In this document: positions 1 through 31,700 of the stretch, piece by piece
How the letters are laid out: the number at the start of each line of letters is the position of its first letter
Numbering within the stretch: position 1 is the stretch's first letter
Origin: a virus
Strand: one strand, 5' to 3'
Length of the DNA stretch: 31,700 nt
IMG/VR virus record: IMGVR_UViG_3300004095_000006
Coordinates: 1-31,700 of that record
Notes under the pieces: generated by a model
The model's input: only the letters and a program-made list of their open reading frames with translations
Told to the model about the DNA's origin: nothing
The model's database searches: none
Position numbers and translations under genes: made by a program

Positions 1-3000
1 AAGCTTGGGGATGTACCACGCTTACTAAAGTTCATAGCTTCCAAAGAGGCCAAGGTAGCTTCCATATCGGACAAACCTTGTTTGATAAAGCTGTTGTAAG
101 AAGTTACACGAGAAGAAGCATCGCCCATCATAGCTACGTGGTCTAGATAAGCCATCGCTTTGCTCCAGCCGGGTTTGCCGTCTATAACTTGCAGCATAGC
201 TTTTTGCATAGAATCTGAAGCGCCACCAATAACTTGACCGCCCAAAATACCACGCTTCTTCAATAACAACTCACCCTCATTAACCCCACGTAGCATAGAG
301 CCTAACTGCTTCATGTTATCAATAATAGGAATCGAATCAGCGCCAGTAGTAAATGCGTTTGATAAAGAGTCACGAGAGATTTGACGGACAGCGTAAGCTG
401 GGTTCCTTGTAATAAAGCTGCGGAGCATACGTGCTGGGATACCAGCCATCTTAACTAGATTAGGAACTGAAACCTGTACGCCATCCATACCTTTTACAAG
501 TAAGTCTGCGGGAATACCAATACTGTCAGTATCCACCACTGCATAGTGATCTTTGCCATCCAACATAAAGCGAATAGTAGAATCGTTAGCAGGACCTTTG
601 CCTTCATAGATACCGGAGCCAAATTCTTTTCCATCTCTGCCTTTCTTCTTCTGTAACAAGCCTAGTTCTCTCAAACTAAACGCTACGTTACGAGTAGCTA
701 GGTTACGCAATGCCATATCTGTTAGCATGCGTGTGTTTTGCAAAGAGCTAGTAAAGACATCAAGGATAGCGGTATCGCCGCCGACTAACTCATGTAGGTA
801 AGGCTGATCTGTAATATTACCTATGTTAACTGTTGTAGCTCCGCCAATATCTAGCATCACTGAACCATCAGGGCGCACACGATAGAACGGCACATAGTCT
901 TTAGCTTCTAGTAACTTAGCGCCAACTTCTTTAGAGAGGCGACCTGTCTTAACGGCAAAGTCAACCAAACCTTTGTTGTAATCGTTGTAGATTTTAGCGG
1001 CTTCTTCAAAAGCTGCTTTGGTTTGTGGGTCAGAGTTAATGCGGTTTACGACTCTATCCAGCATTGGCTGTGTAACTGATTTGTCAAAGTTCAATGTATC
1101 CAAACCAACACGCTGAGCACGTTTAGCCGCTAAGTAGAATGTAAACAATTGATTGGCAGCATCGGCATCACCAACGTCAGCTTTCTTAAGTGCTTGGGAA
1201 ACCTTTAACAAACTAGCGCCGTCTTGGGATTCTAGGATGGTTTCTTTCTTACCATCAGCACGTTTTCTTTCCACTAAATCAATAGGGCCACCCGAAGCAA
1301 TCTGAGCAGTCCAGTTAAGGTTTTGGTCGTGCATACGGAGGTAGTACATTAACTGTGTGCCAACTAGCGAATCTTTAAACTTCTCCGCTAATTTGTTAGC
1401 TACCTTCTCTACAGGAGCAAAGCGGTCAATGTAACGTGTACGGAAAGCTAGGCGGTTTTTCTCGGACAATATACCTGTAGGCTTCATAATATCGCTAGGT
1501 ACTTTCATGCCACTAGCGGCTGCTTTAATCTTGTCCTTAGTGGTTTGATTCTTAGCAACAACTTTAGAAACGTCAGCCCCCAAATCAGCAAACTTACTGT
1601 TGTACTTAGGCTGGCTACGGAACTTAACTTCACCATTAGCCTCTACGCTAGCGCCGGGAGAAACCTTAAAGTCTTCACGAGCATCACGCAATAGCTTGTA
1701 AACGTCGTTGGTGTTAATGCGTAAATCAATACCCATCTTGCGTAAACCTGCACGCAACGCACCCATCAGGGCTTCAATAAACTCTTTAGCCTTACCAATA
1801 AACTCTTTAGTTGGGCGAGCTTCTGCTGTGTGCGCAATCATTTCTGATACTGCTGCAGCTTGAGCTTCTTCTTTAGTCTTGCCGGAACGTAAGGCAGCTA
1901 AGTAAGCGCCATAGGCATCGTCTTGAACACCTAACTTGCGTGCCAACTCCATTACACCGCCTTCTTGCTTAATTACTTTAGCGGTAAATGCAGCCATGCC
2001 TTCTTTGCCTAGAATACCCTCAACCCCTAAGTGACCTGTAACTTCGTGGGCAATGGTCTTTTCAACATCTTTAAGGTCTGCGTGGTTATTGGCTACAACT
2101 ACAACTTTGCCATTAGCAGTAACGAAACCACGAATAGTATCAGGGTTATAGCCACGCTCACGAATGTAGGCTTTAATTGGCTCAGGCAACTTCTCCATCA
2201 CAGTAAGCTTCAAGCCTTCCGGTAACTTAACACCGTCAACAACTTTCTGAACTTCTGCGTGGCTTAGACCTTCACCGCCATGAGCGGATTCTTCACGTGC
2301 ACTAAAGCCATGTTTTAAACCTTCGGATATTTCCATGTAGTCTTCAAAACCTACATTAGCCTCACCAGCGTATTCTTTTTCAGAACGCCTTGCATCTGCA
2401 ATCTGCTTAGCCGTCTTTTCATTAGCTTTAGCGGTAGCTTTTTCCGCTGCGCTTGGCTTAGCTTTAGGGGCCAGTTTTGCTGGGCGATTGCCCAATACTT
2501 CGGCTGTACGCATAGCTTGACGTTGAACAACGTCTCTAATATCTTTATCTTGTGTAAGACTTGTACCAGCACGTTCTTTCTGTGCACGTTTAAGGGATGC
2601 TTGTTCTTCTGCAGCTTCACGAGCTTTGGCTCTGCCTTCTTCCGCTTTTTGTGCGGCTGTCTTAGCTGGCTTCTCAGTAATAACCCTAGCAACAGTCGGA
2701 GCTTCTCTGCCAAACTTGGCACGCTCAGTAACAACAGTCTTAAGGCGCTTACTTGGTAATGCGGCTAAACGCTCAGCAGCTAATGTCTCGGCTTTACGTT
2801 TCTCAGCAGTTTGGCGCTCACTTAATTTCTTTAGGTCGCCTTCCATTTGCGCTACGATAGCTCTAGCTTTATCGGCATAGGCTTTGTTTTGTAGGGCAGC
2901 TTTAGATGGGGCTTCCATCTTAGCGAGTCTACGTTCCATGCTTTGTAGGATAGCTTTCTCTGTTTGGATATTAGCTTCTACAATTTTGTTAGCTTCTGCG

Positions 3001-5870
3001 TGTAGCGCGTCAATTTGAGCTAAGCGTTCTGGGTGAGCTTTATCCTGCCAAATACGTTCAGCCATACCACGAAGCTCTGTAACTAATTTGTCAGCGTTAA
3101 TAACATCGAAAACAAACTGACGCTGCGCTTGCACCTGACTCATAAACTCTTTGTCTAGTACTGGGCTACGTGCCTCAATAGCACGTTGCTTTTCAAAAGC
3201 TGCATCAGCTTTCTCTTTAATCTGCGCTAGTTTTTCTTCCGCTTTACCTTGAGCTTCTTTAAACTTAGCTGCCTGAGTATCCACAAAACGCATGAAGTTC
3301 TTATGGGTAGCACGAACAGCAGCGATAGGCTCTAATTGTTTTTCGCCAAACAAACTATATTGGTCTGGGTTTACGCCTTCAGGTTCTTTAAGTTCTGCTT
3401 TTTCTTTCTCAGCGGCAATACGCTCATCTTCACGTTTACCAGCCGCAACTTCTTTTTCAAGCTGGCGAATCTTTTGTAGGTTAGGGTTCTTCTTAGCTTT
3501 CTCTGCTTTGAGCATCTGCGTTGCATCACGTTCTTGTGATGTAAAGAAAGGCTGTACTCTAGTTAAGTTTCTAGCAGCACCTTGTGTATATTTGTTTTTA
3601 ATGCCATCAATTTGTTTTTCTAGATAGCTAACTTCTTGGTTAGGGGCAACCCTTAGTACACCAACATTTTTATTGGCAACAACTTTATCAAGCGTATCTT
3701 TTAAATCAAAGGCAAGTTTAAGCGCTTCGTCTGTGCTTAGTTCTGATTGTTTATTGGCAGCACGAACTGCATTAACTTCACGTGTTGCTGCTTCAATATA
3801 GCCAGCCGTAGCATCTCTAGCCTTAGCTTCAATACCGGAACGTAACGATGATGCGGTTCTTGGGTCGGCACCGGCTAAATAACGACCTGCTTTTAGATCA
3901 TCAACAGCATCTAGCAAAGTATCATGGGCAGTGGCTTGGTCTGCCTTAGCAGTTGCTTGCTCACGTTCGGGTTGTGGTTTAGCTTTATCTGTTTGAGCTT
4001 CTGCCAAACGCTTTTGTAATGCGCCCATACTAGCAATAGCTGTAGCTTTTTCTTCTTCAGTTGTAGCATTAGCATAGTTGCGTTGTTCTTCAGCAATAGC
4101 ACGCTTAACTCTTTCTACTCGAGCGTTAGCTTCTTCGGCTGGGGCAGCGCTCTTTAAGCCTTTTTCAATCTGTGCGTGGCGAATCTTCTCAACAATGTCG
4201 TTAACTGCACGCTCATCAGCACCGGCTGCATGGGCTTCTTCTAGCTCACGCAAACCTTCTTGGTATTTATCTAATGGGCCGGGGGCTTCTTTTTGAGGTA
4301 GTTGTGCAAACAAATCTTGTTGTTCTTGCTGACGTTGGGCGGCTTGTTGCTGCTTAGCCTGATTGGCCTCTGCCTCCATCTTGGCTGGTTCAAACAACTC
4401 AAACTGCGTGCCAGCTTTAGACAAGTCATCAATCTTTGTCTGAATACCTTTAATCTCTGTAGCTACTTTGTTAATCTTTTCAAAGTCGCCTGTAACACCA
4501 CCAGCTTTTTGTAGCTGGCCAATCTTTTGTTTTAGCTTGCCACGAAGCTCAGCCATCTGTACGTCAGGCGATTGCTCAACTGGGCTAATCTTCTTAATGG
4601 CTTCTTGGCTTGTCTTGTAGGCAGCCTGCATTTGCTGCAAGCGTGGGCTTAATGTGGTGATAGCATCTACGTTGCCTTGCTCAGCGGCTTTAGCAACTTG
4701 CTCTTGCAGTGTATCTACTTCGTTCTTTAGTACTTGATGTTGACGCAAAGCAGAAGCAGTTTGCTCTTGCTGTTGTTTAGCCGCATCTTCTTCTTGCTGT
4801 AAACGCTCAGCTGCAGTTAGTGTGCTTGGGGCATTAGGGAGTGGAGATACTTGTTCAGCGGCGGGTACAGCTTCACCTGTAACCTGTCCTGTTTCAGCCT
4901 GTTGTTTTTGAAATTCTTGTTGTGCTTCTTGTTCTTGCGCTACTTTTTGAGCTTCTACATCTCGTTTTGCTTGCGCCTCTTGAACAACTTTTTGTGCATC
5001 TGCACGAGTACCATGAACACCAAATGGAGAAGCCACTACACCTAATGCAGCGCCACCAATAAAGTTGTCTAAGTATTCTTTACGTGCTTGTTCATCATTT
5101 AAATTTAAACCAGCCTGTAAACGCTCGAAGAACTGTTGACCTGCTTCTGTAGCGCCTTCAATACCACCGATCTTTGCACCGCCAGCAATATACTGTCCTG
5201 CTGTCTTTAGCGTACCAGCCTTAATAATGTTTAAAGCTTCTTGTTCTGTAAGCTCTCTGCCTATAGAAGAAAAAATCTTTTGTACACCCGGAATGTATTT
5301 AAACCCTACTACGTCTAATGCAGCTTGTGGAATTGCGGCTGCAGCAGCTTTGCCTAAACTAGCTTCTTCTAAAGACTTGCCTTCCTCCATCTGACGACCA
5401 AGGTTAGAACCAGTAAACTGTAAACCTGAAGCAATACCAGCAGCACCTGCGCCAACCAAAGCAGGAGCACCACCCAATGCAGCAGCACCACCGGCAATAA
5501 GAGGGGCAGCCATATAAGGAACAGACCCAGCAGCTGTTTCTTTAAGCTTTTGGAAAGGAGATTCAGTCCAGCTTTTTTCTGTAGGCGCTAATGCAGCAGC
5601 TTTTTCTTTTTGTTCTTTATAGTATTTCTCAGCTTCGGCTTGGTCCATTAAACCAGTTTTGCCAGCCAATGCTCCGAGTTCGCCCTTGATACTTTCTAGG
5701 CTAGACTTAAAGGCGCCTGTAGCGCCTGTGTCTTCTTTGGGTTCTTCTCTTGCAGGAACAGAAGCCTTTTGCTGTGTTTTTAGATAGTTCAACCCTTCAA
5801 GAGACATACCGTCTAGGTTGTTGCTGCGAAGCGCCTTTAGGTCGTCAAGCGACAGTCTATCTAAGTCCAT
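1..5870 (-). CDS. Giant polyvalent phage protein with HExxH metallopeptidase motif (3' end off window)
   Basis: The frame is open from the ATG at 5868-5870 to the left edge, giving at least 1956 residues with the C-terminus missing. Visible order: a short N-terminal helix region; an Ala/Gly-rich hydrophobic segment at about 115-155 with further Gly/Ala-rich segments to about 290; a long, highly charged Gln/Lys/Glu/Ala coiled-coil region to about 1200; HEVTGH at 1275-1280 with a later SEMIAH Glu at 1343 as a possible third zinc ligand; and a C-terminal region (from about 1400) resembling the large polyvalent protein-associated domain LPD38, judged from its NPAYAVRQISRDS and NFSKRG stretches. 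The last gene of the leftward operon visible here, it follows two other Ala/Gln-rich virion-type genes. By position and size it probably is an internal protein ejected with the DNA, with peptidase activity as inference. The start has only a weak AGAAAG ribosome site. Confidence 0.85.
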   Translation of the reverse strand, partial: MDLDRLSLDDLKALRSNNLDGMSLEGLNYLKTQQKASVPAREEPKEDTGATGAFKSSLESIKGELGALAGKTGLMDQAEAEKYYKEQKEKAAALAPTEKSWTESPFQKLKETAAGSVPYMAAPLIAGGAAALGGAPALVGAGAAGIASGLQFTGSNLGRQMEEGKSLEEASLGKAAAAAIPQAALDVVGFKYIPGVQKIFSSIGRELTEQEALNIIKAGTLKTAGQYIAGGAKIGGIEGATEAGQQFFERLQAGLNLNDEQARKEYLDNFIGGAALGVVASPFGVHGTRADAQKVVQEAQAKRDVEAQKVAQEQEAQQEFQKQQAETGQVTGEAVPAAEQVSPLPNAPSTLTAAERLQQEEDAAKQQQEQTASALRQHQVLKNEVDTLQEQVAKAAEQGNVDAITTLSPRLQQMQAAYKTSQEAIKKISPVEQSPDVQMAELRGKLKQKIGQLQKAGGVTGDFEKINKVATEIKGIQTKIDDLSKAGTQFELFEPAKMEAEANQAKQQQAAQRQQEQQDLFAQLPQKEAPGPLDKYQEGLRELEEAHAAGADERAVNDIVEKIRHAQIEKGLKSAAPAEEANARVERVKRAIAEEQRNYANATTEEEKATAIASMGALQKRLAEAQTDKAKPQPEREQATAKADQATAHDTLLDAVDDLKAGRYLAGADPRTASSLRSGIEAKARDATAGYIEAATREVNAVRAANKQSELSTDEALKLAFDLKDTLDKVVANKNVGVLRVAPNQEVSYLEKQIDGIKNKYTQGAARNLTRVQPFFTSQERDATQMLKAEKAKKNPNLQKIRQLEKEVAAGKREDERIAAEKEKAELKEPEGVNPDQYSLFGEKQLEPIAAVRATHKNFMRFVDTQAAKFKEAQGKAEEKLAQIKEKADAAFEKQRAIEARSPVLDKEFMSQVQAQRQFVFDVINADKLVTELRGMAERIWQDKAHPERLAQIDALHAEANKIVEANIQTEKAILQSMERRLAKMEAPSKAALQNKAYADKARAIVAQMEGDLKKLSERQTAEKRKAETLAAERLAALPSKRLKTVVTERAKFGREAPTVARVITEKPAKTAAQKAEEGRAKAREAAEEQASLKRAQKERAGTSLTQDKDIRDVVQRQAMRTAEVLGNRPAKLAPKAKPSAAEKATAKANEKTAKQIADARRSEKEYAGEANVGFEDYMEISEGLKHGFSAREESAHGGEGLSHAEVQKVVDGVKLPEGLKLTVMEKLPEPIKAYIRERGYNPDTIRGFVTANGKVVVVANNHADLKDVEKTIAHEVTGHLGVEGILGKEGMAAFTAKVIKQEGGVMELARKLGVQDDAYGAYLAALRSGKTKEEAQAAAVSEMIAHTAEARPTKEFIGKAKEFIEALMGALRAGLRKMGIDLRINTNDVYKLLRDAREDFKVSPGASVEANGEVKFRSQPKYNSKFADLGADVSKVVAKNQTTKDKIKAAASGMKVPSDIMKPTGILSEKNRLAFRTRYIDRFAPVEKVANKLAEKFKDSLVGTQLMYYLRMHDQNLNWTAQIASGGPIDLVERKRADGKKETILESQDGASLLKVSQALKKADVGDADAANQLFTFYLAAKRAQRVGLDTLNFDKSVTQPMLDRVVNRINSDPQTKAAFEEAAKIYNDYNKGLVDFAVKTGRLSKEVGAKLLEAKDYVPFYRVRPDGSVMLDIGGATTVNIGNITDQPYLHELVGGDTAILDVFTSSLQNTRMLTDMALRNLATRNVAFSLRELGLLQKKKGRDGKEFGSGIYEGKGPANDSTIRFMLDGKDHYAVVDTDSIGIPADLLVKGMDGVQVSVPNLVKMAGIPARMLRSFITRNPAYAVRQISRDSLSNAFTTGADSIPIIDNMKQLGSMLRGVNEGELLLKKRGILGGQVIGGASDSMQKAMLQVIDGKPGWSKAMAYLDHVAMMGDASSRVTSYNSFIKQGLSDMEATLASLEAMNFSKRGTSPS

Positions 5871-5896
5871 CAGTAAAGCTTTCTAAATTGTATTGT

Positions 5897-7369
5897 TTAA
5901 GACTTCTTTTCCTTGCGGGCGATGGCAGCATCTATGTCTGACATCGAGTATCCAGTACCACCAACGTTTTCTTGCTTGCCATACAAACCGGCGGCTTGTT
6001 GACGTAAATCAGAAAAATACGCTTGTTTCTGGTCTGGACTCATTTTACCAAAGTTTCTAGCGAAGGTGAAGTCAGCCATGTTCTTATTGTGCATTTCAAC
6101 TGCGCCACGACCAATAGCTTCGTCTAGCTTCTCTTTCTTAATGTCAGCCTTAGAACCAATCTGATTTGCATAAGCGCCAGCACGAAGTTCTTCAGCCCCA
6201 GCCTTACGGTTTTCAACAGCCAATACACCAGACTGGTAGATAACTTTCTGAGCCAATTCTTCGTGTTTGAGCGCCAGTTCTTCGTTGCCTTGTTCACGAG
6301 CTTCTTTAGCTTTACCAAGCTGGAAGTTGTAGTCACGTTGATTCTTTTCAAGTTCATTAATTGCTTTACGACTAGCAACAAGTCCGGGCATGCCCTTTTC
6401 ATTAGCATCAGCAAAAGCTCTACCTACGTTTGGTACGCTCATCATAGAAGCGCCAAGTTGCATAATGTACTGTCCAATACCAAAGTCTCTTTCACTTTGG
6501 ACTTTCTTATCAAGCGCTTCTTGGCTTTGTTCCATACCTGCAAATGGGTCAGGACGTGGGGCTTTAGGAGGCGTAGTAGGATTTTCTTCAGCAACCTTCT
6601 TAGCTAATGATGGGTCTATACGTTTTTGAATAGCCGCTACGTCTGCTGGGTTTGCTACTTGTTGAATGCCTGTAGGTTTAGTTACAGGAGCTGCTGGTGC
6701 TGCTGGTGCTGCTGGGGGTTGCGAGCTGCCTTGCATATCTTGCTGTTGCGCTTGGTCAGTTGGAATAGGTTGCGCTGCTGGAGCTGGCGCAGCCATAGCC
6801 GCACGAGTACGTGGGCTCATAAAGAAGCTGCTTTGTTCTGCCTGCGCTTTTGCTACATCTTCCGGAGACTTACGCAAACTGCCATAGCTCATAATTTGTT
6901 GCATCTGTTCAGCAGTTAATGGCTCTTTAACAAGGCTTTCATCTTCACCACTAAACGCAATAATACCGCCGGCTGCCATAGCTTTCTCTTGCATGTTAGG
7001 GGCTGGTAACGACGCTAATCCTTGTGCTTCTGCTGGTGATGGAGCTGCTTCGCCTTGTGGCATAGCAGCCATAGCTTCTTGGTGTGCGGCACGTTCTTCG
7101 TCAGTCATCAACTGATCTTTTACTGTGGGCTGCTGTGTTTGTTGTCCAGCCATTTGGCCTTCTACGGCAGTGCGTAATTGCTTACGACCCATAGCTTCAG
7201 TCATAGCCACAAACTGAGGAATAGCCATGCTCTTACCCATCAAGATGTCGGCAAGTTCGCCATCGCTAAACATCTTAGCTTTTTCCATCATGGCTTTCAT
7301 GTTGTCCGTAGACATACCTGCGCCAGTAGCGTTTGATTGTGGTTGTTGCTGCGTCAATGAAGGTATCAT
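5897..7369 (-). CDS. Probable internal/ejection virion protein, Ala/Gln-rich with coiled coil
   Basis: 490 residues. The N-terminal 1-125 is Met/Gln/Ala-rich and probably helical. Residues 125-139 hold LPAPNMQEKAMAAGGIIAF, a motif type that recurs in the 9411-11594 product. A Pro/Ala-rich linker spans about 190-235. Residues 290-330 (GIGQYIMQLGASMM and following) start a conserved-looking helical region that runs into a charged coiled coil at about 335-430. No signal peptide or enzyme motif is seen. It sits between the glycine-repeat protein and the giant polyvalent protein, with only 9 and 26 bases on either side, so the three are likely co-transcribed. The type resembles uncharacterised structural proteins of marine and freshwater podovirus-like phages. 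A role in DNA ejection is inferred from position. Confidence 0.75.
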   Translation of the reverse strand: MIPSLTQQQPQSNATGAGMSTDNMKAMMEKAKMFSDGELADILMGKSMAIPQFVAMTEAMGRKQLRTAVEGQMAGQQTQQPTVKDQLMTDEERAAHQEAMAAMPQGEAAPSPAEAQGLASLPAPNMQEKAMAAGGIIAFSGEDESLVKEPLTAEQMQQIMSYGSLRKSPEDVAKAQAEQSSFFMSPRTRAAMAAPAPAAQPIPTDQAQQQDMQGSSQPPAAPAAPAAPVTKPTGIQQVANPADVAAIQKRIDPSLAKKVAEENPTTPPKAPRPDPFAGMEQSQEALDKKVQSERDFGIGQYIMQLGASMMSVPNVGRAFADANEKGMPGLVASRKAINELEKNQRDYNFQLGKAKEAREQGNEELALKHEELAQKVIYQSGVLAVENRKAGAEELRAGAYANQIGSKADIKKEKLDEAIGRGAVEMHNKNMADFTFARNFGKMSPDQKQAYFSDLRQQAAGLYGKQENVGGTGYSMSDIDAAIARKEKKS

Positions 7370-7378
7370 TTTAAATCC

Positions 7379-8989
7379 TTAAGAGCCAAATGCTTTGTAT
7401 GCGCCCAATGCGCCAAGACCTGCGCCCATCATCTGCTGCGCTGTTGTAGGCAATGCTTGGTACTGTTGAGTTGTAGAAGCTTGCATAGGCAAACCATGAA
7501 TCATATTAGACAACATACCCAACTGCATGTATGGATATTGTTGTGCAGTAGCATAGTTTTGAACAGCTTGGTTAATGATGTTCTGTTGTTGCTGCTGTTG
7601 TTGTGAACCCAATGTGTTCTGCAACTGCGCAATGTTTTCTGTAGCACCAAGTTGTTGACCGCCAATGTTTGCCAAGTTTGTACCTGCTTGACCGGCTTGA
7701 CTAAAACCTGCTTGCTGAGCGCCAACACCTTGCAGCCCAACTTGTGCGCCTTGCATGCCTTGACCTAACAAATTGCCGGCTTGGTTTAAACCAGCCAGAC
7801 CAGCTTGTTGACCTTGCATAGCTGTGTTAAGTCCTGACAAACCTGTTTGCGCACCTTGCATAGCGGCATTTTGTCCAGAGATACCAGCGTTAACACCTTG
7901 AAGCCCTGCTTGAGCTCCTTGAATATTAGCCTGCTGTCCGGCTAATGCTTGACCAACACCTTGTAAACCTACACCAGCGCCTTGCATAGCGGCTTGTTGA
8001 CCTTGAATACCTGTTTGTGCGCCTTGCATACCAAGCTGTGCAGCTTGTTGCATGTTTTGATTGGCTGTGTTGTATGCTTGGTTGTAAGCGTTGCTAACTA
8101 ATTGATTCTGCGCAAGCGCTTGGTTCTGTTGATTTAAACCCTGCATAACAGCAGAACGTCCACCACCAAAGGCACCTTGTTGAGTAGCCTGAGATTGGTT
8201 CTGTGCATTTTGCATGCCAAACTGTTGCGCTTGTAATTGTAGAGCTGGAGCTAAAGTAGACTGCAAGTATGGGTTCATATAAGACTGAACAGCTCCAGCA
8301 TTTTGAGCATTCTGTCCGTAGCTTAAACCTTGTTCTGCGCCAATAGCACCGTAACCGGCGCCAGCTTGTCCTGCTTGCGCACCTTGTGCTCCATAGCCTA
8401 AACCACCAGCCATACCAATATTAGCTGCTTGTTGACCTGCTTGTGCACCTTGTTGACCGTAACGCATGCCGCCCATAGTTCCGATAGCAGCAGCATTTTG
8501 ACCAGCTTGAGCACCCATTGCGCCATAACCCATACCACCAGCACCAATATCAGCAGCGTTTTGACCGTATTGTTGTGCTTGTGGGGCTAAACTAGCAGCA
8601 GCACCACCGTATTGAGAACCCATGTTGCCGTAGATACCAGCAGTTTGCGTTGTATTAAGCGCACCTAAACCAGACGTAGTAGCTAGATCAGAAGCAGCGC
8701 CGTACTGTTGAGGGGTTTGTAAATTAGCCGCCGTGTTATACGACTGCTGCATCATAGGCGACGCACCAGCTACATAGTCTTGTGGATTGTTACTGTATGG
8801 TGTGTATGGTTGAAATGTGGAATTTAAATTGCCGTTAGCATCAGTACCATAGATTTGTGCCTGAGTGGCATTGAGCATGTTCTGAACATACGGCTGTAGA
8901 TACGCTGGCAGCGTACCATTATTTACTGTTGTTGAGGTTGGCTGAGAACCTCCACCGCCTCCGCCTCCACCGCCGAATAATCCACCCAT
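7379..8989 (-). CDS. Gly/Gln/Ala repeat virion protein, candidate ejection protein
   Basis: 536 residues, preceded by a strong AAAGGAG ribosome site. It starts with a run of glycines (residues 2-14), followed by a Tyr/Asn/Gln region with LPAYLQPYVQNML at 27-39. Residues 142-206 are three copies of a 21-22-residue unit of the form GQxAAxIGxxGGxxYGxxGAQA. Residues 238-315 form a conserved-looking core with NPYLQSTLAPAL and GAFGGGRSAVMQG, typical of a widespread uncharacterised phage virion family. Residues 323-430 carry a second repeat in which glycine recurs every seventh residue, mostly in 21-residue blocks. A poly-Gln run lies at 463-469. There is no signal peptide. Its position just ahead of two other large internal-type proteins suggests an ejection or DNA-channel role, which is inference. 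Confidence 0.75.
   Translation of the reverse strand: MGGLFGGGGGGGGGSQPTSTTVNNGTLPAYLQPYVQNMLNATQAQIYGTDANGNLNSTFQPYTPYSNNPQDYVAGASPMMQQSYNTAANLQTPQQYGAASDLATTSGLGALNTTQTAGIYGNMGSQYGGAAASLAPQAQQYGQNAADIGAGGMGYGAMGAQAGQNAAAIGTMGGMRYGQQGAQAGQQAANIGMAGGLGYGAQGAQAGQAGAGYGAIGAEQGLSYGQNAQNAGAVQSYMNPYLQSTLAPALQLQAQQFGMQNAQNQSQATQQGAFGGGRSAVMQGLNQQNQALAQNQLVSNAYNQAYNTANQNMQQAAQLGMQGAQTGIQGQQAAMQGAGVGLQGVGQALAGQQANIQGAQAGLQGVNAGISGQNAAMQGAQTGLSGLNTAMQGQQAGLAGLNQAGNLLGQGMQGAQVGLQGVGAQQAGFSQAGQAGTNLANIGGQQLGATENIAQLQNTLGSQQQQQQQNIINQAVQNYATAQQYPYMQLGMLSNMIHGLPMQASTTQQYQALPTTAQQMMGAGLGALGAYKAFGS
7700..8023 (-). repeat. Glycine-every-seventh-residue coding repeat
   Basis: This encodes residues 323-430 of the same protein. 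Blocks of the form GAQxGLQ-GVxxxxx-GQxAxMQ recur, so glycine falls every 7 residues and the larger period is 21 residues. One block is shortened to 14. Confidence 0.8.
8372..8566 (-). repeat. Three in-gene tandem copies of a 63-66-base coding repeat
   Basis: This encodes residues 142-206 of the Gly/Gln/Ala repeat protein, as units of 21, 22 and 22 residues. Conserved positions are GQ at the start, AAxIG, GG, YG and GAQA at the end. Further degenerate copies run on to about residue 224. Confidence 0.8.
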
Positions 8990-9000
8990 AACCTACTCCT

Positions 9001-9414
9001 TTAAATTGGTAACTCGAAAGTTACCCACTTAGCTTGATAACCATCGTTTTTAAATATTTTAGCCCAGCCCGGGCGACCAAATGCCTCAATGGCATCACAA
9101 CCCATATCTTTAGCAAAGCGCCGTAACAAAGCTAGCATTGGTTCTTTCCAAACGCTAAGTTCTTCGCCACCACAAAAACCCATACATAATACCCTGCGCT
9201 TTGGATAAGTCATTATGTTGGTTAATACAGTTCCCTTAAATTCAGCGCCTTCAAAAGCAACCCATAACTGATGGTCGCCTTCTTTAACCATATCGTACAA
9301 GTTATCTACTGAATATCTACCATAGGTGTACTCAGCGGCTTTCTCAATAAAAGGAAGTAGCTTGCCCCAATAAGCGTCGAGATGCTCTACAGGAACAATA
9401 GAAACTTCAATCAT
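9001..9414 (-). CDS. GNAT-fold acetyltransferase-like protein of phage structural clusters
   Basis: 137 residues. The length and order of elements fit a minimal GNAT fold: an N-terminal helix (LDAYWGKLLPFIEKAAEYT), central strands ending in VLCMGFCGGEE at about 75-85, a long helix (MLALLRRFAKDMGCDAIE) and the C-terminal GRPGWAKIFKNDGY segment. Proteins with this GRPGWA signature are common between tail and head-tail genes of podovirus-like phages and are usually annotated as acetyltransferases. The classical GxG acetyl-CoA loop is not obvious, so catalysis is uncertain. Its ATG overlaps the stop codon of the preceding 727-residue gene (ATGA), which indicates translational coupling. Confidence 0.7.
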   Translation of the reverse strand: MIEVSIVPVEHLDAYWGKLLPFIEKAAEYTYGRYSVDNLYDMVKEGDHQLWVAFEGAEFKGTVLTNIMTYPKRRVLCMGFCGGEELSVWKEPMLALLRRFAKDMGCDAIEAFGRPGWAKIFKNDGYQAKWVTFELPI

Positions 9415-11594
9415 TTTGGCAAAAACTTCTTAGGATTAATTTGTTTACCTTGAGCCTGTCTTCCTGTACGGGCTTTGCGAATCTTAGCCATCATATCGTA
9501 AAGAACTTTAGCGCCTGCATCAGTAGAACCATTACCCAAATGAGAAACAACATCAGCAGGTACCACAAACTCGCCATCAGCCAAACGGGCAGGTTGCTTA
9601 CCAGCAATCGTAGCCGGGATATTATCGGACATTCCATCACCGGGGCCTTTTAGCAAATGAGGGTTTCCACCAGCAGCGTAACCGCCTAAAGAAGCAATAC
9701 CGCCAGCGGCCATATTTAACTGCCCTAACTGCATTGTTGGAGATAAACCAGCTGAAGCACCTGTAGGCATTTGAGCGTTATAACGAGCGTTATCAAAACC
9801 AGCAACAGCCGCTTGATTGTCTGGCATTGCTGCCATAGCTGCCGCATTAGTGTGCTTTGGTTTAACTAACCTAGCAATACCGCCGGGTGCCATACGTTTT
9901 GGTTCAAAGTTTGGAGCGTGTGTAATATGGTCGCCGTATATGTAGCCGCCAGAACTTCCACCGTCACCGCCACCGTCACCACCTCCGCCACCATCACCGG
10001 AGCCTCCACCGCCGCCACCTGAACCTCCACCATCACCAGCACCGCCAGAGCCATCTCCAGAACCGTCTCCAGAACCATCGCCTTCACCGTCTGCGGCACC
10101 ATCAGCAGAAGCTGAAGCAGAGCCAACACCACCAAAGCCAGCGCCGGGGCCAGAGCCTTCACCAACACCACCAGCCGCGCCCATACCGCCACCACCATCG
10201 CCACCACCTCCGCCGTCACCACCACTACTTACAACAGCAGCAGGAGTACCGGGTGCAGCAGCAGGAGCTGCAGGAGCAGCAATAAATGGAAGAACTGCTT
10301 GTGGAGTTAATGGAATAGTGTAAGCAGGTTGTCCGCCAGTACTTCCGGGTCCTAAAGCCTGATTTTGGTTGTTGTAGTTAGGGCTGCTTTGTTGCAAGCT
10401 ACTAAAAGCGTCTTGGAGCAACTGATTTTGTTGAGCTGCTTGGGATTGTAACGCTGCGTTATTTTGTGCTGTCTGTGCTTGTAGTTCCGCTAAACCGCCA
10501 CCCGCAAATTTCTCTGACCCAGTATAAGGATCAACGTTTGTATCACCAGCAGCCGCAATCATGTTGCTGCCCATAGGTGTGTTTGTAGGTGCTGAAAAAG
10601 CGTTTGTCTGTAACTGAGATTGCGGGAACATTTGGTTTTGTCCTAACGCATTATCTCTAGACATCTGTTCTACTGGACCGCCGGGGGGTAAACCAAACTG
10701 CGTACCATCATTCAAAGTTATCTGACCACCACCAGCGTAACCGCGTGGTTTGTAGTAGTTAGTGTATTGAGCTTGATATGGAGTAGGTTGCGCTGGGAAC
10801 TGTCCGTGGAAATTAGATGGCAAAGACTTTAAGCCTAGTGGGTTAGAGCCTTGCGTTTGAACAGAAGGTTGCACACCTCTGTTTTGTGGCATCATGGAGC
10901 TTAGTAACATTAAGCCAGCAGCGGTCTTACCGGGGTTATCCCCAATCCATTTACCAATGCTAGAAACAGTATCACCAATACCGCCGCCTGTAGGAGTTGC
11001 TGTATATGGGGCTGTGCCTGCTACTTGATTAGCCGCGCCGTTTGTAGAACCGCCATAGCCTGCAGCATCAGCTGCTTCGGCTGAACCAATTTGATTTGTA
11101 GCTAGACCGCTAGTATAGGGATTACCCGAACCCGCAGCCATTTGTTCTGCTGTTAATCCGCCTGTTGATGGGGCCGCTGAAACCGCTGGTGCTGCAGAAG
11201 CTACTGAAGAACCACCTGCTCCTGCACCTGTAGCTACGTTTTCAGCTGCAGCTACTTGTGCTGCATTAACACCGGCTCCGCCAGCACCAGCTCCGCCAGC
11301 AACAACATCGGCTCCCATTTGAGGTAGGGTAAATGCTGACTGGCCTGCAAAAGACCCACCCATACTTCCAAGAGTGCCGTCTCCGCCTAAACCTAGCATG
11401 CCGCCTAAAGTATCGCCTGCGCCGGTTAAAGAGAACAAATCTCCAGTAAAGCCCATGCCTGCATCAGCGCCAAGACCATAGGCGCCTAAATCAAAAGCGC
11501 CCATAGCGCCAGCACCAGCTGTAGCTGCTTCAGCCCCACCTACGACTTCAGGCGCTAATTCAACCGCCGCTATGCCTACGTCTACCCATGCCAT
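9411..11594 (-). CDS. Gly/Asp-rich virion protein with conserved GEFVVPADVVSHLG C-terminus
   Basis: 727 residues, with a GGGAG-type ribosome site. Residues 1-150 are Ala/Gly-rich and hydrophobic. Short motifs of one type recur at 286-292 (YAGGGQI), 363-371 (FAGGGLAEL), 568-576 (MAPGGIARL) and 628-636 (MAAGGIASL). Residues 457-550 are an extreme low-complexity tract of Gly with Asp, Ser and Glu. The C-terminal 80 residues (GPGDGMSDNIPATIAGKQPA, then LADGEFVVPADVV and STDAGAK) match a domain I know at the end of many structural proteins of phages of Gram-negative bacteria, its exact function unknown. The last residues are basic. It lies downstream of the hub and cupin genes and upstream of the ejection-type genes. 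I call it a tail or internal virion protein, with the role inferred. Confidence 0.75.
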   Translation of the reverse strand: MAWVDVGIAAVELAPEVVGGAEAATAGAGAMGAFDLGAYGLGADAGMGFTGDLFSLTGAGDTLGGMLGLGGDGTLGSMGGSFAGQSAFTLPQMGADVVAGGAGAGGAGVNAAQVAAAENVATGAGAGGSSVASAAPAVSAAPSTGGLTAEQMAAGSGNPYTSGLATNQIGSAEAADAAGYGGSTNGAANQVAGTAPYTATPTGGGIGDTVSSIGKWIGDNPGKTAAGLMLLSSMMPQNRGVQPSVQTQGSNPLGLKSLPSNFHGQFPAQPTPYQAQYTNYYKPRGYAGGGQITLNDGTQFGLPPGGPVEQMSRDNALGQNQMFPQSQLQTNAFSAPTNTPMGSNMIAAAGDTNVDPYTGSEKFAGGGLAELQAQTAQNNAALQSQAAQQNQLLQDAFSSLQQSSPNYNNQNQALGPGSTGGQPAYTIPLTPQAVLPFIAAPAAPAAAPGTPAAVVSSGGDGGGGGDGGGGMGAAGGVGEGSGPGAGFGGVGSASASADGAADGEGDGSGDGSGDGSGGAGDGGGSGGGGGGSGDGGGGGDGGGDGGSSGGYIYGDHITHAPNFEPKRMAPGGIARLVKPKHTNAAAMAAMPDNQAAVAGFDNARYNAQMPTGASAGLSPTMQLGQLNMAAGGIASLGGYAAGGNPHLLKGPGDGMSDNIPATIAGKQPARLADGEFVVPADVVSHLGNGSTDAGAKVLYDMMAKIRKARTGRQAQGKQINPKKFLPK

Positions 11595-11604
11595 ATTTTG
11601 CTCC

Positions 11605-12087
11605 CTATTCCAGTTCCAGCGTCATCTGCGCTTGGTCTTCTAACGCTTCATACGAAGGGGCAATAACTTCAGCCTCAATCGCGTCTAGTTTATCTTCGCC
11701 TAAATGCTCTGTTAAATGCACATTTACCCATATCGTATCTTCTTCGGCATAACCCACTTTTTGACCCCCGGGAGGAGCATCAAATATACAAGGGGCTTCA
11801 AAGTACTTTTTGCCGGTTTCAGTTACGACCGAAATCTTTCCTTTTAACACAATATTCAAGTGATGTTGTTTGTGTATTTTACCAATAATTACAGAGCCTT
11901 TGGGGATAAAAAGCTCCCTAGCATACAGTCCGCAGCCATATTTTTCATTAATGCTGGTGAAATGGTGGGTTAGTTTTAGTGTATCTTCAGCTGATTTTAA
12001 GGCGCCTGCAGCAATAAGGTCTTTTAGCCCGACCGTTACGGTCTTTACGTTGCTTTTAAATTTGGGGTCTAATAACGCTGCGGTCAT
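11605..12087 (-). CDS. Cupin-fold protein in tail gene cluster
   Basis: 160 residues. The core at about 53-125 reads as a small cupin barrel: ARELFIPKGSVIIGKIHK, then LNIVLKGKISVVTETGKKYFEAP and a later Pro/Gly turn (DAPPGGQK). Histidines at 72, 75 and 76 sit where the first cupin metal-binding motif would be, but the usual Glu and the second motif's His are not clear, so an enzymatic role is doubtful. The N-terminal 50 residues are helical. Phages often carry single cupin genes among tail genes, with no known reaction. It is separated from the jelly-roll gene by only 3 bases and sits within the same leftward operon. Confidence 0.65.
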   Translation of the reverse strand: MTAALLDPKFKSNVKTVTVGLKDLIAAGALKSAEDTLKLTHHFTSINEKYGCGLYARELFIPKGSVIIGKIHKQHHLNIVLKGKISVVTETGKKYFEAPCIFDAPPGGQKVGYAEEDTIWVNVHLTEHLGEDKLDAIEAEVIAPSYEALEDQAQMTLELE

Positions 12088-12090
12088 GGA

Positions 12091-12750
12091 TTAGCCTTGG
12101 GTTGAAGAAACAAATGATAACGTAATTGCCACAGAAGGTATAGCTGGACGCACATATGGAGATACTTGAGCGGCATAATTCTCCATGTACACTGAGGTTG
12201 AATCTGCTGCCACAACAAGCTCCAAATAATCTCCAGCTTGCATTTTTACAAAGAAAGCCCCAGTAGCATTTAAATACCCATCTACCGAACCATGATGTTC
12301 TTGTACGTCTACCTTGCTTCCTGTATTTGGAATGTCTACCCCATTTTGACGCAACCAAATTTGTACGTTGTGAATGCTTGTATCAGTATTAGCTAACTGA
12401 AGGGCATAGTTGTAAAGATACAACCCGTTTTGTTGAACGCCAGTCTGCGTTCCGCTAGATAAAGTGGCGCCATTAGAGTATTGCGTGGTGTTAAAAGTAA
12501 CTACTTGTGGTGTATTGGCTGCTGCAATATGTTGATCTACGTTGCTTTGATATGCGCCGTAAATAGTATGTAGGTATGCTCCGCCAGTCTGACCTAAAAC
12601 ACCTTGGTTGACGTTATCTAGCTGGTTAAAATAAAGCCGCAATATACGAAGAAACTCTTCCATAAAGCGTTGGTCATACTCAATAGGCGCAACAGGTAGC
12701 CGTGGAGCTATCGGTTGTTGGATTGAGGTGACTTGCTTTGGAGTAGCCAT
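12091..12750 (-). CDS. C1q/TNF-like jelly-roll virion protein
   Basis: 219 residues. The N-terminal 50 are helical and amphipathic (YDQRFMEEFLRILRLYFNQL), plausibly an oligomerisation or anchoring segment. Residues 80-215 form a beta-rich domain with the C1q-like order ALQLANTDTSIHNVQIWLRQ, NGVDIPNTGSKVDV and MQAGDYLELVVAADS. This pattern occurs in phage decoration and tail-associated proteins. Its first base overlaps the last base region of the 661-residue hub gene (position 12750), so the two are tightly coupled. A surface or tail-tip binding role is inferred from the fold. Confidence 0.65.
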   Translation of the reverse strand: MATPKQVTSIQQPIAPRLPVAPIEYDQRFMEEFLRILRLYFNQLDNVNQGVLGQTGGAYLHTIYGAYQSNVDQHIAAANTPQVVTFNTTQYSNGATLSSGTQTGVQQNGLYLYNYALQLANTDTSIHNVQIWLRQNGVDIPNTGSKVDVQEHHGSVDGYLNATGAFFVKMQAGDYLELVVAADSTSVYMENYAAQVSPYVRPAIPSVAITLSFVSSTQG

Positions 12751-14735
12751 TATCTTCTTCCGTCTGGGCGAACATCAAGACGTGGAACACCCAGCTGCCA
12801 ATTAGTTCCCTTTTGGTTTGACTCTATCTTGAACGCCATTTGACGACCACGCATACGCACGTACGCATACTGACTAAACTGCTGCACCTCGTACGTACGT
12901 TGGTTCTGGTAACTTTGTGTACTTACAACTGCTGGGTTATCATCCTGTCCGTACGGAGCGCCCGGGTTTTGCCGTGGTAGCACAGTAAAGTTTAGCGTTG
13001 GGTTCGCATTATAAGAACCGTTAAAAGAAACGTCAGGAATAATACGCCACACAAACCCAAAGTTGTGCCCGTCGCCAATATCAAAATCAGAAGACTGAAT
13101 GTAGGAATCAATAGCCGACGGAGGATTTGTTTCGCCGTTATCAACACCGTTTTCGTGATAGATTAAGGTAGATTGTTTAGTGCTTCCATACACATAGTTT
13201 GCCGCTGTAGGTGTGGCGCGCAAAGCGCTATCTAACCAAGCAGTACGAGTTAATGTTCCGTAGTACCAAATTCTTTCGAGATGGTTGTAGATTACATACC
13301 TATCAATAATGCTTGAACTAGCGGAGCAGTAATAAAACCAAACTTCGTTAAAACCTTCGTTTGTACCGGCAAAGAACTGGTATGACTGAGTCATGTTAAT
13401 GTCTTGGAATACATACTCACGCAAAGTACATGGTAAGGTTTCAACCCGACCAGAGTACATATAGAATTTATCCTGCCCCATCCAGTATGTTACGTTGTTT
13501 ACTGTGCAAGCTGAGTTAGGAGAAATAATAGAAATATTGTCAGCAAGTAACTGGAAACCCCAAACATAAGGAGCGCCCAAATACTGCATAGAATACAACG
13601 CTGCATCAGTCCAAATTAGAATTTCCTGACGAGACTGCAACGCAGTAATAATAGAAGAACCGTGACTTAATAAATAACTACCGGCTTGGTTTGTTACAGA
13701 TGGGGTCCAAGTCAAAACGCTTTCTTGATCTGACCAGCGAATCAACATCGGATTCTGCACAGTAGAACCGTAATCATTAGTACCAAACGCCATAGTAAAG
13801 CGGCTAGCATCAGATACCAAAATAAAGTTAGCCATCAGCGGGGTATCAATATCTCCGTACCACCACTGTGTACCATTCTGAGTATTTGTATTTGTACTAG
13901 AAATAACCTGCGCTACGTTATATACGTTAGAGTTTGCGGCATCAACAACCCAGTAATAGATAGGACCACCGCGGGGGTTAAACAATAAGTTTTGGCCAAA
14001 GTTAGATTGGCTCCACAAACGCAACTGAACACCAATACCGAGACCGGCGGATGCTGCTTGACCCCAACCTGTATTTGAATAGCCAGTAGTTACACCAGAC
14101 CAACCGCCTGCACCCCAACCAACGTTGGTTGTGTAAATATCACTACCTGTTGTAATTTGGTAAGTAGCTACAACAGATGCTCCACCATTACCTGAATCGC
14201 TTGAATTAGCAACTACAGGAACAGTAATAGAAAACTGAGAAGAAGATATGTATGTAATCTGATAGCCGGTAACTGCATTTAAAACAGCTGCAGTAACATT
14301 ACCGCCAAGACTTACAGCACCACTAAAAGTAACCCAGTCACCGTTCTGAGCACCGTGTCCAATATCTGTTACGGTAATTACAGACGAGCCGTTAGTAGCA
14401 GCAAAAGTAGTATTCCCAGCAGGTGCAGTGTAGCGTATAGGGGTAACATCGTATTCAAAGCCTCCGGTACCGTTCTGGATATAGAACTTTTGGTTTGTTC
14501 CGATACCCATGTAGTTGTAGCCATTAAGACCAATCCAGTTCCATAAAGAACGCGCAACACCCCACATATTACCGCCGGTAGAAACCGTGCCAGTATCCAA
14601 TACCCAGCCGCCAATTTTTTCTACTTGACCAGAACGGAAACGAATCTTATCACCTGCGTACCAACCGCCTTCGTTAGCTAGCGTTGTACCTTCACGGTTA
14701 ATACCGGGTCTAAATTGTAATTTCTGTAATGGCAT
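12750..14735 (-). CDS. Large tail hub/needle-region structural protein (P22 gp10-like)
   Basis: 661 residues, beginning MPLQKLQFRPGINREGTTL followed by GGWYAGDKIRFRSGQ. This N-terminus is shared by a large group of podovirus-like structural proteins. The body is Trp/Tyr/Asn-rich and beta, consistent with a propeller-like hub, with SDQESVLTWTPS, EILIWTDAALYSMQYLGAP and RYVIYNHLERIWYYG stretches. An extra beta module at about 109-194 (GSSVITVTDIGHGAQNGDWV and following) appears inserted after the N-terminal region. A similar module is found in the 29152-29661 product. P22 gp10 is a packaged-DNA stabilisation hub below the neck. Similarity to it is by overall composition and position, not by a decisive motif. 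Confidence 0.6.
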   Translation of the reverse strand: MPLQKLQFRPGINREGTTLANEGGWYAGDKIRFRSGQVEKIGGWVLDTGTVSTGGNMWGVARSLWNWIGLNGYNYMGIGTNQKFYIQNGTGGFEYDVTPIRYTAPAGNTTFAATNGSSVITVTDIGHGAQNGDWVTFSGAVSLGGNVTAAVLNAVTGYQITYISSSQFSITVPVVANSSDSGNGGASVVATYQITTGSDIYTTNVGWGAGGWSGVTTGYSNTGWGQAASAGLGIGVQLRLWSQSNFGQNLLFNPRGGPIYYWVVDAANSNVYNVAQVISSTNTNTQNGTQWWYGDIDTPLMANFILVSDASRFTMAFGTNDYGSTVQNPMLIRWSDQESVLTWTPSVTNQAGSYLLSHGSSIITALQSRQEILIWTDAALYSMQYLGAPYVWGFQLLADNISIISPNSACTVNNVTYWMGQDKFYMYSGRVETLPCTLREYVFQDINMTQSYQFFAGTNEGFNEVWFYYCSASSSIIDRYVIYNHLERIWYYGTLTRTAWLDSALRATPTAANYVYGSTKQSTLIYHENGVDNGETNPPSAIDSYIQSSDFDIGDGHNFGFVWRIIPDVSFNGSYNANPTLNFTVLPRQNPGAPYGQDDNPAVVSTQSYQNQRTYEVQQFSQYAYVRMRGRQMAFKIESNQKGTNWQLGVPRLDVRPDGRR

Positions 14736-14744
14736 TTTTTATCC

Positions 14745-15188
14745 TTAAGCAACTACGCCACCAGCAGCTTTGTAGGCTGCTATTAGTTTATCTACGCTGT
14801 TTTCGTGTTGCCCGTAACCAGCTCCGGGGAGTGATGCCCAAATGTTTTTGCATTTGTCGATAGCCACATTAATGTAACCTTTCTCAATATCATCTAGTGC
14901 TTTGCGTTCTTTAATTTGTTGAATCGCAACCGCATCTTGTGAAGCAGGAGAAAAGTCTTGTAGCCCTAACTGCTTTTTATATACGTCCCAATACCGTGCA
15001 AGAAGTTGATAGCGTCCAGCTGCTGTAGAGGCAAGACCGGGTTTTAGCCAAACAAGCTTTCTTGGATGATCATTATAAAGGGTAAACAAATCCCCGCCAA
15101 CAATCACGTTATACCCGTCATTGCCTTTTCCTTTAGTGCCTTCTGACACCGCAATCATATCTAGGAAAGCTTTTAAGTTAGGACTCAT
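14745..15188 (-). CDS. Endolysin, lambda R-type lytic transglycosylase (GH104)
   Basis: 147 residues, close to the 158 of lambda R. It cuts the glycan strand of peptidoglycan to release progeny. Visible hallmarks: SEGT at 15-18 with the likely catalytic Glu at 16, VGGDLFTLYNDHPR at 30-43, GLASTAAGRYQLLARYWDVY at 51-70, and IWASLPGAGYGQ at 116-127, which closely parallels the lambda R C-terminus. There is no signal peptide, so release needs a holin. The start codon overlaps the stop of the Rz spanin gene (ATGA). In transcription order the spanins precede the endolysin, the reverse of lambda. Confidence 0.92.
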   Translation of the reverse strand: MSPNLKAFLDMIAVSEGTKGKGNDGYNVIVGGDLFTLYNDHPRKLVWLKPGLASTAAGRYQLLARYWDVYKKQLGLQDFSPASQDAVAIQQIKERKALDDIEKGYINVAIDKCKNIWASLPGAGYGQHENSVDKLIAAYKAAGGVVA

Positions 15189-15604
15189 TTAATACCTATC
15201 TGCTGATTAACCCAGTCTTGGAGTGACGTTAGTTGGGCTGTTGTTGCAGCGCATTGTCCAGCAAGTGTTGGGTAGGCGGTTTCTGCATCAGTTCCTTTGG
15301 GGGTTGGGGAAATGCCGGACACTGAACTGCCACTGGGGTTGAGCTGCATCCTGCCATAATAATTACGCAGAGCAGCAAGCTTAGCTTCATAAGCATCTTG
15401 TATTCCTTTATTAACTAGCGCATGCTGCGCTTCTACTGATTTGTTTTTTTCCTCTTGCGCTTTGGCGGTAGCTTCAACGCTTGCTTTGTATTCCAAATAT
15501 CTATTATTACCCAAATGAAACCCAGCATAAAAAATGCAGCAAACAGCAATGCCAATACCGATAGCTTTGATGTAATTAAGGTACTCATTTACAAAGCCCC
15601 ACAT
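15185..15604 (-). CDS. Rz: i-spanin (Rz-like)
   Basis: 139 residues. One N-terminal transmembrane segment at about 13-31 (IKAIGIGIAVCCIFYAGFHL) is followed by a charged, Ala/Lys/Glu-rich periplasmic helix (about 38-85) and a C-terminal CAATTAQLTSLQDWVN stretch typical of Rz-like proteins. It would anchor in the inner membrane and pair with the lipoprotein Rz1 to fuse the membranes at the last step of lysis. The Rz1 gene is embedded in it in another frame. Its start overlaps the stop of the upstream membrane-protein gene (TAATG) and its stop overlaps the endolysin start (ATGA). Confidence 0.88.
   Translation of the reverse strand: MWGFVNEYLNYIKAIGIGIAVCCIFYAGFHLGNNRYLEYKASVEATAKAQEEKNKSVEAQHALVNKGIQDAYEAKLAALRNYYGRMQLNPSGSSVSGISPTPKGTDAETAYPTLAGQCAATTAQLTSLQDWVNQQIGIK
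15229..15396 (-). CDS. Rz1: o-spanin lipoprotein (Rz1), nested inside Rz
   Basis: A 55-residue gene lying entirely inside Rz in an alternative frame. The protein begins MLMKLSLLLCVIIMAGCSS: a short basic N-region, a hydrophobic core and a lipobox (IMAGC) with the lipidated Cys at 17. The mature part, about 39 residues, is proline-rich (8 prolines, including PQPPKE and KPPTQ), as in lambda Rz1. An AAAGGA ribosome site lies 7-8 bases ahead of the ATG at 15394-15396; a second ATG two codons on is possible. The stop is TAA at 15229-15231. The product would sit on the inner face of the outer membrane and bind the Rz C-terminus. A complete nested architecture with a signal and lipobox makes this call strong despite the small size. 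Confidence 0.9.
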   Translation of the reverse strand: MLMKLSLLLCVIIMAGCSSTPVAVQCPAFPQPPKELMQKPPTQHLLDNALQQQPN

Positions 15605-16152
15605 TATCTAAACCCGCTTATTCTTGGTGAAAAAACAAAGGTAGATTGGTACGGGTCCGGCTTGGGCGAAACATTGTCATCGACAAGAGCCCTAATATTC
15701 CAACCCAAATTAACATAAATACAGCGGCTAAAACCAATAGGGGTAACAGAAGTGAATTGAAACAGTCCATTGGCGTGAACCAAACACCACCCAGCTTTCG
15801 CATTGTCATTATCCTTAATTGTTTTATCCCCAGAAAAACTGGTGAAATATGGTGAAGTTAAATAGCGCAAACCAAAAGAATACGCTGGATTACGCCAGAG
15901 CCATTTAACCATAGACCAATAGCTTTTGCCGTTAATCTTTTGAAATGTGGCGTCGCCATACAAGTCATTATCAGGTGTTTGGAATACTGAAAATAATCCG
16001 CTAAGCCGTGGACCAAAATCTTGATAGCTGTGGTTATCGCACCAACCGTAAATGTTGGAACGAAGTAATGGTAAGAAAGGCGCAAGAATAACGGCTATCA
16101 AAGTTACCAATAAAGAAATCGGTACCAGCAAAATGTAGATTAAGTAAATCAT
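15604..16152 (-). CDS. Conserved membrane-anchored phage protein of lysis cassette (DUF7338-like)
   Basis: 182 residues. The first 30 are strongly hydrophobic (MIYLIYILLVPISLLVTLIA, then a Leu/Pro segment), giving a signal anchor. The rest is soluble and Trp/Tyr-rich, with FQTPDNDLYGD at about 57-67, WLWRNPAYSFG at about 84-94 and a C-terminal VNLGWNIR region. The FQTPDN-LxGD plus RNPAY pattern matches a conserved family of unknown function in phages of Proteobacteria, which I recall as DUF7338. It lies between the putative holin (ATGA overlap) and Rz (TAATG overlap), so it is co-translated with lysis genes. Its role is unknown. Confidence 0.75.
   Translation of the reverse strand: MIYLIYILLVPISLLVTLIAVILAPFLPLLRSNIYGWCDNHSYQDFGPRLSGLFSVFQTPDNDLYGDATFQKINGKSYWSMVKWLWRNPAYSFGLRYLTSPYFTSFSGDKTIKDNDNAKAGWCLVHANGLFQFTSVTPIGFSRCIYVNLGWNIRALVDDNVSPKPDPYQSTFVFSPRISGFR
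15618..15803 (-). CDS. Possible nested one-TM membrane peptide in lysis cassette (candidate only)
   Basis: A 61-codon frame overlaps the 182-residue gene out of frame. The ATG at 15801-15803 has an AAGGA ribosome site 8 bases upstream; another ATG lies two codons earlier. The product has a hydrophobic stretch at about 17-42 (SLLLPLLVLAAVFMLIWVGI and on), then basic residues (RPSRTRT), like a small holin or antiholin. It is kept as a candidate because of its position next to Rz/Rz1 and its ribosome site, but an accidental hydrophobic frame is equally possible. Confidence 0.25.
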   Translation of the reverse strand: MRKLGGVWFTPMDCFNSLLLPLLVLAAVFMLIWVGILGLLSMTMFRPSRTRTNLPLFFHQE

Positions 16153-16385
16153 TTTTGTTCCTCGTTTGGCTCTGCGTCTTTCTTCATCATAATAGTAGCG
16201 CCATGAGCACCCGCTATGATTCCAACCGATTCTGCAAAGTCTTTAAGTTGTATAGTGCCTGCGTGTACGGCATCCCAAGCAGCACCTGCCATTACTGTAA
16301 GCGTCGTGACCATCCAAGACCAACGAGCAATATCGTGTGTCTTGTTATCTTTTCCAGTAAGAAGGTCGTTGAGAATCTTCATCAT
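16149..16385 (-). CDS. Putative holin
   Basis: 78 residues with two likely transmembrane segments, about 22-40 (WSWMVTTLTVMAGAAWDAVH) and about 50-67 (FAESVGIIAGAHGATIMM), and a charged C-terminus (KKDAEPNEEQK). Small proteins with the TGKDNxTHDxxRWSW start and AHG in the second segment are common beside spanins in phages of Proteobacteria. Size, topology and location at the head of the lysis cassette fit a class II holin that would permeabilise the inner membrane for the endolysin. No functional motif proves it. It is joined by ATGA overlaps both to the upstream glycine-rich adhesin and to the downstream membrane protein. Confidence 0.6.
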   Translation of the reverse strand: MMKILNDLLTGKDNKTHDIARWSWMVTTLTVMAGAAWDAVHAGTIQLKDFAESVGIIAGAHGATIMMKKDAEPNEEQK

Positions 16386-17257
16386 GCTGTGTATGTACCG
16401 TTACCAGTAAATTTAATTACTGTAAAATTGCCGTCAGTTGTTACTGTTGGCGAACCTGTTACGTTGCCTGTGTAATAAGGAGTTGGGATGCGTAAAATAA
16501 CAATACCATCAGCACCATTTGCTCCGGGTCCGGGGTTAAAACCACCACCACCTCCGCCTGTATTTGCACTAGGAACTGTACCGTACCCATTAGCTCCGTA
16601 AGCATAATAAACAGAAGAACCTGTAATTGAACTATAAACTCCGGGGCCACCGTTACCAAAATGTCCATAGTATGAAGCTTCTCCGGGGCCGCCAGCTCCA
16701 CCACCGCCACCACCAAATCCTAATGGACCGCCTGCCCCACCGTTTGCGCCGCCATCATATCCTTGTCCGGGTGTCCCAGCTCCGCCACTTAAATACGCAA
16801 AACGGTAACCAGAAGCGCCACCACCAGAACCACCATTAGCGCCGCCATTACCACCAGAGCCAGCACCGCCACCGCCATAACAGTAAACAGTAGAAATACC
16901 AGAACCTGTTAAAGAAGAATCGCCTCCATTTGCACCGCCTCCACCGCCTCCACCGCCTCCACCTCCAGCTCCTACTACAGCGGTATAGACTTGACCACGA
17001 GTTAATGTTCCAGAGGATGTCAGTAAGCCGCCAGCACCACCACCAGCACAATCAGAAACGTTTGGTTGAGTACTTGAACCACCACCACCGCCAGCTACTA
17101 CAAGAGCTGAAAAGGTATAAGCAGGCCAAGCAAGTTTCCAAGAGCCGGAGTCTTTTACATAGATAGCTTTTACAGGCGTGTTTGTGCCTGATTGATTAAC
17201 GTATGGTTGGGCTACTGGAACCCATACACCACCAGATTTTACGTAGGTATTTGGCAT
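16382..17257 (-). CDS. Glycine-rich tail adhesin
   Basis: 291 residues. The N-terminal 50 (YVKSGGVWVPVAQPYVNQSG, then YVKDSGSWKLAW) resembles a short repeated attachment segment found in phage fibre-tip proteins. Residues about 50-255 are dominated by glycine: VVAGGGGGSS, several runs of six to eleven Gly, and Gly-Ala-Asn-Gly blocks separated by Tyr/Ser loops. The C-terminus (GIVILRIPTPYYTGNVTGSP and on) returns to ordinary beta sequence. Gly-rich regions of this type fold as polyglycine-II sandwiches in gp38-like adhesins, where the loops bind the receptor. It follows a tail fibre gene by 3 bases and overlaps the holin gene. Receptor recognition is a strong inference from type and place. Confidence 0.75.
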   Translation of the reverse strand: MPNTYVKSGGVWVPVAQPYVNQSGTNTPVKAIYVKDSGSWKLAWPAYTFSALVVAGGGGGSSTQPNVSDCAGGGAGGLLTSSGTLTRGQVYTAVVGAGGGGGGGGGGGANGGDSSLTGSGISTVYCYGGGGAGSGGNGGANGGSGGGASGYRFAYLSGGAGTPGQGYDGGANGGAGGPLGFGGGGGGAGGPGEASYYGHFGNGGPGVYSSITGSSVYYAYGANGYGTVPSANTGGGGGGFNPGPGANGADGIVILRIPTPYYTGNVTGSPTVTTDGNFTVIKFTGNGTYTA

Positions 17258-17260
17258 GGT

Positions 17261-18556
17261 TTATACCTGATACCAGATGTCACCATTAGAACCGCCAGAT
17301 GGGGCTGAAGAAGAAACTGTGCGAGAGCCGTAGCCATTAGAACCGGTATTTGTAGTAACTCCGCTAATATTAATACTCCAAGTGCCAGAAGCACCTGTAC
17401 CTGTTAATGTAGGAGCAACATTGTTAAAATTCAAAGAAGTTAAAATATACCCAAGCGATGTACTATCAACTTGTAAAAGAGTATTAGAACCATTCCATCC
17501 AATATAAATCTTATTTCCTGTCATTCCTGTACCGCCGCCTTGCTGGACAGGAGTAAAGCCTTGAACAAGAGAAGCATTACCTGCAGTAAGACTTGCGGCA
17601 GTGCCAGTTAAGCCAGTACCAGCGCCACTAAACTGGGTTGATGCAGTAATGGTTGTGCCTGATATAGTTGTTCCAGAAACAGAGCTGCTAAATGTTCCAG
17701 TTGTGCCAGATACTGCGCCTGTAAACGTACCTGTTGTTCCAGATACCGCGCCACCAAAAATACCGCTTGATCCTGATACGCTTCCAACAGCAGCTAAGTT
17801 ACCACTAAAGCTACCTGAGCCTGAGGAAAGACTTGTTAATCCGCTAATTGTGCCGCCAGTAATGTTGACGTTGTTAGCATTTTGGGTTGACATTGTGCCA
17901 AGACCCAAAGCACCTGTAGCTGCTTGCACAAACGCTGTTGTAGCTAGTTGGGTTGTATTAGTTCCTACTGCAGCTGTTGGAGCTGTTGGGCCTACACCAA
18001 ATGATGCTGTACTTGCAAAAGTTGCAGTACCAGTAAATGAAGAAGTACCTGTTACAGAAAGGTTGCCGCCTACAGTTGCGTTACCAACAACAGTAAAGTT
18101 GCCAATAGCTGTATCGGTATTAGCGTAAAAGTTAATTCCATCAGACCAAATATATGCTTTAGCGCCGGCAGGAATAGTCGCACCTGTACCGGCTTGTACT
18201 GTGTTGCCAATAATTGTGCTGTTATAAAAAGTGGCTGCGTAAGAAGTGTTATTCCAAACTATATAAGTTTTACTAGCAGGAGGAGCAAAAAGGTTAAATG
18301 CAGCAGACACAGTACCAGCATTTAGCTTTAACATACCAAAAATAGATTGATTTAATGCTGCGTTGCTAGAAGGTCCGTTTACGTATGTAAGGACTTGGTT
18401 ATTTGAAGTCGGGGTTATTGTTACTGCTTGATAGCCGGCAATAGCGTTTTCAAATACGTATTGAAAGTTGCCGTTAGTAGTATTACCCCACGTACCTGCT
18501 TGGTCTCCAGAACCAATTAACTCGGTACGCAATAATGATGAATATGTAGAAGCCAT
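17261..18556 (-). CDS. Tail fibre protein
   Basis: 431 residues. The N-terminus MASTYSSLLRTELIGSGDQA followed by GTWGNTTN is a typical attachment domain of fibres in aquatic phages. The region 75-140 is a beta domain (APPASKTYIVWNN and on). From about 150 there are Val/Gly/Thr-rich repeats (GNFTVVGNATVGGNLSVTGT), then the fibre repeat motif AAVGTNTTQLATTAFVQAA at about 195-213, and short SGTTGTF-type repeats from about 260. The C-terminus is NGSNTLLQVDSTSLG and a Ser/Gly-rich tail ending in DIWYQV. There is no S74 chaperone. Downstream by 3 bases comes the glycine-rich adhesin, a natural partner as fibre tip. Confidence 0.82.
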   Translation of the reverse strand: MASTYSSLLRTELIGSGDQAGTWGNTTNGNFQYVFENAIAGYQAVTITPTSNNQVLTYVNGPSSNAALNQSIFGMLKLNAGTVSAAFNLFAPPASKTYIVWNNTSYAATFYNSTIIGNTVQAGTGATIPAGAKAYIWSDGINFYANTDTAIGNFTVVGNATVGGNLSVTGTSSFTGTATFASTASFGVGPTAPTAAVGTNTTQLATTAFVQAATGALGLGTMSTQNANNVNITGGTISGLTSLSSGSGSFSGNLAAVGSVSGSSGIFGGAVSGTTGTFTGAVSGTTGTFSSSVSGTTISGTTITASTQFSGAGTGLTGTAASLTAGNASLVQGFTPVQQGGGTGMTGNKIYIGWNGSNTLLQVDSTSLGYILTSLNFNNVAPTLTGTGASGTWSINISGVTTNTGSNGYGSRTVSSSAPSGGSNGDIWYQV

Positions 18557-18578
18557 GGTATTCCTTAGTCTTTATTTC

Positions 18579-19646
18579 TTAACATTGTTGGTCAGAGTTA
18601 ATCGGTGTCCAACCCGCGCCTTCTGTTGTATCTACTTCTGTCCAAACCACAGTAGGGGAATACCCTAATGGGTAGCTACTTAATTCTTGAACGGTAATGC
18701 TTCCAGCCATAGGTACGCCACCAAAAGTAAACCCACCAAAGTCAGCGACTTCCACAACAGTAATTGCGGTTGTACCCCAGTTTGCACTTTGGTCATCATT
18801 AATTTTAAACCATCCAATAGCACATTGGCTATCAGTATATACAATAACTTCCGATACTGTAGGTCTAAATATGGCGTTGGCAGCTAGGGTTTCTGCTATG
18901 GTTACAGCTTCTGCCACAAACGGGTTAAATGACGCTGGGCCAGTCTGAGTTTGGGTAAGGGTCAGCGCTTCATTAACGGTGGTGTAAAACGTAAAGCCAG
19001 AAGTCATTGTCTCGGCTATAGTCATTACGTCGGCCAAAGACCCAACAAAAGCTACGTTTACAGTAACTTGATCTGTAATAGTGGTTGTTTCAGCTACAGA
19101 AGCGTTAGTTCCCCATGCCCCTGCTTGGGTTGTCGTAAATGTGGCGGTTTCAGCTTGAGTGGCGTTTGTTCCCCATGTACCGGCTTGGGTAGTAGTTAAC
19201 GTCATTGATTCGGTTAAACTAGGAGCAAAAGCAGCCTGCGCTGATTGAGAATCCGTAAATGTGGCGGTCTCAGAATTAACCCCTACAAAGGCAGCTTGAA
19301 CTGTTTGTGCGTCTGTTAGGGTTGTTGTTTCTGCGTAGGCACCTACAAAGTTTACTTGGGCGCTTTGTGTTGTAGTTAGAGTCATTGACTCAGCTTGAGC
19401 CCCTACAAAGTTTACCTGTGCGGAATATAAATCAGCTAAAGAGTAGTTGTCGGCATCTGTACCAACAAAGTTAAACTGCCCTACATCTTGATCTGAAAAT
19501 GCAAAAGACTCAGCGTAGTTACCTCCAAAAGCAACTTGCGCTGACTGAGTGTCTGTTAAAGTGGTTGTTTCAGCGACGCTGTCTATAAAGAAAGCGCCGC
19601 CAAGTCCGGCAAAGGTTAGTTGTGAAAACGCCTCGCCAGCAAACAT
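18579..19646 (-). CDS. Protein of thirteen 20-residue repeats, probable fibre or tail appendage
   Basis: 355 residues. After 24 residues that look like a degenerate copy, residues 25-284 consist of thirteen consecutive repeats of exactly 20 residues. The consensus is roughly (A/S)E-x-x-T-(L/F/I)-T-(D/T)-x-Q-(S/T)-A-x-x-x-F-(V)-G-x-x, with a near-invariant acidic residue at position 2. No enzyme motif is visible. The constant register suggests a beta-solenoid or a regular beta fibre. The C-terminal 70 residues (FGGFTFGGVPMAGSITVQEL and on) are unique and end in a Cys. It lies between two fibre genes with a 1-base gap to the preceding 77-residue gene, so a receptor-contact or spacer role is inferred. 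Confidence 0.75.
   Translation of the reverse strand: MFAGEAFSQLTFAGLGGAFFIDSVAETTTLTDTQSAQVAFGGNYAESFAFSDQDVGQFNFVGTDADNYSLADLYSAQVNFVGAQAESMTLTTTQSAQVNFVGAYAETTTLTDAQTVQAAFVGVNSETATFTDSQSAQAAFAPSLTESMTLTTTQAGTWGTNATQAETATFTTTQAGAWGTNASVAETTTITDQVTVNVAFVGSLADVMTIAETMTSGFTFYTTVNEALTLTQTQTGPASFNPFVAEAVTIAETLAANAIFRPTVSEVIVYTDSQCAIGWFKINDDQSANWGTTAITVVEVADFGGFTFGGVPMAGSITVQELSSYPLGYSPTVVWTEVDTTEGAGWTPINSDQQC
18795..19574 (-). repeat. Thirteen tandem 60-base coding repeats
   Basis: 780 bases, exactly 13 times 60, encode residues 25-284. The copies are clearly related at the protein level but diverged in DNA. There is no length variation between units, so insertions and deletions inside units seem to be selected against. 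Confidence 0.88.
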
Positions 19647-19647
19647 A

Positions 19648-19881
19648 TTACTGAACTACTTCTACATCAGCCTTCTCAACTGGCGCATTTAGTTTGTCTT
19701 TTAAAAGCTGAACAAACGCTTGCTTACCGACACTAAGTTGGTCCAAATTGAATTGAGATGAAGCTATTTTGCGGTCTAGGTCCGCAATGTGATTAACAAG
19801 AAGTTGTTGTTCTTGTGACATATCTTCAAAAAAATACTCTACATCGTCGATAGTAATGGGGGTCTTTTTATCTTGTCCCAT
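19648..19881 (-). CDS. Small coiled-coil phage protein (DUF6447-like)
   Basis: 77 residues. The N-terminus KKTPITIDDVEYFFEDMS-x-E is the signature of a small conserved protein family near fibre genes of marine and freshwater phages, which I recall as DUF6447. The remainder is a predicted helix or coiled coil (QLLVNHIADLDRKIASSQFN, then LKDKLN). Its function is unknown; a fibre chaperone or accessory role is possible from the neighbours. The gene has an AGGAGAAAG ribosome site and is followed, after 1 base, by the repeat protein. Confidence 0.75.
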   Translation of the reverse strand: MGQDKKTPITIDDVEYFFEDMSQEQQLLVNHIADLDRKIASSQFNLDQLSVGKQAFVQLLKDKLNAPVEKADVEVVQ

Positions 19882-19907
19882 GTCTTTCTCCTAATTAAAT
19901 TGCCACC

Positions 19908-19930
19908 AAAAAGGGCTGGTGGCTTGCCCT
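19908..19930 (-). terminator. Possible weak rho-independent terminator or attenuator
   Basis: On the minus strand AGGGC and GCCCT form a 5-bp stem with a 9-base loop, followed by four more T. An alternative 6-bp hairpin (GCCACC with GGTGGC) overlaps it, so the two could compete. It sits between the 118- and 77-residue genes, where some reduction of downstream expression would make sense. Confidence 0.35.
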
Positions 19931-19934
19931 AAAC

Positions 19935-20291
19935 TTATTCTAATGGAGGTATTGGCTCTACCCAAGGTAATGGGGGCTGTGTTACTGGTGGGTTTTCTAA
20001 TAGTGCAACTTGATTTTCCACAGTAGTTTCCGTAGCCATTTGATTTACGCCATTTTCCCAACACCAACCAACTACCTGCTCTTGAGTTAAATCTGCATAT
20101 GGTGTAAATGAACCACCTGAGGTTGGCTCAGGAAATGAGCAAGAACCATATACAGATGATGTATTGGGAGGGGTTGCAGTATCAGTACCAGTGCAGCGCC
20201 ATCCAGCAGTTAAAACTACTTCCTGTTCACCAGCGATAGGCTGTGTGGATACTTGCATCCAGTCGATTGTCCATGCGATTGTTGTTGCCAT
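19935..20291 (-). CDS. Conserved phage protein near tail fibres (DUF7936-like)
   Basis: 118 residues. The start MATTIAWTIDWMQ, the strand pattern EVVLTAGWRCTGTD, the middle FTPYADLTQEQVVGWCWENG and the Pro-rich end (NPPVTQPPLPWVEP) match a small family found beside fibre genes in many myo- and podovirus-type phages, which I recall as DUF7936. It probably folds as a small beta domain with one helix. Its function is unknown. It lies 13 bases after the long fibre gene and is followed by a possible weak terminator. Confidence 0.75.
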   Translation of the reverse strand: MATTIAWTIDWMQVSTQPIAGEQEVVLTAGWRCTGTDTATPPNTSSVYGSCSFPEPTSGGSFTPYADLTQEQVVGWCWENGVNQMATETTVENQVALLENPPVTQPPLPWVEPIPPLE

Positions 20292-20304
20292 TTCAGATTC
20301 CTTT

Positions 20305-23300
20305 TTAAACGACGTTATAAACGCCAGACATAATAAAATCTGTTCCGGCGGTTAAATTTGCTGGGGTAATTGTTGTTTCAGAAGTGTTGTTTGATTTATA
20401 TATCTCAATAAAATTACCAACAACACGCCCGTAATCTGGCCCGTTTGTTGACCACCCATTCTTATACCCTACTTGAGCTGCTGGATAAAAACCAACGGCT
20501 CCTGCGTTTGCACTATATGGGAGACCTGATAATCTAAGAACTCCGCTACCACCAGATACTGTATTAACAGTAATCCTGCAAGTAAAATATACAACGGCTC
20601 CAATTTTTGTATATGTTCCACCTTGAGCTGTATATGTAACTGTTGGGTTAGAACCCGAAGCCGTCCAAGTTGGGGTCCAAGTACCTTCTTTATAATCGTC
20701 TAAACAGTTTACATCTGTTGACGCAGACTGAGACGCCGGGAAAGTAATACCTACACCATTAGCATTACCATTACCACCTTGAAGTGACATGTTACCACTA
20801 GTATTAAATGCAAATCTATAGGTAGGCCCTGTTGAGCCGTCAGTAATAGCTGGCATAGCGCATACACTAAATATACCAGCGCTATTAACTAAAGCTATTG
20901 GGTTACTATTAGTTGAGTCAAAAATACCAATACATGGATTAGTATTAGCTGTTGTATGAACTAAAAAACCTTTACCAAAGTTATTTCCAGACCAACCTCC
21001 ACCTTGAGTGTAAACGTCTAATGTTCCAACTGGGCTATTTGTAGCAATACCTACAAGACCAGAAGACAAAATAGTTAACCTAGTTGCACCAGCTGTTGCA
21101 TCAGCAATAAAGAAATTACCAGCGCCAAGCCCAGAAGTGTTGCTAGTTGATAGCAAACTATACGCTTTACCACTTGTGCCAGTGTTATTAATTGTTAAAC
21201 CAGCTTCGTTACCTGTGTCATTAATTCTTGCTGTAGTTGGGCTGTAGCCGCTACCACCTGTATTTGAAACATCTAACTTGTACAGGGGGTTACTGTTACC
21301 AATACCTACGTTACCAGAAGAGCTAATGCGCATACGTTCTGTGTCAGAAGAACCATTGCAAAAAATTAAATTGGATGAAGGGTCTGCTTGAATCCTAGCA
21401 GTGTCAGTTCCATTTGTTTGAAATGTATAATATGACGTAGTTCCAGTAGCTGAATTTACTACAAAAGCAGAATAACCAGTAGTAGAAGTTAAAGTTAAAA
21501 CAGTATTTGTTGAAGTAGCTAAATATCCGCAACCAACTCCAGCGTAAGTTCTAAATGAAATTTGTGCTTGATCAAAATAACTAATACCATTACCTTGATA
21601 ATCAAATGTGTATTTAGCCTGTGGGCCAACTAAAGCCGATGGTGTTACACCAGTTCCAGAAGAAACATTAAGCAAAGCTGTTGGGCTAGTAGTACCAATA
21701 CCAACATAACCGGTAGAGCCACTAATGGTTACTCGCTCTGTACCAGCGGTCATTAAGGCAAAGTTGTTTGTGCCATATGATCCAATAGAAATACCATTTG
21801 CACCGCCAGGAGCAGCTGTGTTGGTAGAGCTATTAACTCTTAATGCGCCATAAGCACCGTTGGCATCATTACCAAGCAATACACCCATAGTGGCAGAACT
21901 ACCAGCATTGGCGTTATTTAAAGATATCCAATTTGCGGAGTTTGTGTTTGTATTTACTACTACCTTATTTCCTGGGGCAAGAGTTCCAATACCTACGTTA
22001 CCAGAACTATTAACAATAAAATCTGGTGTAGTAGTTCCTGTACCACTTAAACCAATACCCGTGTAAGAACTAGAGCTACCAAAGGCTAGTTCAATGTAAC
22101 CTCTATTACCACCAGGGCTAGTAAATGAAGCATCTACAGCTGGCTGAATACGCCAAGCACTTGTTGTCCAATCTGCGCCAGCAACAGTTCTATGCGCAAC
22201 AAAAAGCAAACGGATATTATTACCAGCATTAGCATTAAACTCTGAAACATATTGCATTGAGTCAAGAGTTGTTCCAAGAGCGCCACCATACGCTAATAGC
22301 GCAACAGCATTTGCAGTGCCATTACCAGTTGAATTAATACTTACAGTTGCAGTTGGAGCTGTAGTTCCAATACCAACTAACCCACCAGTGGTGAGACGCA
22401 TCTTTTCCGTGTTATTGGTAATAAAAGTAAAATCATGGTTGGATACTGTACCGTGGAGACCAGCTGTGCCAATAGAAGCATAGTTAGTATTAACTGATCC
22501 ACAAAATGTGCTAAAACTAGCTGAACTAGACCCTGATGCAGCAACTACTCTGTTTGTTGAATCTCCACCGGGACTATTAGTTCCAACACCTACGTTACCA
22601 GTAGAGGTAATGCGCATCTTTTCAGAGCTACTAGTGGTTGTAGCATTAGTAGTTGTAAACGCAATATATGTGCCACGAGCAGTTGAAGTCCAAAGTTCTT
22701 CAGCATATATACCCATACGACCACCAAGAGAAGGATTACTCACACTATCGTAATATCCTTGACCTTGGAAGTCTGCTAAATATTGGTTAGCTGCTACAGC
22801 CCCTTTTGAAGCATAACTACCGCTGTAACCACGTCCACCAAGAACAGGTTGTGTAACAGAAGCAACAACAACACGCTCAGTGTTGTTATCTCCATAAATT
22901 AATAATGTTGGAGAGCCAGCTGGTCTAACTGCTGTAGTTGGCGATTGAATTGTTAATTGGTCAGATGGTGTTGTTGTATTAATTCCAACAAAACCAGTTG
23001 TATCAATACGCATACGCTCTACAGCTGTTGTTGTTCCAGTTGGCGTAGTTGAAAAAGCAAGAAATGCAGAAATATCTGTATCAGAAGTATAAGTACCTAC
23101 GGTAGAAGAAACATAAGCCAATCCTCTGTAGTTTGTACCGCCATATCCTACAAATTGTAAAGTTCCAAGAACATCTCCAGATGCAACAGCAGTAGGAGAT
23201 GCAAATGTTCCTCTTGCTTTTCTGATTGATACAAATGAATTATTTGCGTCATTCCCGTATCTTGTTACCCTCATGTTTGCGCCAGCATCACCATCAACAG

Positions 23301-23694
23301 ATAAGATTGCAGATGTTGCGTTATATACAGTAAGAGGGGCAACTGGCGCGCCAGTACCAATACCTACATAATTGTTTGCATCATAATAAACAGCTTTTTC
23401 AGATGGGTAAGTTAAAAATACATCTTTAGTACCAGTAGTAAAGTTAACTAATGCGCCAGAATTAGAAGAAGCTAAAACAGTTGTACGAGCAAGGGTAGGA
23501 CCAGTAGTTGAGTATGTACCAATACCTACTTCCCAGTTTGGGCCAGATTGATCTGCAATAGTGTAGTAGCAAATGTTTGTGTTACCAACAACTGAAAACG
23601 GCTGGTATCCAGTAACAGCGCCCAATAGCGTAGCCGAACCTGTACCCGTTACGGCTGTGGTTTCTCTTACTCTATCCTGTAGGACTAAACTCAT
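20305..23694 (-). CDS. Long tail fibre protein with repeated VGIGT modules
   Basis: 1129 residues. The N-terminus (VLQDRVRETTAVTGTGSATL, then GAVTGYQPF) is a common phage attachment domain. From residue 110 there are eight copies of a G-x-VGIGT-x-x-P-type motif, at about 110, 236, 368, 440, 567, 664, 796 and 881. Most are preceded by an E(R/K)MRI-like strand, marking successive beta-helix or stalk modules of variable length. The C-terminal about 135 residues start with CLDDYKEGTWTPTW, a widespread receptor-binding beta-sandwich start, and end FIMSGVYNVV. There is no S74 autochaperone triad segment. It is the longest fibre in the window and the first gene of the host-recognition block. Confidence 0.85.
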   Translation of the reverse strand: MSLVLQDRVRETTAVTGTGSATLLGAVTGYQPFSVVGNTNICYYTIADQSGPNWEVGIGTYSTTGPTLARTTVLASSNSGALVNFTTGTKDVFLTYPSEKAVYYDANNYVGIGTGAPVAPLTVYNATSAILSVDGDAGANMRVTRYGNDANNSFVSIRKARGTFASPTAVASGDVLGTLQFVGYGGTNYRGLAYVSSTVGTYTSDTDISAFLAFSTTPTGTTTAVERMRIDTTGFVGINTTTPSDQLTIQSPTTAVRPAGSPTLLIYGDNNTERVVVASVTQPVLGGRGYSGSYASKGAVAANQYLADFQGQGYYDSVSNPSLGGRMGIYAEELWTSTARGTYIAFTTTNATTTSSSEKMRITSTGNVGVGTNSPGGDSTNRVVAASGSSSASFSTFCGSVNTNYASIGTAGLHGTVSNHDFTFITNNTEKMRLTTGGLVGIGTTAPTATVSINSTGNGTANAVALLAYGGALGTTLDSMQYVSEFNANAGNNIRLLFVAHRTVAGADWTTSAWRIQPAVDASFTSPGGNRGYIELAFGSSSSYTGIGLSGTGTTTPDFIVNSSGNVGIGTLAPGNKVVVNTNTNSANWISLNNANAGSSATMGVLLGNDANGAYGALRVNSSTNTAAPGGANGISIGSYGTNNFALMTAGTERVTISGSTGYVGIGTTSPTALLNVSSGTGVTPSALVGPQAKYTFDYQGNGISYFDQAQISFRTYAGVGCGYLATSTNTVLTLTSTTGYSAFVVNSATGTTSYYTFQTNGTDTARIQADPSSNLIFCNGSSDTERMRISSSGNVGIGNSNPLYKLDVSNTGGSGYSPTTARINDTGNEAGLTINNTGTSGKAYSLLSTSNTSGLGAGNFFIADATAGATRLTILSSGLVGIATNSPVGTLDVYTQGGGWSGNNFGKGFLVHTTANTNPCIGIFDSTNSNPIALVNSAGIFSVCAMPAITDGSTGPTYRFAFNTSGNMSLQGGNGNANGVGITFPASQSASTDVNCLDDYKEGTWTPTWTASGSNPTVTYTAQGGTYTKIGAVVYFTCRITVNTVSGGSGVLRLSGLPYSANAGAVGFYPAAQVGYKNGWSTNGPDYGRVVGNFIEIYKSNNTSETTITPANLTAGTDFIMSGVYNVV

Positions 23695-23741
23695 ATATAA
23701 CTCTCTATCTAATTTTTAACGGGTACAACAAACAACAACTA

Positions 23742-24320
23742 TTAGCCAGCAGCGCTTAGAGTGTATGTAACGTTAATTGTATCGCCAGAAGTTACAGTCT
23801 TAGAACCAGCAGTAAAGTCACCTGCAGAGAACAATACACCAGTAGTGTTATCAATAGTAGCTGAACCGCCAACGTTAATAAATGCACCAGCAACAGTACC
23901 AGAACCAGTCATCGTAAACACAACAGCAGCAGAAGTTGTTTTAACTGCTGGGTTAGCTGAAGTAGAAGATGAGAAAGCTGGAGTCTTACGTGTGCCAGAA
24001 TATGTTGGAGCATTAGTACCACCAACTTCCAACCAACCTGCATGTGATGCTTGTGTGTCTGTGTAAGCTGCAGTACCAGTACCTTTTAAACCCATAACAA
24101 CGGCACCAGCCGCAGTGTTACCTAAGTAAGCATCGTTCAATGAAGCGCGACCTACGTTAGTTGTAAGGTTCTCAATAACATCTGACCATTTTAAATTGCC
24201 AGCTGCGTCGTAGCATTCGGCTGTATATACGCCGTCTACGTTAACTTGTTCTGCGCTACCTGCATTGCGGGTTACTGTTGCGTCAACGAAGTCGCCCATG
24301 CCCATTTTTTCGTCACTCAT
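23742..24320 (-). CDS. Beta-rich virion structural protein
   Basis: 192 residues. VDGVYTAECYDAAGNLKWSD at about 28-47 and NLTTNVGRASLNDAYLGNT at about 52-70, followed by VVMGLKGTGTAAYTDTQASH and the C-terminal GTVAGAFINVGGSATIDNTT-type strands, match a family common among tail and neck genes of podovirus-like phages. The end FTAGSKTVTSGDTINVTYTL closes an Ig-like beta sandwich. It lies between the long fibre gene and a second small structural gene. Its exact location in the particle is not known. Confidence 0.65.
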   Translation of the reverse strand: MSDEKMGMGDFVDATVTRNAGSAEQVNVDGVYTAECYDAAGNLKWSDVIENLTTNVGRASLNDAYLGNTAAGAVVMGLKGTGTAAYTDTQASHAGWLEVGGTNAPTYSGTRKTPAFSSSTSANPAVKTTSAAVVFTMTGSGTVAGAFINVGGSATIDNTTGVLFSAGDFTAGSKTVTSGDTINVTYTLSAAG

Positions 24321-24328
24321 AATTGCTC

Positions 24329-24766
24329 CTAGCTAAGTCTAATAATGGCGTTGGACGCCGTTGGTGTTGGGAAAGTTACTGTAAATGTTCCTGCTTGCGT
24401 ATTGGTCTTATCTGAACCGAAATCTAATACGCAAACAGCCGCACCAGTAGTGCTATTATAGATTAATGCACACCTAGCCGTAAAGCTAGCAGGGCTCCAA
24501 ACAACGTTGGCAAATGAGATATATGCCGTATTAGAGTTTGTATCACCTGTTGGGTACACAGTTACAGTAAGGGTTTTGCCTCCAGCGGTATATCCAGTCC
24601 CAATAACCTCATTAGAAGTTGTGTATGCCGTTGTTGAATTGTTTAAATTGGCGCTGCCGGTATAAAGGGCGATTTTGTATGTGTATGTAGAACCGACAGC
24701 AAAATTCTCCAACCCGCTTAGCAGGTTGGTTTTGAAGACTGTGCACTGCCCTTGAACAATACTCAT
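24329..24766 (-). CDS. Beta-rich virion structural protein
   Basis: 145 residues. The start (CTVFKTNLLSGLENFAVGST, then YKIALYTGSANLN) and the centre (YTTSNEVIGTGYTAGGKTL; WSPASFTARCALIYN) match a conserved phage family that sits next to neck or fibre genes. The end is VLDFGSDKTNTQAGTFTVTF. It is probably a single beta sandwich. Its start overlaps the stop of the adaptor-like gene by 4 bases (ATGA), indicating coupled translation. The role is inferred to be structural only. Confidence 0.65.
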   Translation of the reverse strand: MSIVQGQCTVFKTNLLSGLENFAVGSTYTYKIALYTGSANLNNSTTAYTTSNEVIGTGYTAGGKTLTVTVYPTGDTNSNTAYISFANVVWSPASFTARCALIYNSTTGAAVCVLDFGSDKTNTQAGTFTVTFPTPTASNAIIRLS

Positions 24767-25692
24767 GGATTAACCTTAATTTTAGCTTGCCCATCACGGT
24801 ACGCGTCGCCACGTTCCAGACCAGTTCCAAGACGATTGAGTTGGGCAACGGCTTCTTGGTACATTTTTTCGTAGTAATTTACCATATCTTGCTCGCCCTT
24901 CATAAACAGAATGGCTTCACGCATAGCGCCATAAAACAAGATTGGGTCATAATTATCGCCAAGCCAGCTTGTACCAGTTGGGTTATTAACGGTTGTAACA
25001 GGAACCACAAAGCCCGTACCGCCCCCAAGATATGAAGTGCTTGCGCTAAGTAAGTTTCCAACCGCATAAAAATTACCGGGGTTAGTTAAAGTCACTGATG
25101 TTACAGAACCACCTGCAACAACGATAGTTGCTGTTGCCCCAGAACCGCTTCCGCCAGTTAAAGGTACGTTAGAATAAACGCCGTTAGTGTACTGTGATCC
25201 ACCGTTAAATCCTTGGGTTGAAGAAACACCAAAAGTCGAAATAGCGCCCTGAACAATGGATACAGGGTAGTAGAAATAGTGCAGTTCCGCCTGATAGTTA
25301 ATATCAGGTGTTGGTCCGAGAATGAAAGTTAGTTCATTAGGATTGGTGTACTGCGAACCAAATAAAGCATAGTATCTTGGCAAGCCAGTAGCTGTTTGGT
25401 CTGGGTATGCTTCACGGATGAAGTTAACATCTTTGTTTAAAAGGTATGTATATGTGCCATCAGCACCAATTACAGCCAAAGAGTAAGTCGACAAATAGTC
25501 ATTAGGGCAAGATAAATACTTATTACTACCCGTTAAAGTACCAATTACGTTTTTACGAAGCGAAGGAATTTGAACGCTGTTATAAACCCTATCTTCTGCT
25601 TCCATTACAAAGCGTGGGATATTGTTTATAAACAGCGGTTCACTGTTCTCGCTGTAGTCAATTATTGCTTGGTACAGTTGGGTGTAATTCAT
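24763..25692 (-). CDS. Neck/head-tail adaptor protein with inserted beta module
   Basis: 309 residues. The helical N-terminus (FINNIPRFVMEAEDRVYNSV, QIPSLRKN) and the C-terminal half (WLGDNYDPILFYGAMREAIL, then YYEKMYQEAVAQLN) match the SU10-adaptor-like neck family of podovirus-type phages, whose ring joins the portal to the tail. The LNKDVNFIREAYPD and FILGPTPDINY segments are also typical. Between about 146 and 238 is an extra Gly/Thr/Val-rich beta module (YTNGVYSNVPLTGGSGSGAT and on) that splits the family core. It is an unusual but recognisable insertion of a module found in many phage structural proteins. It lies with the second neck-like gene 26587-27342. Confidence 0.75.
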   Translation of the reverse strand: MNYTQLYQAIIDYSENSEPLFINNIPRFVMEAEDRVYNSVQIPSLRKNVIGTLTGSNKYLSCPNDYLSTYSLAVIGADGTYTYLLNKDVNFIREAYPDQTATGLPRYYALFGSQYTNPNELTFILGPTPDINYQAELHYFYYPVSIVQGAISTFGVSSTQGFNGGSQYTNGVYSNVPLTGGSGSGATATIVVAGGSVTSVTLTNPGNFYAVGNLLSASTSYLGGGTGFVVPVTTVNNPTGTSWLGDNYDPILFYGAMREAILFMKGEQDMVNYYEKMYQEAVAQLNRLGTGLERGDAYRDGQAKIKVNP

Positions 25693-25706
25693 TAGGGTTT
25701 TCCCTA

Positions 25707-26003
25707 TTAGGCCATTGGGCCACGTGCAGTGCGACCTTTAGTAGCAGCGCCATTACCGCGAGTCTCAATACCGGTAGTTTTAGTCTTAGGGTCTGGACCT
25801 TTGGTAACGTTGCCTACAGAAATTTTCATTTCATTAGACCAGCTTGTACCGTCTTGATCAGACACAGTAGGCAAACCACCCTTAACTGGGTTTCCGCTCA
25901 TATCATGTGGAGTAGCGTACTTTTCAGCAGGCAGAATGTTTTTGTTATTTCCGACTTTAATAGCTGGGCTATTTTTGCTTGTGGGTTTAACTTGAGCAAC
26001 CAT
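25707..26003 (-). CDS. Small conserved phage protein ending in RGPMA
   Basis: 98 residues, polar and basic, probably largely disordered. The C-terminus TTGIETRGNGAATKGRTARG-PMA is a motif I recognise from many small proteins encoded between neck genes of aquatic phages. The N-terminal part (ILPAEKYATPHDMSGNPVKG) has no known domain. It is translated from a start 2 bases after the 64-residue gene. Function unknown; a head-completion or assembly accessory is possible. Confidence 0.65.
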   Translation of the reverse strand: MVAQVKPTSKNSPAIKVGNNKNILPAEKYATPHDMSGNPVKGGLPTVSDQDGTSWSNEMKISVGNVTKGPDPKTKTTGIETRGNGAATKGRTARGPMA

Positions 26004-26005
26004 GA

Positions 26006-26200
26006 TTATTTTCCGTTCGCTGAAACTTTAGCTAAACCACGTCCAACGGCTTCCATTTTATTCTGGTCAATACCGCCTGCTGTGCCTTTGCTAGCTTTTT
26101 TACCTACTTCAATACCTACGTTAGAACCTGAGTCACCCAGATTCTTGCCTTTTGTTTTGCCTTTGCTTGTAATTCCATCGGCTGCGCTTTTGAATGTCAT
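26006..26200 (-). CDS. Small Gly/Lys-rich phage protein
   Basis: 64 residues, rich in Gly, Lys and Ser, with repeated SKGKTKGKN-like basic stretches and no hydrophobic core; probably disordered. A good ribosome site (TAGGAGTAGG) lies ahead of the ATG. It is sandwiched between the zinc-ribbon gene and the RGPMA gene in the neck cluster, with gaps of 9 and 2 bases, so it is very likely translated. I do not know its function. Confidence 0.55.
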   Translation of the reverse strand: MTFKSAADGITSKGKTKGKNLGDSGSNVGIEVGKKASKGTAGGIDQNKMEAVGRGLAKVSANGK

Positions 26201-26209
26201 ATCCTACTC

Positions 26210-26587
26210 CTAATTAATTGTTACTGTTCCTACTTGCCCATTAGCCACCAAATAGTTTGGCGTCTCCCCAAAATCATACTTCATTCCTACAGGAGCCCAA
26301 CCCCACTGAATATCACGGCTACCACCACTAGGATACCCATTAGCGTCTAAACCTGATGCAACATAACTGTTGTCCCTTCTAGGTTCCCTAACGGCCTGTG
26401 GGTCGTTAATTGGGTACATGCCTAATTGTAACTGAGGCTGGTCTGGGTCCCAACAGGTATTACAAACTTTTAACTGATATGGCTTGGTTTTAATAATCTC
26501 CGTGCGCAACTCAGTTAACTTATATCTAAAATCACAGCGGTCGCACTGGGCAATCGCATACTTACCAGAGGCAAATTTATTAGGCAT
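26210..26587 (-). CDS. Zinc-ribbon-like conserved phage protein of neck cluster
   Basis: 125 residues. CDRC at about 15-18 and CNTC at about 42-45 form a probable zinc ribbon. Between them is FRYKLTELRTEIIKTKPYQL and after them WDPDQPQLQLGMYPINDPQA. The C-terminus (IQWGWAPVGMKYDFGETPN and on) is Trp/Gly-rich. This combination is a well-conserved small family located between adaptor genes of podovirus-like phages; the usual function call is simply 'structural'. Its start overlaps the last base of the 251-residue neck gene. Metal binding is inferred from the four cysteines. Confidence 0.72.
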   Translation of the reverse strand: MPNKFASGKYAIAQCDRCDFRYKLTELRTEIIKTKPYQLKVCNTCWDPDQPQLQLGMYPINDPQAVREPRRDNSYVASGLDANGYPSGGSRDIQWGWAPVGMKYDFGETPNYLVANGQVGTVTIN

Positions 26588-27342
26588 CAGCCACCTCCAA
26601 GGAACATCCTGCGAGGAACAAATCTAACCGGGGCTTTTTCTCTATCTTCATCAGCAGCAAGCTGGAACTGCTGTTCGTAATCCGCCTTAAGCATCACACT
26701 ACGATTTGGGTCTACGCCATCTAACTTAATAGACAGGTAGTAAGCCAAACCGGCGACCATAGCATTTAAGAATCGGAACGGAATATCTTGTGTATTAACG
26801 CCATTGCCAGCATCTTGGATGCGGCGTAAACGCCAGTAAACAAACGTATATTGTTGTGAACCATCTGGTGTAGGCCAAACTGTAATCTTAGGCGCATCAA
26901 TGCCTGTAACCGGGTCGGTACCGTTAGGTCCGGGAGGTGGGTATTTTGCTCCAGACATGCGTTGAATCCAAACTTGAATAGGACGACCCTGACTCAGTTT
27001 ATTTGGGATTGTGGCGTATGTTGAAACGCTGATGCGGCTAATTGTTATGTCAGTCTGTGTTGCTTGATTGCCAGCGTTGGTACGAATCTGGTGTTCTAAA
27101 AGGTCGATAGTGTCGATTGGTAGGTCGTATGTATTAACGCCTTGGGTCAAAGTAATCTGTCCCTGCTCAATCGTCCACATATTAATGCCACGATTAGCCC
27201 ACTCAATAGTCAACAGATTTAAAGAACGACGCGCCGTACGCAAGTCGTAACCAGACCTCAGCTCTTTGCCGCAGCGCTCAAACGCTTCTTCGACAATGTC
27301 TGATAAATCTAAATTAAACGCTGATGCGCCGGCAGTAGTCAT
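26587..27342 (-). CDS. Neck/tail accessory protein (P22 gp4-like)
   Basis: 251 residues. The helical N-terminus (LDLSDIVEEAFERCGKELRS, then YDLRTARRSLNLLTIEWANR) followed by a beta segment (IEQGQITLTQGVNTYDLP) and the C-terminal helices (FRFLNAMVAGLAYYLSIKLD, YEQQFQLAADEDREKA) match the head-tail connector or tail accessory family typified by P22 gp4. It would add a ring below the portal. Overlaps at both ends with the genes on either side (positions 26587 and 27342) show tight coupling. Whether it or the 309-residue protein forms the first ring is not decided by the sequence. Confidence 0.72.
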   Translation of the reverse strand: MTTAGASAFNLDLSDIVEEAFERCGKELRSGYDLRTARRSLNLLTIEWANRGINMWTIEQGQITLTQGVNTYDLPIDTIDLLEHQIRTNAGNQATQTDITISRISVSTYATIPNKLSQGRPIQVWIQRMSGAKYPPPGPNGTDPVTGIDAPKITVWPTPDGSQQYTFVYWRLRRIQDAGNGVNTQDIPFRFLNAMVAGLAYYLSIKLDGVDPNRSVMLKADYEQQFQLAADEDREKAPVRFVPRRMFLGGG

Positions 27343-27563
27343 TACTTCGCCTTTTTAGTTGTTTTCTTAACAGCAGGTTTTTTAGCTGCCGGTTTTTTTG
27401 CCGCTGGTTTAACCTTACGGGTAGTGGCTTTCTTTACCTGTGGGCGTTTCTTTTTTGCCGGTACAGGGAAAGGCCAAGCCTCAACAGCTAGTTCAACTTT
27501 TTCGAAAGTAACTTCTTCTTCCTTCTTACCAAACAAACCTAGAATCCAGTCGATTAATCTCAT
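27342..27563 (-). CDS. Small protein with amphipathic helix and histone H1-like Lys/Ala/Pro tail
   Basis: 73 residues. The first 12 (MRLIDWILGLFGKK) form an amphipathic, possibly membrane- or protein-binding helix. An acidic stretch follows (EEEVTFEKVELAVEA). Residues about 35-73 are almost all Lys, Ala, Pro, Thr and Val, with PAAKK-PAAKK-PAVKK repeats like the tail of histone H1 or bacterial H1-like DNA-binding proteins. Its start overlaps the stop of the 59-residue gene (ATGA). Nucleic-acid binding is likely by composition but not proven. It is the last of a run of small basic genes ahead of the neck genes. Confidence 0.6.
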   Translation of the reverse strand: MRLIDWILGLFGKKEEEVTFEKVELAVEAWPFPVPAKKKRPQVKKATTRKVKPAAKKPAAKKPAVKKTTKKAK

Positions 27564-27739
27564 TTCTTCAAGCCCTTTAAGGTTTCCGCAAGCCTAGCCC
27601 GCTTACCGATCTTGCCCGGTTTCTTTGCAGCTGCGGCTAGTTTGCTTGACGGAATCTTTTTGTCTTTAGCAACGCCTAATTCAGCCTTTAATGCGCCGGG
27701 TTTCTTAATTGCTTTTTGAATCCAGTTCTTAGTAGCCAT
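27560..27739 (-). CDS. Small Lys-rich conserved phage protein (59 residues)
   Basis: A short gene of 59 codons filling an otherwise empty 180-base stretch. The protein starts MATKNWIQKAIKKPGALKAE and continues with LGVAKDKKIPSSKLAAAAKK and a GKRARLAETL segment. The KNWIQxAIKKPGAL start, followed by KIGKRARLAxTL, is shared by many tiny phage proteins. Its ATG overlaps the upstream stop (TAATG at 27737-27741) and its TGA overlaps the next ATG (ATGA at 27560-27563), which supports it strongly. It is very basic and probably binds nucleic acid or acidic virion surfaces. Function unknown. Confidence 0.8.
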   Translation of the reverse strand: MATKNWIQKAIKKPGALKAELGVAKDKKIPSSKLAAAAKKPGKIGKRARLAETLKGLKK

Positions 27740-27969
27740 TATTTCTTCTTTGCAGTTTTAGCTGATTTAATAAAAGCCTCTTTAGTAGGCGCGCCCTTAG
27801 CTACAACAGGACGCATCTTTTCACCAGAGCCAGCTTTAATACGTTCTTGCTTCGCGTGAATGTTTGCATACAGCCCAACTTTGCCACCCTTTTTTAATAG
27901 GACAGCAGAGCCTGCATTCTTAGGAATTTTTGCAGGGTTAGTTGCGCCCATTCCACGGGAAGCTTTCAT
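27739..27969 (-). CDS. Small basic phage protein with LKKGGKV motif
   Basis: 76 residues, strongly basic. The start MKASRGMGATNPAKIPKNAG, the LLKKGGKVGLYANIHAKQER segment and the GSGEKMRPVVAKGAPTKEAF segment are typical of small proteins of aquatic podovirus-like phages. The tail ends in four lysines within SAKTAKKK. The gene is flanked by TAATG overlaps on both sides. No domain assigns a function. It belongs to the run of small basic genes between the capsid-proximal and neck genes. Confidence 0.7.
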   Translation of the reverse strand: MKASRGMGATNPAKIPKNAGSAVLLKKGGKVGLYANIHAKQERIKAGSGEKMRPVVAKGAPTKEAFIKSAKTAKKK

Positions 27970-28166
27970 TACTTCTTAGCCTTAGCCATGCCGCCGCCAC
28001 ACATTTTTTCTACGTGGTCGTCGTGAATCATATGACCTGCAGCGTGCTCACCAAAAACTTCTGCATGTGGCTTGTGACCAGATGCGTGCATTTTTAATGA
28101 CTTAGCTAAAGTCTCGTGTTTAATTTTTTCTACGCCAGCTTCGAGGGGTGCGTGATCCATTTTCAT
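27969..28166 (-). CDS. Small histidine-rich phage protein
   Basis: 65 residues with nine histidines (5, 17, 27, 31, 34, 41, 45, 48, 51) and one cysteine at 56, in a helical-looking sequence (VEKIKHETLAKSLKMHASGH and on). The C-terminus MCGGGMAKAKK resembles the GGG motif of its neighbours. The His spacing (mostly 3-7) could coordinate metal. Starts and stops overlap the adjacent small genes by 1 and 4 bases. Function unknown; the composition is unlike most of its neighbours, which are Lys-rich. Confidence 0.65.
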   Translation of the reverse strand: MKMDHAPLEAGVEKIKHETLAKSLKMHASGHKPHAEVFGEHAAGHMIHDDHVEKMCGGGMAKAKK

Positions 28167-28648
28167 ACCATTTTTCCTTTTGTTAAACCTTTAGATGCAA
28201 TACCACAGCCCTTTACAGAGCCACCTTTTTTAAGCTTGAGCGTAGTGCCTTTGCTGCCTTTATGCTCTTGCTTGTCGTGCTGCTTAAAAGCCTTTTTAAT
28301 TAAAGCTACGTCTTGCTTTTTATCTTCAGACATCTCTTTACGTTCTTCGGCTTTGGATTCTTTTTCAACCATACCGCCTCCCTTTAATCCTGCGTATTTA
28401 TTAATATTAACATTTGGTACTTCTTTTTTGTATCCAAAAACAGACCCTTCTCGAGTCTGCTGTTTGTTTACTTGTTTGTTACCACCTTGAGTGTATTTAA
28501 CATCTCCACCTGTACCAAACTTTTTACCTTTGTCAGCAGCAGCAAAATCTTGCCCAACTGATTGCTTAATACCAACTTTTTTAGCAAACGCAGGAGAGTG
28601 CGCTACAGCCATCATTAAGTTGTGCTGTTTTTTAGATGTGCTTGGCAT
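28163..28648 (-). CDS. Small basic conserved phage protein (SKKQHNLM family)
   Basis: 161 residues. The N-terminal 40 (STSKKQHNLMMAVAHSPAFA, then KVGIKQSVGQDFAAADKGKK) is a conserved start in many phage small proteins. The middle is Lys/Gln-rich and probably disordered. The C-terminus is TLKLKKGGSVKGCGIASKG and ends KGKMV, a tail I recognise from several aquatic phages. LKGGGMV occurs at about 87-94. The ATGA overlap links it to the His-rich gene. The function is unknown; the repeated KGG-hydrophobic motif may mediate a shared binding interaction. Confidence 0.7.
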   Translation of the reverse strand: MPSTSKKQHNLMMAVAHSPAFAKKVGIKQSVGQDFAAADKGKKFGTGGDVKYTQGGNKQVNKQQTREGSVFGYKKEVPNVNINKYAGLKGGGMVEKESKAEERKEMSEDKKQDVALIKKAFKQHDKQEHKGSKGTTLKLKKGGSVKGCGIASKGLTKGKMV

Positions 28649-28896
28649 TATTTAACAAACTTCTCAAAAAGAGCGACAATTAATCCACCAAATAAAACAG
28701 CTACTACATTAACTACAGTGTGCATTGTTTTCTTACTAGCAGCATCTTCTGACAGTAAACGTTGAATATCAGCCAAGGACTTTTTAACTTCTTCCATGTC
28801 TTTAACGAGTTTGTCCATATCAGCCTGCAAGTGTTCAATGTCGTTAGCGTGGGTAGCCAATTCTCTAGCTGTTTCGATTGGGTTCATGTTTGTCAT
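28648..28896 (-). CDS. Coiled-coil membrane protein (XhlA-like, candidate second holin/accessory)
   Basis: 82 residues when started at the ATG 28894-28896, which overlaps the stop of the preceding gene as ATGA; an ATG 18 bases upstream is the alternative. Residues about 18-52 form a heptad-type coiled coil (IEHLQADMDKLVKDMEEVKK and on) and about 60-78 a single transmembrane segment (VVNVVAVLFGGLIVALFEKF). This layout matches XhlA-type holin-associated proteins. It is encoded far from the main lysis cassette, among small basic genes, so a role in the virion or in membrane attachment is also possible. Confidence 0.6.
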   Translation of the reverse strand: MTNMNPIETARELATHANDIEHLQADMDKLVKDMEEVKKSLADIQRLLSEDAASKKTMHTVVNVVAVLFGGLIVALFEKFVK

Positions 28897-29159
28897 TTTG
28901 AGCCACAATTCCAACGTTTTAAACTAGCTGCCTTACGCGTAGGTCTGCCTTTTTCATCTTTCATCGGACCCGGCATACCAGACATTCTTGCGCAGAATGA
29001 CTTTTTGCGAGGACCACCTTCAGGTTGTGGGGCTTTTAAATTAGACCCAGTAGCCTTATTATATTTAGCTCTGCCTTTTGCAGTAAGACCGGCCCCTTGA
29101 GAAACCGGAAGCTTCTCACCTCTACCGACAGCTAGAGAAGGGCCTTTTTTCTTAGCCAT
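28893..29159 (-). CDS. Small conserved phage protein (DUF6321-like)
   Basis: 88 residues from the ATG at 29157-29159; the frame continues upstream for 16 residues, but that part is hydrophobic and lies inside the preceding gene, so the internal start is preferred. The sequence GAGLTAKGRAKYNKATGSNL, KAPQPEGGPRKKSFCARMSG and MPGPMKDEKGRPTRKA is a highly conserved pattern, which I recall as DUF6321. It ends ASLKRWNCGSK. It is Lys/Arg/Gly-rich, with no hydrophobic core. It is widespread in phages of aquatic Proteobacteria, function unknown. The start overlaps the end of the 169-residue gene by 8 bases. Confidence 0.8.
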   Translation of the reverse strand: MAKKKGPSLAVGRGEKLPVSQGAGLTAKGRAKYNKATGSNLKAPQPEGGPRKKSFCARMSGMPGPMKDEKGRPTRKAASLKRWNCGSK

Positions 29160-29661
29160 ACAAAATTGTTTGAAAGCTAATATTAGTAACTGCAGCGTAA
29201 ATACCATTTAACGCCAAAATACCTTCACCAGCATACAAAACTTGGAATGGTTGAACCGCTGTACCTGTGTTGTACCCACACATCCAACGGCCTGTAATTG
29301 CAACTATACAAGCAGTACTAGTAGCAATAGTTCCAGAGTTTAAGTCAGTAATAGTAAATGTGTTTGCATCAACAACAGTAACTGGATAGTTACCAGCAAC
29401 AGGGGAAACGCCGCCTACAGCTGAATAAGAAATACCTACATAGTTTCCTGTGCTTAAACCGTGTCCAGTCAATGTAACAGTAACAGTTGTACCAGAACGA
29501 CCATACGTAGCTGAAACAGGGGCAGAAGGGGCATCAAAAATATCAATACCACCAGCTGTACCTGTACCAAGATACACTAGGTTTTTAAGGCGCGTGCGGC
29601 CTTTTACTAAGTAACCAGACCCACTACTATGGGACGACTTGACGTCATATTGCATTGTCAT
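29152..29661 (-). CDS. Virion structural protein with inserted GHGL beta module
   Basis: 169 residues. The N-terminus MTMQYDVKSSHSSGSGYLV and the C-terminus FQVLYAGEGILALNGIYAAV, ending in TILYG, frame a beta-sandwich seen in many phage structural proteins. At about 50-119 lies a module TVTVTLTGHGLSTGNYV followed by ANTFTITDLNSGTIAT, like the one at 109-194 in the hub protein. An AGGAG ribosome site 7 bases before the ATG supports this start. It is the first gene after the strong terminator at 29681, so it begins a new transcript or depends on readthrough. The particle location is not known. Confidence 0.7.
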   Translation of the reverse strand: MTMQYDVKSSHSSGSGYLVKGRTRLKNLVYLGTGTAGGIDIFDAPSAPVSATYGRSGTTVTVTLTGHGLSTGNYVGISYSAVGGVSPVAGNYPVTVVDANTFTITDLNSGTIATSTACIVAITGRWMCGYNTGTAVQPFQVLYAGEGILALNGIYAAVTNISFQTILYG

Positions 29662-29680
29662 AACTAATCTCCTAAATTTT

Positions 29681-29701
29681 AAAAAGGGGTCCGAAGACCC
29701 C
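29681..29701 (-). terminator. Strong rho-independent terminator with C(UUCG)G loop
   Basis: On the minus strand GGGGTC-TTCG-GACCCC forms a perfect 6-bp stem with an UUCG tetraloop, followed directly by TTTTT. It begins 10 bases after the stop of the 29711-30415 gene. It should end most transcripts from that gene. Confidence 0.9.
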
Positions 29702-29710
29702 CGGGATTAA

Positions 29711-30415
29711 TTAGTCAGCGTTGCCGTATGGATATACAGTTGCAGTACCCAATGTACCATCAGGCTGTACGTAGTTGATGTCAATGTTGAACTTACCAGC
29801 AGTCAAAGCGCCAAGGCCTGTACCAACAATAGCCAATGTAGCAACAACTTGTGAAAGAGTTGCAGGCTGTTGTGCTTGGGTGATGTCTGCTGTAGTTGCA
29901 GCCATGTTAGACAAGTTAGCGGCTGTGTAAGTTGTTGTTTGACGACCAGCTGTACCGACAGTAGTAGTACCCAAAGCTACAGTAGCATATGTTGGGGCAG
30001 AAGTAACAAAACCGTTAGAAATGTAGATGTTAACTGCGCTTAAAGTGCTGTTAGCTACAGTGATTGCTGTCAAATAATCAACAATAATAGACTCAATTTG
30101 TGCGCCAGTTGGCAGATAAAATACTGCGCCACGATAAATAGCAGTAGCTGTATCAGCTGGAATAGAAGCCAAAACAGGAGGGAAAGTAGTAGCTGAAGGG
30201 CTATAAACAGGGGCGTTTACGTTAGCATCAGCAGAAAGGATGTTGCCGTTAACGAATTGCTGCGCTGCACCGGGGTAGTACTGAGTACCATTGCCTGTAG
30301 CTACGGAATAGTCGACGATAGCGTTCTGTGAGAGACGAGCGTAGCCTACGTTACGTAGTGGGCCAAAACGGTTATTGCCAGATAGAATCGGGCCTTCAAA
30401 GGTGGAGCGTGCCAT
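29711..30415 (-). CDS. Head-associated structural/decoration-type protein in its own transcription unit
   Basis: 234 residues from ATG 30413-30415, where an AGGAC ribosome site and the typical MARSTFEGPILSGNNRFGPL start agree; the open frame reaches 26 residues further but lacks support. The body is beta-rich (YRGAVFYLPTGAQIESIIVD, then VVATLAIVGTGLGAL), ending NYVQPDGTLGTATVYPYGN. Proteins of this family lie close to the capsid gene in many podovirus-like phages and are annotated as structural. It has its own candidate promoter (30506-30533) and a strong terminator (29681-29701), suggesting high, separate expression as expected of a decoration or major minor-capsid protein. This function is inferred. 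Confidence 0.75.
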   Translation of the reverse strand: MARSTFEGPILSGNNRFGPLRNVGYARLSQNAIVDYSVATGNGTQYYPGAAQQFVNGNILSADANVNAPVYSPSATTFPPVLASIPADTATAIYRGAVFYLPTGAQIESIIVDYLTAITVANSTLSAVNIYISNGFVTSAPTYATVALGTTTVGTAGRQTTTYTAANLSNMAATTADITQAQQPATLSQVVATLAIVGTGLGALTAGKFNIDINYVQPDGTLGTATVYPYGNAD

Positions 30416-30505
30416 AATAAATTGTCCTATGCAAAAGTTCACCCATACCAATCGTTGCATCGTCTGCTGGGGCAGTCCGGTACAGGTAATCACCCAGTTA
30501 GTGCT

Positions 30506-30533
30506 AGTTTACTCTTTTTTAATTTTTGTGCAA
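30506..30533 (-). promoter_or_regulatory. Candidate sigma-70-type promoter for the decoration-type gene
   Basis: On the minus strand TTGCAC (30528-30533) and TAAACT (30506-30511) are separated by 16 bases. The match to consensus is 4 of 6 at each box. It lies about 90 bases ahead of the start codon at 30415 in the only sizeable intergenic gap. Host or phage RNA polymerase specificity is unknown. Confidence 0.4.
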
Positions 30534-30550
30534 GGATTTTTCAGTAAAAT
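30523..30550 (+). promoter_or_regulatory. Weak candidate promoter for the GNAT-HNH pair
   Basis: TAAAAT (30545-30550) is a good -10 box; TTTTTG (30523-30528), 16 bases upstream, is a poor -35 box. It overlaps the minus-strand -35, giving a possible divergent pair. An independent signal of this kind is needed because the two genes oppose all others. Confidence 0.3.
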
Positions 30551-30587
30551 GAGAGAAAACAGGTAACTTTTTGGGGGACTATGGGTA

Positions 30588-31076
30588 ATGAAATTTACAA
30601 TAAAAAAAGTGGACATCAGAGTCCCGTCAGTTCAAACCACACTACTTTTTCTACAAAAGAAAATACTTCCGGCGGATACGCCGTACCAACCGGACAGGGG
30701 TCATTGGTGGATTGCGTATGCGGAGGATGGAAAGCCTGTCGCTTTTGCGGGTATGGTCCGCTCGATCAAATGGACAGATACAGGTTACTTATGTAGAGCA
30801 GGTGTAATGGATGGCTTTACTGGACACGGCTTACAAAAGAGATTAATATCTGCAAGAATCAAACAAGCTAGGAAGTTAGGATGGAATTGGTTAATCACCG
30901 ATACAACAAAAAATCCTGCGTCATCGAACTCGTTAATCAGTGCGGGTTTCAAAATTTATCAGCCCGGACAACCATGGGGCTTTCGCAACGCAATCTATTG
31001 GAAATATAAGGTCCACCCAGATGCCGTACAAAGACGCGAACGTAAAAAAAGCCAAACATGCGGAGTACAGCCGTAA
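30588..31076 (+). CDS. GNAT-family acetyltransferase
   Basis: 162 residues. The start at 30588 is chosen because GGGGGA lies 9 bases upstream; the nearer ATG at 30581 is in another frame. The GNAT fold is visible: N-terminal strand-helix, WWIAYAEDGKPVAFAGMV at about 40-57, GYLCRAGVMDGFTGHGLQKR at about 66-85 with the acetyl-CoA loop GFTGHG, then a helix LISARIKQARKLG and WLITDTTKNPASSNSLISAG at 101-120. The usual Arg/Gln of the loop is replaced, but N108 and the GF motif are kept. The substrate is unknown. It lies on the plus strand against its neighbours and overlaps the HNH gene by 56 bases. Confidence 0.82.
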   Translation: MKFTIKKVDIRVPSVQTTLLFLQKKILPADTPYQPDRGHWWIAYAEDGKPVAFAGMVRSIKWTDTGYLCRAGVMDGFTGHGLQKRLISARIKQARKLGWNWLITDTTKNPASSNSLISAGFKIYQPGQPWGFRNAIYWKYKVHPDAVQRRERKKSQTCGVQP

Positions 31077-31371
31077 GCAGTATTTAGGCAAATATGCCGA
31101 ACGTCGAGAGCAAATAAACATTAGAAGGAAAGAATTAAAGAAAGAATGGGATACATTTAAATGCACACTTAAATGTGCAAAATGCGATTTTTCTCACCCA
31201 GCGGCGTTAGATTTTCACCACGAAGACCCTACCCAAAAAGAAAACGTAGTAAGCAATTTAGTTAGTAATGGACAGTTTAAAAAAGCCTATGAAGAAATAA
31301 AAAAGTGCATTGTTCTATGCGCTAACTGCCACCGAATACACCACTACAATGAAAAAAACCCAGCCTTGTGA
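31021..31371 (+). CDS. HNH endonuclease (small, free-standing)
   Basis: 116 residues from ATG 31021, where the typical start MPYKDANVKKAKHAEYSRKQ and an AAGG ribosome site agree; the frame is open upstream but inside the GNAT gene. The basic N-terminus is followed by CAKC (52-55), ALDFHH (62-67), KCIVLCANCHRIHH (95-108). These are the two zinc Cys pairs and the histidines of a small HNH nuclease. It would cut DNA in the cell. It could be a homing-type nuclease, a packaging helper or a superinfection-exclusion factor. Its stop lies inside the hairpin of the bidirectional terminator. Confidence 0.85.
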   Translation: MPYKDANVKKAKHAEYSRKQYLGKYAERREQINIRRKELKKEWDTFKCTLKCAKCDFSHPAALDFHHEDPTQKENVVSNLVSNGQFKKAYEEIKKCIVLCANCHRIHHYNEKNPAL

Positions 31372-31383
31372 GCTGGGTTTTTT
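31352..31383. terminator. Bidirectional rho-independent terminator between convergent genes
   Basis: CCCAGC (31359-31364) and GCTGGG (31372-31377) form a 6-bp core stem with a 7-base loop. Seven A on the left and six T on the right extend the pairing and give a T-tract on both strands. It ends the HNH transcript on the plus strand and the capsid transcript on the minus strand. Confidence 0.9.
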
Positions 31384-31399
31384 ATTAGGAACATTCAGA

Positions 31400-31700
31400 T
31401 TAGAATGAACCTGCAGAGCCCCAAGCGCCGAGTGGATCAGACCAACCGAAGCTGTAACGCTCACGAGACTTGTAACGTACGTTACCTGTGTCGAAGTCGC
31501 CGTCCATGCTGTTTTGCAATGGTGTACGCTCAAAGTGCTTCAAGCCGTTTGGAACGTCGGTCAACAAGAACCAAGCGTTTGTGTCGGTCAAGAAGTGGTT
31601 AACTGTGTAACCTTCTGGAACGGTACCATTGTTTTTGATGGCGTTGATATCGTTGTTGTTGGTACCAACACGGAGGTTAGTCTCAAGCAAACGAGTTGCA
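31400..31700 (-). CDS. Major capsid protein, C-terminal part (5' end off window)
   Basis: About 100 residues, continuous to the right edge: ATRLLETNLRVGTNNNDINA, then GYTVNHFLTDTNAWFLLTDV, NGLKHFERTPLQNSMDGDFD and a C-terminal SRERYSFGWSDPLGAWGSA. The order VGTNNNDINAI-YTVNHFLTDTNAWFL-DVPNGLKHF-GDFDTGN-RERYSFGxSDP is the end of a widespread HK97-fold major capsid protein of podovirus-like and related phages. The stop is TAA at 31400-31402, 17 bases before the bidirectional terminator. No start codon is visible because the gene extends beyond the window; a TTG within the frame is internal. Confidence 0.87.
   Translation of the reverse strand, partial: ATRLLETNLRVGTNNNDINAIKNNGTVPEGYTVNHFLTDTNAWFLLTDVPNGLKHFERTPLQNSMDGDFDTGNVRYKSRERYSFGWSDPLGAWGSAGSF

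Follow-up and report, generated by a model that had tools for sequence, protein, structure and literature searches.

Thirteen diverged 20-residue units form a repeat array between conserved ends in a protein of an aquatic phage tail-fibre module

What kind of protein keeps thirteen repeats of exactly 20 residues when the repeats themselves have diverged, and what does it do for the phage that encodes it? The question arises from a gene in IMGVR_UViG_3300004095_000006, a partial virus record of IMG/VR, which we analysed over positions 1 to 31,700 (31.7 kb, hereafter the window). The window comes from a short-tailed, freshwater-type phage with structural and lysis genes aboard, among which Pfam and PHROG profiles identify an SU10-type adaptor (PF24175), a 1129-aa tail fibre, an endolysin, a short tail fibre and a stabilisation-type virion protein (PHROG 3287). 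By this last protein, the nearest named phages are DSL-LC04 from Dishui Lake (40% identity), cyanophage MinM2 with its near-identical records (31%) and the SAR11 phages HTVC027P/HTVC023P (28-29%). At one end of the window lies an open-ended ORF of 1956 aa (3-5870), whose residues 90-513 weakly match the virion RNA polymerase PHROG (E 9e-4); it probably encodes an internal virion protein. Amid the structural genes, 27342-28166 holds four small overlapping minus-strand ORFs of 73, 59, 76 and 65 aa. Three are very rich in lysine, as in KKPAAKKPAVKKTTKKAK, and the four resemble small DNA-binding or head proteins. The window contains no match to known RNA families.

The repeat gene lies in the tail-fibre/lysis module on the minus strand (18579..19646; 355 aa, stop codon included), as defined by its ORF and translation and by relatives in viral contigs. 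A sequence-only reading had reported thirteen exact 20-residue repeats at 18795-19574, a minus-strand stretch inside this ORF whose 780 nt correspond to 13 x 20 codons. In the register used here, which follows the periodicity and a unit table marked by Glu/Asp4, a hydrophobic residue at position 8, Asp10 and Phe18, thirteen contiguous units occupy residues 23-282 (18801..19580, minus strand). No indel separates any two of them, and residue identity at lag 20 reaches 0.275 (z = 12.0 against shuffles), with z ~10 at lags 40 and 60, which bears out the claim of exact periodicity. The copies are as diverged as had been claimed: DNA identity at a lag of 60 nt is 0.44, and mean pairwise unit identity is 31% for amino acids and 45% for nucleotides (maximum 65% and 70%). 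Since the units are only 31% identical on average, the array is old and diverged and not the product of a recent DNA expansion. The acidic residue that the same reading placed at position 2, position 4 in our numbering, is present in every unit (Glu in 11, Asp in 2). Its alternation of Thr and hydrophobic positions was found in the first half-unit, where position 8 is hydrophobic in 13/13 units and is flanked by Thr at position 7 (10/13) and position 9 (9/13). Phe18 is lost in two of the thirteen units, which carry second halves of the TQAGTWGTNA type.

The array is bounded by two conserved ends. The N-terminal cap, recognised by alignment with relatives and by a cap motif in viral contigs, spans residues 1-22 (MFAGEAFSQLTFAGLGGAFFID; 19581..19646, minus strand). 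The family motif is M-F-G-x-x-AFAQ-x-PFA-x-LG, of which the window carries a divergent copy (AFSQLTFAGL), with M1, F2, F7, F12, A13 and L15 in invariant or near-invariant alignment columns. The C-terminal tail (residues 279-355; 18582..18812, minus strand) starts within the last unit at WFKINDDQ, and tryptophan repeats of ~11 residues each follow the GWFKINDDQ block; G278-Q286, which make up this block, are invariant in the alignment together with W290, W335 and W346. From the start of the last unit to WFKI the distance is 16 aa in every ORF listed. In the window protein the tail is interrupted by an inserted stretch (VEVADFGGFTFGGVPMAGS..., within 18582-18800). The insertion is shared by L002 and L039-L042, whose tryptophan tails it likewise splits, and L317 has a comparable stretch, INDIAVFGGASFGTVSFAGA, alongside another array.

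Is this architecture peculiar to one phage? A profile search found relatives encoded by at least 152 viral contigs, of which the best 80 were retained; a single search had earlier given 35 viral contigs. One more contig with a relative was binned with a metagenome-assembled bacterium. Freshwater and marine phages carry the family, which is common in viromes from lakes and the sea. A unit-finding script applied to 67 distinct homologous ORFs (~730 units) placed 641 of 671 unit-to-unit steps at exactly 20 residues, which independently rules out chance, and the remaining spacings are mostly one-residue bulges or a single skipped unit. Full-length arrays of relatives hold 7 to 16 recognised units. 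The unit consensus reads S-[IVL]-T-E-x-x-T-[LM]-A-D-x-x-[TS]-[VI]-x-A-x-F-x-x, and its information content is highest at Glu4 (92%), Asp10 (87%), Phe18 (80%) and Leu/Met8. Among eight close relatives, Glu4 is unchanged at 12/12 orthologous units and Asp10 at 11/12, and median dN/dS is ~0.26, indicative of purifying selection. Because of this ratio and the retention of both acids, we regard the gene as encoding a real protein under purifying selection. No diversifying selection was found at the gene level, dN/dS being 0.27 in the repeats and 0.21 in the caps.

The relatives do not bring a described family with them. No family in Pfam, PHROG, NCBIfam or the PDB sequences covers the repeat protein, in line with the earlier view of an undescribed protein not assignable to a known fibre class from sequence alone, and a search of the open literature for a 20-residue phage repeat family or for the cap peptide returned nothing relevant. 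Likewise, tblastn of this protein and two relatives against 50,697 phage records gave no match, and the link to named phages was reached only via gene order and HMMs of the cap and tail. Several marginal hits were discarded: matches to PHROG 923/15350/25716 (E 0.006-0.3), put down to chance or composition; PDB sequence-profile matches to ATP synthase delta and an autotransporter (E 0.2-0.6); and scattered Pfam matches in relatives (OSCP, ORC6, RAD24, proteasome), which varied from member to member. The repeat family is thus both widespread and unnamed in the resources searched.

We then turned to the gene neighbourhood. The repeat gene stands directly upstream of a 431-aa partner gene (MASTYSS...GTWG; 17261..18556, minus strand), 22 nt apart, and a match to this partner is the next gene in 85 of 88 non-redundant repeat-gene loci. 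Its homologues in named phages are annotated as tail fibre, tail spike or (putative) tail protein. Where a contig was long enough and its genes similar enough for detection, the same gene order is seen again, running from the adaptor through two small genes, fibre, repeat gene and partner to the stabilisation gene. On the upstream side, all on the minus strand, the window has a 77-aa gene (19648..19881; PHROG 21153, a family without assigned function) found only in the closest relatives, a 118-aa DUF7936-domain gene (19935..20291; PF25590, E 1.6e-20) and the 1129-aa tail-fibre gene (20305..23694; 'tail fiber protein' PHROG 18345, E 1e-33, and 9942, E 1e-29). The DUF7936 gene, between tail fibre and repeat gene here, is also seen near the same spot in several relatives. 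In L008, L021 and L035, ORFs of 1283-1644 aa end in the array and tail, and large fused sequences stand in place of the cap; these gave no PHROG match at E 0.01 and no Pfam match above cut-off. The fused sequences look beta-rich, and the L021 ORF begins MATRYWRAGTGTW.

On account of its neighbours, the partner annotations and the fusions, we place the repeat protein in the tail-fibre apparatus, and it is in this sense that the earlier label 'fibre-like' can be retained. It is improbable, in our estimate, that the protein is instead a non-virion product of the late module, secreted or acting within the cell. Endolysin- and holin-type genes do lie a few genes off, here or in DSL-LC04, as such an accessory protein would lead one to expect. 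Against this stand the tight coupling to a tail-like gene and the fusion of the array to large proteins, and also the L320 cap gene, which directly follows a fibre gene whose N-terminal domain is of the same kind as that of the window's fibre.

The cap itself travels beyond the repeat family. A DNA scan for the cap alone found the peptide AFAQ[ST]PFA in at least 120 encoding stretches of viral contigs, and nearly all the matches listed stand at an ORF start. By simple scripted rules, which make the counts approximate, the cargo behind these listed caps is a Glu/Asp/Phe array in ~50, a VTG-type array with a 20- or 22-residue period in ~20 and another sequence in ~15. In L320 (1160-1519), the cap peptide VFGISAFAQTPFASIP heads a charged, probably helical 120-aa protein encoded next to the fibre gene, with head-type genes just downstream; L338, L372 and L387 have 120-aa ORFs like it. 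These 120-aa proteins suggest that the cap is a portable docking peptide.

Named phages show the same exchange from the other side. In DSL-LC04, whose genome is a metagenome assembly (PMC10611076, in the part available to us, does not discuss the repeat protein), and in HTVC023P, a cultured SAR11 Pelagibacter phage, the partner genes are homologous to that of the window (pairwise E 1e-14 and 3e-16), and the gene directly before each has the same layout as the window protein, built on units of ~22 residues. Cap and tail HMMs, built only from the 20-residue family, were run on 963 ORFs of seven named records. Among them, HTVC023P gp68 ranked first with the cap HMM (E 0.0018) and second with the tail HMM (E 8e-5), and DSL-LC04 WJZ48131 ranked first with the tail HMM (E 1.2e-9). 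Gp68 thus has both cap and tryptophan tail in common with the window protein, and WJZ48131 the tail and a loose cap-like motif; in both, the units are of a Gly/Val 'VTG' class and lack the Glu4/Asp10/Phe18 signature. 'Hypothetical protein' is the sole annotation that any named member carries. The two classes even meet within single chains: judged by eye, the last unit ahead of the tryptophan tail is VTG-like in the Glu4-type arrays of L288, L290, L331 and L336, and Gly occupies Glu4's place there. Since VTG arrays have periods of 20 or 22, the superfamily as a whole does not keep to 20 residues. Since cap and tail recur with different arrays, repeat classes have been exchanged between conserved ends, and since caps are shared with proteins bearing quite different repeats, the protein is modular and the array one of its exchangeable parts. 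MinM2 and some other phages of the broad group have the partner gene with no repeat gene directly before it, so the repeat part is also replaceable. This organisation recalls phage tail fibres and spikes, with their conserved short N-terminal end, exchangeable distal arrays and tail-fibre gene cluster; it differs from the usual ones in that the exchangeable part is a repeat array held between two conserved ends, the C-terminal end included.

What fold might the units adopt? In both half-units, hydropathy alternates as it would in two beta-strands: the even positions 2, 6, 8, 14, 16 and 18 have hydrophobic means of +1.0 to +3.0, and the odd positions are polar or close to zero. The AF2 monomer was predicted poorly from an ordinary 20-sequence alignment (pLDDT 50, pTM 0.39). 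With 99 seven-unit blocks aligned in register, the prediction rose to pLDDT 75 and pTM 0.68 and gave a solenoid of two strands per unit, at approximately positions 3-9 and 13-19. AF2 is known to over-predict beta-solenoids for repeat sequences (PMC11795689); this concern is lowered, though still there, because the units are imperfect natural repeats. Foldseek matches of the first, low-confidence model were set aside. The in-register model had no match in the PDB at E <= 0.001, and in a viral library it matched two uncharacterised phage proteins, A0A6J5N9D9 (probability 1.00, TM 0.72, E 0.0017) and A0A6J5M255 (probability 0.91, TM 0.72). Of the beta-solenoid or fibrous stack proposed from the sequence, a regular beta-rich repeat in a tail-fibre module therefore stands, probably as a solenoid, with the fold itself carried by an AF2 model of moderate confidence. 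An array that is intrinsically disordered or amyloid-forming, and not a folded rod, seems very improbable to us. It would suit the Thr/Ser/Ala-rich composition and AF2's bias on repeats, yet nearly indel-free spacing and conserved hydrophobic and acidic positions across very diverged relatives are not expected of a disordered linker, and hydrophobic alternation with near-invariant spacing makes a disordered chain unlikely.

The units could also be beta-structured as a trimeric fibre, a triple beta-spiral or interdigitated beta-helix in place of a single-chain solenoid. Such fibres are known from many phages and from adenovirus, phage fibres being trimeric for the most part; the neighbours here are tail-fibre genes, and alternating hydrophobics fit any beta fibre. 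We nonetheless judge this arrangement unlikely, in that AF2 predicted stacked rungs for the monomer alone and the Gly/Pro turn that defines triple beta-spirals of the adenovirus and reovirus type is missing: in 611 distinct units, Gly makes up 2.9% and Pro 1.6% of residues, with no conserved position for either.

Two known systems of similar repeat length bear comparison. Curlins (CsgA/CsgB) also have units of ~20-23 residues with two strands each, and their N1 and Q7, six residues apart, flank two inward hydrophobics (PMC10192328), much as Glu4 and Asp10, separated by six positions, would bound the predicted first strand with hydrophobics between them. The repeat protein is nevertheless no curlin: acids replace Asn and Gln, the X-G-X-X arc is absent, it belongs to a phage tail module and not a curli operon, and no curlin Pfam match was obtained for it, its relatives or the array blocks. 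Pentapeptide-repeat proteins (Pentapeptide_4, HetL, Qnr) share the 20 residues per coil but have four equal faces in place of the two strands predicted per unit here. The window protein and L004 have weak, sub-threshold matches to the Pentapeptide_4 profile; at 20.4 bits against a Pfam cut-off of 38, with 1 of 99 array blocks matching at E 0.01, we rejected this identity, together with a sub-threshold NCBIfam match to HetL, whose fold matches at TM 0.21.

The units are acidic in composition. Asp and Glu make up 13.2% of unit residues and Lys/Arg 1.8%, so the acids must be handled by cations, by turn hydrogen bonding or by outward placement, and the net charge of this array is -22. As a more specific form of the spacer that we favour, the acids might bind divalent cations such as the Ca2+ of lake or sea water, so that folding or stiffening of the rod would wait until it has left the cell, on the model of Ca2+-dependent antifreeze and RTX solenoids. 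The constancy of Glu4 and Asp10 across the family and among orthologous units would fit such binding, as would the scarcity of basic residues and the charge. In Ca2+-dependent solenoids (antifreeze, RTX), as here, acids stacked along a narrow solenoid would need cations, and the antifreeze members are the exception that tolerates internal acidic stacks (PMC11795689). The repeat protein lacks their sequence motif, any known Ca2+ motif and any family match. Moreover, the fold does not depend on having both acids, since Gly replaces Glu4 in the VTG-like units of chimeric proteins, which suggests a turn corner there, and Asp10 is lost in some arrays (L290, L331). We hold cation binding to be doubtful, if possible.

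Taken together, we propose that the repeat protein is probably a virion-anchored, exchangeable beta-solenoid spacer of the tail-fibre apparatus, its fold resting on moderate model support and its presence in the virion on neighbours and fusions. The short cap would anchor the protein to the phage particle or to a neighbouring fibre. Behind it, the 20-residue units may stack as narrow solenoid rungs, each of two short strands and two turns, with Glu4 and Asp10 forming one acidic ladder at each end of the first strand, close to the turns. The array would thus serve as a stiff spacer, its length determined by unit number, thirteen here and up to 16 in relatives; at the usual beta-solenoid rise of 0.48 nm per rung, thirteen rungs would measure ~6 nm. 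The tryptophan-repeat tail would close the rod and probably dock to the partner protein. Cap and tail are also found with other repeat classes, which makes the array an exchangeable cassette.

A broader reading, which we offer tentatively as a possibility, is that these proteins represent an unnamed, widespread class of aquatic phage tail components in which a standard virion-anchoring cap and a tryptophan tail enclose exchanged solenoid arrays, either acidic (Glu4/Asp10/Phe18) or Gly/Val (VTG) and sometimes both in one chain, the acidic version being a cation-stabilised solenoid unlike any solved structure. If the cap is a general virion anchor, annotators could use it to recognise a tail component of abundant aquatic phages. 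The exchange of arrays between fixed ends would offer a natural test bed for solenoid design, for length control by rung number and for AlphaFold's weakness on beta-solenoids.
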